Source: Phorcus lineatus
Taxonomy: Eukaryota; Mollusca; Gastropoda; Trochida; Trochidae
Length of the DNA: 64,000 nucleotides
Direction of reading: 5' to 3'
Assembly: GCA_921293015.1 (NCBI GenBank)
Contig: OV121096.1
Coordinates: 9,985,000-10,048,999, forward strand
In this document: positions 1 through 64,000 of the stretch, in pieces
How positions within the stretch are numbered: the first letter of the stretch is position 1
Layout of the letters: each line of letters opens with the position of its first letter
The notes under the pieces: model-generated
Database searches by the model: none
What the model saw: only the letters and a program-made list of their open reading frames with translations
What the model was told of the DNA's origin: nothing
Made by a program: the position numbers and the translations under genes

Positions 1-430
1 GTTCATTTTCTTTTTGATATTACTTTATATATCATATAAAACGGTAACCTGTCAGATGCGGCATATGAGAATTGTACATTAAACCTTGAAGATATGATGA
101 TCGTGATTCTCAATCACACATAGTTTCCCACAGATATTAGGCACTCTTTTTCCGGCATTCAGTCGTTATTGTCACGTATTGCGGGTGATGATGACAGTTC
201 CATATCATCTATTATTATTTTACCCTTTTATAAAAAATGGTTACCTGTCAAATGCGGCATGTGGGATTTGTTCATGAAACCTGTATGATATAACGTTGAT
301 CATGATTTTAAATTACTAATGTCAGGAATTTAAACGATATTATCTAATTTACGGCATTCGGTCGTTCTTGTCACAGACTTCGGGCAATGATGACAGTTCC
401 ATATTATGTGTTATTATTTTTCTTTTTATC
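1..430. repeat. Two-copy tandem duplication, ~197-bp unit
   Basis: The stretch from about 1-235 is repeated in diverged form at about 236-430. Marker pairs are 'cctgtcagatgcggcat' at 49 versus 'cctgtcaaatgcggcat' at 245, and 'cggcattcagtcgtt' at 154 versus 'cggcattcggtcgtt' at 353. Both copies end with 'gatgatgacagttccat' or 'aatgatgacagttccat' and a TTATTATTTT tract. The left copy may extend beyond the window. No coding content. Confidence 0.85.
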
Positions 431-639
431 TACAATTTTTCATCGAATCGAAAGGAATATGACTTAAAAAAACCCCCACCAGCATGGGCACACCATTGCC
501 ACAAACTCAAAACCAAATGCCACCATCATACCGATATTCAACTCCATGATAAGTCAATTGTTTTATATAACACTCACCACTCATAGTATTCATCAAACAT
601 AGAGATAGCCTCATTCATGCTCGCTACAATTTCAATTTC

Positions 640-1380
640 AAGGCATTAAAACACATCAGTCACACTATCAATGAGACACCCCATTATGACAAACTGAACA
701 ATGACCTTATCATGACCACCACTAAAAACATCACATCGCATCACCTTATCATTACCACGACTAAAAATATTACATCGCATCACCATCACACTATTACTGT
801 CATCACCGCACATCGCCAACATAGCAAACCTTCATCACAACACATACATCACCATTAAACTATTACCATCATCACAGCACATCACAATTACACTATGACC
901 ATCATCGCAGCACATCATCAACACACTATAACCATCATCGCAGCACATCATCAACATACTATAACCATCATCGCAGCACATCATCAACACACTATAACCA
1001 CCATCGCAGCACATCATCAACACACTATTAACATCCTCGCAGCACATCATCAACACACTATTACCATAATCAGAGCACATCACCACCTCACAATAATTAG
1101 AATAACATCACATCACCATCAGACTATAAATGTTATTACTACACATCATCACCACACTATAACTGATATAACATTACCATCAGACTATAAATATTATTTC
1201 TACACATCATCATCACATTATATCATCATCATAGTCACTAGGCTAACGATCAACCCTATATCCATCATACCATCACTTCGTCTACACAACATACGCAAAC
1301 TTCATCATCACCGCTATTTCAATTATTTTATTAAAACAATCGCGATCCATCTTTTACATTCCATTGTCATTATCACATCT
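640..1380. repeat. Minisatellite with 33-bp core unit
   Basis: The core at 865-1095 has about seven 33-bp units of the form accatcatcgcagcacatc + atcaacacactata; three are nearly identical (898-996). Flanks from about 640 and to about 1380 are decayed relatives rich in CATCAC. They include two 39-bp spaced copies at 712 and 751 and two copies near 1120 and 1176. The unit length divisible by three keeps a His/Thr/Ile-rich frame open on both strands, which should not be read as a protein. Confidence 0.92.
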
Positions 1381-1429
1381 ATCTGTAAATACTCAGTTTA
1401 GTTAGAAGTTTTGTCTAATTGGAGGAGAA

Positions 1430-4400
1430 TCCTATCAAATACTATGATTGATTCGGAACCACGACATACCGGTGATGATAATACATGTTCCATGGTGAAA
1501 ATGTCGCTGACGTTTCTACAGAACATGTATTTTTTCTAAATGGCACAACGTATGTTTCCTGAATGGACAGTGCATATTTTTGTTATACCTCCTTTTAAAC
1601 TGCAAAAAGTCCGGGCAACGTATACGCAAACAGGGTAAAGTATGAATATCGAATAACAGTCAAAACTCATCATACATATTCCTACTATTTTACGCTTCCA
1701 CTCTCACCAATGATATACTGAATTACTTTTACCCTCGATAACTATACATGGGTATGAATAAGGGATTAGCACTATAGATAGATATTTTTTAATAAAAAAT
1801 AATGCTTTCTTGATAATAAGAAGTGTATTTTCGGTATTATCGAATTGAACAATTAGTTGGGAAACTGTTCAACAGATATTGATAGCGGAATCGGAACAAA
1901 CTCCGTATTCACCTACAGTAGAGATGATGTTTTAGAGCAACCTCTACGTTGATAGATTCTTGAGGGTGGGGGTGTGGTTTATGATGTCATGACTCTAAGC
2001 TAAATAAGAACATTAGCCACAAGAACGGGTTTGTGAGCAATAGAATAGAATGGACGAAACAGCGCTCCGTATTTCATCTGGTTTATAAACCTTCATTCAA
2101 CTGGTTCTCGAATTTAATAACGATTAGTTTATCGTATATTGAGTCTATTAAGGAAATGGCAATCAGCATATGTCTAGCAGAGAGGTCTCAAGAGACAGTG
2201 GAAATCCCAGGAATCGTGAATCTGTAGATTAGGGGTGCTTAAACGTGGACGCACGAGGACCATTGCTCTTTGCGTTTATAAAAACAATTCCAACCTCGTA
2301 TCTGTCTAGTAGATATAGGATACTGATCGAGATTCCATTTAATACAATTTCAATCAACGAGTTAATGATTTCGTAAAAAAACGAGCGAAAGCGATTCAAA
2401 ACGATTAAGAAGTTTAATGAAAATAATATCAAATGGCAGGAAGTCATAAAAGAATATTCAATAACAATTGTTGATCTAGTGTGTCGAAACTAACATTACC
2501 GTGACGTGGATGCCGTTTTGTTGTAACATTTTGACGTCACAACTACACACCATTATTACGTCATATTTGCAGTGGTATTACAGTAGTTTAATATTACCGT
2601 AATAATATTGCCCTGCAGTATCTTACATGGCGAGAAACAGGAACTTTCATCATCCGAGAATTATAGTATTTCTACTGCTCCGCTTTTGTCATTTCTCCTA
2701 ATGTCGAATAGAAAAACATGATTTGATAGAATCATGTCGCAAGTTACAAATCTAGGTAAGTCACACTTAAGATTTTGTGGTTGTTGTGATAAAATAATGA
2801 TTTCATTAAAACTACTCAGTTGTACCCTCGATTACATACTTTCATTAAGCTGTTGCAGCGTTTAAATCTTCTTCATGAACCTAAAGGTAACATTTATCCT
2901 GTTCAACGTGTTTATTGATTATCTGTTTCTTACATTCAAATGAAACTGTCCTTAACTTGATAAGCAGAAAAGTTGTCTTGGTGAAATGTGAATGAAATAT
3001 CTTTTTATCATTATGAATCAATAATGCTTGACAGGATGACAAATGAAGATTATTACAGCGTGTACAGGAAAACATAGTTGCTTGATTAGTTCTTAAGATG
3101 TTTTATGAATATAATTTATGATAATCATATAATGATATTCATATTGAATCTGAAATGTTCGACCATGTATAGCATTACAGAAACATTCATGGTGGTAACA
3201 GTGACATAACGCGAAAACCTGATTACGGTGACACGTGTTTATCCTCGTATTATGTGGGTTAATTTGATTCTCAACTCTGTTTACAATTGAAGTTACCATA
3301 ATGTGTTCACTCAACGCCCACGTACGTAAACTCAACGTCCGCAGCGCTTTTTCTTCCATACTATAATGAACCCAATTGTACAGCATGTCAACAGAGACAC
3401 AATTCTCAGAAAGTATCTTACTAATTTTTACACCATACGTATCTGTTTTCATGTCACAGTAAAGTGTATGTGGTCAATCAAATAAAAAATGAGTCAGCAT
3501 ATAAAGAGGTTGGTTTCGTATCATCATCTTTTAGGAGTAAACTTTACCTTTTTACAGGTCCACGTGTCACCATTTACACTATATTTACGTCAAAGGGAGT
3601 AATCGCAATACATAACTTACTATATGTCATTTTAAGTAAATCACATTATAAAGAAGCATTTCTTAATAACAGCGTTTGAGAATAGTTATGACCTTTTGGA
3701 GGATGTAGTTGCCGCATCAGAAATCTTGGTATTTTAAAAGTAGCATATGTTTCCCTTTTACTGCCGCTTCAGATAGTCGCTTCTATTTGTCCTACTGTAT
3801 ATTTTCAGTTCCAAAAGAATTCTTGATGCATAAGATATTTAAATCTAGTTGACGTGGATGAAGAATGTAAGCAAATAAAGTACGAACAAAAATGAAGTTG
3901 TAAAGCTTTAATTTAAATTTTTCGTTTCTAATACATTGCAAAGTGTATTAGTTATGTCAGGCTATGGGAATAAATAAGGACGATCGTGCAAATTTATGAA
4001 TCATATTCTTCAATTTTGAAAAGTGGTTAACAATTTGTAAAGGTGTTAAAGATTCGAACAGAATTCCTCTTATTGCGGTCATGGAGCCTATATCCATAAT
4101 GTCATGCTGTGTATGAAATTAAATGTCCTAAATGTATACATGTAGCTACCATTGCATAACATATGCCCTACACATTGAAATTGAATTATATAAGAACACA
4201 TTAAGGCGTCATCAAATTATAATCATTATCTTATCTATGTCTAACAATCTATTATTGTTAGTGTCAAGGTTACGTTTAAAAAAAACACCATGACACGGAC
4301 AGCATAACCAATATCTCACTCCTACAGCATTAATTATTGTGTTGTTTATATCTGGAAAAACATCAATGTTAACGGTTAATGTGTATCATTTTTTTTTATA

Positions 4401-7400
4401 CAAATGAGACCTTTTTCTATCTAACGTACACGATTTTTTCTTCGCGGTTTAGAATGGGAGACGTGATAATAATTTGCCCCTTTTTAAGGGTGAGGAGGAA
4501 TTGAAGACTATTTGTATTTTATAACCGCTTCAAATAGTGAGATGAAGATCTGTTTTCTATTGGCTTCATTCTTGCGTTGAGAAATTATTTGGCGTTTAAT
4601 AGAAATATAATGCAAGAAGTTCAGTTGCATACCGATTGTTTGTTCACATACCACATAAATCGTAGTACAAATATCATGTTACTTGATTTCATGTTGGACG
4701 CCAATAAAATAACTTGAGCCAAACTGTCACATGATCACAGTTTCTTGTTTCCGTCTACCATTTAAAAAAAAGAAGGTGTATGTCCATAATATGTAAGTCC
4801 TCCTTCTCCCTTAATGACAGGTTCTTACGATTCGTTTAAAACATATATCTCCATTTTACATTAACAGCGTCATCGATATACATGTATGTGCCTTGTCTCG
4901 TTATTCGAGAACGTGAAAATATTAGTAAAAGATTTACTAAGCAGATTGATAAAAATGATTTGTTAACGTTCATCCAAATTTGGAAAAGAAGGAGACGACA
5001 CTCTATGTCCCATTAGTCTGTCTTGTCCCATTGTATTCATTGATATAGTACAATCTCGTCAAAATAACATCTAAATATGCTCACATTGTTATACCCTTAA
5101 AGATTGATTTTTCATTATCTAAGGCATTCAGCTTGAAAATTATGTCCCTGTGATTCATGCCCAGATATGACCCCAAGTTACACCGCATCGGTTATATCAT
5201 CCATGCAGTATTCGCGTTTTCAGTTTTGGAAGTGCACTCCGTGTTACGTAGCAAGCTATCTGATATGTCCGATGTTTTTATCCCCAGGACACGCAGTTCT
5301 CTAGGGTTTTGGAAGATCTACCGTTCGCTTTCCAACATCGATCTAAAGATAGCACATCTAAAGTTGTGCAGCAAAAACGAAATGTTGACGAATGGCTCTA
5401 TAACTTATTTCAGTAACAATGAGCTTTAGTAGTGATGATCTGTATGTCTTGTGATGCGGCGGTAAAATCTCCCTGATTTCTGATTTGCTCTTTTTGATGA
5501 GAATAAAAGATAGTGTCTTTAATGCTTATTTGAATCAGAAGAGAAAGTACGGTATTCAGTTTATAAAAGTTTATGTTGAAGAATATTAGCATTAAGGTTT
5601 CGAACACCTATTTTTTTAGTTTTCAGATGCTGGATATTTGTTTTCAAAACGTGTTATAACTTTAAAATGCGAGTATTTATAAATGAACTGTTTAACAAGG
5701 AATCTTTTTATCTTTTTTATAATTGCGAAGAGATAGAAAAATTTTAACTGTTTTTACAGTCTTCACTGAATAAACTATATCTATTTACCAACGTGTTTTT
5801 TTAATATGTTAATTATATTTATTTCTCCTCGATAAAGTATGACATTTCGAAATAGACCCTCCACTAAAATATGTCAAATTTCCTTTTCGTCTCAACCCCC
5901 TCTAGAAACTAGGTGCCCACATTATGTCTGTACCCTATCTACACTGAATATTGTTCAGATGAAGCTGCCCTCCCACCATTGATTAAATTCGTTACCTTTG
6001 AAGACTTGGTTATAATGAGCAGTTTCATTCCATCTTGATTATTTGTACAAACCTTATACTTATTTCACATCACAGATGAAGGCATTGACCTCAGGCTATT
6101 TAGATCTTCAAATACATACATTAGTCAGTCATCTATAAAATACTGACCTTAAGGTCTCAAATCAGCTCTGTGTACATATATGTTTTTGGATTGAGAGTAA
6201 CTGCCATCCAAAGAAGGCTATTCACGTGCTCATGATTTTCAGGTGTACATTAATTTATAAATAGTTTGTTCACAAGTGAAACGGATTGGACACACTTTAA
6301 CTCCTCTCCTGAATATTTACATTTCAGATTTACAGTCAGAATGAAACCATATAATACAAAATATACAGAAACTAGAGAGAAGAATGAAATAATTGTAGTT
6401 GAGAGACCCACCTATATCTCTTTGTCTTCGAATATACACACATGGACATGTTTGCATATAGTTCCGTATTTACAAAGTAATAAAACTGCATTGCCAATAA
6501 CGACTAGACATCTAGATATCTAAGGGTCCTCTACCTAGAATAACATTTACAATATTCTATATGAAAACCTGTGACGCTGAGCTTTATGTACAATAAAACT
6601 ATAATGAAAGGCATTTTGTCATGGACATCCACGGGAACAGCTGGAGTGGGACTGACTTACCTTTTCTTAATACATGTAAATCACTGTTTAACTGTCTTCA
6701 CACATGTCTAAGTTTTAGTACACAAAAGTTAAAACCTTTTTTCCAATTGAAGAATATGCTGGCACTGTCTGTTAAAGGGTTACATAATTGAACATTGGAT
6801 GGACAATTTCTTATGTCAAGGGAAACATTATTCCACTATTACTTAATTGATTACTTAAGTAGCGAAGCATTCTTCCAAGGGAAGAAGTTTTGACAAACTG
6901 ACTCGTACTAACAGAGGATTTCCTCTCAACAAATACTCTGATTTCTCTAAACAGAGAAAAAGCCCTGACAGAACGAGTTCGAATCCCGATAGAGTAAAAA
7001 TGAAAAACCTTTTATTCCCCATTCTCTCCCCACAGGGATAGCCCCGTCTTCAATTACTATACAATCTCTGTTAGAGTGAAAATTTCACAGAGTGCAAAAA
7101 GCAGAAATCACATATGAAATAGCTTTTGTAATTCATTAAACTAATGATCAGTTACATTACATTCTCATATCAGTTTATTCGATGAAGTTTCTTTCACTCA
7201 TGATAACATGTTTAATTTGTTTGTGAATAAAGTATCCATAAGGGTTATTCACATTTATCTTCCGGGTAAGGGCGTAATCATGTACCCTGGAACGTCTAAC
7301 CTGTATTTACGAAATGAAGAAGTTCTTTAGTTCAACATTCAACACTCAACATTAATAGTACAGCAGGTAAGTGATAAAATTGTGCAAATCTTGATGCAAG

Positions 7401-9600
7401 CATGAATTTTTGCATGATTGTAGCTTATACCCATGTTATCACATAGAGATCGAGAGGCCTCTCAGAATTTTTATATTTTCCCCTTTTTGGGGGGAAAAAG
7501 TGGAAAAAATTAATCGTTCCCACCATTTTCGCAATAACTTTTTTAATAATTGTCTTATACTTACAAATAATATACCAATTAGTCTATTAGTTAGGACTAC
7601 AGAGTCACTTTATGTCACTGCTTTGGTCATATTTCAGGAAAATGCGGGAAATTGAAGACCTGATGTGTTTTTGTTTGATACAAATATTGTTTTAGTCCTT
7701 TTGATTCTTAGAGACATTGCAAAAATAAACTATTCAATCATAATAACAACATTCTGTTTTCAATCATCTGACGACCTAGTCATTGATATCAAATGTATTG
7801 AGTTGTTCCTCAAACAGTACATTGACAGAGAAAATCACTAGCTCCAGACAGTGAGTATCCGCTCCGTGACGTCACTAATATACTCGCTGCCATCAGAAGG
7901 CTTCAAGGTGAAAAAGCTCTAACACAGCGCGTGCAACCAACGATTGATGTCACGCTCTAAAAGTGAAGCTCCTAACTCATAGGATTCACAGTGCAACTCC
8001 GAACATCGACTCGAGAAATGAGTACGGCAAACGAAACTTTTTGTTATTATATTAAGTTGTCTTTGAATTTTTGCAACATAACAAATTGTCCACCATATAC
8101 TCATCAAATACAAAATTATATTTGAAGCAAATTACACCAACTTTTGTAATATTCATAGAATTTCATATGCCTAACGTTTAAAACATACTCTCGAACCAAC
8201 TTATTTGTATGTAAAATAACAATTTGGTTCGAGATTATCGATGACGTCAATTCCTATTGTTGTCAAGAAGGCGCCCTGTCTTGGAGGTTGAGAAAATCAG
8301 AGTGATCTCCCCTTTTACGTGTTGACATTGAAAATGGAAACTATGCATATTACTAGTTTGCAAATAATAATATAAGCAATTAAAATGGTATTATAACACA
8401 AAACATATTTAAGATAATTTTAATTAAGATACTATTTTCTTTCAACATATTACAATGACATGAATGTAAGGCATTATGGTGTGCACAATTCAATGAAAAA
8501 ATTGCACTTAGCCGCTGGGCTATAAAGGAGGGATAGCAAAACAGTTTATGTCAAATCGGTAAGATCTTTCATTTTCAATGAGTCCTCCTAAGTAAAAATT
8601 GCTTTTAGGGTTTTGAGAATATTATTTACTATGCCCTATAATCAAGTCAAATTTCTATTACTTTCCCTTATGTTCTTCTTCTTATGGTTTCAATCGTTGT
8701 TTTCACATGAAAGACCCTCTAGATTGTGTTTGGATATTTTCTAAATTCAAGTTTTTCTTCTTTTCTGTCAGTTTATGCAAATAATATAACTTTAACGAGG
8801 TACGACATCTGAATACTCAGCCCAATTAGCCTTTGTCGAAGATCAAAGTGTCACATGTCAAGCAAATCCTGCATGGGTCCATTTTAGTGTGAACGCTTTC
8901 AGTTATTTGACAAATAGATTTTCATAATTGATCGAATCGCTGTGTTGATAAAAAAAAACTGTCTTGCAAAGATAGCATTTGTTTACCTTTAGATAGGATC
9001 GCCTTATTTCCTCAAAAGAAATTTACGACATTTAAAAATGCCAACAATACGAAATGCAAGGGCGTGATGAATCGAGTGTTTTTCAGTACAAGTGGAGTTG
9101 AGATCAAATATTCAGATTTCACTTCCACCATAGTTTAGTTTTTGCTGTTTAAGATACATTTATATAGAATTACATGTACTCGTTTGTTTTGGCAAAGTGT
9201 ATGGTGTCCCTTGAAATGGTCCGAATGTATGAGTGGTGAAGTATTTCTGTTCAGTTATGTACCTATACATTTTTATAAAGCTAATAACTATGCGAGAATT
9301 GTCAATCAAATTGATAGAATAGAAAATTAACAAATTGATAATTCAAGGGTTTCTATGACGAGCTTTGGGAAAGATTCGGGACTTGAAAGAAATGGGTTTT
9401 TTTAAGTCGGCCTATCTTTACTGTAGTCGAACTTTGATTGGATGGAATTAAACATGCATATAACGTCACTCAAGAGCATTTAGTACATGTTGTTGCTACG
9501 AAATGTAAGTATTACTGGATAACAACTTCTTTATTGCCAGAATACCCAACCGCTTTACTGCTCATACATATATTCTATCTGATGACAGAAAGAATTCACT
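1430..9600. other. No gene recognised
   Basis: A+T-rich sequence with many short chance frames; the longest, 119 codons at 3452-3093 on the minus strand, has no recognisable domain. A TGACGTCA word and neighbouring TACGTCA occur at 2532-2563, with others at 7867 and 8242. A tRNA-box-B-like 'gagttcgaatcccgat' at about 6978-6993 suggests a decayed SINE. The word 'ccattttagtgtgaa' at about 8879 recurs in the dispersed repeat at 33.5 and 55.3 kb. Confidence 0.5.
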
Positions 9601-9611
9601 ATTATGGATTT

Positions 9612-9840
9612 CGGTGGTGTAGGTCGTAGCGAACTGCCCTGGTGGAGACACTAAAAATTCATGGCATGGGGGTTCCACCGTGTTGTGTCCTTGGGCAAGG
9701 CACTTCATGCAGACTGAATTCAGTCCACAATGCTGTACACATGGGTATCTGAATTCGGAATGAACGGACAAACATAAAAAATGGTCGCATGGTCACATGC
9801 TTTGAAAGTACAACTCCTTCAAGGTAATAATGTATATTGC
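9612..9840 (+). mobile_element. Degenerate tRNA-derived SINE, same family as 47.4 kb
   Basis: It shares 'gtggtgtag' in the head, then the core 'gtgttgtgtccttgggcaag' and 'gcacttcat', then 'tgaattcggaatg', 'atggtcgcatggtc', 'tttgaaagtacaactcc' and 'aaggtaataa' with the element at 47.41-47.73 kb. The head is damaged and box B is lost. The central conserved block resembles the conserved domain of animal-wide SINE superfamilies such as MetaSINEs; the name is from memory and needs a library search. Confidence 0.8.
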
Positions 9841-11155
9841 ACCACAACTCAGCAGTCCTGGACGTTCGTATTGTCATTAAATTGTTAGCTCTTAAACGCG
9901 GTGTATTATCTAATTTCATTGCGAGAATGTTTTAGAGGTTGGCATATTGATTTTTTGCCTTGTTATGTATTTGGAAATATAGGATCGAAGCACTACGTTG
10001 TGGGACATATGTTTCTTATAGATTATTACTTATTTAGAACCTAAGTTATAGATAAAGGTGGATCTTGAAGACATAATTGCAATCTGTAAAAGTCACGATA
10101 TTTAATCATAGTAGAACATTTTACTTTCTGTTGCATCATTTGTTTATCAATACTATATAAAGCAAAATCGATCTGTTGAACCTTGTCAGTTACAATAGTC
10201 CCCAAATACAGTTCATTCGTCCATGACCCTTGGTCGAATAGAAAGGGAAATCTCTGTGGATTTTACAAGCATAAGTCGCTGAAGGGTCAAAACTGGACTA
10301 CAATCGAACCACGCCAATATTCTACTGCGGAAACTAAGGCACATTTCAAACCTTGTGGTTTAACAATAGTGACAAAAGAATTCTCTCTAGTCATTGTTGA
10401 GTTTGTTGTAGGGGATCATTTGAGCAACAATGAACACTTGCCACATGTGTTTCATCTACAGGTTTATTTGGTATGTATGGGTCTTTTTAGATCATTACTT
10501 TGAAGGGGCAGTAGCACATTTTTGGAAAGATTTATTTCTTCCCAATATTCTTAAGTGTATGACAAGTGACAAGTTCGAAGGGTCCACCCATACATCCATA
10601 GTCCAGAGGAATTAATCAAGTATGAAGTAAAAACCATAGGCGGCTTTTTTTCTGTGAACACCTTTCACTCATTTGGAGTAGGGAAAAGGTTCGCATAGCT
10701 GAACCGATCATGGTACATTCGTTTGAAAACTGCTTTTTTAATCAGAAAACATTGTCATGCAGTTGGAAACATTTATGTTTCGTTTTCGTGATATCACTTG
10801 ATGTATCTTAAATAAAGCGCTACTGCCTCTTTCGTCACCTTTTTTCCATTCATTATCATAATACTTTCAAATACCCTGAAGCTTGAATTCAAAAGTCCAA
10901 GCACACAATTTTGTGTTATACATGTAGTGCTTCAATTATAATGTATATAGTAGTGATGGACAAAATTAACATTTTCATATTTCACTTATCTGAGCCATTA
11001 AAGAAACACTCCGTGATATTCATCGTATTCAATTTGGCTTTCGTAAATGTATACGTGTCTAAGCACAAACTAGGATGTTATTCATTCAAAAGTATACCAC
11101 ATCTTCATCCACAAATGCCAATCAAGAAAATATAAACGTTTAATGTTAATCGAAC

Positions 11156-11855
11156 ATTGTAACATGACTTTCTTGTATTCACGATTCTGATTGGTTGCTT
11201 TGAAAATATGTTGAATGACAATGAATACCCGCAAATTAGCTAAGGCGAATCACCGCGAATGATACATGTTCACTAGTGCCGGCTCGACTCAGATTTAATT
11301 TTCCGGTTTATTAGACAATTCGTGTCGTACTCCGATTTGACAGTTGTCTTTGTCATTTTTTAGAATGTGTAGATAATACAAATATATCTTAATTTGATTT
11401 ATTTATTAGGAACGAAAACATTTTCGAATAGCTTTCTAAGTCCAAGTTTGCCGCAAAGTTTCATGCGGCCGCCTTCTTTCGAATGGTGTTCCAATGGTAT
11501 GACGTCACAAAGGCCAACCGTTTTGACGTCACAATGTTTGCGTCGCTGTCACAATGGTCTTGGGCTAGTTTAAGACTCTTGGGGTTTTACGATATTTTTC
11601 TACGAGTTTTTTAAATGTTGATTTCAGTCTTAAATTAAAGACTGTATGTTGTAAGGTCTCGCTGTTACGAATGCCACTATTTGGTATTAACAGTACGATG
11701 TTTGTAATGTAAATTATGCCGGGAATTCACATTAGTTAGACCTTATCTCACCTCTTACATAAATAGAACAGTCGCAAATCCTTTCCACACAAAAATAAGT
11801 CCGCAAAAACAGAGTTCGCTGTTAAACTTCTAATAAATAACGGTCATGTTACAAT
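11156..11855. mobile_element. 700-bp dispersed element with 12-13-bp terminal inverted repeats, copy 1
   Basis: Starts attgtaacatgac and ends gtcatgttacaat, an inverted pair. Nearly the whole length aligns with 51121-51825 (a few small indels), so both ends are fixed by comparison. No long frame is present, so it is non-autonomous. It carries a NotI-like GCGGCCGC and two complete TGACGTCA words 24 bases apart (11500, 11524). No clear target-site duplication was found. Beyond the right end, 11868-11910 resembles the element's own interior ('gttgaataacaatgaat'), suggesting a nested or tandem fragment. Confidence 0.8.
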
Positions 11856-11859
11856 ATTT

Positions 11860-13150
11860 AATTTAAAACCAACGGCGTTAATTTGCGGGCGTTGAATAAC
11901 AATGAATCCCGGAAATTTTACAAACGCAACCATTTATCTTCTAAATGATATATGTGTGCCGAATCACAACTATCCTTTACACGAATACTAATCATACAGC
12001 TACTGCTTGCAAACTTAGTACACATATCATGTTAAAAGCTGTTTACTTAAGTTCGACTGATTTATCATCGTTCTGCCAAAATTTATGAATGTAGATGAAG
12101 AAATATTATGCTCCAATGACATACTTAATCATCATGTTCATCGACCTAATAGTGCACATTGGGTATGGGTGTTTTAAACATTGGTTCAAAATACAAACAA
12201 ATTACTACAGAATTCATGCAGAAATAGGAACATTGGAATTCAAATTTTTACCCCATGCCTAGTTTTTAGTCATGAAAGAATTGTTTCGATTATCATAGGA
12301 AGATGAATGTTGAAAGAATCAGGAAATCGATAGATCTTGATATTTAAAAACGCATCAAGGTTTTATCTAGCTATTCACTTTCACTTTGCCTTGAATAGCC
12401 ATGTATATTTAAACATGAAATAAACCATCTTTTCCGCAGGCTTTTGATAAACATGTACATGTAAGTATAGATACCTCTCTATGTAGCATATATAACGAAA
12501 GTAAAAAAGAGTCGACCATCTAGGATTCCCTCCAGTGTTCCGCAATAAATGTATCGGTATCTCGGCTTACGCTTAGTATGGTGCGGAGACGGATTCCAGT
12601 TTCCCTTTTTACCGGCACAAGAGTGAATCCAAGATGGCCGACTATACCATACATTTTTGTATACTTATATGTAGTAGTTTCCATAGACTGGTATGAGTTC
12701 GTACATGTATATTAAATTCAAAGTTTGATGCTTATTGTTTTCTAATTGGTCCGGGTGGAATGAAAAAAAATATTTGATTACCTTATCAGTCAAAGAACTT
12801 AGAATGTAATGAAATAAAATTAATAAATTAAAAACAAAATGAAAACAAGTGCCAACAAATTATCAAATAGCATATTTATTCCCAATTTTCTCCGATCTCG
12901 TTAAATCAGGGGTGAATATTCGCCAACCAAGAGCTGCACTGTGGTTTGACTGCAACGCTGTTACTGAGTAAATTATTAGAGTTTTATTGAAAGATAATGA
13001 ATCGTGGAATGAAGTGGTTATACTTGATATTCTGTCCGCCGATGGTGTTTAAAGTCATCTTTTTACTAATTAACGAGGTGCGAACCCAAGACATGTAATA
13101 AATTCCAAGGGCACTCCTAACCGAGCCAGTACCGTCTCGTCTCCCTAGGG
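11860..13150. other. Intergenic; G+C-richer spot near 12.53-12.66 kb
   Basis: No gene recognised. 12530-12660 is richer in G+C than its surroundings and includes 'atccaagatggccgac' (about 12627-12642), a YY1-like AAGATGGC word, so a regulatory role is conceivable. The stretch also covers the predicted 3' UTR of the DH31-like gene (about 12970-13161). Confidence 0.3.
12983..12988 (-). terminator. Candidate polyadenylation signal of the DH31-like gene
   Basis: A minus-strand AATAAA lies about 175 bases 3' of the stop codon. It is the nearest canonical hexamer I noticed downstream. Others exist farther on in this A+T-rich sequence, so the true 3' end is uncertain. Confidence 0.4.
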
Positions 13151-13161
13151 GGGATAACTCT

Positions 13162-13217
13162 TCATTGTTGTCTCTTCCTACGACCAGGTCCGTAAGGATT
13201 TTCTGCCATATTCGCAG
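13162..13217 (-). CDS. DH31-like precursor, terminal coding exon 4 (amidation signal)
   Basis: The acceptor is ttcttattttacag. The first two bases complete Ala, then ANMAENPYGP, GRRKR, QQ and stop (TGA at 13164-13162). Gly after Pro is the amide donor and RRKR the convertase site, so the mature C terminus should be Gly-Pro-amide, as in DH31 peptides. The phase match (exon 3 leaves one base, exon 4 supplies two) across a 6.66-kb intron is strong independent support for the join. Confidence 0.88.
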
Positions 13218-16200
13218 CTGTAAAATAAGAAATGTAGAACATAAGGTTAAGTCTTATGGTTATCATCAAGAGCATCAAGAGTTGTTAAACAAAGTCCATG
13301 TGTAAAAACGCATATGCTGGGCAACACCAGTAACAAGTACTGCATGAACAGAGATATTATACTAATTTGGGTAAGGAAATACGCACAGTATGAAAGGAAA
13401 AATGCTTTTGTCTATGAAATGCTGTAATGATTTCTCCTTCCTGATTGTAACTGATCGGGCTTCATTTGATATATCATTTAAGGAACCAATAATAAGGGTC
13501 AGTAAACCTATAAATCACAATCCCAATTAGCTAAGGGTCTGTGCACAAGATTTCAGGTTTCTAGAGCTTTTGCATCTGAAGAAGAAGAAGGAGAAGAACA
13601 AAGGGTTAAAATGATTTTTTGAATGTGGCAGCAGTCACCTTTGTTAAATAAGATGCCAGCTTTCAGCTTACTAAGCCGTTTGCACTTATATGAAGACAAA
13701 AAAAAATGTTTTAGAGCGTGGCCCGTGTGACACTTATGAGGACCAAAGGGTCATCCAATTTATCTATAATAATATATTTATCATCATTAATAACATTTTT
13801 TAAATGTGGAAGAATACTACAAGACATAATGAAGCGCGCTTTATAGCTTTAAAAGTAAAAAGGATAAGAGTTAAATGAGTAATCTAGAGTATTAATCATT
13901 CCTTTAACAAACCAATCAAACTGAAGTAATTAGCAAGAAAACATATCAAGAAACAATGTCTTGAACTCAATTTAAGTATCTCCTTTCTATGCAAGAAGGC
14001 TGGCGATAAATGTCGTCATATACTAAGGTGACGTCTTCAAGAAAAAACAATAAAAGATACGACTCAATAGAAAACAATTTTGATCTTTTACTTGTCTCCG
14101 AGCTTTATCTCTATCGGTTTAACACGCAAACACAAAATTGTTGTTTAATGACCCTATTTCAATAGTTAGCAGATTGAAAAAATCAGTCCACCACAAATAC
14201 CACTTAAGACGAATACAAGATCACCTTTTCAAAACACAAACCATATCAGAAACTGTTACGAGCGTGCAACTGCCTTTTCACAAAAGTCAGCCATACTTTA
14301 CTCAGCACTGAGCAGTTGAACACGAAAAGCTTTCCACGTATTTCATCAACACCTCATTCTTTCATTATGCATTAACAATTAATCGTTGTTTGTTCAAAAC
14401 GTATTACAGTACCCCCATTAGCACATGGCGTGCCACATGTGCCCAATTACTCGTAGTAGGGATGTATAGAGGTGAGAGGGAAACTGACTTGACAGGTTAA
14501 AGGAGATTTTTCTCAAGTTAGAGTTGACATAGTCGCAGGAAGAATACATTTGGGGATTGTACAAGCACATTGAGAACTTGCTTGAACATGCTTTTAATAT
14601 GCAAGGATAATAGCTGGAAGTTACGATAAGTATTTACTTTGGAAAGACCAACAACCCTTATAAGGTGTTAAAGTGTACTTCTAGATGTATATTTCCCTGT
14701 ACATATATATCAACAAATCTATAATCATAAAACATTTTCGGGAAGTTACCAAACAGGTGTCTCTCCAGAGAGACTCCATTCTTTAGTGCAACTCATCCGA
14801 TCCTACGCTTATCTCTGTTGTAATTCGAGATCTTCTCTAACTAGAGACGGAAAAGATTGATTGAAGAAAGATAGTTGTGCAGTCAGCGACACTAAGAGAG
14901 AAATCATTTTGAAAGCCTTGATCCGTCCCGTATGCATAGGAAAACATAAAATTTTAATCTCTGTGAACTGCAAGCACGAGTCTTCTTGAAAGATCACGGT
15001 AACATTATATGGCGAGTGAATCATGACATCTGTCTCGAGGACAGCAACTAACTATGTTTGAATTGGCTGAAATTCGGCAGTTCGGAATGTTGAAAAGTGC
15101 TTGAATTAGAACAAATGTTAGCGCAGGACTTGACCTGACCGATATCTATAATGGGAGAATGAATAGACTCCTTTTGAAACCAAAACCTTCAAAGTAATTG
15201 TGATCATGAACATTTGAAAATATGTTATTAGTATAAACATAATATATATTATGATAATATTCTTATGAAAATAAGAGGAATTTAGATAGAAAAGAAGCCT
15301 GAACTGTCGCTAAAGGTACATAGGTTAAGATATTGTCAAAGATTTTCTTCTTACAGTCCTTTTGATTTGAATAAATTTTATTCCGAAGTTGATATTGAGC
15401 ATTCTATCAGCTCAGTAAGTTGTTCATCAGTCCACAGTAGTCAAAAAGTGTGATTTCACTAATTCCTTAAAAAAGACGTATTCACCAGTGAATGGTTAAT
15501 ACCTGAGACTTCGACGTCATGAAACAATGTCAAACGTAAGAATTATCTTTGTTACTGTAAACCATCGGCTCCCCCTAGCGACTTCTTAAAGCGAAAATTA
15601 CCCTGTTTGGAGAAATTACAAGTAACAAGTGGTACAGCTGACAACTACTGACAATTGCTTTGTGTATCTCAACATGCGGATAGACAAGTTGAATATTTTC
15701 ATGTGTGACTGACCAACTTATGAAAATGCAAAAATCTTTCTTCCTCATTTGAGATAAACATAGTCTTGGTCAAGAAAATGGAAATATCTATTGAAATCCC
15801 CCCCTGCAATGATTTCCCGAATTAAGACAAAAGTAGAAACAGGAGAAAATGAAAAGTTACAATGACTCTATAGACATCGTATACATGTGAACAGCCATCA
15901 TATATGTAAAGTCATCAAGCCAATAGCTTCGTCTAACCTATCCACGCTAAAACGATTGCTTTAAACGCAGATGATAAATAAAATATCCAGACAAATGGGA
16001 AATGTACGCCTCTGAAAGGATGTCTTCATAGCATCTGTCATATCTTGGACATAATTGCCTGTGTGGAAAGTGCACGGCCGCCTGGTATTGATTTTAGACA
16101 AGTCATCATTTAACAGGATTACACATTTCGTGAAATGCTTTCGAATGTATAAGATGATCTCATTGAGAGATATTTGACATACGTTTCAATGTATGAATAA

Positions 16201-16672
16201 AATTGTTAATTTGATTTAAGGAGACTGTAGATTCGGTCGCCACATAACGGAATTATGTTGCCATTTGTGAAGTATGTTTGGTTTGTGATTAATGTTGTAA
16301 TTTTGTTTTCCGACACATTAAATAAAACATCTACAAAAGTATTGATTATAAGTTTTTACACTACCTATAAAAAGGTTAACATGTTTGCAGCAAACGCAAC
16401 ATGTATTATTGTTTTGTCTCAAATTGCTAAATGTTCATTGGTTGATGTTTTGATATGTTCATATACATATACTAAATGCTTTAAAAAGTTAGATCATATC
16501 AAAAGTTATGAGCGTATTTTTATTGTAAAACTTATATTCATAGTTTAAGGAAACAAAAGTTAATGATGAATTTTTCTAATGTTAAATTTGTCCCATAGCG
16601 ACGGCTATAAAATACTCCTATAACTACAACGTATACTACTACTGCTGCTACTACTACTACTACTTCTACTAT

Positions 16673-16703
<31 letters not shown>

Positions 16704-16896
16704 GTTACTACTACCTATACTACTACTACTACTACTACTACTACTATTATTATTATTACTACTACTACTACTACTAATACTACTACTACAACCACCACCA
16801 CAACCACCACTTCTACTACTACTTCTATTACTACTACTGCTACTACTACTATTACTACTACAACCTCCACCACAACCACCACTTCTACTACTACTT

Positions 16897-16934
<38 letters not shown>

Positions 16935-19900
16935 GCTACTACTACTACTACTACCTCTACTACTACTGTTCGTAACCAACACCGTAATTACCGCCATGGC
17001 GATCAATTGTACCACTATCAGAACCTCTACTACTACCACTACTTCTACTACTATTACTTCTAATTACTTATGTTACTGCCATTACTGATGCAATTGTTAT
17101 CATCAGAGCGTTGTGCTCCGGTTCTATCATTAACATGGGTTGTCATGGTGAAAATTCGTACCCTGTGCGTTATTTAGCAGGCCAATTTATTCCACTTTAC
17201 CATTAAAAAATTTTCAACAATTTTTTTCAAAACCTTTCAACTATGCTTCAGCCAAAATGTTAACAGAGTTTGAAAACTTCCGGGGCACACTTGGAGAAAG
17301 AATTGAGACATGAAGTCATCATATATACCTACTAACAGCAGAATGTCTCAAAAGAAAGTTCACAAGTTGTTGGTCAAATGCCTTCTTTATTTGTTTTCAG
17401 GGGAAGGGAGGTGGGTCTCCTGCATATTCCTTAGTTCAGTAACTCGTCGATAAAAAATAAATGGTTTCGATTCTCCGACTCCCATCGAATTCCAAGATTT
17501 TTCACCTGGTTGAATGTTGACTGTTTACGTTTATGGTATAGCAAAGGGGGTTTTAAAGACTGTGAACGGAGATCAAACAGAATAAAAGACGAAAGGCACG
17601 AGTAGGGGCGTTTCTACTTACGGACAAAGCTACGATCGACAATCATAAGTGGCAGCTCAGTTTAGATTCAAATGACAACCCGACTCCATGCTTCGGCACA
17701 ATTTGACTTTATTGCCATCCTAAACGTCTTTATGCTGACCACTAGATGTCTGCTATGGCGTGCATTACGTTGAGGATAAAGAATGGAATAATGGAGCTTA
17801 AACTACCGATCTGAATGGATAGGTGTATATGGTATGTAAATATATGTAGCAGTAATTGAATGGTTGAAAGCATGTTTTGCTTAAATCCGCATGTGATGAT
17901 CAAATTGTATCACACTCCCTTAATAAATATATAAACAAATTATGAAAGCGTTATTTGATAATGTAGATCTCGTCAATCGAGTTAGTTCTTCGAAACGACT
18001 AGGCTTTCTTTTTATGTCTGATCAAAAGGTACCTATGAAAGGAAATAAATATAATACACGTATTTGCATTTCAAATGCTTAAGATGTCAAATGAATAACA
18101 TTGAGTTAGTTATGAATTTGCAAGTTAAATAACGTTAGTCTATATGCATCTACAAATGTTACATACATTTATCCACAGTGTTCAATTCTCTATCGATAAC
18201 TTAATAACATGCTTCTGGTAGTTTCAGATTAAATTGTCTGAATTTAAACAGAAAGTTACCTAAGTGTGAAAATTTTATGTGAAAAATTAATTTAAAAAAT
18301 AATCACTTGAAAATTTTATTCATAACTAATTGTGTGCTGAATTTATGTCTTTAATTGTGAAACTACATAATAGATTTTGCTTCCTAATTACAAAAACAAC
18401 AAAGTTGTTACCAAATTAATTGTTCTGGAAATTTTATCCTATTTTCAACAGTTCAAGAGGACTTTACTCATATGCTTTCAGATTGCATTTTGAATTCCTT
18501 AGAGTCCAATGAGTGTACACTTTTCTATGCTTTCGAGGGAGGCATTACATTTAATACTGACCGTAGGTTATCAAAAAGTTACTTCTATTAAATTTGTATT
18601 CTAAAAGAACTGCCATTTTGAATAAAAGTTTTGCATACAGTAGTAGCCCTCGTCAAAATGCAGACACAGGTATCATCACTTTACTTGAAAGAATTGAATA
18701 AATTACTTTACGTCAACCGATATTGACTTTCATACCTCAATGAAACAAAACATGTACATAAACACACGAATAGCAGAATCCTCAAAATAAATATATCCAA
18801 AAGTTTAAAAAAGTTATCTGAATGATATTTTCATTTTTAAGCTGTTAGAAAATGATACTATCGTATTATAAATTTATTTGTTCTGAAATATGGTTTACTT
18901 ACTTATCAGGCAACTTTACCTGATGAAGAACATTGCGGGCATTTTGTTAAATGTTTATACGATGTATTTTCAGCAATCACATGTGATCTTGTACATATCT
19001 ACGCGTCAAATCCTGGTTTAACACAATTAACAAACTGGCTTAAGACTTTAAGATGTTCGTCAGGTCATAACCATAACCAACAATAACTAAGCCAATTGGA
19101 CTGCATTTATGTCGATACACGGATTCTAATTAGGAAGTTACTCTTCTTCAGTTATCCCAACCTAAGTTCTGATAAAGGCACTGATCACATTACTACAGGA
19201 TGTGAGGTCAAAGTTAAGAGCCCAAAACATACACTTTGGTCACATGGCCAAACTTGGGGAAACAACGTCCATACATATAGGACCTGTAACCCAGCCAATA
19301 CCTACATTTTTTATCAAGAAAACGATTGTTGAATCAATTGCTCTATTGTTTACCAGTACATCTGCAGAGGCTGTATCTTAGTTGAAATAATGACTAAAAC
19401 AACATTTGTAAACAAACATAACTTTTAAACGTTTACAATAGGGTAATACGTCAGTAATGAACAAATGTGTCTCATATTGGAAAAGATTTTGTATCAAAGG
19501 GCCTTCTTTCCTGTCGTTATTCTTTTCTGAATTGCGTGGTAAATACAGTAAATATTTCATAGGTGATACATTATACAGAAACAGATCATTTCTCCACTCT
19601 TTCAAGGTTAAACGCGAATACTCAATGTTTAACACTTGTATGGTGTTTTCAGCAAAATCCTATACTTACGAAATAACTAAAAACTGGAATTGTGATATCG
19701 TTACCTAAACATACAAAAGCAATCTCCTAGTTATAGGAACGACCTCAGTAAGTCAAGACCTTATAATTGTTCTTATGACTGCTCTTCATTGTTTGACACT
19801 CATATGAAATATTCGTTTGGGAATATAATTTGCCTCTTTATCTTTCAACTCCGTAGGTCAAAGGTTTGTAATTGTGTTACCTTCTGCTGCTTTGGCATAG

Positions 19901-22900
19901 TCTGATCCTGCGAAATGACGCGACATCAAACCGAAATCAGCGTGGCCTCGGCGCTCTCTGAAATAGATAGATGATCAAATAAGATGTACAATCTAACCTT
20001 TATCCAATCAATACAAGCATCATCTAATAATGTGAATCTCGAAACATCATTGCAACAATTGACCATTCTTTTCATCTATTTTATCTCAAAGTGATTATCA
20101 ATGAACGAAAAATAAAGGCCACACTTATATTTATAGGAGATGCAGCGAAATTTAGTCACATAAGGTACTTTATCTTTCTAAACTAAGTGATAAAGTGCAT
20201 CATAAATTCTTTATCGTGTCCTACATGACGATATATCCTACAAAGGACATGTGCTGTGATACCCTTAATGAATAAAGTTGTATATACTTCTCGACAACAC
20301 ATATGCTAATCAAGTTATAGTATTTTGTTTTGGACTACTGAAAACCTGGTGCAATTTTTCTGCATACTAAGAAAATTACACGAAATCAGATAGAGAAATT
20401 AAATAAAGATCTGATTTTAGAATTTCTGTATTTTAAACAAAACATATTTTTTTTCAAAGAAAACATACAAATCTTAAAATAAAAATAAATTGGTTAATGT
20501 TTTAATGAAGGTTAAATGAATCTTAACACACGTACACTCTCTGGTTTCGAAGGGAGTTTAGCAAATAATCAACAAGCGATATCGTTTCATCCTCTGTGAG
20601 CCCTAGGGCTGGTATCTCCTCTTCCGCTCTGAAAATAAACAAAGACGGACTTTGTAATCAGAAACAAAGTAAAAGGAACGATCATTTAAAAACTAATATG
20701 AACATCAAAGAAATAGGTACTTAAATTTAATCATCAATTACACTTATTATCATTGTAACACTTGTACAATATTTGAGTAATGGAGTATTGATGGTTGACC
20801 ATGATGTAAAAACTCAAAAACCATTTATTCTTTTTTGTCGTTGAAATTAAAGTCGTGTCATAATGGTAGCATAAGGTATTTACTACCTACATATATATAT
20901 GTATCTAACATTCCAAAATTTTCTTTCCTGGTGATTCACCATTCTTAATGTTAATGCAATTGTCATTCTTAGTAGATCAAAATTGTTTCAGTTATTTTTT
21001 TCAAAAGAAATTTTAAGTTTCTTTGTAGTGTTTGCTTGTTTATCTTGAATGGTACCATTCGATTTTCTCTAGTATACATCCAATGTTTATATAAAGATAC
21101 ATAATTCAGATTTCAAGAAAAACTCATTTAGAGTTTTCCTATGGCCGGGCTCTTATAGGGAGCTTTTATTTTCTCATTTATTTGATCTGTTTTAACCTTT
21201 ATAATATACTCATCATATCGACGTATATGTTTTCCAATTTATTTTTCAGAATGAAATTCTGTCACAAATTAAAGTATATTCCAAAGTTCAACGTCCCTGA
21301 AATCAAGGTAAATAAATAATTTATTACTATAATTCAGTTGAACTTAAATCACTTGATACACTCACAGAAAAAAATCAATAGAGTCTTAATAGATAAGGAA
21401 TCATATATCAGTTACCACAGAATTTTGGTTTGGTTTGTTGTCATACTCTGAGTTGGAACGCTAAATACATTAGCGGGTATCGACTGACAGAAAAAGAGAC
21501 ATGAAATGTCATGGTATCAGAGAAGAATTGGCAATATGTATGTGTAGGAGTTGGTTGCCACAAGGCAAAGTAAGGAACACGATGACAGACCACTGGATTC
21601 TTGCATGAATGAATGAGGTATTAATTCAAAAGTTTAGGACAATATTCCTACTACGTCACTTTCAGTCTAGTTGTGACAGTCTACAGTTTGCAAGTAGAGA
21701 GCATTTCTACTATGTATGCTACTTTGGTTGTTCTTGAGTATCCTAGATTAAAAAAGGAGACGCTGACAACCGTTTCTCAGGATAAAATACGATTTCTGAA
21801 AACGGGCCAAAGTGACCTCACTAGAATTTTGCCTTTTGATTCAACTTAATTCAGTGACTTGAATTTTTCAGGGCAGCTTACAAATCTGTTGCACATGTTT
21901 ATCGAAAATACGGTTTATGTTCCACACAACTGTATAATTATAGTTATTCCCTCTTTGCAAATACTCAATTGCCATTTCAAGAAATTCAGCAACAGAACCC
22001 AATGCGCTCTTGGACTAAGCGATTGTTCTTACTATAATTTAAAGGTAACTAGCAATAAGGGGGCTTTGTGAAAATTGGTCAATGGCTAAAAAAAACTTCA
22101 AACTTCGTAACGTTAACATTTCTGTGTAGGGTTTTTAGTCATAACGACATACAAATTCTGACAATAAAATCTGGATTTTAACCCAATTCAAAATAGGTTG
22201 AAAATATCAGCTGGTCAATTTCATAGATTTAACGGTACAGTTTTACTCTATATTGAGGGGGCATTCGGCTTTGGACCAAGTAGTCCGAGGTTCGAATCCC
22301 GCCAGGGGCTTGGCAAATTGTCTGCTGAAGAGAACTCTTTGAGATGCAGTACCTTTGGAGTGCAATGCTTAAATGAATTTCAGCGCAATACCCCCCATTA
22401 TTTCCAACAGATTGTCGCAGGTTTCACTGCAATGCATAACCACAATAGTGTTTCGGGCTTTCTCCCTGCAATAACACTAGCCGTGTTATGAGTGAAATAC
22501 TCGTGAAAGCGGCAATAAATCCCAAATCGACTATACCCTACATTGATATATTCTTTGCTATTGCTGAAAACTAGACACTTTTGATGTTTTAAAGAGGATA
22601 TGTTGATGTGGTTTATGAATATCCATTTAAGCAAAAACGTATCATTCTTTGTTATAAATTCGCCATGGCAAGTGATCTCAAATTCACCGGTGAGTTTGTT
22701 TACAATTTGCCGGGTTGGCAATGTAAAAAAACCTCAAAGGCATCTTCGTTTAAATGACCTTTCACACTGCACATTGACAGAAGAAAATCAGTTCTAGTTG
22801 AACCATCCGCGTTGTGGCAATATCAGCGTCAAACTGTCTTTCAATTCAAGTGTCAAAATCAATTATGTATTTAATTCAAAATTATAATGCACAATCCTTA

Positions 22901-24612
22901 TTTTCTGTTCCTGCTTGCAATTAATAAACACTATCAAGAGCGATAAATAAGATCTTAAATGAAACAAAGTGCAAAAATGTAAAACGTTTTCTTGAAGGTA
23001 AAAACATAATTACATGCATTTTCAGAGTTTGCTATGTGTTTCTAGTTTATTGATTTAATTGCAACCAATACACTTTCATTGCAATAAAAAACTGCATAAT
23101 TAGGTTATATCAATATCAGGCAACGATGTTAGAGACATTACATTTTTAAAATGACTTCTAGTTCTTTAACATGGCTGTTGTCGAACTCGCCATAGCTGTT
23201 GAAAGATTTTTAAGTTTTGAAAAAATGTATAAGAAAATCAAGAAACTTTTGAGGACAAAGGAGGGTATAAAAAGTTGTCGTCATATTGATAATAATACTC
23301 TGGTCAGCAAATTATGTTATTTTTTACGGTTTTTATAGATATTAATGCCCGGGCTTTTTTTTAAGAAAGCCTGTATGGGAAGAAATACGTTCAGAAACAA
23401 GTTTGTTTGAACAATAATGCTAGGGGAACAAATTTAAAAGCACGTTTCGAAGAAAAATGCTATTTCATTAACCCTTTTACGCAACCAAAACGAAATTATA
23501 GTTATTTTTTTCCGTTAAGCTTTGACTTATAACTATGATAAACTAATAATGAGGTTCGGAGAGCAATCACCAGAGGAAAAACACAACACACTTGTAAAGC
23601 ATCAAGTATTCAAAATGTGTGTGTATTCGAAAACCCCCCACAATATTTACTGCCGTCGTAAAATGACTATAAAACGCATTCGATAAAATATAAGCTCTTT
23701 TCATTAGTTTTTAAATAAGCCTTAACTACATCAAAAGTAATGCATATTTTAGACCATTTACAAAAAGAAAGAGAAGTGAGGCAAAAAGTGAACGCACAGG
23801 TGTATCGTCCTCATATAAAAACTGACACACCTGATGTATCTTATCGTGTTAATACCACAGTCATATGAACTAATATAACGTTTACAACTAATTAAAGGTA
23901 CAATTCCATTCGACGTAATGCCTTATATTAATAAGTATTTCACAGGTTATCAAACGATACTTATATGTCTCTTGATGCACCTATTGACATTAAAAGTAGC
24001 TATTCATTGAAGACATATGTGTGTACTGCCATATTGTAAATAAGAAACTAAAAATAAGTAAATTAAAACATTGGAGAAAACAACCCTAATTACCTAAAGA
24101 GCTACAATTTAAACATCCTGGATCTTAGAATTAAAGTGTAAATGGCTTCCATGGCAACCCCGAATCACAACAGTTCCTTACAACCTTATTTATAGAAAAA
24201 GGCGTGATCATGATATGAGCGTGTTATGATAATTAGTGCGATCTTAATAGTAGAACCTACAACTTATAAAACGTGCTTCTACTTTTTTCATGTTTATCTT
24301 AGTAGGTGTATACTGCATAATACCTAAACAGTTAAGTTATAAAGGATAACTATTCTTTAAATACCACCTCTTGGGGAAGCATCTTGTTTTATTTTATATC
24401 ATCAGCCTAAAATTGCGCCGCTAAATTTATACACGTTTTTCAAAGGGAAGTAAATTGTGAAGATACCATTGTTACACTACAAACTGAAACTACTATCTTA
24501 AACAAAAACATATAGCTCGCACTTACCTCTTGCCTCCTGATATTAAATCGAATGCGGATGAAATGGCGCAAAAAGAGAGAAGAGCAAAGGACAAAAGCAA
24601 CAGCCTGGCCAT
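13162..24612 (-). CDS. DH31/calcitonin-like neuropeptide precursor, four coding exons
   Basis: Coding segments on the minus strand are 24612-24527, 20628-20536, 19957-19881 and 13217-13162 (86, 93, 77 and 56 nt). They join in frame to 312 nt, giving 103 aa plus TGA. Order: signal peptide (about residues 1-20, MARLLLLSFALLSFCAISSA), a KR site, an acidic spacer (AEEEIPALGLTEDE...), an RR site, then a mature peptide of about 33 aa starting GHADFGLMSRHF and ending MAENPYGP. This is followed by GRRKR, the signal for C-terminal Pro-amide and dibasic cleavage. The DFGL-x-SR-x-F-x-G-S core, the AK and AN positions and the terminal Gly-Pro-amide match the family of insect diuretic hormone 31, calcitonin-related peptides acting on class B GPCRs. 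The length is typical. Secretion from neurons or endocrine cells is inferred. The exon 2/3 junction has alternatives (see those exons) that do not alter the mature peptide. Family assignment is confident; the biological role in this animal is unknown. Confidence 0.88.
13218..19880 (-). other. Third coding intron of the DH31-like gene
   Basis: A 6.66-kb intron bounded by donor AGAAG|gtaaca and acceptor ttattttacag. It holds the (TAC)n microsatellite at 16.6-17.06 kb. I looked for a second amidated-peptide exon (Gly-Pro or Pro followed by Gly and basic residues) and saw none, but the check was by eye. Confidence 0.7.
16611..17058. repeat. (TAC)n trinucleotide microsatellite with 72-bp higher-order repeat
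   Basis: About 450 bases of ACT/TAC triplets with GCT, ATT and CCA variants. A block starting acaaccaccaccacaacc at 16788 recurs at 16860 (acaacctccaccacaacc), a 72-bp higher-order period. On the minus strand it gives a poly-Ser frame, which is not a gene. Confidence 0.97.
19881..19957 (-). CDS. DH31-like precursor, coding exon 3 (core of the hormone)
   Basis: The acceptor is ctatctatttcag followed by AGAGAGCGCC, so three AGs compete within four bases. With the first AG and the phase-2 donor of exon 2 the frame is ERR, then GHADFGLMSRHF, then AGSDYAKAAE, ending with one base of the next codon. RR is the convertase site that frees the N terminus. The donor is AGAAG|gtaaca. This exon carries the diagnostic DFGL core, Ser-Arg, Phe and Gly-Ser residues. 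It is too short and too closely flanked by stops to appear as a long reading frame. Confidence 0.88.
20536..20628 (-). CDS. DH31-like precursor, coding exon 2 (acidic spacer)
   Basis: The acceptor is tttattttcag before AGCGG. The exon reads (R)AEEEIPALGLTEDE, then a hydrophobic stretch ISLVDYLLNSL and RNQR, the kind of acidic spacer that precedes the peptide in DH31/calcitonin precursors. I place the donor at GAGT|gtacgt (phase 2), which pairs with the first AG of exon 3 and gives RNQRVERR. Alternative donors AGA|gtgtac and TAC|gtgtgt (both phase 0) would pair with the third AG of exon 3 and give RNQRRR or RNQRVYRR. If the exon is not spliced, the frame reads V-Y-V-C and stops at TAA just downstream, which would give a truncated product without the hormone. 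Confidence 0.85.
20629..24526 (-). other. First coding intron of the DH31-like gene
   Basis: A 3.9-kb intron between the signal-peptide exon and the acidic-spacer exon. It contains a tRNA-derived SINE at about 22.25-22.35 kb in the opposite orientation and no further recognised exon. Confidence 0.7.
22250..22350 (+). mobile_element. tRNA-derived SINE, family with 50.15 kb
   Basis: It has a 'gggcattcggc' head and box B 'gaggttcgaatcccgcc', then 'ggcaaattgtctgctgaaga', 'gaac'. The post-B segment matches the minus-strand element at 50.1-50.26 kb (gcaa..tgtctgc.g.agagaa). It is not a functional tRNA gene because no acceptor stem pairs. Confidence 0.65.
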
Positions 24613-24617
24613 ATCAC
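24527..24617 (-). CDS. DH31-like precursor, coding exon 1 (signal peptide)
   Basis: The ATG is at 24612-24610. It is preceded by a good acceptor (cttctcttacag, then gtgat before the ATG), so the exon begins at 24617 and the leader is spliced. The 28 complete codons give a classic signal peptide: a basic N-region (MAR), a Leu/Phe/Ala-rich core and a likely cleavage after SSA, followed by FDLISGGK. The last two bases (AG) join exon 2 to make Arg, completing a KR processing site across the junction. The donor is AGAG|gtaagt, close to perfect. Phase at the 3' end is 2. Confidence 0.9.
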
Positions 24618-25064
24618 CTGTAAGAGAAGAATTCAATATGTAAAACATGCTTTGACCCATGTTTGTGAAAACCTAGTTTTCTTGACATCCGTATTCAATA
24701 AGAACTGGTGAAAAGGAACAGCGTTTTGTTCTACGCGGTTATCATGAAATAATTGCAGTGGAATATCAGTACCTAAATTGTAGATGATATCTTTGATCTT
24801 TAAAAAAAAGATCCAACACATATTTAAGGCTTCAAATTACTTTGAAATGATACCTGAAAACAAACAAAATTTAAAAAATCCAAAGAATGCGCTGGTAGAT
24901 TACAATTACATGTCATTATGTACTTCCATTGTCAAGAGGGGAATCTGTTACAATATACACACAATTACAACAGATCTGAAACATGAAAAGACATTATTTA
25001 AAAAAAGAACAATGGTTAATTCACCTCTTTGTGCGACTTTTCATCAGATAAGAAAAATCCTTAC

Positions 25065-25145
25065 CAGCGGCAAACGGGAAAGGGAAGAAGGGCCTGGCAG
25101 AAATTCTGGTATGATATATAGGTGAAGCATAGCCCACGTCAATCA
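25065..25145 (-). promoter_or_regulatory. Proximal promoter and short 5' leader exon of the DH31-like gene
   Basis: Read on the minus strand, a TATA-like stretch (tatatatcat, 25120-25111) is followed about 25-30 bases later by the likely start site (near 25088). A splice donor then follows (gccgctg|gtaagg, exon end at 25065). The resulting short leader could join the acceptor at 24617 just before the ATG. About 15 bases upstream of the TATA box is a TGACGTG (25141-25135), a half-site-type cAMP response element, and farther up a 'taggcgtggc' GC/KLF-type box (around 25171-25180). The arrangement is seen directly; promoter function is inferred. Confidence 0.5.
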
Positions 25146-25149
25146 CATT

Positions 25150-27240
25150 ATTGGACAATTGCAAGAATCTAGCCACGCCTACTCATGAATGTCCTCGTGA
25201 AAATGTCATGCAATCTTCGAATAAAAAGGAGTCCGCACAAGCCAAAGCTAGAAAGGCTATTGTCTAAATGACATTTCAAGAAGACAAGCTAATGGGGGAC
25301 TATTGTTGGAAAAGAAAATGCATCTTAATTAGACTTGCATCTCTCTTCCCCTTTACACTCTTACTGAGAATACTAACAATGCAATATCGGAAATGAAAAA
25401 GCCACCTTCATTTATGATAGGTATACTCCGGATGTGGATACAAGCCGCTTCAGATCAGATAAAAGCAAGTTGGAACATGTGAAGGCGACCTGTGTAAACT
25501 GAACCTGACCACGAACTCTGCTACATGATATTGAGTCATCCCGTGGTTCCTGATATCTTGGTCACTTCCGCATACATTTTTGGGTTTTAAAGTGGATAAG
25601 TTTCTCGTTTTAGGATAATGAGGGATAAAATAACTATTTTTAACTAACTTTTCCTCTTCAAGAATTTAAACATATATGACAAAGCAAACATATAATCTTA
25701 TATTTCAATACGTCTGTTTCCATTCAAAAAGGTACATCATTAAATATTCTTCATAAGTGATGATAATGCATATTCAACCACATTTATATTTATTCAATTT
25801 ACAAAAAATCATTGTAGAAAGCAAATTGAACACTTTCGAAATAACTTATTTAATCGAGATATGAAATTTCTAGTTCAAGGCGATATTGCCGGCGTAAAGT
25901 TCCACGATGAATAAACAATTACCAACTAAATTTAACCACTACAAAGCTTATATAGTTTTTAATAGTAAAATATTATAGATTCCTTTATATCCTTTAACGT
26001 GCATGAGAAGTATATAAACAAACCTTTTTCAACTCAATCCTTATTTAATGTTTTAATATGTCTATATGGTATGAAGGAAATGGACATAAGCATGAATGAC
26101 AGATATACTATTCGTACTATATACTAATATGATAAAGAAAAAGCTGTAAATGCCAGATGCTCTCTCCCTGCTCACAATGACATTTCATCCTGTATAAATA
26201 ACATTCCATAAATCAATTAAACAACCTGCATTCATCACACTCGTAACAAACACGTTACGAAAGTAGACACTTTAATGGAATTCAGATAAAATACAAACTT
26301 GTTCAGTTATGACCGATACGTAAGACTTGCAACATGTTTGTGGCATGACAGGTTCAAATTATCAATTATCAATGTCTTAAGTGCAGAAGTGAGATATTCG
26401 CAATCTAATTCTCTTAATTTTAGAGGTTTTTGGATTAGTGCATCTCTGTTATGATTTTGCTATTCTCAGAATATCTGCAATTAGAGACTTTCTTCTGTCA
26501 ATCAGGGCAAGTGAATCTCGAAAACTGCAATTATAGACTTTGACCGTTCTTTCAAAGATGAAGCATAAGCCGTTTCCTTTCACAGCATCGATCAATACAC
26601 TGGTAAACAGCCATGGTTCAACGTATCTTTAAACTTCATTATTTTGTTGTTTGCCGTGGTATGCGTTTCTAAGATAAATACTAAGTTTGTATTCCAATGA
26701 AGTTTGTTCTAGTAATGTGAAGCCCATCATCTGTTTTGGAGACAGAGGTTCACACATTAGTGTAGTGCATACATTGGGGACGTGACAATTCTTTGTACAC
26801 AGGTTTCATCAAATACCTTTCACTTTGTGGAGGATAGTCAGGAATTATTGATGGTGGATCGTGAGTCCACAAATAAATTTCCCTTTTTCCTTTCAATGAA
26901 TTATGCAATATCATAACGTTGATGTTTTCGTGATACGTTTATGAAATAATACATGCGTTGCAGAAATTTTTTTTCATAAATGATATCAAGCTTCTGAATG
27001 TACATGTATGTGAAGAGTGGTTACCTGGTATACGTTAAAGTTAAATGGTAGTCTGAGGGTTGATTTCTTTATTCATTTACCTTGTATGATCAAAGAGAAA
27101 AGGGACAAAAGGCTTGTGGAACAAAAAAAAAACGTTTTTCTTCGTCTTTAAGAAAAACTGTATATTAAATGTTCGAATATTTGTAACTACATGTACATCG
27201 TGCTACATCAGCGTAATTGAATCCACTGATCGAGCTCCTT
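25150..27240. other. No gene recognised
   Basis: A+T-rich. If the distal leader exon at 35.5 kb belongs to the DH31-like gene, everything from 24618 to 35513 would be its 5' intron. No recognisable exon or element. Confidence 0.4.
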
Positions 27241-27245
27241 TCAAA

Positions 27246-27487
27246 TACCCTGATCTCATTCAAACCAAAACCCTCGTACCGCTAGCTATCTAACCAGGCA
27301 ATGAGACGACTCACATTCAGCAAAAGCGGCACTACCCGTATGGAAACATCCGTTGAGTTAAAGCTAGTAGCTTTATGTGTCTTAATTAACGACATTTCAT
27401 TGGCTGAAAAAATAACAGGTGAGCATAGTTACGAATATCTAGCCGCGCCAGCCATACAAGGAAATTGGCCCGAATGAGATCAGGGTA
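27246..27487. mobile_element. MITE with ~21-bp inverted termini and TA flanks
   Basis: The left end taccctgatctcattcaaac is the inverse of the right end cgaatgagatcagggta with few mismatches. Each side is flanked by TA (27246-27247 and 27486-27487), so the element body is 27248-27485, 238 bp. The TA duplication is the signature of Tc1/mariner-type transposition. No coding capacity. Confidence 0.8.
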
Positions 27488-27489
27488 TG

Positions 27490-30400
27490 TGGAAGGATTA
27501 AATTAGGATGCTACATGTACGCTTTTTTATTTTAATGAAAAGTGAACTTACACCTTATCAAAATCAGAACACGCATAACATGTCATATGTTTTTCAACTC
27601 CTGATACGTTTCACTATAAAAAGCAAATAATGGTTATAAATTAGCATCTGATGTGTAGTCGTAATTGTACATCATCTTTAACTCTTCGTTTTCATACTGC
27701 AACAATATATGACATGAGCCAAAAACTAACATTTGAATATGGTTATGCATAATAACCACATTATTTGAGCCCGAAGCAGAACAACATTAAACAAATTTCG
27801 ATTTTTCTACTGAGTCATGTCAGTTAGCAAATTAATCATTAAGTTACTTTAAAACAATAAAATCAATTTAACATTTTGTCAGATATGTTGCCTTGTCTTA
27901 CATTTCATTGTCCCATGACGATTGTAAACAATATCACTCCAGACATGTGTCTCTTGGTTTGTTTTATACATTAGAATAATTTGAGGCAAATATAAAAAAT
28001 AGAATTTGATATGATATTAAAGCATTTTTCCTCCCTATCATACATATTATTGAATCATAGGTAGTTAAATGTTTTCATAGATATTGAGTTCAAATTTCAA
28101 AGTTGAAATATGCCTTTGTAGTTAGAATAGTGTCCAATTCTTGTTACTGTACATGTATGTGTAATACATGTTAAAGCAGGGGCCATCCTTTGTTGAAATG
28201 TCGATTACGAAATTATCACTATAAACATGTTAGCAGTTTGAGGTTTGGATAATGGTCTTTATTCTGATTCACTGTTTTAAAATTATGAAATGGCACCATA
28301 AGCATTATTCCTGAAGTAGAGTAATATATTACGATGCTTAATAAGTAAGACATTGGCTTGATTAAGTGATATTTATGAATTCCAATATGACTGGTTGCAT
28401 GTTCAAACAAACGGGCAACTTATTCATAAGAAACTCTTAATGGTACTGTTGATGTCCACGGCTTATGCTTATGGGCAACTATCCCCGTGTAGATGGTTGT
28501 TTCTGAGTGAAAGGATGGATAAGAGGCCCATTAGACTGTTATCCAAATCCGAATGTCTTTATTCTTAGCCGGATAAGTCGCATAACGTCGAGCATTTCAC
28601 GCTCTTGAGGTCACAATACAAATTACCCTTTCTTCGAGAATACAACTGTTAAACGGTGAAGCCATAATGATTGTGCTAATACTATAATAGATTGTCATTA
28701 GCGATCGATGAGTTAAGACGTGGCTAAAAATCACAACTGAACAGCTACAGACGTCACGACAAAGAGGATGGTCATCAATGGTATAATTACTACCAAACTA
28801 CACTACCAGGAACCATGTCCTGCAGGTGGAGTCGCCATTGGACATAAAGGATTATCTCAGCGGAGTAGCTATTTTCCTGACAATTGGAATCCTCTCAAAG
28901 ACTAGCCTGCTCGTCTCAGACTGTGAGCCAGAAATTGGTGTTTGTTCTACACAGGACACGGAAATTGCTGGGCTACGAACATGTATGATTGGTTTAAATC
29001 GCTCGGCAGTCTGAACTGTTATGAACTAAACCGAAATGAGTACTGGGACGCTTTTCAGTCAATGAATTGACCCTCTTCCAAGAGGATATTACCACCATTT
29101 CTACTCTGGAATTGTTTTCGAAGTCGCCTGGTACTGAAATATTGAAATCTTGGAACCTTTGTGTTGCTATGGAGTTGAAAGATCTGTTTCCAAATTAAAC
29201 CTCCCTCGGATATTCAGATGTAACTGAATGTGTTTCATGAAAAGGCAAATTATGAGGTTCCCTTCATTTTAACAATATGATACATTAAACGAAACAAAAA
29301 TCATCAATAGGATGAATGCAGATGTATTATGCACAAAATCAAAAACAGACATCAAGTCTAAGGCACATCATGGGAGAATATCACAGGATAGATCAGAGAC
29401 AGATTTCTAATTAGAACAAACTGATGAGGAGGTGATTTTTGAATTTTTTAGAGGCAGTTAAATGAAATTTATTGTTTCAATTAAAGTATTAATTTTCAAA
29501 TAACTGACTATAACTGACTCAAATTTACACTAAATGTGTAGTGATAAATAGAAAATCAAAAGAATATAATTGCAGCATGTCATAGCCATGCACGTTATTA
29601 ACTATGATGTATTTGATAGGAATAATGGAGTAAGATGCTTCTTCAAATCTGACTTAAACAACGAATGCACAGATACAGCATATCTCTCGATATTACTCAC
29701 GACGCTCACTCAAGTAATCTACCTCGTAAGTTATATAACAAATATTTACGTATTCAGGTAGTAAAGTTGATTTTTAAAGGCCGGAAGTATTTAATGCAAC
29801 GTAACTTTAAATCCGCATGACCTACGATATCAGAAATATTAAAATTTTGAAAGGAAGAATGGAGTAAGATGTTTCTTCAAATCTGACGTAAGATTGCGAT
29901 GGCATTTCTTAACACATGTGGAATATACAGAGCTATATTTCAGGCCGTCTACACGATTTAGGAAACTAATGACGACAAGTGGTTCACAACCCTACTCAAG
30001 TCAACTGTTTGCCTGACACCAACACAGACCGAACCGTGGTCTGATGTTAATTGGAATATACAGTTATGATATTGAACTAGCATTTTCAGATGTGGAGATG
30101 ACTTATTTATTGTTAACACTAGCACTAATAGTTTTACGAGTAGCAAGTGTACAGGATTTTAGTTTTTGGTTAAGCTTTCGCCTATAAACGACAAGTATAA
30201 TGAACATTAAGATACAAAACAAAAGCATTCCATAAAGATAAGATTAAACTTGGCATGTTCTATTGTTCTCACGCTATTACATTTTCAAGTAGTTGTGCAA
30301 TGTACATGACATTATTGTTTTAACTTGAATTTTCATGAATTCTTAGAATTTTAAGATTTATTGTTAAAATAACAATAGCTTGAGTATGAATTAAGTAGCT

Positions 30401-33180
30401 TAATAACATCGTTATAAATAATGTGCCTCTGCTGAACGATTATGGTAATTTGAAACATGTATTTTGATATGAAATAGTTTAAAGTAATGGTCTTCTAAAA
30501 TGACTAACATTTGATTGCATTTCGCCAGAAATTCTGCGTGTATGACAAAAAACCCCTCTCGATACTGTTTGAAAGATTAATGTCACTTAAGATAATGGGA
30601 AAATTATTGACTTCAATGGAAACATTTCATAAAATAGGACATTTTGACAATGAAACCTTTTGCAACTCAATTTTTGCATGTCATGTTGTACCGTAAAGAG
30701 CCTGAGGCCTGTCGAATCCATGATACAGTTTGTTAACATATTTGTTACGTTTTTGAGTACTTCACATTATTTTCTCTCCAAATTCCAGATTCAGTAAGTT
30801 AATGAATTTGTTCCCCTGTTTAATTTGTTTAAATTGTTTGATTTTATACATTATTTCATTACCTAATTAAAAACTTTTAGTCCACCCTTATTACACTTAA
30901 GGGCAAAAGAAATATTACTATATAGAATGCAAGCTAGTTTAATCAACGAGGGATAAATAGATCTAAAAATTAGTAATATCGTGTCTTCAGAAGCCAACTT
31001 TCGTAATTGATAAAATTTGAAACATTATTTCCTTCAAAGCCTTTTTGTCGTAGTTTATGAAGAACTACGTCTAACTAACGAAGGTCCAAAACGTGCATAA
31101 TATCAACATCATTTATTTATATAACATTCACGAGTTATAAACTTTTAACAATCCTAAACATTATGTTGAAAAAACATTTTAGAACAGTGATTTCATAACC
31201 CTTTGTGTGTTTCAACAGGTATACAAATTTAATAGTCTACACCTGATGAGTAAACTTGTGTATTCCTATTTACAAAGCATTTGATGATCAATGACATTTT
31301 AATTAACTTTACCTGGTAGCCTTATTTTGTTGGGTTTTTTTGTCTCTGAAGGACATTATATGATGATTCGTTACTGTTTGGCTGTACACAATTCGATAAA
31401 GAGTTATACAATCATTCAATGTCGTTTCTGAGAAATTCATAAGCATGTGATTTGATATTACAAGGCTTTTGAGTATAATTCAACGCAACCTGGGGCTTAG
31501 AAGTAGGCTTCAAGTTCAATATCAACGCCAGTGGGTTTGGAATTACTCTTAAAATGCATATTTCTGACTCAACAGCAAATCCAACACGGAGAGAACCCTT
31601 GAGCCTTGTCAAGAGTTTTAATATCATTTTCGGCGTGTATTCCTTCCTTTTCCTCTAAGAAGAAAATTCGTATGTTCAGAGGAATGAAGTTGAATATCGT
31701 GAAAGGAAAGATTAAATCCGTTGATAATGACAAACGAAAATGCAATATTTCAGTCTCTGAGTGCAAGATAAGAAATAATTTATGAATCGGAATTGGCAAA
31801 AAAAGTGATTTTAGAATATTTTAAGTAGGTAAAATACTTCAAGTAATCTTTACTTTATCTTCAGGTGATGTAGAATTACGTTAGAGATAAACATTTTCAT
31901 TGTAGTAGTATTCGTTCAGCGATCAATTACAATCTCTCAAATCATTACAGGAAATTGCCTGTTTTTTAAAGCTCATTTTAACAAGAGCAATAATTCTTTT
32001 CAATAATCTCCTAGCTGGCAAAAACGATAAGTTTCTTTAATTTTGTAAAAAATTATCTAAATTATGAAAAAGGGGTTTAAATACAACGAAGTTATGATTA
32101 ATATAAGATTAAAATGTAAAGATAGAATTTCTGGGGAAAAAGTGAAACAATTCAAATGTAGATAGATAAGCACTAATTGAGATTTAGACTTTTAAGATGA
32201 GTTTTTAACATGAAATATTGATCATAAGAATATCCAATTTCATATTCACGCAATTGGAGAATCAAGATCATTACAAACTAATTGGAAAAACGTTTCCGTT
32301 GCCATTATGACCAGTTTTTTTCATAAGAATCCTTTCAACAAGGCTAGTTGGATTTTGAAAAAAAAGTTGATTTAGCATTGAAATTTTCCTTCAATAAGTC
32401 CAGGTAATTTGTCTAATAATACGCCAACAAAGAACTTATAATCTGGAAACGTTTAGACATGTCCACAATTACATGCGATAACAGCGATAAAATCAAACCT
32501 AAAATTTGTAAGTCATCTTTATTGACGTCTTTATCATACTTCAAATATTCAAATGTAAAATTTATGCGTATCTGATATTTTCATCTAACAATATCATAAA
32601 AGATCGGGCTAAATGACCTTCAGTCAATTTGAATTAAAGGTGTTTTAAGATTGAAAGTTTATCGCTTATTTAAAGAAACCTCAAGTGTGTCTAATTTTTT
32701 AAATGAGTTAATCATCATGACAACACCTCTTAAAAGTGTCATGTCCATCAAATGTCGATCTGTAATGAGTAACACGATAAATGAAAGACCAAAACATCGA
32801 TTCAAATTTCCTTTTAAGTTCTCAACCGTGTACATGTTTAACATTTGGTTATAAATTACCATAAGTGAAGAACTAGTAAAGCAACTAGAATTTCAATAAT
32901 CTAATTGGAATGGACAGAGACAGAAATATGAACGCTTGAAAATTAAACTTTGTTGAATGATAGATAATTTTGAAAAGATAGACAATAGTAATAGGCGTTT
33001 GTGATATATGTATATAAATAATATATAACATCGTGATAACAACAGGCAGAGGTAGCTATATCCTCCGCCACGTGAAGAATGTTTAAAGTATATTGAAAAA
33101 ATAAAACTGTATAATACTATAATTACTCATACTTTAAGTTGAAAACTATCTCCAGCAGATAATTGGTAATTAATTCATTC
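27490..33180. other. No gene recognised; small local duplication near 29.6-29.9 kb
   Basis: 'ggagtaagatgcttcttcaa' plus 'atctgac' at about 29627 recurs as 'ggagtaagatgtttcttcaa' plus 'atctgac' at about 29861, a diverged local duplication ~234 bases apart. 28.8-29.18 kb is somewhat richer in G+C, and a 'tgtcctgcag' acceptor-like word precedes a 62-codon frame at 28826. Nothing about its product is recognisable, and there is no clear donor. Confidence 0.4.
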
Positions 33181-33189
33181 CTCCAAAGA

Positions 33190-33400
33190 TGATTGCTTAA
33201 ATATTTAGTTACATTATGCTAAACGTTAAGGCTTTCGGGATGTAGCCTGGAAACATCATGGTAACTTATGTTTCCATGGAAACAGCCAAAACTAAAATTC
33301 TGAAAAAGTCGAAAACCCACACGGCACCACTATACGTCCTATACCAAGTTTCAATTAGCTAGGCTTAGGCTAGGGGCAGTATGACGTTATTTGATAATTT
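33190..33400 (+). repeat. Dispersed repeat related to 49.76-50.08 kb
   Basis: It shares an ordered set of words with 49758-50084: 'gatgattg', 'ggaaac', 'tgtttccatggaaac' versus 'tgtttccatagaaac', 'aattct..a.aagtc.aa', 'ggcaccact', 'aagtttc' and 'agct.ggc'. This is a common kind of ancient interspersed repeat in molluscs. No coding capacity. Confidence 0.6.
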
Positions 33401-33526
33401 ATTTTTTAAAATTTTCCCCAATAAACATGATTCTATGCCAAATGTATTATCTCCAAAGGATCACACATCTACGATCATTTTGTTTTCGTAAGTGAAATTA
33501 TCAAATAAAAGCAAGAACCACTGCCA

Positions 33527-33712
33527 GCCATTTTAGTGTGAACACAATTTAAATCATTTGCGTTAAGGAAATGGATTAGCATATGTCATGTTTGTTATAG
33601 GATTGCGTATTCCAATTAAAAGAATATTGTTTTGCAATTGTTAACATTTATTTTCATTTCTGTGAGGACACTTAAATTTACATGAAAATACTGCCCCTTT
33701 AAACTACACTGT
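33527..33712 (+). repeat. Dispersed repeat, opposite orientation to 55.3-55.46 kb
   Basis: From 'ccattttagtgtgaa' through 'aacatttattttcatttc' and 'cacttaaa' to 'actgcccctttaa', it aligns with the reverse complement of 55298-55460 (ttaaaggaacagtaccac ... ttcacactaaaatgg). The 5' word also occurs alone at 8.88 kb. Confidence 0.65.
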
Positions 33713-33719
33713 AAGTCTA

Positions 33720-35500
33720 TGTAATCCAACTATTATGATACCCATGACAACATCTATGACGATTGCCTAATTGCCCAAGACTCTATATCTGTACCTTCTC
33801 CACTGACAGTCGCCACTTCGACTTATTAGAAAATTTAAATGTAACACATTTAACAAAAACCAGATCAAAAGTGATTCTATGGTATGAACCACGTCCCACA
33901 TAGAAATATGTCAGTCAACAAGTAATCAAACACGTGACTATTAGAGAAACATACAATTAAATATTACATCAACAACAGCATCTTGCATGTAATGTTACCT
34001 TCGATTATAACATTACTACAGGGAGATATGTAACAGCGACTCCTAATTAGTAAAGGCATGATCATCATTGTATCATATACTGGAAAAACATAGTTACGGA
34101 TATAAGAAATTCAAGGTTATTGATAAGACATAAATTTCTCTAAAGACCGTCAGAGAAAATATCGATAGTAAAAAATTTATTTATTGCAAATTGATTTTGT
34201 CCAGTATGGTAAAAGCGAATGTGAACACACAATAGAAATGAATATACAATATTTGCTCAAACACTACATGAATCCCAAGAAAACGATAACGATGTTTACT
34301 TAAATGGGAACCCCAAGGTACAGCCAGTTAGTCACTACTTAAAATAACTTCATCTTCCAATCAGTTAACACAGCATTACCTATCATTCATAAATTGCCCG
34401 TCCTTGGAATTAATCAATTTACAAAACCTTATTTAACAAAACTACCCATTAACGTAAATTACAACAATAAACTGACATTGATCTATTCATGTAGTTTCTA
34501 ACTAACACGACTGAAAATATCTTCATTTACCTGTAACTTTGAATTTAACACATACATAATATAAGGAGTAAAATCCATTGATACAACCCCCTACATTAAA
34601 GCTAATCCTCATCACTGACACATATATGCACTCCAAACATCGATTGCAATTCAAAATTATGCTGGTTACAATTTAGTATCACTTGTAAAAACCGTACACG
34701 TGAACTAATCGAAGCCTAACTTCAAAACATACACAAGCATCTAAAATTGTAACTATGTAACGTGCAAGACATTGTAACTTCAACTTACAAACTGTCAACT
34801 ATTTTACCTAGCAATAATTCTCTCAAACGTAACTGCGCGTTTCCGCCATATACACAAATAAGGAAATTATTCAATACAAACAAGCTCTGTACAAACTATA
34901 TATAAGCCTTACTTTCAACATTCTTTGAATTGTACCTTACAAGGTATCAAGAAAAATTACTCTTCTAAACCAAAACACTGACTTGATACATAAACATAAT
35001 ACGTAAATATAATTAACTACCATAACTGTTTTCATGAACTTCCTTTTTAACTGTGAGTTATCAACCGTTCTGGTATATAAAAGTAGATTCAAATCTGCCT
35101 TGTTTTATGAATACACTCGCTTCGGAATTGTCTTGATGCTATTCACTCAACACTGTCTTGATACGAAATTAGGACAGTTAAAACCTGCCTTAAGTTTCAA
35201 CATATTTTATTTATAAAGAAAAGGACGAGGAACAAGCTATTCAACTTCGAAAACCTTCTCCTTAGTATGTGTATGAATGATCTACAATTTCTACAACGTA
35301 GATGACAGGGGAAGAACAAGAGAGCGGATAGTAAGATATACAACTGCCTTTTTTACGTGAACAAAGTAAGATAAACTCTTTCTGTATCCGAGATTAAGGC
35401 AATGTATCAACAGCTAAGGGGTAATAGCGTAAAACCGAACTTCGGACGGACTCATAAAACCAACAGTACTCATATACTCCTATATGTGTTTTGCTAAACT
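33720..35500. other. Strand-asymmetric (C over G) tract, no gene
   Basis: By eye, the + strand has far more C than G. In the five 60-base lines starting at 34321, 34381, 34441, 34501 and 34741 I counted about 65 C and 25 G. On the minus strand this is a G excess immediately downstream of the candidate start site at 35.5-35.83 kb. Confidence 0.6.
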
Positions 35501-35513
35501 GACCACTACTCAC

Positions 35514-35830
35514 CGGTGCTTGGTCAGCTGGTGTCCACAACTCTGAGAGTCTGCCGCTCGGCAGTGAGGTTGCGCGTGTAGTGTGGAAGTGCTATGCAAG
35601 AGGGAGATCGCGCGTTCACTGGAGCCTTTATCAGAAGACGTTAGGTCCAGTCCCTCCCAACTTGCTTTAGTCACCGATCGCCCCTGTGATCTGTTTTATC
35701 GGCAGCGTCGCTCAATGACAGCTGATGAGGCAGCAGTAGAAAAGCCCTGATCACAAATCCTGTGCGTTTAGCTGGCAGTCTGGACGGCAAGAAGCTACTT
35801 AATTGTCAAATTACCGTGTTTATATAGAGA
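35514..35830 (-). promoter_or_regulatory. Candidate distal promoter and first (5'-UTR) exon, minus strand
   Basis: An unusually G+C- and CpG-rich block in A+T-rich surroundings. Read on the minus strand it has a TATA box (ctatataaa, 35827-35819). About 275 bases of sequence then follow with no ATG at all, ending in a consensus donor (agcaccg|gtgagtag, exon end at 35514). The sequence just downstream on the minus strand is strongly skewed toward G over C. This looks like a transcription start and a non-coding leader exon. The only minus-strand gene recognised downstream is the DH31-like gene (acceptor at 24617, ~10.9 kb away), so it may be a distal alternative promoter of that gene. It could also serve an unrecognised gene or a non-coding RNA. 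Confidence 0.45.
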
Positions 35831-37910
35831 ATATGTTCCTTCCGTCCACACCCATCAACGGAAGCGACGCTGTAGGCGTATCAGATTACAAGAAAAAGAC
35901 GGGTCTGATTCAAGAACCTTTTCTCAATAAGCCTGTGACGAACGCTCAAAGAGGGGGAAATCAAGCTTATTTCTCTATCTGCAATCAGACTGATGCTACT
36001 AACTTCTTCTGACTGTGAACAAGCTTCTGTATGAATAATCTGTCGTCCTTCCCCCCTGCTGGGGTCCGACACAACACTTTGTTATTTTGGTATCCATTAT
36101 TTTTAGCTTTGTGTCTTTATCTATTCATAGCGATGATACATGGTCGTGAGACCTTTGGAAATGGTCTGGAGAAAGTTCTAGAAATATATACTAGAAAATG
36201 TTAAAAACTGGTATCATCTGTCAAATTTGTCCTAACTTGCGACGTTTCTATTGAATTAAAAAGTTTGAGAAAAGGAAGTTTCAAACATTTAAGTTTATGA
36301 GTCCTTGACGTAACGCAAAAAGTGCTGTTGTCGAAAATGATGAATGAAACTATGGGTTGCTTATCGCGCAAAGAATAATTACAAATCGAGAAAATTCTTC
36401 GCAACTATCAAATAATAATGGAACCGTGAACATAATATTAAGTTAAATTTATGAATTTTTTTACAGCAGGATCACATTTACCCGGAGGGTTTGTTTACAG
36501 CTTAAAATAATACACATCAGTTTTTAACAATCTTTGTGACTTCTTTAACTAAATATAAGATATTTATTATAATTGGAGAACAGGAAAATGTAATTTTCTT
36601 ATGCTATCGTTTATCTTAAAGAAACATTTATGTATTTTTATTGATATCAATAATTGTTTATTATTGTGAATGAAAAATAAATTCTGTCTAAATGCAAATA
36701 TCGAAAAGAGTTAAATATAATATTAATAACTTTTCAAAATTAATTTCGTACATGAAATGTCATAAATAAGGTTTTGTTGATAATGTATAATTGTAACTTA
36801 AATCATAAATGTTCCGCTATGACATACACAAACACAAATATTCAACAGAATTTGATGTCACTAATGTGTTGCCTGACGTATGACTTTCTTTCATATAAGG
36901 AATACCCAAAGATGTTTTTACAGCATTTATTACATGTCGGTAAGTAAAGCCATATAAACATACACATAAGGCGCTTTCCTTTCAGTTGGAAAATGTTGAT
37001 AAATCTACATATTACATTCTATACATTTTTATTCAGATTTAAAAATTATTTGCCTAAATTTGACCTGATTTCTACTTTGTTGATGGTTTTAGTATGTCAC
37101 CAATGAAACTTTTATGTATGTGTGTTAGTGATAACGTTACCAGATCGAGTAGTTTATATCTGGAATTGTCCGCGCATAAAAATAGGCGTGGTCGTCCATT
37201 GAGAAAGCTGTTTGACATAATACGTTTCAAGAATTAAGGTTACAATGGAATTGAAGAGGTTTCAAAACAAATAATAATCGACAAATCTCTGAATGAAGTT
37301 TTTTTTACGTTAAATACCACTACTTGTCGTTGAAACCAAACATAATGATGAAGATTATGAATTCGTGATGTACTTAATAATTAGGTATCATGTGAATTCA
37401 GTGTGTAAAAACAAAACAAAAATTATACGTATGATCAACCTATCCAATAATACAAGAACGAGACCATAATGAATTCTTTAGATTTTCAAGATAAATGACG
37501 AATGACGCATATATGGTACTGACCTACTTAGTCCTTCGGTATGTTCGTATTTTTTAATGTTCAAAGTTTATCGCAGAAATGTCTTTTGCCTTTTACTTTA
37601 AATGTTACAATGACACTAAAACGTGCTCTTTATTTCTAAGTATGTTCATACTGTGCTGAAACTGACTGAGAAAACTTTGAAGTCTTATACTCTTTGCAAG
37701 ACAGTCCCATCTTGGTTCCCTAAAGATATCCTATTTGTAATTTCCTAAGACGTTGTTTAAAGTCTTTACTAGATGCCATCTCGATGGCCAATGGAAGATC
37801 TAGACTGAAACACGAATTTTTCCTGATATTGAAAATAATTAATCTGACACGGAATTAACCATTTTTGTATACAAAATGTATTTAGCTAGTTTGCCTCTTC
37901 CCCCAATGCA
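35831..37910. other. No gene recognised
   Basis: Upstream flank of the candidate minus-strand promoter, then A+T-rich sequence. Short frames at 35803-36072 overlap on both strands and show no domain. Confidence 0.4.
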
Positions 37911-37914
37911 GCTA

Positions 37915-37995
37915 CTGGAGCATTCGGCCGGCGGTCAAGTGATGGGTCTGGTCGACCTTGGAGAATTGCCCGTTTGTTGTTGCCTTAAGTAATCA
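37915..37995 (+). mobile_element. SINE fragment (tRNA-like head)
   Basis: 'ggagcattcggccggcggtc' followed by 'aagtgat' resembles the head of the minus-strand SINE at 50.26 kb (ggagacatttcgggcaagcc, then tcaagtgatcgg) and the 'gggcattcggc' at 22.26 kb. Box B is not preserved. Confidence 0.45.
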
Positions 37996-37999
37996 AGGG

Positions 38000-39670
38000 A
38001 CACGCTGACGCTGGGAATGGCTGATTTATTTCATTCAAAAGCATGTACAAATTGAATTCGATACACATCAAATTGAAAGGGAAACTTTTCGGGTTTGTCC
38101 GAGAACTAGAAGGCTAAGATCCGGAGGTCACGTTGCTTGAAGAATCGTTTATGCATTTATACTCTGACGACATGTTATCGTTGTAAGGCCGCCGTACGCG
38201 TGTAGATTTCACTATGAAGGAAAGTTGCCTATTTTGATGTGAACCGAAGGGTAACTATAGTGACCTTCACAGTCTATCAGTCCTGTAACGAACGAACGAA
38301 CCATTGAGAGCGACGTCAAATCTTTATTCTTTTAGAGAGGAAGGTTGACTGAAAACAATAAACAAGACACATATAGTTTAAATGCATCAGTCAATTGGTA
38401 TGTTTACATTCCTACAAGTACAAGCAGCCGAATCTACATACTCTATGTTCAATAAAATAAAAATGCCTTTATTTTAATTAACTAATTTAAACACGTTAAA
38501 GTAGGGTTAATGTGCTCTCAAAGTTTAGAACTTGACTTGTACTGCACTTTGAGACACCGATATTGTGACGCGAACTCAACTTGAAACCATGTGACAACCA
38601 CCTCGAATTACCTGCCCCTAACTGGGCTCACGTGCGCTATGCGCAAACGAGACAACTGTAAAAGATAATTTACCAACCAAATCCTTGCAGGTCCAAAGGG
38701 GAATTCGTGACATCATGACTGGTTCTTAGTGATTCTGCTTACAATACTCGTAGACTTGGATGCTGAACGATGACATTCTGACCATAGCTGTCCACGTGGT
38801 CGTAATCTCAGTATGCCTGAGATTTTCTTATCAGATGTTACCCCAACTCAACGCGCACACTATGTTAGGGAAGAAATACTTCAGCTATAAAGAATATACT
38901 ATAATCGATTGTAGTTTACATTTTATTCATATACAAATTGAGGTAAATTTAAGATAGAGAACATGATGAGAAGGTTATTTAGATATTTTTCCAAACTTAC
39001 AGATTATTTATGCAAATATTATCTAACAGAGTGAAGAAGCTTTTCATTATGACCCAGTTGACTTATTCTTCTTCTATAAGGAATGTAATGCTTTTGGTAC
39101 TACCTAACGTCGTTAAGTCAGATTCGTCAATCCAAAATTCATATAAAATATATACAAACAAGTATTTTCCAATTGAAGTAAATATACCGTGTCACATTAC
39201 CTTAAGTACAACCACAATACAATGTTAGAAACTTTTTACACTTGAATATTTTTAAAACTGACAATCGATTCCAACGACATCGTGTTTCACCCTATATTGA
39301 GGAAGGAAATAGTATCATAGATGACACGATAATGTAAATATTAAAAGAAATACATGTCCTATTCATTAAAAGTCTAAAATAAATGTTAGTGATAATTTAG
39401 TTTTTTTTATATACATGTAGAATACAAATTGGCAAATACCTACTGCCAGTAGGAGACTGATCACTTGACTATCTGTTGTTTATTGTACTGTCTCGTTTGC
39501 TTTCTCTCAGGCATGTAATACTTGAAAATAATTAAATAAACTCTTCCATATTAACACAATTACATGTTTAGAAAACCTAGGGACCAAAGACTTTCAATAC
39601 TTTTATTGATATTCCTTCTCACTACCTTATTATACCGCACCTTCACTAAAATTATTTTCTATAATATACA
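38000..39670. other. No gene recognised
   Basis: 38.1-38.34 and 38.5-38.65 kb are mildly G+C-rich and contain a short (CGAA)n tract at about 38285-38300. No supported exon. Confidence 0.4.
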
Positions 39671-39676
39671 AAGCTT

Positions 39677-40052
39677 CCACCACTTGACTCAATACTTTAT
39701 CGTAATGTGGTGGTTTGCGTGCTTCAGTGACCTCTTCCAGGCGAAGTGAGTGAGTTGGGGTTTAACGGGTTTTGAATAATATTTCAGTTATCAAACACGT
39801 TGATGACAAGCATACAAAAGAGAGTGGAAAGAAAGGGATCGACAGGATGAGGGAAAAGACGGACAGAACGACATAGTGAGTGTAGATAATAGGTTTTAGA
39901 GCGACTCAAATTAATTTTGTTCTGGCGTCTACCCCTTCGTCCTGTCCAGATTATGTCCCCCTACCAGGAGCAAGTAAGCTCCGGCATAGCTCTCGGGGTC
40001 CCTGAACCACGCAAACCAGCACACCACGATAAGGTATTGAGTTAGGTAGTGG
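39677..40052. mobile_element. 376-bp element with ~50-bp terminal inverted repeats
   Basis: The left terminus ccaccacttgactcaatact, continuing to 'ggtttgcgtgcttc' (39677-39724), is the inverse of the right terminus 'gaaccacgcaaacc' ... 'gagttaggtagtgg' (40003-40052). The interior has 'gagtgagttggggtttaacg' then 'ggttttgaataatatttcag', a motif I associate with molluscan interspersed repeats. Diverged copies lie at 40202 (one end only), 52.88-53.6 kb and 53.61-53.99 kb. No coding capacity; I call it a non-autonomous DNA element. Confidence 0.85.
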
Positions 40053-40201
40053 CAACTTACTTCGGCCAGTGAAATCGCGGTTTACATTCGAACAAGATAA
40101 CGCCCAGCCTAGAGACCTTATAATAGATCAAATACTAGGGAAAATTTTATATTGTTCTTAAGTCTGCTTTATTATTTGCAGGTAATTACTGAAAACACTA
40201 A

Positions 40202-40300
40202 CTACCACTTGACTCAGTACCTTATCGTGGTGTGGTGGTTTGCGTGCTTCAAAGACTCCGAGAGCAATGTCAGCCGGAGATAACCTGCTCTAGGAGCTTG
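40202..40300 (-). mobile_element. Terminal fragment of the 376-bp element, inverted
   Basis: Starts ctaccacttgactcagtacc and runs through 'gtggtttgcgtgcttc', 'gactccgagagcaatg' and 'ccggagataacctgctc'. This matches the reverse complement of the last ~95 bases of the element at 39677-40052. It lies 150 bases from that copy and in the opposite orientation. Confidence 0.8.
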
Positions 40301-40309
40301 TGCCTTAAA

Positions 40310-43130
40310 AAATATGTTATCATTAACAATTTATTTCCAATTTAAAAAAGACGAATAGTGTAATCTTAGCTAATCAAGTATGTTAAACCTGTATTCAGTG
40401 TATTGCTTCAGCGAAACACATTGCCTTTACATTCTGACAAAAAGTCTTTTCGAGTAATCGGTATACTTAATGTAGTTGCAATATAGAAGAAACAAATCTA
40501 ACGGACAGTTAGAAAGATAGTGTTTTAGTATTTCAAGACTTCAGAGACTGACCATTGCATTGCAGGAAGAGTGGGGAGGTATTCTGTTCAATCGTTACCA
40601 AAAAGATTCCAAGAACATAGTGGTAGTTATTTATAATGTATGTATAAAGACATGTGAAGTCCTAAACATTCAAAATTTCAAACTTAACGTTAAGCAACTA
40701 ATTGTATGAACAAATGGTTTTGCTTTTCTTTTTTGGATGGAATATCGTTTCACTTCCTTTTCAGTTTTTCAAATTTTTCCTTTCACTAGTACTCGCAGAA
40801 CATGCTATATGCATTGGACCGTTTTCGTCAAAATCTGATGTCAACACTAATCTTCATGTACTTATTCACAGCTCATGACAATTATGATGTCCCTTGGTAT
40901 CTGATAACATATTTCCATATACAAGAGAGCTCTGTTAAATTATGTGTTGTAGTGGTATGCACTGGCCCCATGACTGTCAATGTTTCGAAACAGGAAATGT
41001 TCTGAACGTTCAACTTCAAAAATATTATGTAGAGACAAGGCATTGTTCCAAATATAGTGCCAAAACGATATCTCTGTTTATTACCACATAAAGTGATATT
41101 CCATTAGGAAATTGGTTAAATATTTATTGCAGCATCGGTGTTGATACCAACTCCCTCCCTCTGTGCGTCCGTGCATTCCGTTCTTGACCAAACGTTTTTC
41201 GTTTTGTTTTTCTTTTAATTTTCATTACAGAGAATATGTATCAATAACGCGGGTTTGATGTAACTTAACATTTGTGGCTTTTTATGTTGTAAATAAATAA
41301 ATTTTTCATTTCAAGAACATTAACGAAAGCTTAGTTTAATGTGGATACGGATTATATTGTTGACGCCCCGTTGCATCAAATTAAACATGAACTGTTGCAT
41401 CACTTTTCTCCAATCTTAAGAAACCTAGCTCATATTAAAATCTGATAGAGGAAAAAGCTACCATGGTCATTAAAACTATTTTTATTTGAATTGGCAATAC
41501 AAAAAATGAATGAACATGCTTCGATTCAATTTGATAAAACGACGAATTAGTGTGCCTTTCTTTGAAACAGTAATTAACACCTGTTAGATTTATTAATAAT
41601 GATTTGAAAGTCTTCATTTATATCATTCAACACAGAGGGGCAAGAAGCAAGACAATAACTATTCGTAATTCACGTTAATCGAAGCACCAGCAAACAGGAT
41701 TCCAGCATTGTACGTCTTTCAATCTCTACTTGTGGGTCCATGGGTTCAAACGGATTAAAATAAAAATTTGTTTTCTCATTGGGCAGCGACTTTAAAAGTT
41801 GTTGGTTCTTAAAATTACAATAAACAGTTTTTAAGAATCACTGAGATCACTAGTGAACAGTTTGTAGTCTCCATTTGCTTTGGCCAAGACAGGGAAGTGT
41901 TGGAGGTCTTTAACTACTACAATGAGATTACAGGCATACAGATACTTTTATTGACTACGATAAGGTTACAATATGGCGAGGTTGTTTTTCCAAATTAAAA
42001 TTTCCTAACTGAAAAGCTTCATTCATTCTCTAGATATACGACGTATTTACATGATAAAAAACAAAAGATTATTGTGATAGGTTTAGGAAGTAAAATGTAC
42101 TTGGATCAATAATCTAATATCAAAACCACATGTATGTTATTACATTATTGATTTCAGTTGAGACAAATCTTAAATCTTCCAATTGTAGGTTTATCTTTCA
42201 ATTTATACTGGATGTCAAATTGTAGACAGCCAAACAAACTAATGGACTACACAATGATCACTGACGATCCAAAATTGTAACGTATTCTTTGGAAAGTTTG
42301 GAAAAGTTTGATTATGTAGTTGTCTGTTTGTCAAATTACCGAAGTAAATTAATTACCGAGCAAATTTAACAAGTATCATAAGTTAAGAGAGAAATATGAG
42401 GTCATATGCATTGCCGTTTGAAAGTTTGTGAAGTCTTGGATCACGCCATAGAAGTATTCTTATACATTGTTCAAAGTATCGTCAGAGTACAAAAACTACT
42501 TTGTAGCACGTCAAGTCAAAAAGGTTTGTTCAAAATCGTCTTCTGGTAAACTGAAAGAGGTTGATTTGAATGTATGTACTTTCATTTTGAAAACATGAAC
42601 TATACAATTTTCCTTAATGAACTTGCTAGCTTTGATTAGGTTAAAGGAGCTTAAATTGACTCATAAACTACTTAAGCTATGATGAGCTGATATTATATTG
42701 AAAACTTTATAACAGGAGGTTCTGTTCTATATAAGTCCTTAAGTTAACTTATGAGCTTATTCCATTATTAATTAATTGATGAAAAATCTATGTTCGAGAG
42801 TTTTTTTACATTCGACTTACTACATTCAATGTAGCTAAAGGAGTGTTTGAAAACGAATTTGGAGGACCTTTTGTTATTTTGGCGCGCCCGATTCCGGCTT
42901 AAAGACTGAATTGATTTGACGTGATACAGAGGTAAAAGACCTTCCAAAAAGAGTGAATGGGACAACTGCGTTAGGCAAGCTGTCACTTTTCTTATATGTC
43001 CATCGACAATATGTTGTGTCAAATATTATTGGTTGGTAGGATATTGAAAACATTCAGATAGGAAGAAAACGGTGGTTAGTAGTCATATTGCTGTCTATAT
43101 ATTCTTGCTTTAGACAAAAGTTAACACCTC
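40310..43130. other. No gene recognised
   Basis: A+T-rich. 'gggttcaaacgg' near 41745 resembles a weak tRNA box B and may mark an old SINE. No exon with both splice sites and a recognisable product. Confidence 0.4.
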
Positions 43131-43591
43131 TTAAAGTGACACAGAGTATGTTTCATGATTTTTGATGTGGCTTAAAAAAGTAAAAGCCAAAATAACTTAT
43201 GACCTACGTTAACTTCAAATCGCCTCCGAAAACTCCTTTTTTCTAAAACGCCAAAATTACGATATTTTATTGTTATCAGTGATAATCGGAAAACAGCCGT
43301 GAAAATGTGAAAAAGTCGAAATTCCGTGTCCAATTAACATGTACATATGATAACTGACCTCCACAACACTCTCACCCATGTTTGTCATTGTGTATGCTGT
43401 AAATAAGTTGCCAAAATTACATTTGAATCACTGATGCGCGCTACTGTCCGGATTTCGATCACTGTCACTATACTGAACTGATAAGCACTAAAATTCTGAT
43501 TTTCTGAAACAATCCATATTTCTCTATAAGAGAACATGATTTATGAAGTTTGACACATATGACTCAAACAACATACTCTGTGCCCTTTTAA
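43131..43591. mobile_element. piggyBac-style MITE with TTAA target duplication, copy 1
   Basis: TTAA (43131) is followed by agtgacacagagtatgtt. At the other end aacatactctgtgccctt is followed by TTAA (43588-43591). The 453-bp body has near-perfect inverted ends (acagagtatgtt / aacatactctgt) and no coding capacity. The interior aligns with the copy at 52938-53410. TTAA duplication is diagnostic of the piggyBac superfamily. Confidence 0.88.
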
Positions 43592-44110
43592 TGACGTGAT
43601 ATATTTATAGTATATATTGAAAATACTGTAAGTACTCATACATTAATACAGTTTGAGTTTTATGTTAGTGTAAGTGTGAGACAGTTTCGTATTTTTCTTA
43701 GTAGGTTTTGCTGCTCAATCACAGTTTGATAGTAGGATACGATAGATTTATAGGTCTTAAAAGGGAAAGTCGCCTTTGCCCGCTTTGAATATTGAAAACG
43801 AATACCATTTTGTTTAGAATGCCCTTTTTATAAGAAATTGAGGACTGATATTCTTACTTAATATTTCTGAACATATCCTTCAGAATTTGACCTAGCCCAA
43901 TTGTTTATATCTAAAAATATTTTGTCATTAACTGCCTTGCAAAATACTTATTGCTTGCTATGAAAGAAAGAAATAGATTTCTATCATTTGTTGTAAGCGA
44001 AACTTACTAACTAGTTGACAGCGATGTGTTGAAAATGTATCATGGTGCTCTCATGTTTGCCAAAATACTGTATGACCTAATGTATAATGGGCCTGTGTTC
44101 CTTTTACTGA

Positions 44111-44286
<176 letters not shown>

Positions 44287-44344
44287 GATAACCCTTGTCA
44301 GGTGAAGCCAGATCTTTTGCCCTTCTCAGTGGACATATATTTTT

Positions 44345-47300
44345 AACTTATTAATTACTTTCACATATTGCCAATAATGTGATAACATACGTCATTACAA
44401 GCGTTAAAAAAAGATTATTCATATTTGGATGCGCAGACGTGAGGTGACGTCATCAAAAGTTTTCAATTTCAAGCAGACACTACGTTTCTGGATGTGTTCA
44501 AGCACGAATTGTACCAAAGTAACGCGAAAGTTGAAAGACCTTTGTGAGTTTGAAACATAAACATCAGCACCTTGAACATAGACCTTTTGACCCCTATTGA
44601 CTTTGAAGTAGTCAAATGCAAAACTTTTTGGAGCTCTTCAGTGTTTACAGGAACAGAATATGTACAAAATGTACTCAAGCTATGTTGGTATCATTTGATA
44701 AGTTTAAGTTGACATGTACAAAGGTTCTCAAATTCATGACAACAATTAGCTACAATTTTTTTATTAACAATATTTTACAATCTGAATCTGTGTTTTACGT
44801 GACGTAATTGTTAAACGTTGATTTGCTAAACTCTACCAAACTTAAAGCCTCCTTGGCCTATGTATTACCGATATGAGACGGACCAAGTTTGAAGATGATT
44901 TTTAATCATTTAGACAACTGTGAACAAGCATTGCCAAATAAGCAAAATTACATACTTATAGCTGTACGCGTTGTTGTAACGTCAGATTCCACTCAAGGTT
45001 TTAACATGGATGAGGACTATGAAAAGATCCTCAACACTCTTATTGTTTCGTACCACAGCCTACGCACAAGCTTTTCAACACGTATTTCTCCGTATCTTTG
45101 AAATCGATCGCAACTCCGTGACGAAGTGTCGCACTTTTCACAGCCTGTAGCAAAGGCCGTCCCCTTAACACGCCTCGGGAATTATCAGAAACCTAAAGTC
45201 TTCCTTACACTGCAAAATGTTCACACTACAGATTGAGTTCTTTGAAAGTTATTATGAGAGAATTGTGATGACTTCAAACAACAGTTAAGAACACTCCTGA
45301 CAAAGTATTTGTGGCAGTTGGGTCAAACGCATAGTTTATTATATATTACAACAGAACCAAAGGAACTTTAGTGTCACATAAATGTTTATGCTGTTGGTGT
45401 TGTATATACTATAAAAGAAAATGTTTGCTAATGTTCTCATTGCTTTATCTCTATTCCTAAACATATATATTTGAAAGTGCCATAAATTTCAAACGAATAT
45501 GGTCTCTAATTGCCTATTTTTTGTAGAAATGTGCTGAACAAAGATCTATTAGATACAATGGCATATATATTGATAGATTTTCTTTAAATTGATGCCAACG
45601 GCTTTTGTATCATGTGAGAATATTAACATTTTCTTAGTTTACTTTCTTAAAGAAACCAAATTGGATATTATTTTTTTACTTTTGTAAGGACATTGGAAAA
45701 CGTTATCGCGGGTGATTGGCATAGAATTCAGCAGAAACATCGGATGACAATTTTTATATTTCAAAGTAAGCGTACATGCGAGTGTTCACTATCATTCCGT
45801 TTATCGTTTATCATGGAAAATGCAACTAAATCAATTTCTGTCAAGTATGTAAGTTTTGACTTGTTTTGATGGTCAACTCACGTACATACATTGATGATAA
45901 AAATTTATATTGACATGAAAACGAGGCTAAAGCATGAAGCAATGAGTGTTTTTGAATACGTCGTGTTATGTAAAGGCGTTATTATAAAATCACCATTTTT
46001 AACATGCTAATGATTGAAAATCAAGAGACACTGTCAATAAAAATTAATTCTAAAATTGTTTAATAAATGATTTTTATATAAATGTAATAAGATAATTAAA
46101 GGAACACGTAACATACGGAAGTGCTTTAAGTCTCGATTTTATTATGCCATAGGTCTCACCTTTTATTCAACACGTTCGTTTGCTTTCGTCTAAATAGATG
46201 TTATGTATTTCTGTTTATCGAGTCACTCGTTCCTCAACGCTGACAAGTTACCTGGTGTGAAGCAATGCTGATCAAAGGCAAGCATAAACATTGAGTGCAT
46301 TGTGGACTGTATGAACCCTTATCCGAGAGGACTGAACAAGCACTACAACATGATAGCGTATTAATAGATAAGACAGACCTTTTTAAAAACCGCTGAAAGC
46401 TAATAATGCTGGCATTATTGACCAAGGAATTGACACAGACACGATCAGTAAATAGTTGATTAGATATCATATTAGAGTTCCATCTTTGCAAAGGTAGAAT
46501 AATGTATTGACCTTCTGTCTGGGAAATGCAACAGGTTCATGTTTGGTATCATTAGCTAAGTTGAAAGGAAACATATCGTAACACAATCGTTACGATTGGA
46601 CTTTGATCTCCTTTGTCTGATATTTCGCAATTTATCACCTCATTGTTTTCTGAAGAATAATTGAACAGCATGTACAATCTCGGAATTTGGATGTAATGTT
46701 TCCAGTCGTTTGTCACACTAAAAAATTGCACTATGCCTATCTCCTCTTTGGAAAAATTACAACTTCATTTTGAATTATTACATTGATTTATATGCATTGA
46801 TTTTTAAAGATATGGAAAATGTAGAATAAACTGTGCTAGTATTTTTGCGTATATCATTTTCAACAATCTGTGAAATTCTAATATGATTTGTTCTTTGCCA
46901 TCAATTGGATTCTGTTTTAGACTTTAGATATGTAGTATTTCCCTGTTAAAACACGTTTTTAGAGTGAGTGTGAATTTACACTTACTCTTCAGGAGTCCCA
47001 TAGTTTAAAACTATGGACAAAAACAGTTTTACGCTTAGCATTCAAGCAGGTGGTAAGCATGGTTTTGCTCAACCGTTGGCACTCATCCTTATTGCAGATC
47101 TATAGATAATAACTATTGCAATTTTGAAGAGATAAGCACAATTTCAATATATATCAAACTATGGATTTCAAAAGGACATTTAATAAAGGTTTATTGGTAA
47201 AAGTAGGGTTGGTATTTCATACATGTATGTACAAACAATAAAAATGCATGTTGGTTTAAAAGAAAGTCTCAATACATACCATATCACACATATGTATTTG

Positions 47301-47405
47301 TATCGGTTAAGTGTTAATTTATAATTAATCATATAAGAATATAACTGATGTGAATAGTTGTGATAGACCAAAAACATAACGTTAATCCGTGTTAATCAGC
47401 TAAAC
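44345..47405. other. No gene recognised
   Basis: A+T-rich with chance frames of up to 85 codons. A TGACGTCA word lies at 44445. No element with defined ends was identified. Confidence 0.4.
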
Positions 47406-47407
47406 AA

Positions 47408-47732
47408 TGTGGAGCTTGGTGGTGTAGTGCGCTGGCCTCTCACTCAAAGGGCCGGTGTTCGAATCCAGGTGGAGACACCAAACATTTGTGATCTTGGCAT
47501 TACACTGTGTTGTGTCCTTGGGCAAGGCACTTCATCCACATTGCACTCAGTCCACCCAGCTTTACAGTTGGGTACCTGAATACGGGTTGTATGGACCTAA
47601 ATGGTCGCGTGAAGGTCTTAGTAGCTGCTTCGAAAGTACAATTCCATCAGGGTAATAAATGTTAAGCGCTTTGAGCATGTGTCTTGTACATGGAAAAAGC
47701 GCCATACAAATGCATATTTATTATTATTATTA
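47408..47732 (+). mobile_element. tRNA-derived SINE, well preserved
   Basis: The head has box A-like 'tggtgtagtgcgctggcc' and box B 'ggtgttcgaatccaggtg'. A conserved centre follows (ttgtgtccttgggcaaggca, cttcatccaca), then a body with 'atggtcgcgtgaagg', 'gcttcgaaagtacaattcc', 'taagcgctttgagcatgtg' and 'gaaaaagcgccatacaaatg', ending in a (TTA)n tail. The architecture (RNA polymerase III promoter, conserved core, simple tail) fits a SINE; the core resembles widely shared metazoan SINE domains. Confidence 0.9.
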
Positions 47733-48358
47733 ACAATAAATAGTGAAAATAAAAGTGAAATAACTTTTAATGAACACAGGGACGCGTTTTCATTTCATAT
47801 ATCAGAAACGGGGACATTGATTCAAAACGTAGACAATATTGAATATATGTACTAAGCCATCATTATCAATTTATTGATAAATTCAATAATTTCGGTCCAA
47901 AAATGTAGCCTTCAGACATCAGAAGTAGAAATTGTCTCAGAATAGTTTATAAAGTTACAAAATACATTCCTGAACGTAATCTATGAAATCAAAGAAAACA
48001 GAAGAGCGAAATGTAGACAATAATTGTAAATCACTGCTTTAGAGGTATAAATCAACGTTTGTAATAAAGAGGTAATGGTGAATACACTTATGTCGGGAAC
48101 GTAAAGGTTTAACGAGCCAGTCTCTTGTCATTCAGCCCTTAATTGATACCAATACGGTCCGGTAATTAACAGTTTGACGTATTCCTTCAAAACTGATACA
48201 TATTAGATGTAAGTGGTTTTGTTATAGATAATAAATGCGAGTGCTTATCTAGGGCACTAAAAGGAATATCCTCATACAAGATATGTGATTCAACGGCAAA
48301 TATATTCTTTTAGCAAAACCAGTATGTAAATTGTTGGTGTTTTGATCTACATATGAAA

Positions 48359-48537
48359 AGCTATGGCGTACTTCTTCGAATACAAGCCAGTGGTTCTTTT
48401 TCGTTCAGCCCCCTCTTATCTCCGGGTTCCATTCGAGACCCCGGTTGTGTTTGAAGTGTGTGCATCTCAACATCTCATGAACCCTATGGTTATAGTCGAG
48501 GCCCGGGTTATATTCGAGGGAATACGGTATATGAAAA
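48359..48537. mobile_element. Candidate MITE with imperfect inverted ends
   Basis: The left end 'ggcgtacttcttcgaataca' pairs with the right end 'tattcgagggaatacggtat' when inverted. The interior has repeated 'ttcgag' and 'cccgg' words (attcgagaccccgg, gtcgaggcccggg). An open frame through it (48363-48635) is not considered a gene. Confidence 0.5.
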
Positions 48538-49757
48538 AAGGAAAGGTTTACAGCAAACACATAACCATAACCTTGTTGATTATTCGCATTTTGATGATAT
48601 CCAGCGGGACTTTCAAAAAAGTTACTCGTAAGTGAAAATGACTCAATTTACAATTTTATATGATCCCTGGAAAATTAAACATTTCAAATTGTAGCACTGA
48701 ACTATTCTGTCTGAGTGGTGTTGGCGTTCAAAAGAAAGTTTTGCATTTACTTCTCAATAAAATCTATAAGAAATAGATGATTTATGAATAAGGCTGAACA
48801 GTGACACGCTCGAAACAAAACATTTTGTTACATACCAATAACAAAATATGCAATCATATTGCGATGGGAATCGGGATTTTAAGATTTCATTTCACAGAAA
48901 TCATCGTTAAACACTTTGATGGCTAAAATATGTTTCAATCAAGAATACGATATATGTTGTTCGGTTCATTTTTCAAACATATAAATCACCAAACATATAT
49001 TTCATGTCCTTATTGTTTGTTTGTTTATCTATTTCGATATCCTTTAAGACAAAAACATTTATCAAACAAACATGAAAGAAGTTATACATGAGGTAAAAGT
49101 TAAGGCAAGATGTGATTACTTTTACAATGGTTCTTTACAGAAATTAGCAATGCTGTGATGCAGCAACTTTGGCAGAAAATATCTCAGTCCCAAAAGGACT
49201 TTCGATTTACAGAAATAACTATCTCCCTTGTTTTGTTACATGCACATTTGCTTACCGACTGTGAAAGAAAACTTTATTCTGCGCAAGACATTTGTAAAGC
49301 ACAGTCAATGATTTATACAGACTGCAATCAACATTCGAGCTCAGTGGTAGAGGCAAAGTTTGACGGTTAAAAATTCCATGTGAAAATCTTCTGAGAATCA
49401 ACAACTGAACACAATGAAGGCTTTAGAAAAGCAAATATTTACACAGAACAAAAGAACTATAAATATAATTGAAAACATACAGTAGTAGATACATAAACAA
49501 CAGTTTTAGTCGTAGCTCCGGTTTAAAAGGTATATATAACGGAGATGATGAAAAAGGATTATGTTGCATGAAAGGTATGGCACTTCCCTTCAATACAATA
49601 CAAGCAGACAAAGTCGGCTATATCCCTCGCCTAATGGCAAAAATGTTAATGTATTGTATAATAATTATGAAACTGTTTTCAATTAAAAACCTCTCAATAA
49701 CTCATATTCTTAGTTGAAAACTTTCAAAAAAAGATCAATGTTAATACATTTTTCCTT

Positions 49758-50090
49758 CAGAAGATGATTGTTTGATTAGTTTATTTTTATTTTCATTAAG
49801 TTTGCCGTTCAGATTTAAAAGTTCAACCATGGAAACAGTATTGTGACTTGTGTTTCCATAGAAACAAACAATCACAAATTCTAAAGAAGTCAAAGACCAA
49901 AAAGGCACCACTTAACATGATGATTGTTCTACACACTAAGCTTGACCAAAATAAACGTAAGTTGTATTTCTATGGAAATGGCCAGACATAAATATTGGAA
50001 GAACTTGACAACCTCTGTAGGCACAACATCAAGAGCTGATTGTTCCATTAAGTTTCGATGAGCTGGGCCTTATGTTTTTTTTGAGTTCTG
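49758..50090 (+). repeat. Dispersed repeat related to 33.2-33.4 kb
   Basis: Contains three partial units with 'tttccatagaaac' or 'tttctatggaaat', then 'gaa.aagtc.aaga' or 'gaacttgacaa', then 'ggcaccact' or 'ggcacaaca', then a 'gattgttc' word. It therefore looks internally repeated as well as related to 33190-33400. Confidence 0.55.
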
Positions 50091-50107
50091 GACATTCTAA
50101 ATTCAAA

Positions 50108-50265
50108 AACAAATAAAAATAATAACATATTATATGTAAAAAATTAATGTAGATCGATTCTCTACTGCAGACATAGTTGCAGAGTCCCTTGCGGGATTCG
50201 AACCCAGGACCTCTTGATCCGGTGCCGATCGCCGATCACTTGAGGCTTGCCCGAAATGTCTCCAT
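50108..50265 (-). mobile_element. tRNA-derived SINE
   Basis: On the minus strand: head ggagacatttcgggcaagcc, 'tcaagtgatcgg', box B 'tgggttcgaatcccgcaagg', then 'actctgcaactatgtctgca' and 'gtagagaatc', ending in an A+T-rich simple tail (ttattatttttatttg). Same family as 22.25 kb. It is not a functional tRNA gene. Confidence 0.75.
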
Positions 50266-50462
50266 CGTAGTAGCATTAATAAGCAGGAACATTGTTGTGG
50301 GTATAATGTAGATTCATTTGAGACTCGGTTGTCATATGAGACCGAGGAAAAGTCTAGTCCTCTAGTCCCATTATACATGTACTAAAGAGTCAGTTACGCC
50401 GGCCTTATCGACTCTGTAGCTAATCAGAGACTGGCCCAAAAAATATTTGGAATCCTCATATC

Positions 50463-50602
50463 CTGGAGCCCCTTTCATGAAAGTCTCTTACAGCTTAGTT
50501 ACCATTACTCCTTCGATACTTGTCTAAGAGACTTTCATGAAAAGGGGTCCTGGATCATGATTTTCGAAGCTTTCTCAATGCTCAGATGGCTTCGAAAATC
50601 TT
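50463..50602. mobile_element. Two adjacent hairpins, MITE-like
   Basis: First hairpin: ggagcccctttcatgaaagt + ctctta (50465-50490) pairs with taagagactttcatgaaaag + gggtcc (50525-50550), 26-base arms around a 34-base loop. Second hairpin: gattttcgaagc (50559-50570) pairs with gcttcgaaaatc (50589-50600). Such fold-back units are typical of small non-autonomous DNA elements. Confidence 0.75.
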
Positions 50603-51120
50603 GGCCCTGGAGTTTACTCAGGCCAATGCTCCGTCCTCCAATGGTTCAACATCAGCCTCCAAATTCTTCAGTCTTTATTGACTAAAACCATTCTCTCCCA
50701 AAAGAAGTGGCTTCGTGATAATATCCTATTCAACCTCTGTCCTAATACAAGCGTTTCTCGGTCTAGCAATGTAGAAGTCTGATTGGATGCCATCAAAATT
50801 GGTTGTGCAATCAGCGTTGCCGTTTCCAAAGTTATTATTCAAAACGGCTCAGATATTTCCGTATGCTTTCGGAAAGCTATATTTTATTCTAACAAGGACT
50901 TTGCACTCGGAGTCTTCTTTACACAACACATTCGCCTTAGTTAGCAACAGCATCATTGCATAGGCCTGTTTGACGACAAATATGTTATCATTGCATGCGC
51001 CGTTTTCTTTGGCTGCAATATTACAAAGTACATGTAGTTTATGTTGCAATATTTTGTCGCTGGGGGAACCTTCCTGAAGCTCGAGAAGAGTTTGTATTAG
51101 AAAAGATATGCATAAGAATT

Positions 51121-51825
51121 ATTGTAACATGACTTCGTTGTATCCTCGATTCTGATTGGTCGATTCGAAAAAATTACCCTATGTTGAATGACAATGAATA
51201 CCCGCAAATTAGCAAAGGCGAATCACCGCGAATTGATACAACATGTTCACTAGTGCCGGCCCGACTCAAGTTTTAATATTCCAGTTTCTTAGAAAATTCG
51301 TGCCGTACTCCGATTTGACAGTTGTCTTTGTCCTTTTTTATGATGTGTCTACCGGTAGATATCGCAAATACACTTTAGTATGATTTATTTTTGAAGAACG
51401 AAAATATTTTCAACTGGCTTACTTAGTCCAAGTTTGCCGCAAAGTTTCATGCGGCCGCTTTCTTTCGAATGCCGTTCCCATGGTATGACGTCACAAAGGT
51501 CAACCGTTTTGACATCACAATGTTTGCGTCGCTGTCACAATGATTGTGGGCAAGTTCAAGATATTTTTTCTACGAGCTTTATGATTGTTGATTTTGGTCT
51601 CGAATTAAACAAGTTTGTTGTTAGGTATCGCTGTTACGAATGCCACTATTTGCTAATATCACAGCGATGTTTGTAATGTAAATAATGCAGGGAATTCACA
51701 TTAGTTAGACCTTATATCACCTCTTACAGAAATAGAACAGTCTCAAAGTCCTTTCCACACAAAAATAAGTACGCAAAAACAGGGTTCGCTCTTTAACTTC
51801 TAATTACTAACGATCATGTTACAAT
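51121..51825. mobile_element. 700-bp dispersed element with terminal inverted repeats, copy 2
   Basis: Starts attgtaacatgac and ends tcatgttacaat. It aligns with 11156-11855 over its whole length. It has one intact TGACGTCA (51486), while the second site is mutated to TGACATCA. No coding capacity. Confidence 0.82.
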
Positions 51826-52545
51826 ATCGGAATGACGGAGCTACCTCTGTAGGGTGAGAATGGATTCAAACATCATACAGTCACATCGGACTAGATTTAA
51901 ATGACTACATATTGAGGCGAATCCGGATTATCATAAAGAAACATCAAGGGGCGCTAATATGTTACACGATCACGATCTTTCACACTTAAAATTGCAGTAG
52001 TTAAATGATAATTTTCAATCCCGTAACCTTATCTAAAAAATAAAATGTAAACGAACTTATTGACTGAACCGTAAGTTAATAAGTGTTTTATCTCTTTTGG
52101 TGAGTTGACAATGTGCACAATGTGCACAATACACATATGTAAGAAAGAGTGTCAACTTATCACTTTATCAAGAGTGATGCATTTTCAAAGTTGATCGGAC
52201 TAGTATTGAATTTCAAACGCCGAAGCAAACAAATATTTTATGAATGCTTCCAAATCCTTCTGTTAGTACGTGAAATCCGTGTCTATTGATCTTGAGGCAC
52301 CACACTCGCATTCACGTCAACCATTAATGGCAATTAACACTAATGGGCGCTGCAATATAAATAGAACCAAATTTATTGAACAATCAATATGAATTTGAAA
52401 ATGTCCCCAGGGGATACGTTACGTCTCTAATCCGTGATTTTCTTTCTCTGTAAACCCACACCTCTCATTTTGGTTTCGAATCGTCAGACGCAGAGTCAGC
52501 CATGGACATAGCCCCCTCAAGTTTGAACAATGGACTTGGCCAATA

Positions 52546-52580
52546 TGACGTCATTTGTAACGTTACTTGAAATGACGTCA
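52546..52580. promoter_or_regulatory. Paired TGACGTCA sites in a near-palindrome
   Basis: Two full cAMP-response-element words (52546-52553 and 52573-52580) lie in inverted symmetry around GTAACGTTAC, so the whole ~40 bases folds on itself with a small offset. It may be a regulatory site or the remains of a fold-back element. Confidence 0.4.
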
Positions 52581-52881
52581 TTAACCTCGCGCTTGGTTGT
52601 ATCGTCAAATAAAGCACATCGTCGGTCCCATTGCTTTAATGCCGTGGGTATTTTATATTTATAAATAAAATGTACAATGATGACAGTTTGTAGTATCGTT
52701 AAATCTTTCATGGATTAAGATGGACAATGCATAGGGGCTCAAGAATCTCCTCCCCATGCAGCCTCTATTTATTGGGACACGAACATGACTTGACGCATGC
52801 AATTTTCTAAAAATATTTTTGTAAAATAATCGTTCCAAACTTGACACATTGACTGGATTAATTCTTCGATGATGGTACGAG

Positions 52882-53605
52882 TGAGTGAGTGAGTTGGTGT
52901 TTAACGTGATTTCAACAATATTTCAGTGTGTTATTAATGTGACACAGAGTATGTTTAAGGAATTTTGTATGTTGCCTAAATAAAGCCAAACATCACTTGA
53001 CCTGAGTCAAGTTCAAATTGTCTGTCTCAAGTTGCATCTCTAACCCTAAATGTAAAAATTATGACATTTTCTTGTTTTCGATTGTAAATTAAAAACGGCT
53101 ATATTCCTGTTAAGAAGTTGAAATTCTGCGTACCATTTTCATGTATTTCAATTGATAACCTACTAAGCAATACCAACCCATGTTTCACGTTGTGTCCTTT
53201 ATAAACAAGTTTCCAAAATTACAATTGAGTTATTGACGCTCACCATTGTCCGATTTTCAATCATTAATTTTCTTTTTTCCTGTTAATTGTCACTATACTA
53301 ACTTATAAGCATTGAGATGTTAGTTTTCAGAAGCAACCACTACTTGTGGATGAAATAACACCATTCATGAAATGTGGCACATTTGACTCTGACAACAAAC
53401 TCTGTGCCCCTTCAAACACGTGGATGACAAGCATAAAAAAAGAGAGTGGACAGATAAGAGAGAAAAGGATCGAACGTATGAGGGAAAATATGGAAAGAAA
53501 GGCACAGCGAGGAAGACAGAGCAGGTTTTAAAACGACTCAAAGTTTGGTCTGGCACCTACCCGTCGACCGGTCCAGCTTAGGTGAGTACAATGAGCATGT
53601 AAGCG
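52882..53605 (+). mobile_element. Copy of the 376-bp element interrupted by a MITE
   Basis: 'gagtgagtgagttggtgttt' through 'caacaatatttcagt' (to about 52937) matches the interior of the element at 39.74 kb. After the MITE, 'aaacacgtggatgacaagca' and onward (from about 53414) continue it. Both outer termini are missing. The small open frame at 53346-53531 is repeat-derived. Confidence 0.8.
52938..53410. mobile_element. piggyBac-style MITE, copy 2, nested
   Basis: The 473-bp body starts tgtgacacagagtatgtt and ends caaactctgtgcccc. It is flanked by TTAA on the left (52934-52937) and TTCA on the right (53411-53414), a one-base-decayed TTAA. Removing it restores the empty site 'cagt..ttattaaacacg', seen intact at 53649-53665 in the neighbouring repeat copy. 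The interior aligns with 43135-43587. Confidence 0.87.
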
Positions 53606-53610
53606 TTAGC

Positions 53611-53993
53611 GAGTGAGCTGGGGTTTAACGGGTTTTGAACAATATTTCAGTTATTAAACACGTGGATGAAAAGCATCCAAAAGAGAATGGACAGATCAGG
53701 GAGAAAGGATGAGGAAACAGACGGAAAGAAAGGCATAGTGAGTGATAGAAAGCAGGTTTTAGAAGGACTGAACTTTCGTCTGGCTTCTATCCGTCAAACA
53801 TGTCCAGCTTGGGTGCCCCTATCAGGAGCATGTAAGCTCCGGCTGGCATAGCTTTCGCAGTCTCTGAAGCACGCAAACCACCACACCACAGTACGGTTTT
53901 GAGTCCAGTGGCGAGCCCCGGTGGGCGTAGCTCTCAGGATCTCCGAAGCACGCTAACCACCACACTACGATCAGATGTTGTGTCAAGTAGTGG
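53611..53993 (+). mobile_element. Copy of the 376-bp element with two right termini
   Basis: Runs 'gagtgagctggggtttaacg' to a right terminus ending 'gagtccagtgg' (53911). A second right terminus follows at once: 'gcgtagctctcaggat' ... 'gtgtcaagtagtgg' (to 53993). The left terminus is absent and it abuts the interrupted copy head-to-tail. Confidence 0.8.
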
Positions 53994-54229
53994 ATGATGG
54001 TTTAAAATGCCAATGCTGTTCAAAGGGAGTAAATTTTGACGCCTCAGACACACGTACTAGTGCTGTAACTATCACTGTTAAAGCAAAGAATAAGAAATAT
54101 GTTTATTCATAATTGATCCGCAACAGCTCATTCATCCAGGTTTGAGAGTCATTATTTTTTATTTCTGTTTTTATTTCTCCCATATGTCCATTCAATTCTT
54201 TGTAATGCATTGTAAATGTATAGTGAGTG

Positions 54230-54367
54230 TATGTAACAATATCCATTTAGTAAACACAGACTGGGTACCACCTAGTGTATAACCAACCAATGGACGTATC
54301 ATACTAAGCAGGAAGAAAACTACTCCGCAGTTCTGTTTCAGCTCAGATCACCTTGTTGTACTCCAAC
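54230..54367 (+). promoter_or_regulatory. Candidate promoter and 5' leader of the YWTD gene
   Basis: Upstream of the signal-peptide ATG there is a weak TATA-like word (tataa, 54278-54282) and a CCAAT word (54287-54291). These are followed by a leader of about 60 bases with no upstream ATG after ~54310. Both elements are weak, so the start site could equally lie in an undetected upstream leader exon. Confidence 0.3.
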
Positions 54368-54425
54368 ATGTCTGTGCTGAGTTTAACTTTGGTGTTCCTT
54401 TGCATCTTTAATGTGTCATGCCAAG
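54368..54425 (+). CDS. YWTD protein, exon 1 (signal peptide)
   Basis: The ATG at 54368 opens 19 codons that read as a signal peptide: short N-region, core LSLTLVFLCIF, then NVSCQ. The exon ends at a strong donor (CCAAG|gtaagc). One base (G) remains and joins AC of exon 2 to make Asp. It is far too short to appear as a long frame. The phase match and signal-peptide character support it, but the 6.9-kb intron means one or more small exons could be missing in between. Confidence 0.75.
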
Positions 54426-57400
54426 GTAAGCCTTATCTTGACTTTAAAACGTAGAGATTAATAAAGTTCGATTGCTGATTAATTAAGATATTCGTAAAAG
54501 AAACAGCTTGCTGGTAGAACCTAAGTGCAAAATATGAAATAGTAACGTTCAATGATGATTTATATTCGTTTGAATTCATTATATGCTCTTTTCTCGAACA
54601 TGTATCTAAATTTAACGCTATACTGATATCTCATATTTTGTTGATTTGGAAAAACGCTATAGCAACAAATCATCGGTAAATAGGACACATCTTTTCCAAT
54701 TTAAAAAGTGTTTTTTATATTCTCTTTAACTTAGTATCTTACTAAATATAACACTTTCACCTAAAAGTATTCCTTGATAACGCTCCAAATTCAACATGCG
54801 ATAATCAAGGTAAAGTACGATCTTAATCCTACCTTGCATTTAGCTTTTATCCACTTTTACTTTAAAGGCGTTGGAAAACAATTATTTAACTGAAAATCTC
54901 ATCATCACGTCGTTTATTCGTTGGTAGTCGTAGAGACACATGTTACAGGACAAATTCGTAAGACTATGTTAGTATAAAAAGCTTTGATTATAGGACTTAG
55001 GAAATGCTTTCACGTACTATAACCGAGGTTTGTACGTATTTTATTTTTGTATTATTGTACCCACAGATCAGAGCTGCTTTACAAAATTAAAGGTACAAAG
55101 CTCCCCAAAAAACACACCTGCGAAAAATACTCAATGAATTAATGTTTCGTTATGATGAAATGTTGTGTTCAAGAAGTTGAATACCATGACTTTAACTTGA
55201 ATTTAAAAGTTATAATGCTTGTACTTTCTAAATGGTGCTTAAACCTAATCAAAACAAACAATGCCAGGTTTCTCAATTGGATCTACTCTCCCATCAAATT
55301 AAAGGAACAGTACCACATTTTTTAAGTGATCTCACGAAACTAAAATAAATGTTATCAATTTTAAGGTATAAGGAAGCAGTTTAAATACGAATGTTTCATT
55401 TTCAGTAAAACTGCGCAAATTTATTTCCATTGTTTCAAGGTCTTCACACTAAAATGGCCGCTAGCAGTTTTTCTATTGATACTCGATACTTCCTTGTGTG
55501 ACTACGGGTAACTGAGTAATGAGGTGTTGACCCTTCATTGTGATAAATCGGTCTACAACCATACTCAGAAGGTTTCATGCTATATATCATTGTATAGAGA
55601 ATTATTTCAGCAATATGAAAACTCCATTTAAGCCTTTTTGGAGGGCTATATTGTATTTATCAGTCGTATTAGACCCCGTAAATCGGACTCCTCAATTACT
55701 CTTAAAACCTTCAATCGTTTATCTAATGAATACTTGGAAGTAACCATTTCAGATGCTATATTCTGGAAATGTTTATATATTGAACTAGAAATAAAGGAAA
55801 TGTTGATCTATCCTCTTCAGATAAGGAATGAATCCAACTAAAATGTTTCAAATACGTGGTAATGAAATTTATTTTCTGAAAACGACTCAAACTCTCTCAG
55901 GTCAGCTTACAGTATCCCACTCTGCCAAATGATGACATTTTTGCCCTAATAAAAAATCATGACCACGGAATTTTTTTTAACGGGAACTTAATTAACCCTC
56001 TAAATTCATAGATATCTTTGGCACATTATTTTTGAAAAAGCATGAAATAGATATTAAGGTAATTTTTTTTCAGACGGAATTGATTTAATGAACATTTTCC
56101 TTATTCCTTATTCTTAACAGCTTATTTATGATAATATTATGTGAGATTATGTGAGTAAATGGAAATCCTTTATTTTGTCTTTTAGAAAATCATGTTATAA
56201 TTTATGTAGGAATACACTTCAAATGATAACGCCTTTATGTAGAAAATGACTGAGATTTTGAATGAGTTTTTTTGTTGCTTTAGCAATATTTCATCAAAGA
56301 GCGGCCATAGAATCAAATGTTTTTAAATTTTTCAATAGCTCACGTGTATACTACGTGAGCATAATCATGCAATGCAATAGTAAGTAAGAGCCACGTTTCA
56401 CCTTTCATGTTATCGCTTTTATAGTATTCACGTAATGTCTCTTAGTATTTAGCCTACGTGATCGTCACAAAGGTAACATATCTTATTGAGTAAATAGTAT
56501 GGCTTATAAAAAAGAAATGTTGCTCGAAGGTTTACAATGGCGACGTTTCTGCGTCTCTGGTTATGATAATACAACAAGGAAGTAATATGCTTCTGAAATA
56601 TCTTTGTTGTAAAATTATTTTGATTTTTATATTATGAGTAGCTATACAAAAGAACAATGATGTTTATTGTACAAAAGTAGTTATTTGAGAGGCATGTTGA
56701 TAGTAACTGCGCATTATGCTTGATCACGTTCTAGCAACCCGTGACTATGTTTGTTACGGATGCTTTGAGTGCCTTCGTCTGTTAGCCTAACTTCCTGGTA
56801 GGATTTTTCAACTTGGGTATGAGGAGGGACAGACAAACGTATCACTTCTTTACAACAAGATATGAAATACTAATAACATGGGAAGAAAAGAACAAAACCG
56901 CTCAATATGAGTTATGAGAGGCATAAGAATACAGTTATAAGTAAAGATACTTAATGACATAAAAGAGATTTAATTTAAGAAAATATAAGACGTTTCCTTC
57001 TTTACGTTATTACAAGGTTTTGGTATCTCGGGTACATGTATGACGAATTCACCTCCGTTCCATTGTCTATCACTCTCAATATTCCTTCATGTTATTTACA
57101 CAAACTTTTAAACATAAAATAATGAAATTCACAAGCGAGACATACATACATTTGCTTCTTATTAACTTATTCAACCTCTAAATGAATAAGGCATTGGAAT
57201 GGAAAGGCGTCATAAAGATTGAAAATATTTCTTAAGATTTGTTTTAATTAAAATTTGTTTTTGCCATGATATTAATTCGGCGAATTTATATTCTGAATTT
57301 TGACCCATATGGTCATTCATGAGTGACGACATATTTTCAATATGAGCACATGTGCACATATAACCTCTGTTTAGCAACGATTCTTTCAGCACGAGCTGCC

Positions 57401-60400
57401 AAATTTCGTCGTCTGTGACGTCATAACACCATTGTTCGTGACGACGCTGTATCGGGCCGCCGAAAAGGAAGCAGGCCGACTATTTCCATGTGTTTTAAGT
57501 TGAATAGAATCGGTAATAAAGAAATTATTAACCTCGGAAGTGTGTCATATGACTTTTACGAAAGTCATGCGAATTTTTGTGTATAACCATCGCTCTCGCT
57601 CGGGTAATACTTGTTTTACACAAGTCTTATGACACACTTCCGATTGTATTAACCTCAGTTTATGGTGCAAGATCCTATGTTATCCAAAATGATAAAATTT
57701 CAGATTTGGTAATAAATGAATCCAGTTGCACACAACATGCATATCTGTTGTCACCGCATCTTTTTACTTTGATTAGGTAAGCCTTCTAGAAAATTAGGGT
57801 ACATAAGTAAAAGCAATAAAAATATATTGGTGTTTGTAACACAACAAAGGCACATAAATCAGCCTGCAGATGACACAGATTCATTTTAAATTAAAGATCA
57901 AAATCGTTAAATATTTTCATAATCCTTTTTAAGAATTTATCGCTTTACTGATGCCAACCGATAGAATGAAAATGTAATGTGGTCACTGTAGAGTGAATTA
58001 TGCTGTGTGATGTTAGACGCCACGTTTAACTGTGGATTTAATGTTCAAACTTCCTAAAATAGACCCTCAATTCTTCGATAGATCGATAGCTTAATTGTCG
58101 CTTGTTATGTTCTGTTATGATCATCGCAAGAACCTGTTTGTAGCATATATAGCTGGCCTGTGTAAAATGTTGTCACAATAAATTCAAGTTATCATTAAAC
58201 CTATCTTTTGAAGAATGACGGATCATAGCACAAACAAATCTTTTTTACTCTCGCCTCTGTGGCTGCTCGCTTTAGAGAGACCAATTGAATAAAAGCACAT
58301 CTCATTTCCCGACAGCTTTTTGGGACCAGGACCAGGAACCGCAAACTGTCTACTCATGTCAAGAACATAAAAATCTGATCTGATGAAGTGTTCAGATGTT
58401 CAGATGTAAACTAGGAAAACTATTGTGTGGAACGTAATTTAGTAAATGTCTATATGCAGTATATTGGAATATGAATTGATTTTATTTATTTCATAATATT
58501 GAGAATTTTTGGATAATCTACGATTTAAGTATTGCTAATGTGACGTATTGCATTCTCTATAAATACCAACACGTAAGACATCATCACATTGTTTTTTTTA
58601 ACATTAATCGAGACTGACGACTTGCATTTCCATGTAGACACTCATAAAATAAGTAACGGTTTACACCACAGGTTTAGCGAATACAACGTTTTGTATTCAA
58701 AGTGTGAAATTAAAAGTTCCATTTAATTTGTCCATGAGAACGGCATAAAGAAAGTTAAGTCACAAGTGGAGTGACACGAGATGAGAGGGTCTGTATTTAT
58801 AAACAGGATGTTCGGTCATTCAACATAGGATAGGATTGGAGAAAGATTATTGGTGTTATCATCGACCAAACGATTTGCGACTGTGTCATCTTTCAAAATA
58901 ATATAACTTACTGCCCGTTACTATAAGGATGTATGAAAGGTATCATACAATCCAAAGGAATAGGTAATAGATCAACACTTAAACTTTAGGAACACTCTTT
59001 CCTGATTACATTTCGAAAAGTAAATATTTATATTTAGGCGAAGAATTGAATAGACACGCTTGTCAGAGATGACACGTGAAAGTCATGTTCGAAACTTTTG
59101 AAACGCGGGTACTGTCTCTCATAATTTTGATGGCTTATTATAAACAAATAGATAAACTTTGATTCGGCTGTATCAACACTACATTATACGTAGTAAATAA
59201 TGACCTGGTGCCGAGCGGTTATGGCAAATAAACTCGCGAGGGCGTAGCCCGAGCCGAGTTTATTGCCATAACGCGAGGCAATCAGGTCATTATTTGGCTT
59301 ACACTCCCGCGGAATATTCGTAAAATAATTTTAGACTAAATTATTCATATATATTGCATTTATAAACGTTATATTTTAACACTTTGCGGCTTTATGTTTT
59401 CTGACAGAACGAGTCACATAGAATATTTACAATACACGCCTGCTTTTGATTTTAAAGCTAAAAACTAGACCCTTTAGATTAAAAATATACAGGGGAAAAT
59501 CAGTGTAGACATGACACAACAAAAAGTACCTCGGCTGACATGGATCCTCCTTTATATTTTTATGTTTGTTTTCAGATGTAATACAACATTATCACTTTTT
59601 AACAGTAAAACAATCATAATTATTTTCTAGCCATTGAATATTTTTACATACATTGTAGATGTATATACAGTGTGAAAAATCATAATGGTTACATGTACTT
59701 AAAATCTTACTTAGATAAGTACTATGATACTGAGTATGTTTATGCATACAACTGTTACAGCATTTAAGATTAGAAAAAAAGCTTTCACAGCATACATAAT
59801 GTGTAAGCGAGTTTTGAAAGTTACTGCTGCTTGAAAATGCAGGTGAGTGTGTGTGCATACAATAAGAGACATAGGCGTTGCTACATGAAGTATTTTGTCT
59901 AATAAAAGCATGCATATGTTCATTCTACACTGAATTGTTATGGTACAATCAGCTGCGTTAATATAGAATTATTTGGACGAAAGTGTTATTTGGAGGTCAA
60001 AGAGTTGATCACTCATTGCTGAAGTTTGATTTAGTGATTATTTGTATGAGCTATCAAACTACATGAACCGAATAATATACCGTAATAGATTATCGATTGT
60101 TGGAACTCAGATTTTGCCGAGACCTGGTGAGCGAGTTGATGAGCTTTTGATAAGGTCAGCTTTGGTTGCATTGCCCCTGGGGTTTGGGTTCAAATACCAA
60201 AAGGGATTGAGACTTAAGATTAAGAACTTGTTCTACTGCATATAGTGTGATCTCAAATTTAACAATGATAAATTCTGCCTTTATCAATTGTGGTTGAAAA
60301 AAGACCGTTTCATTGACTGGATGTGACCATTGCATCAAATAATAAGAATATTGCAGTTGAATGACTTAAAAATCAGTAGTGCCTTTGTCAGGAATGAATG

Positions 60401-62603
60401 CAAGCGAGGTGCATGAACACAATGATATAAAGGGGCGTGGCTGTATTAACTACATAGTTATTATCCAATGATAAAAAAGCAAATTTTTATTTCATTAGGC
60501 TACAATAAACAAAAACTTTTTACATTAGCATCCTGGATATAATTTATATTTATATTTTCATTAATGTAGACTGATTAAAAGATTACTCTGACTGAAAACA
60601 ATATCGTTATTGATATGCGATTAATGACTCATTGACGACCATTGTGTTTACAGAACAGAAGAGTTTTTTCGCTTATTGACTTTAGGCCAGTAAGCCATAC
60701 GTTTACAGAGGTATGGAGTCAGGATTAAAAGTTTGTTTTTGCATAAATTTTCTTTTATGATTTAAGCTAGGTTTCATTGAGAAACGTTATCTTCATCCTT
60801 TAATAGCTTGTATAGTTTAATTTTTGATGGACATGGAATATATCAAGATAAACAACCATTTACATAATTAATTTGGCAAACATAACTAAAATGATATTCA
60901 TCTTCCATTTAAGCATTACCTTATTCAAGCTAAGCTCACAAGGTAATATCTATACAAATGACCAAATCTTACAATTTATATTTTCAATTATATCATGATA
61001 ATCGTAGGGGTGTTAGCTTGTTTGTGTTTGCTTTTCCATACCAAATGACCAGTACCATAAACTTACCTCGTCATAAATAAATACAATGTCTTTTCAACAA
61101 TCAGGTGATACATTTAATTGAAAATCGTGATTTATACCTCCTCGTTAAGGGTTGCAAATGAAGACATTAACGATATCGGAACATCTTATCTGAAATCCTT
61201 AATGTCAGTTAAAACAATCTTAAACTTCCACTTTTATACCTGATCTTGCTGATAGGGGACATGTTACCCGCCTTATTGTTCAGATGGTAAACTTCCACTT
61301 TGAGATCATGTTACCCGGTGTTCACCATGCTAGTTAAAGGCTTCTTAAACTTCCACTTTCAGACCTGATAATGCTGGTAGGGGACATGTCACCCGCCATT
61401 CACAATGTAAGTCTCAAAAACTCCATGAGGTCCTCATTCAATATCAGGAACATCTCACGCCCAATTGCTGTCGACTACGACGCCGGTAGAAGTGTAATGT
61501 ACTGGACCGACGTGATGTTGCATCAGATCTGGTCTCGCAACCTGGATACATCAGAAACGAAAGCTATCCTTACACTGAACGAACGTGAGAAGTGTTTAAG
61601 TCTTTTAAGGCACTGTAGCACGTAGATGACCGCATGCAGTTTTTATAATAATACATATACCATCATATGAAATTTTTTAACATACTAAATATAAAAAACG
61701 TAATACAGTGCCCTAAAATACCTATAAAAATGTGGGTACCTATTCGTGTACTTCGCCAATAACATTTGTACTGCATTCAATGATAAGAAGTATTCAGGCT
61801 ACAAACTTGATTCTTTTCTGTAGTACATGTGTGTCTTACATCCATATCGATTTTAATTTATTCTTTATTCATAAACAACACAATTGTTCATAACTATATA
61901 GAAGTTCCATATAGAAACATTGTCTTTCTATGAACTCCTACAGACACCTATATGTTTGCATTAAGGTTCTATCTTGGATGGTTTGGCTGTTGATACATCC
62001 AGAAACAAGATCTTCTACACAGATGCCGGAAATGACGTCATTAGCTCTATCAACACGGATGGAACAGGTCGTAATGAGATTCTGAACACTGGGCTCGATC
62101 AACCAAGAGCTATTGTTCTGCATGAAGAAAGAGGGTACGTTTTCTTTTTTTAAAATTAATTAATCAACCGTAGGTCAGAAATAAATAAGCAAAAACTTAC
62201 ATATCCAAAATGTAGTTTGGGCATCTGAGACTTGTTGAAAGTTTGGTATACGAAAGCATTCAAAATTAATTCAATTATCAGCAAATTTAAAAGAATGGTT
62301 TAAAATAGGGTTCTTGGATCTCAAGGTTGCACAAGAATAAAGATGTGTCGATTCCAACTTTTTGTAAAATAACAGGTCACATTGATACATTCCTAATTTT
62401 TTCCTCATCTTAAACGTGTTGTTAAGAAACATATAATCTATTGGAGTTTAAATTCCTTTCTTTTTACTACCACAGGCAAATCTACTGGACCGATTGGGGT
62501 AATGACTCCTACATCGCTTCGGCCAACTATGAAGGGTCCGGCATGAAGAAGATCGTCGAATCAGGGCTCGGCTGGCCGAATGGCCTTACCTTGGATAAAG
62601 AGA
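54368..62603 (+). CDS. Secreted YWTD beta-propeller protein (LRP5/6-like N-terminal architecture), 5' part
   Basis: Exons are 54368-54425, 61363-61584, 61966-62134 and 62476-62603 (58, 222, 169 and 128 nt). Their phases (1, 1, 2, 1) agree at every junction, giving 577 nt, about 192 aa, continuing beyond the window. A signal peptide (MSVLSLTLVFLCIFNVSC) is followed directly by LDL-receptor class B repeats: VMYWTD, then KIFYTD, then QIYWTDWG, with the linked LDGLAVD, LDQPRAIVL and GWPNGLTLD motifs. These repeats build a six-bladed beta-propeller. A propeller immediately after the signal peptide, without LDL-receptor class A modules, is the order seen in LRP5/6. Molluscs may also have other secreted YWTD proteins, so the exact family is open: Wnt co-receptor, LRP4-like or a lineage-specific secreted protein. 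The three coding exons after the signal exon are richer in G+C than their introns. Confidence 0.88.
55298..55460 (-). repeat. Dispersed repeat, opposite orientation to 33.5 kb
   Basis: Reverse complement of the repeat at 33527-33712; ends ttaaaggaacagtaccac and ttcacactaaaatgg. Confidence 0.65.
57526..57656. mobile_element. MITE with 21-bp inverted ends and possible 9-bp target duplication
   Basis: cggaagtgtgtcatatgact (57535 onward) is the inverse of agtcttatgacacacttccg (to 57642) with one mismatch. The word attaacctc is found on both sides (57526-57534 and 57648-57656). A 9-bp duplication fits Mutator- or Merlin-type elements, although the right-hand word sits 5 bases outside the palindrome. 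Confidence 0.7.
59195..59295. mobile_element. Palindromic fold-back element, ~100 bp
   Basis: Outer arms aaataatgacctg / caggtcattattt and inner arms gttatggcaaataaactcg / cgagtttattgccataac are separated by short unpaired bulges. The G+C-rich loop is cgagggcgtagcccgagc. It can fold almost end to end. Confidence 0.85.
60115..60245 (+). mobile_element. Degenerate tRNA-derived SINE
   Basis: 'tggtgagcgagttgatgagc' resembles box A and 'gggttcaaataccaaaaggg' box B, about 50 bases apart. No acceptor stem pairs, and the body is short and decayed. Confidence 0.55.
61218..61344 (+). pseudogene. Two decayed copies of the 5' end of YWTD exon 2
   Basis: Copy 1 (61218-61289) has 'taaacttccacttttatacc', then 'tgatcttgctgatagggg' and 'acatgttacccgcc', matching the intron end and first ~35 coding bases of exon 2. 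The splice acceptor AG has become TA. Copy 2 (61289-61344) is shorter: 'aaacttccactttgagatca', 'tgttacccggtgttcacca'. Neither has a usable acceptor. Confidence 0.8.
61363..61584 (+). CDS. YWTD protein, exon 2 (first propeller blade)
   Basis: The acceptor is acttccactttcag. The exon reads (D)LIMLVGDMSPAIHNVSLKN, then an ISRPIAVDYDAG stretch, VMYWTDV, and ends LTLNE before a phase-1 donor (GAAC|gtgaga). IAVD...VMYWTD is the typical strand-loop pattern of an LDL-receptor class B blade. The long reading frame around it continues past the donor, but that tail is intron. Confidence 0.9.
61966..62134 (+). CDS. YWTD protein, exon 3 (second blade)
   Basis: With the acceptor at ttgcattaag (weak pyrimidine tract), the exon continues the frame: (R)SILDGLAVDTSRN, KIFYTDAGNDVISSINTDG, then LNTGLDQPRAIVLHEE. 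YTD replaces YWTD in this blade; the Trp position is not strictly conserved in the family. The donor is AGAGG|gtacgt, phase 2. A nearer-consensus acceptor (ctcctacag, ending 61943) would shift the frame, so it was not used. The exon contains a TGACGTCA word that is simply coding sequence. Confidence 0.87.
62476..62603 (+). CDS. YWTD protein, exon 4 (third blade, last exon seen)
   Basis: The acceptor is ttactaccacag. The exon reads (G)QIYWTDWGNDSYIASANYEG, then a GMKKIVESGLGWPNGLTLD stretch and KE, ending at donor GAGA|gtaaga in phase 1. YWTDWG and WPNGLTLD are near-invariant class B motifs. The next exon should start with YW[TA]D-type sequence and lies beyond position 64000; I saw no further exon in 62604-64000. 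Confidence 0.9.
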
Positions 62604-63468
62604 GTAAGATTAAATTTTCGATTTACTTTAATTATCAATTTACAATAATTGTTTGGAATTTTCTATAATGTTTGTTTTGTTATGTACTGAAGGAATCATA
62701 AATGAGGATTGTGTAAGATGTTTTCAAATACATTTATTTCAAACTGAAGTTATTTCAAAGTTTTAAAATAAATAATTTTTAATTGTTCTTGATAATTTTT
62801 ATTTATGCTAAATAAATATTTTGAGAGCGTCATACAAGGAATTATCAAGTATCTAGCGATCATTTTAAAGTCCGTTTTGATCGCTTCTTAATCGAGACTT
62901 TTATTGATGTCAACTTCTTTTTGACAGATTTTGTGTCATTATAAAACTTATTACCAAATGATATGGGATGTGAGATGTTATTCACAGGTAAAGTAAGGCT
63001 ATAACAGTTGGGTTATGTAATCAATGCCAGTGATGCTCAATGTGCAGACACATCAAAAGCAATATCCAATCATAAAATAGATTGGGCTGAAATGACTATC
63101 CACCAATCTGAATAACGTCAACGATAACACAGATAAGCTATTTAGTTTTAAAGGGTTAGGCCATCAATCAACTGCGATCAAGGGTTTTACATCCCCCGCC
63201 TATCAAGTTCTCCTCCAATCAACTAAATAAACAACATTTCACATTGTCCATCACTTAGTTCAGACAGACAGACAGACAAATAATTTATTGAAGTCTCACC
63301 TCATACATAAAAGGGTAATAAGATATAAGACATAAAATATATGAGCCACCCAATCAGGGTTATGAGAGACTTTTGAATGTATATACACGATTATATAAAA
63401 AATGAAAACTTTAAAAGATATATGCAAGATATAGTTCATAAACGTAATCCACTGTTATCTACCGTTCC
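62604..63468 (+). other. Intron 4 of the YWTD gene, first part
   Basis: A+T-rich intron. A (GACA)n run at about 63263-63278, followed by 'aataatttattgaag', resembles the simple-repeat tail of a 3'-truncated non-LTR retrotransposon on the minus strand; weak evidence. Confidence 0.45.
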
Positions 63469-64000
63469 TTAAACGTTTGTTTCTTCTTAACCTCTTTTGT
63501 TATATTTCTTAAACTCTGCCAATATGTTTTTGCCCTCTAAAATTATTTGGGAGTCTTTAGGTAAACTTGTTTACATCATCTTTAAACACTTTTTGAAAAA
63601 AAAGAAGTAAATATGGTGGCTTCCTCCAAAATATTTCAGCTAACAAATTGATTTCACCTTAACCAATCTTGGAGTACATCAAGAAACATGTCTGTCTCCT
63701 CTTATCCGATCTTAGATTATATCAGTAAACATATTGGATTTTTCTGAACCTGTTTGGCAGTACAACAATAAAATTTTCGTTTCCTCTTAAACTGTTTTTC
63801 TTATATACCAGCAAACATGTTTCTTTTCTTTTCTTTTCTTTTCTTTCGTGGATTGTATCAACAAACATGCTTTTGTTCTCTTAAACTTTATAGATTTTAG
63901 CAGTAAACATTATAGTTTCCTCTTTACCTTTTATGGAAAATATAAAAATAATGTTCCTTTTGTCTTAACCTCTTTGCAAATATACCAGATAGCATGTTCG
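63469..64000. repeat. Degenerate ~43-bp minisatellite
   Basis: Units start with a 'gtaaacatg' word followed by 'tttcctcttaaac', then 'ttttt', then 'gattatatca'. Starts at about 63682, 63725, 63767, 63811, 63862, 63903, 63944 and 63988 give spacings of 41-44 bases (51 where a TTTTC run is inserted). More decayed units reach back to about 63469, and the array runs off the window. Confidence 0.8.
63821..63847. repeat. (TTTTC)n microsatellite
   Basis: About five TTTTC units lie inside one unit of the surrounding minisatellite and lengthen it. Confidence 0.9.

Follow-up and report, generated by a model that had tools for sequence, protein, structure and literature searches.

A probable DH31-type neuropeptide gene, apparently present in a single copy, in the gastropod Phorcus lineatus

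The window analysed is a 64,000-nucleotide stretch of genomic DNA from the marine topshell Phorcus lineatus (contig OV121096.1, positions 9,985,000 to 10,048,999). Four minus-strand exons with GT-AG borders and compatible phases lie within it (Table 1), and joining their coding sequences yields a precursor of 103 amino acids without an internal stop. A first-pass annotation, made from the letters alone, had described four short minus-strand exons with matching phases, none exceeding 93 coding bases; all four are present at that place with an open frame, the lengths agree, and the molluscan setting that it implied is also right. The introns, measured from the exon coordinates, are 3,898, 578 and 6,663 nt long, with phases 2, 2 and 1. 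Exon 1 ends at the donor gtaagt in phase 2. Exon 2 runs from phase 2 to phase 2, and its skipping was computed to leave the frame intact; its donor (GT/GTACGT), which departs from the usual consensus, was set by the reading frame. An acceptor-like tract lies just upstream of the ATG, and therefore an unlocated 5'-UTR exon is suggested upstream of the start codon. Two AATAAA motifs follow the stop codon. No Rfam match was obtained at gathering scores, and a tRNA scan found none.

Table 1. Features of the DH31-type gene and Cys-type calcitonin exons (positions within the window unless prefixed C37).
Feature	Position	Strand	Coding length (nt)	Genome match (E)	Content
Acceptor-like tract ttctcttacag	24618..24628	-			Just upstream of ATG; read from sequence
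Coding exon 1	24527..24612	-	86	3.7e-9	ATG, signal peptide MARLLLLSFALLSFCAISSA, FDLISGGK, first two bases of R
Coding exon 2	20536..20628	-	93	8.7e-12	R of KR completed, spacer AEEEIPALGLTEDETISLVDYLLNSLRNQR, two bases of V
Coding exon 3	19881..19957	-	77	7.0e-9	E-RR cleavage site, mature residues 1-22, GHADFGLMSRHFAGSDYAKAAE
Coding exon 4	13162..13217	-	56 (including TGA)	0.0045	Mature residues 23-33 (AANMAENPYGP), amidation Gly, RRKR cleavage site, QQ, stop TGA
AATAAA polyadenylation-type signal	12983..12988	-			Motif only; 174 nt past last stop-codon base
Second AATAAA	12875-12880	-			Motif only
Cys-type calcitonin exon	C37:5103140-5103235				DH31-type gene on same chromosome
Cys-type calcitonin exon	C37:10508808-10508903				DH31-type gene on same chromosome

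The precursor is laid out in the order previously claimed for it, with a signal-peptide-like start (this and its end were judged by eye), KR, a spacer, RR, the 33-residue peptide GHADFGLMSRHFAGSDYAKAAEAANMAENPYGP ending in Gly-Pro, and then G-RRKR. The absence of a cysteine pair from the mature peptide serves as the criterion for DH31 in the available portions of three reports (PMC6425005, PMC6002491, PMC12638048). The Phorcus peptide contains no cysteine, and the N-terminal disulphide-forming pair of the Cys-type calcitonins is thus absent from it. Basic flanks and a Gly-Pro-amide signal are present as RR before the peptide and GP-G-RRKR after it, the amidation itself being predicted. The length of 33 residues agrees with an approximate 31, although it departs from the norm of exactly 31 given for insects in the accessible text of PMC7179676. 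The first-pass annotation had counted a single one-residue insertion relative to insect DH31; two were found, namely the M of GLMSR and a residue near the first Gly. The mature peptide matches the insect consensus at 14 of 31 residues. Insect DH31 genes are described, in the part of PMC6585902 available, as a signal exon, a conserved spacer exon and a peptide exon, and the Phorcus gene has this order with one extra intron within the peptide. Prohormone convertases would cut such a precursor at its dibasic sites, the C-terminal Pro would be amidated from the following Gly, and the peptide, released by neurons or neuroendocrine cells, would activate a calcitonin/DH31-type class B1 receptor and raise cAMP. 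For the amidated 33-mer, a monoisotopic mass of 3451.546 (MH+ 3452.553) is calculated.

Two other gastropods carry related proteins, neither of which is annotated as DH31-type. In a search of 5.8 billion sequences, the uncharacterized protein LOC121382275 of Gigantopelta aegis (isoforms X2 and X3) matched with an E-value of 6.7e-14. The hypothetical protein SNE40_002748 of Patella caerulea matched with an E-value of 9.4e-15 and 44% identity along 97% of the precursor. The Gigantopelta E-value and the identity and coverage of the Patella match place the four-exon precursor far beyond chance. The mature peptide has 33 residues in these species also, 25 of which are shared with Phorcus in Gigantopelta and 21 in Patella. 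It is the best conserved part of the precursor, with 19 of 33 residues the same in all three gastropods, while the signal peptide and spacer vary more. The Gigantopelta protein shares GHADFGLMSRHFAGSDYA, the GP-G-[RK]KR end and the precursor order with Phorcus, but its signal peptide and spacer differ in sequence. Between its isoforms X2 and X3 there is a difference of ten residues directly before ERRG, and the start differs too. In Patella, the spacer is included in the match and the DFGLMSR and GSDYAR core and PYGPG end are retained, whereas GSV replaces GHA at the start, L replaces F at residue 12, the middle of the peptide is divergent and GKRKW stands for GRRKR.

Similarity to arthropod DH31 was found with profiles in both directions, which bears out the fit to DH31 that had been claimed. 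The first-pass annotation had named a lack of similarity to every DH31/calcitonin precursor as grounds for refutation; this was checked, and the claim was not refuted. With a hidden Markov model (HMM) built from gastropods only, 12 of 12 arthropod DH31 precursors, hand-picked from the 117 non-gastropod matches listed, scored above all 12,000 shuffles. Each of the 117 scored higher than any of these shuffles, with 62 having E <= 0.01, and the two Phorcus Cys-type calcitonin exons scored only 5.4 and 3.0 bits. The arthropod proteins were drawn from a search with a profile that included gastropod rows, so they may be slightly favoured. With the arthropod-only HMM, the Phorcus precursor reached an E-value of 1.6e-4 and none of 10,000 shuffles did as well. 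The Patella protein alone was weak against this model (E 0.27; 14.7 bits, best shuffle 14.5). The spacers of Phorcus, Patella and arthropod DH31 were aligned together. The other 117 matches listed have PF27927 precomputed, and the three gastropod entries of the database lack any precomputed Pfam domain; the Pfam copy used for scanning apparently did not contain the PF27927 model, and two DH31 proteins (P0123 and P0127) were likewise unmatched by it. No lophotrochozoan DH31 besides those of gastropods was recognised among the 120 matches listed, and a PDB search with the peptide gave no match.

In local pairwise alignment of the mature peptide with insect DH31, only 4 of 5,000 shuffles in one run and 2 of 5,000 in another did as well. 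Controls indicate that this test is not very specific for DH31, because an unrelated insect CRF-like peptide, aligned with that of Phorcus, reached 9/5,000 in free-end global alignment (229/5,000 locally) and scallop calcitonins reached at best 44/5,000 (free-end) and 71/5,000 (local). Taken from sequence comparison, the membership of the Phorcus gene in DH31 is considered well supported.

Across the 958 Mb genome, the precursor found no match at E <= 10 outside the four exons among the best candidates scored, and the gene appears to be single copy. A DNA pattern for GHADFG has four genome matches, one of them within the gene; the other three were rejected as paralogues, since each leads into a short, unrelated frame that contains neither GLMSR nor a DH31-like sequence. 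Used directly as a query, the insect DH31 peptide found no match in the Phorcus genome at E <= 10. Two exons encoding Cys-type calcitonins lie on the same chromosome, the nearer at a distance of 0.50 Mb, and the DH31-type gene is therefore distinct from them. No clear signal-peptide exon was found for either calcitonin gene within 10 kb around each, where five hydrophobic ATG frames were seen. The DH31-type peptide bears no resemblance to the two Phorcus calcitonins, 1,209/5,000 and 3,464/5,000 shuffles being as good, and Cys-type calcitonin identity was ruled out on this lack of significant similarity. The genome also yielded 28 translated class B receptor exons, four of which were compared with PDB. 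Three of these had been chosen for a calcitonin-receptor-like look and gave a calcitonin receptor as best match, making them candidate receptors. The best match of the fourth (C19, L030) was not a calcitonin receptor and indicated no clear subtype.

Very probably, the locus is a functional gene, apparently present once in the genome, whose product is a DH31-type neuropeptide belonging, within the calcitonin/DH31 family, to the branch without cysteines. Such a gene would have been inherited from the protostome ancestor and retained alongside that for Cys-type calcitonin, not re-evolved from calcitonin. The opposite course is unlikely, namely that a gastropod calcitonin duplicate lost its two cysteines independently and converged on a DH31-like form, belonging to the calcitonin family without being a DH31 orthologue. 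The neighbouring calcitonin exon is what a local duplication would leave, molluscs other than chitons are described as having lost DH31 (available text of PMC8557429), and some beetle calcitonin genes are reported, in the accessible part of PMC6585902, also to encode similar peptides without a disulphide bridge. The Patella peptide is, moreover, about equally near to insect DH31 (118/5,000 shuffles) and to a Phorcus calcitonin (177/5,000). However, D, GL, SR, GS and GP occupy aligned places in all three gastropod peptides and in insect DH31, and neither the Phorcus nor the Gigantopelta peptide has significant similarity to the two Phorcus calcitonins. Peptides of this form are present in three gastropod species that belong to different families, which would make any such loss of cysteines ancient.

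It is very improbable that the product, though a genuine neuropeptide that is secreted and amidated, comes from a gastropod family with no relation to DH31 and, as a short Gly/Ala-rich peptide, is alike by chance. The shortness of the sequences, the barren insect query, the CRF-like control in its one alignment mode and the gastropod proteins' lack of a precomputed Pfam domain would suit such an origin. Against these stand the profile scores, which beat every shuffle both ways, the 2 to 4 shuffles in 5,000 that equal the local score with insect DH31, and the DH31-like precursor layout and multibasic tail; an unrelated peptide or chance was rejected on the Gigantopelta match, these pairwise shuffles and the two-way profiles. 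It is scarcely credible that the gene has decayed or is not expressed, or that exon-like pieces happen to line up by chance: the unusual exon 2 donor might hint at this, but the frame and splice sites of all four exons are intact and conservation across the three gastropods is strongest in the mature peptide.

Four papers state, as far as their available text goes, that molluscs lost DH31 or that only chitons retained it (PMC3890597, PMC6002491, PMC6425005, PMC8557429). As regards gastropods, the gene predicted here contradicts that loss. Among 12 listed of 122 papers retrieved, none was found to report a gastropod DH31, judged by title and the start of the abstract, and no paper was found for the peptide letters GHADFGL or for DH31 in Gigantopelta. 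The division of the peptide over two tiny exons and the empty genome search with the insect query suggest that DH31 can escape surveys. According to the accessible part of PMC8557429, molluscan receptors fall in a DH31-type group and it is undetermined which of the two peptide types pairs with which of the two receptor types; the available text of PMC7200681, against this, treats DH31R as arthropod-specific. A broader reading falls just short of an even call: shelled molluscs would not have lost DH31; a distinct form of it, marked by two conserved insertions, would persist in three or more distant gastropod lineages; the linkage of the Phorcus gene to a calcitonin gene would be a relic of the stem-protostome duplication; and the DH31-type receptors that molluscs retained would have in this peptide their missing native ligand. 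In a gastropod that has a DH31-type peptide as well as Cys-type calcitonins, the pairing of peptides and receptors can be tested directly within a single animal.

Among known systems, the Phorcus Cys-type calcitonins resemble the DH31-type gene in their Pro-Gly end, their multibasic tail and, as read by the authors, a phase-2 acceptor immediately ahead of the dibasic site of the peptide. They differ in having the N-terminal Cys pair and a peptide contained within one exon. The DH31 of the polyplacophoran Leptochiton rugatus, compared by description only from the available text of PMC6425005, is like that of Phorcus a molluscan, Cys-less, DH31-type peptide. Arthropod DH31 (diuretic hormone class 2, CT/DH) shares with Phorcus a Cys-less Gly-Pro-Gly peptide with the core D-x-G-L-x-[SGN]-R-x-[FY]-x-G, the order of signal, spacer and peptide, and a multibasic stretch after Pro-Gly, where several dibasics are described for arthropod precursors in the accessible text of PMC4237046. 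Unlike its arthropod counterpart, the Phorcus peptide has 33 rather than 31 residues, through the two insertions, and is spread over two exons.

The four short minus-strand exons with matching phases proposed by the first-pass annotation form a real gene. All three introns are bounded by GT-AG, with phases 2, 2 and 1, and joining the exons, none of which exceeds the predicted 93 coding bases, leaves an open frame for a precursor of the anticipated 103 residues, MARLLLLSFALLSFCAISSAFDLISGGKRAEEEIPALGLTEDETISLVDYLLNSLRNQRVERRGHADFGLMSRHFAGSDYAKAAEAANMAENPYGPGRRKRQQ. The exon 2 donor, GT/GTACGT, was chosen as the site that keeps the reading frame into exon 3. Beyond the stop codon, AATAAA occurs twice, starting 174 and 282 nt from its last base. 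A pyrimidine-AG tract upstream of the ATG ends at 24618, 5 bases before it, and suggests a 5'-UTR exon. Skipping of exon 2 would be frame-neutral, since this exon is 93 nt long with equal phases on both sides.

Coordinates of the DH31-type gene, Cys-type calcitonin exons and repeats in Phorcus lineatus
Feature	Sequence	Position	Strand	Remarks
DH31-type coding exon 1	window	24527-24612	minus	86 nt, begins with ATG
DH31-type coding exon 2	window	20536-20628	minus	93 nt
DH31-type coding exon 3	window	19881-19957	minus	77 nt
DH31-type coding exon 4	window	13162-13217	minus	56 nt, TGA at end
Cys-type calcitonin exon	C37	5103140-5103235		75% identity, E 4.1e-10 to scallop calcitonin
Cys-type calcitonin exon	C37	10508808-10508903		47% identity, E 0.44 to scallop calcitonin
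33-base minisatellite	window	778-1163		~12 copies
TAC trinucleotide repeat	window	16634-16967		~111 copies, inside intron 3 of the DH31-type gene
TC repeat	window	44115-44280		84 copies
TA-type repeat tract	C74 (mitochondrial, 19,115 bases)	6300-9200		~2.8 kb

The genome searched comprised 957,807,699 bases in 74 contigs, the window being C37:9985000-10048999. The ND5 protein encoded on the mitochondrial contig shares 93% identity with that of the topshell Steromphala umbilicaris, in keeping with Phorcus lineatus as a vetigastropod of the Trochidae. The genome note for Phorcus lineatus gives a 957.8 Mb assembly (957,853,961 bp, 78 scaffolds; N90 44,639,602 bp; longest scaffold 79,430,111 bp) and a mitochondrial genome of 19.1 kb (PMC10444997), much of which is probably accounted for by the TA-type tract. 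At E <= 10, the precursor matched solely its own four exons in this genome. Of 13 candidates in a protein database search, two reached E <= 1. They are isoforms of Gigantopelta aegis LOC121382275, annotated only as uncharacterized (X3, E 6.7e-14; X2, E 4.1e-12). A profile search with these two, the Phorcus precursor and the insect DH31 peptide as input had 3,404 candidates; 380 of them reached E <= 10, and 120 of these were listed. Patella caerulea SNE40_002748, annotated as hypothetical, was found by this search (E 9.4e-15, 44% identity across 97% of the precursor). The other 117 proteins among the matches listed carry domain PF27927, and the named species are all arthropods, some entries having no name. 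The gastropod database proteins have no precomputed Pfam domain; the Pfam scan run here missed two DH31 proteins as well and so carries no weight on this point.

Among the 33 mature residues, 25 are identical to Phorcus in Gigantopelta, 21 in Patella, and 19 are common to all three. The signal peptide and spacer are less conserved across the gastropods, the usual pattern in precursors of peptide hormones. Ten residues immediately before ERRG distinguish Gigantopelta X2 from X3, at a point corresponding to the exon 2/3 junction of the Phorcus gene. Together with the frame-neutral exon 2, this difference suggests that the spacer may be modular.

HMM tests were run both ways, each model being built without the other group (three gastropod versus 12 arthropod proteins). 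The 12 arthropod DH31 precursors were our own pick from the 117 listed, and a mild selection effect is possible because gastropod rows were in the ranking profile. With the gastropod model, all 12 scored higher than any of 12,000 shuffles, at E values from 5.9e-5 to 0.1 (database size 177,635), and 117 of 117 listed proteins scored above the best shuffle (13.0 to 31.5 versus 10.3 bits), 62 of them at E <= 0.01. The controls reached 5.4 and 3.0 bits (Cys-type calcitonin exons) and 2.1 bits (best of 58 ND5 proteins). With the arthropod model, E was 1.6e-4 for Phorcus, 1.5e-4 for X2, 6.6e-4 for X3 and 0.27 for Patella; none of 10,000 shuffles scored as high as any gastropod protein, the Patella margin being narrow (14.7 bits versus 14.5 for the best shuffle). 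The similarity to DH31 precursors foreseen in the annotation was therefore recovered in both directions, above all shuffles.

Pairwise tests with an insect DH31 peptide from the text of PMC7179676 are free of the profile-ranking selection. For the Phorcus peptide, 4 and 2 of 5,000 shuffles were as good in two runs of local alignment, and 2 of 5,000 in free-end global alignment; the local counts for Gigantopelta were 10 and 17 of 5,000. Against the genome's two Cys-type calcitonins, 1,209 and 3,464 of 5,000 shuffles were as good as the Phorcus peptide. The Patella peptide (118/5,000 versus insect DH31, 177/5,000 versus one Phorcus calcitonin) thus does not by itself decide DH31 membership. The limits of the pairwise test are seen in the controls with the Phorcus peptide, namely an insect CRF-like peptide (9/5,000 free-end global, 229/5,000 local) and two scallop calcitonins (44/5,000 free-end global for one, 71/5,000 local for another). 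As a direct query, the insect DH31 peptide gave no genome match at E <= 10.

With scallop calcitonin from the text of PMC5996578 as query, the genome yielded at least two Cys-type calcitonin exons. The two lie on C37, the contig of the DH31-type gene. The sequence encoded by each has the Cys pair and a Ser-Pro-Gly end with a multibasic tail, and the two exons match each other (E 2.1e-4; 0 of 5,000 shuffles). By our reading of the sequences, the acceptor of both exons is phase 2 and lies immediately ahead of the dibasic site that precedes the peptide, as in the DH31-type gene. The distance from the DH31-type gene to the nearer exon is 499,191 bases; for a random place the chance is ~0.001 of being that close and ~0.047 of being on the same chromosome, doubled if two calcitonin genes are counted. 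This proximity would fit a relic of local ancestral duplication.

Candidate class B receptors were sought with Pfam PF00002, which gave 103 exon or gene matches. A single contig (C19) carries 32 of these. Many of the C19 matches are lone TM3-TM4 exons from class B1 receptors for peptide hormones; calcitonin-receptor-like exons are among them, as are, presumably, CRF-like ones. Twenty-eight receptor exons were translated and four compared with known protein structures. Three of the four were chosen for their calcitonin-receptor-like appearance, and the best structure match of each of these was the calcitonin receptor. The fourth, on C19, was matched better by glucagon-like and PACAP receptors. 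A single exon cannot fix receptor subtype.

DH31 has been described as lost from mollusks (PMC3890597), apparently lost (PMC6002491), or lost in most mollusks, polyplacophorans excepted, with peptide-receptor pairing still to be determined (PMC8557429). DH31 was reported in the chiton Leptochiton rugatus (PMC6425005), and no DH31R homologues were found in molluscs (PMC7200681). Our literature search, in which subscription journals were mostly uncovered and earlier reports may have been missed, found no report of a gastropod DH31 among the papers listed. From its sequence, the Phorcus gene is most likely a retained DH31, and a known family would gain a new member in a lineage reported to have none. 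Its product would be processed, amidated and secreted as a DH31-type peptide, with a corresponding receptor and function.

The basic insect DH31 gene, as described in a paper on beetles, devotes one coding exon each to the signal peptide, to a conserved spacer and to DH31, three in all; extra exons sometimes lie between the spacer and DH31 (PMC6585902). The Phorcus gene has the same signal, spacer and peptide order. Its precursor also resembles those of arthropods, in which several dibasics follow Pro-Gly (PMC4237046). In the horseshoe crab Tachypleus tridentatus, LOC143232275 encodes a precursor with two complete tandem DH31 copies. An insertion relative to insect DH31 had been noted earlier and is present, but as two one-residue insertions rather than one, so that the Phorcus peptide has 33 residues instead of 31; in the alignment, the Gigantopelta and Patella peptides are equally long and are gapped at the same positions. 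Also unlike insect DH31, the Phorcus peptide is cut after residue 22 by an additional phase-1 intron.
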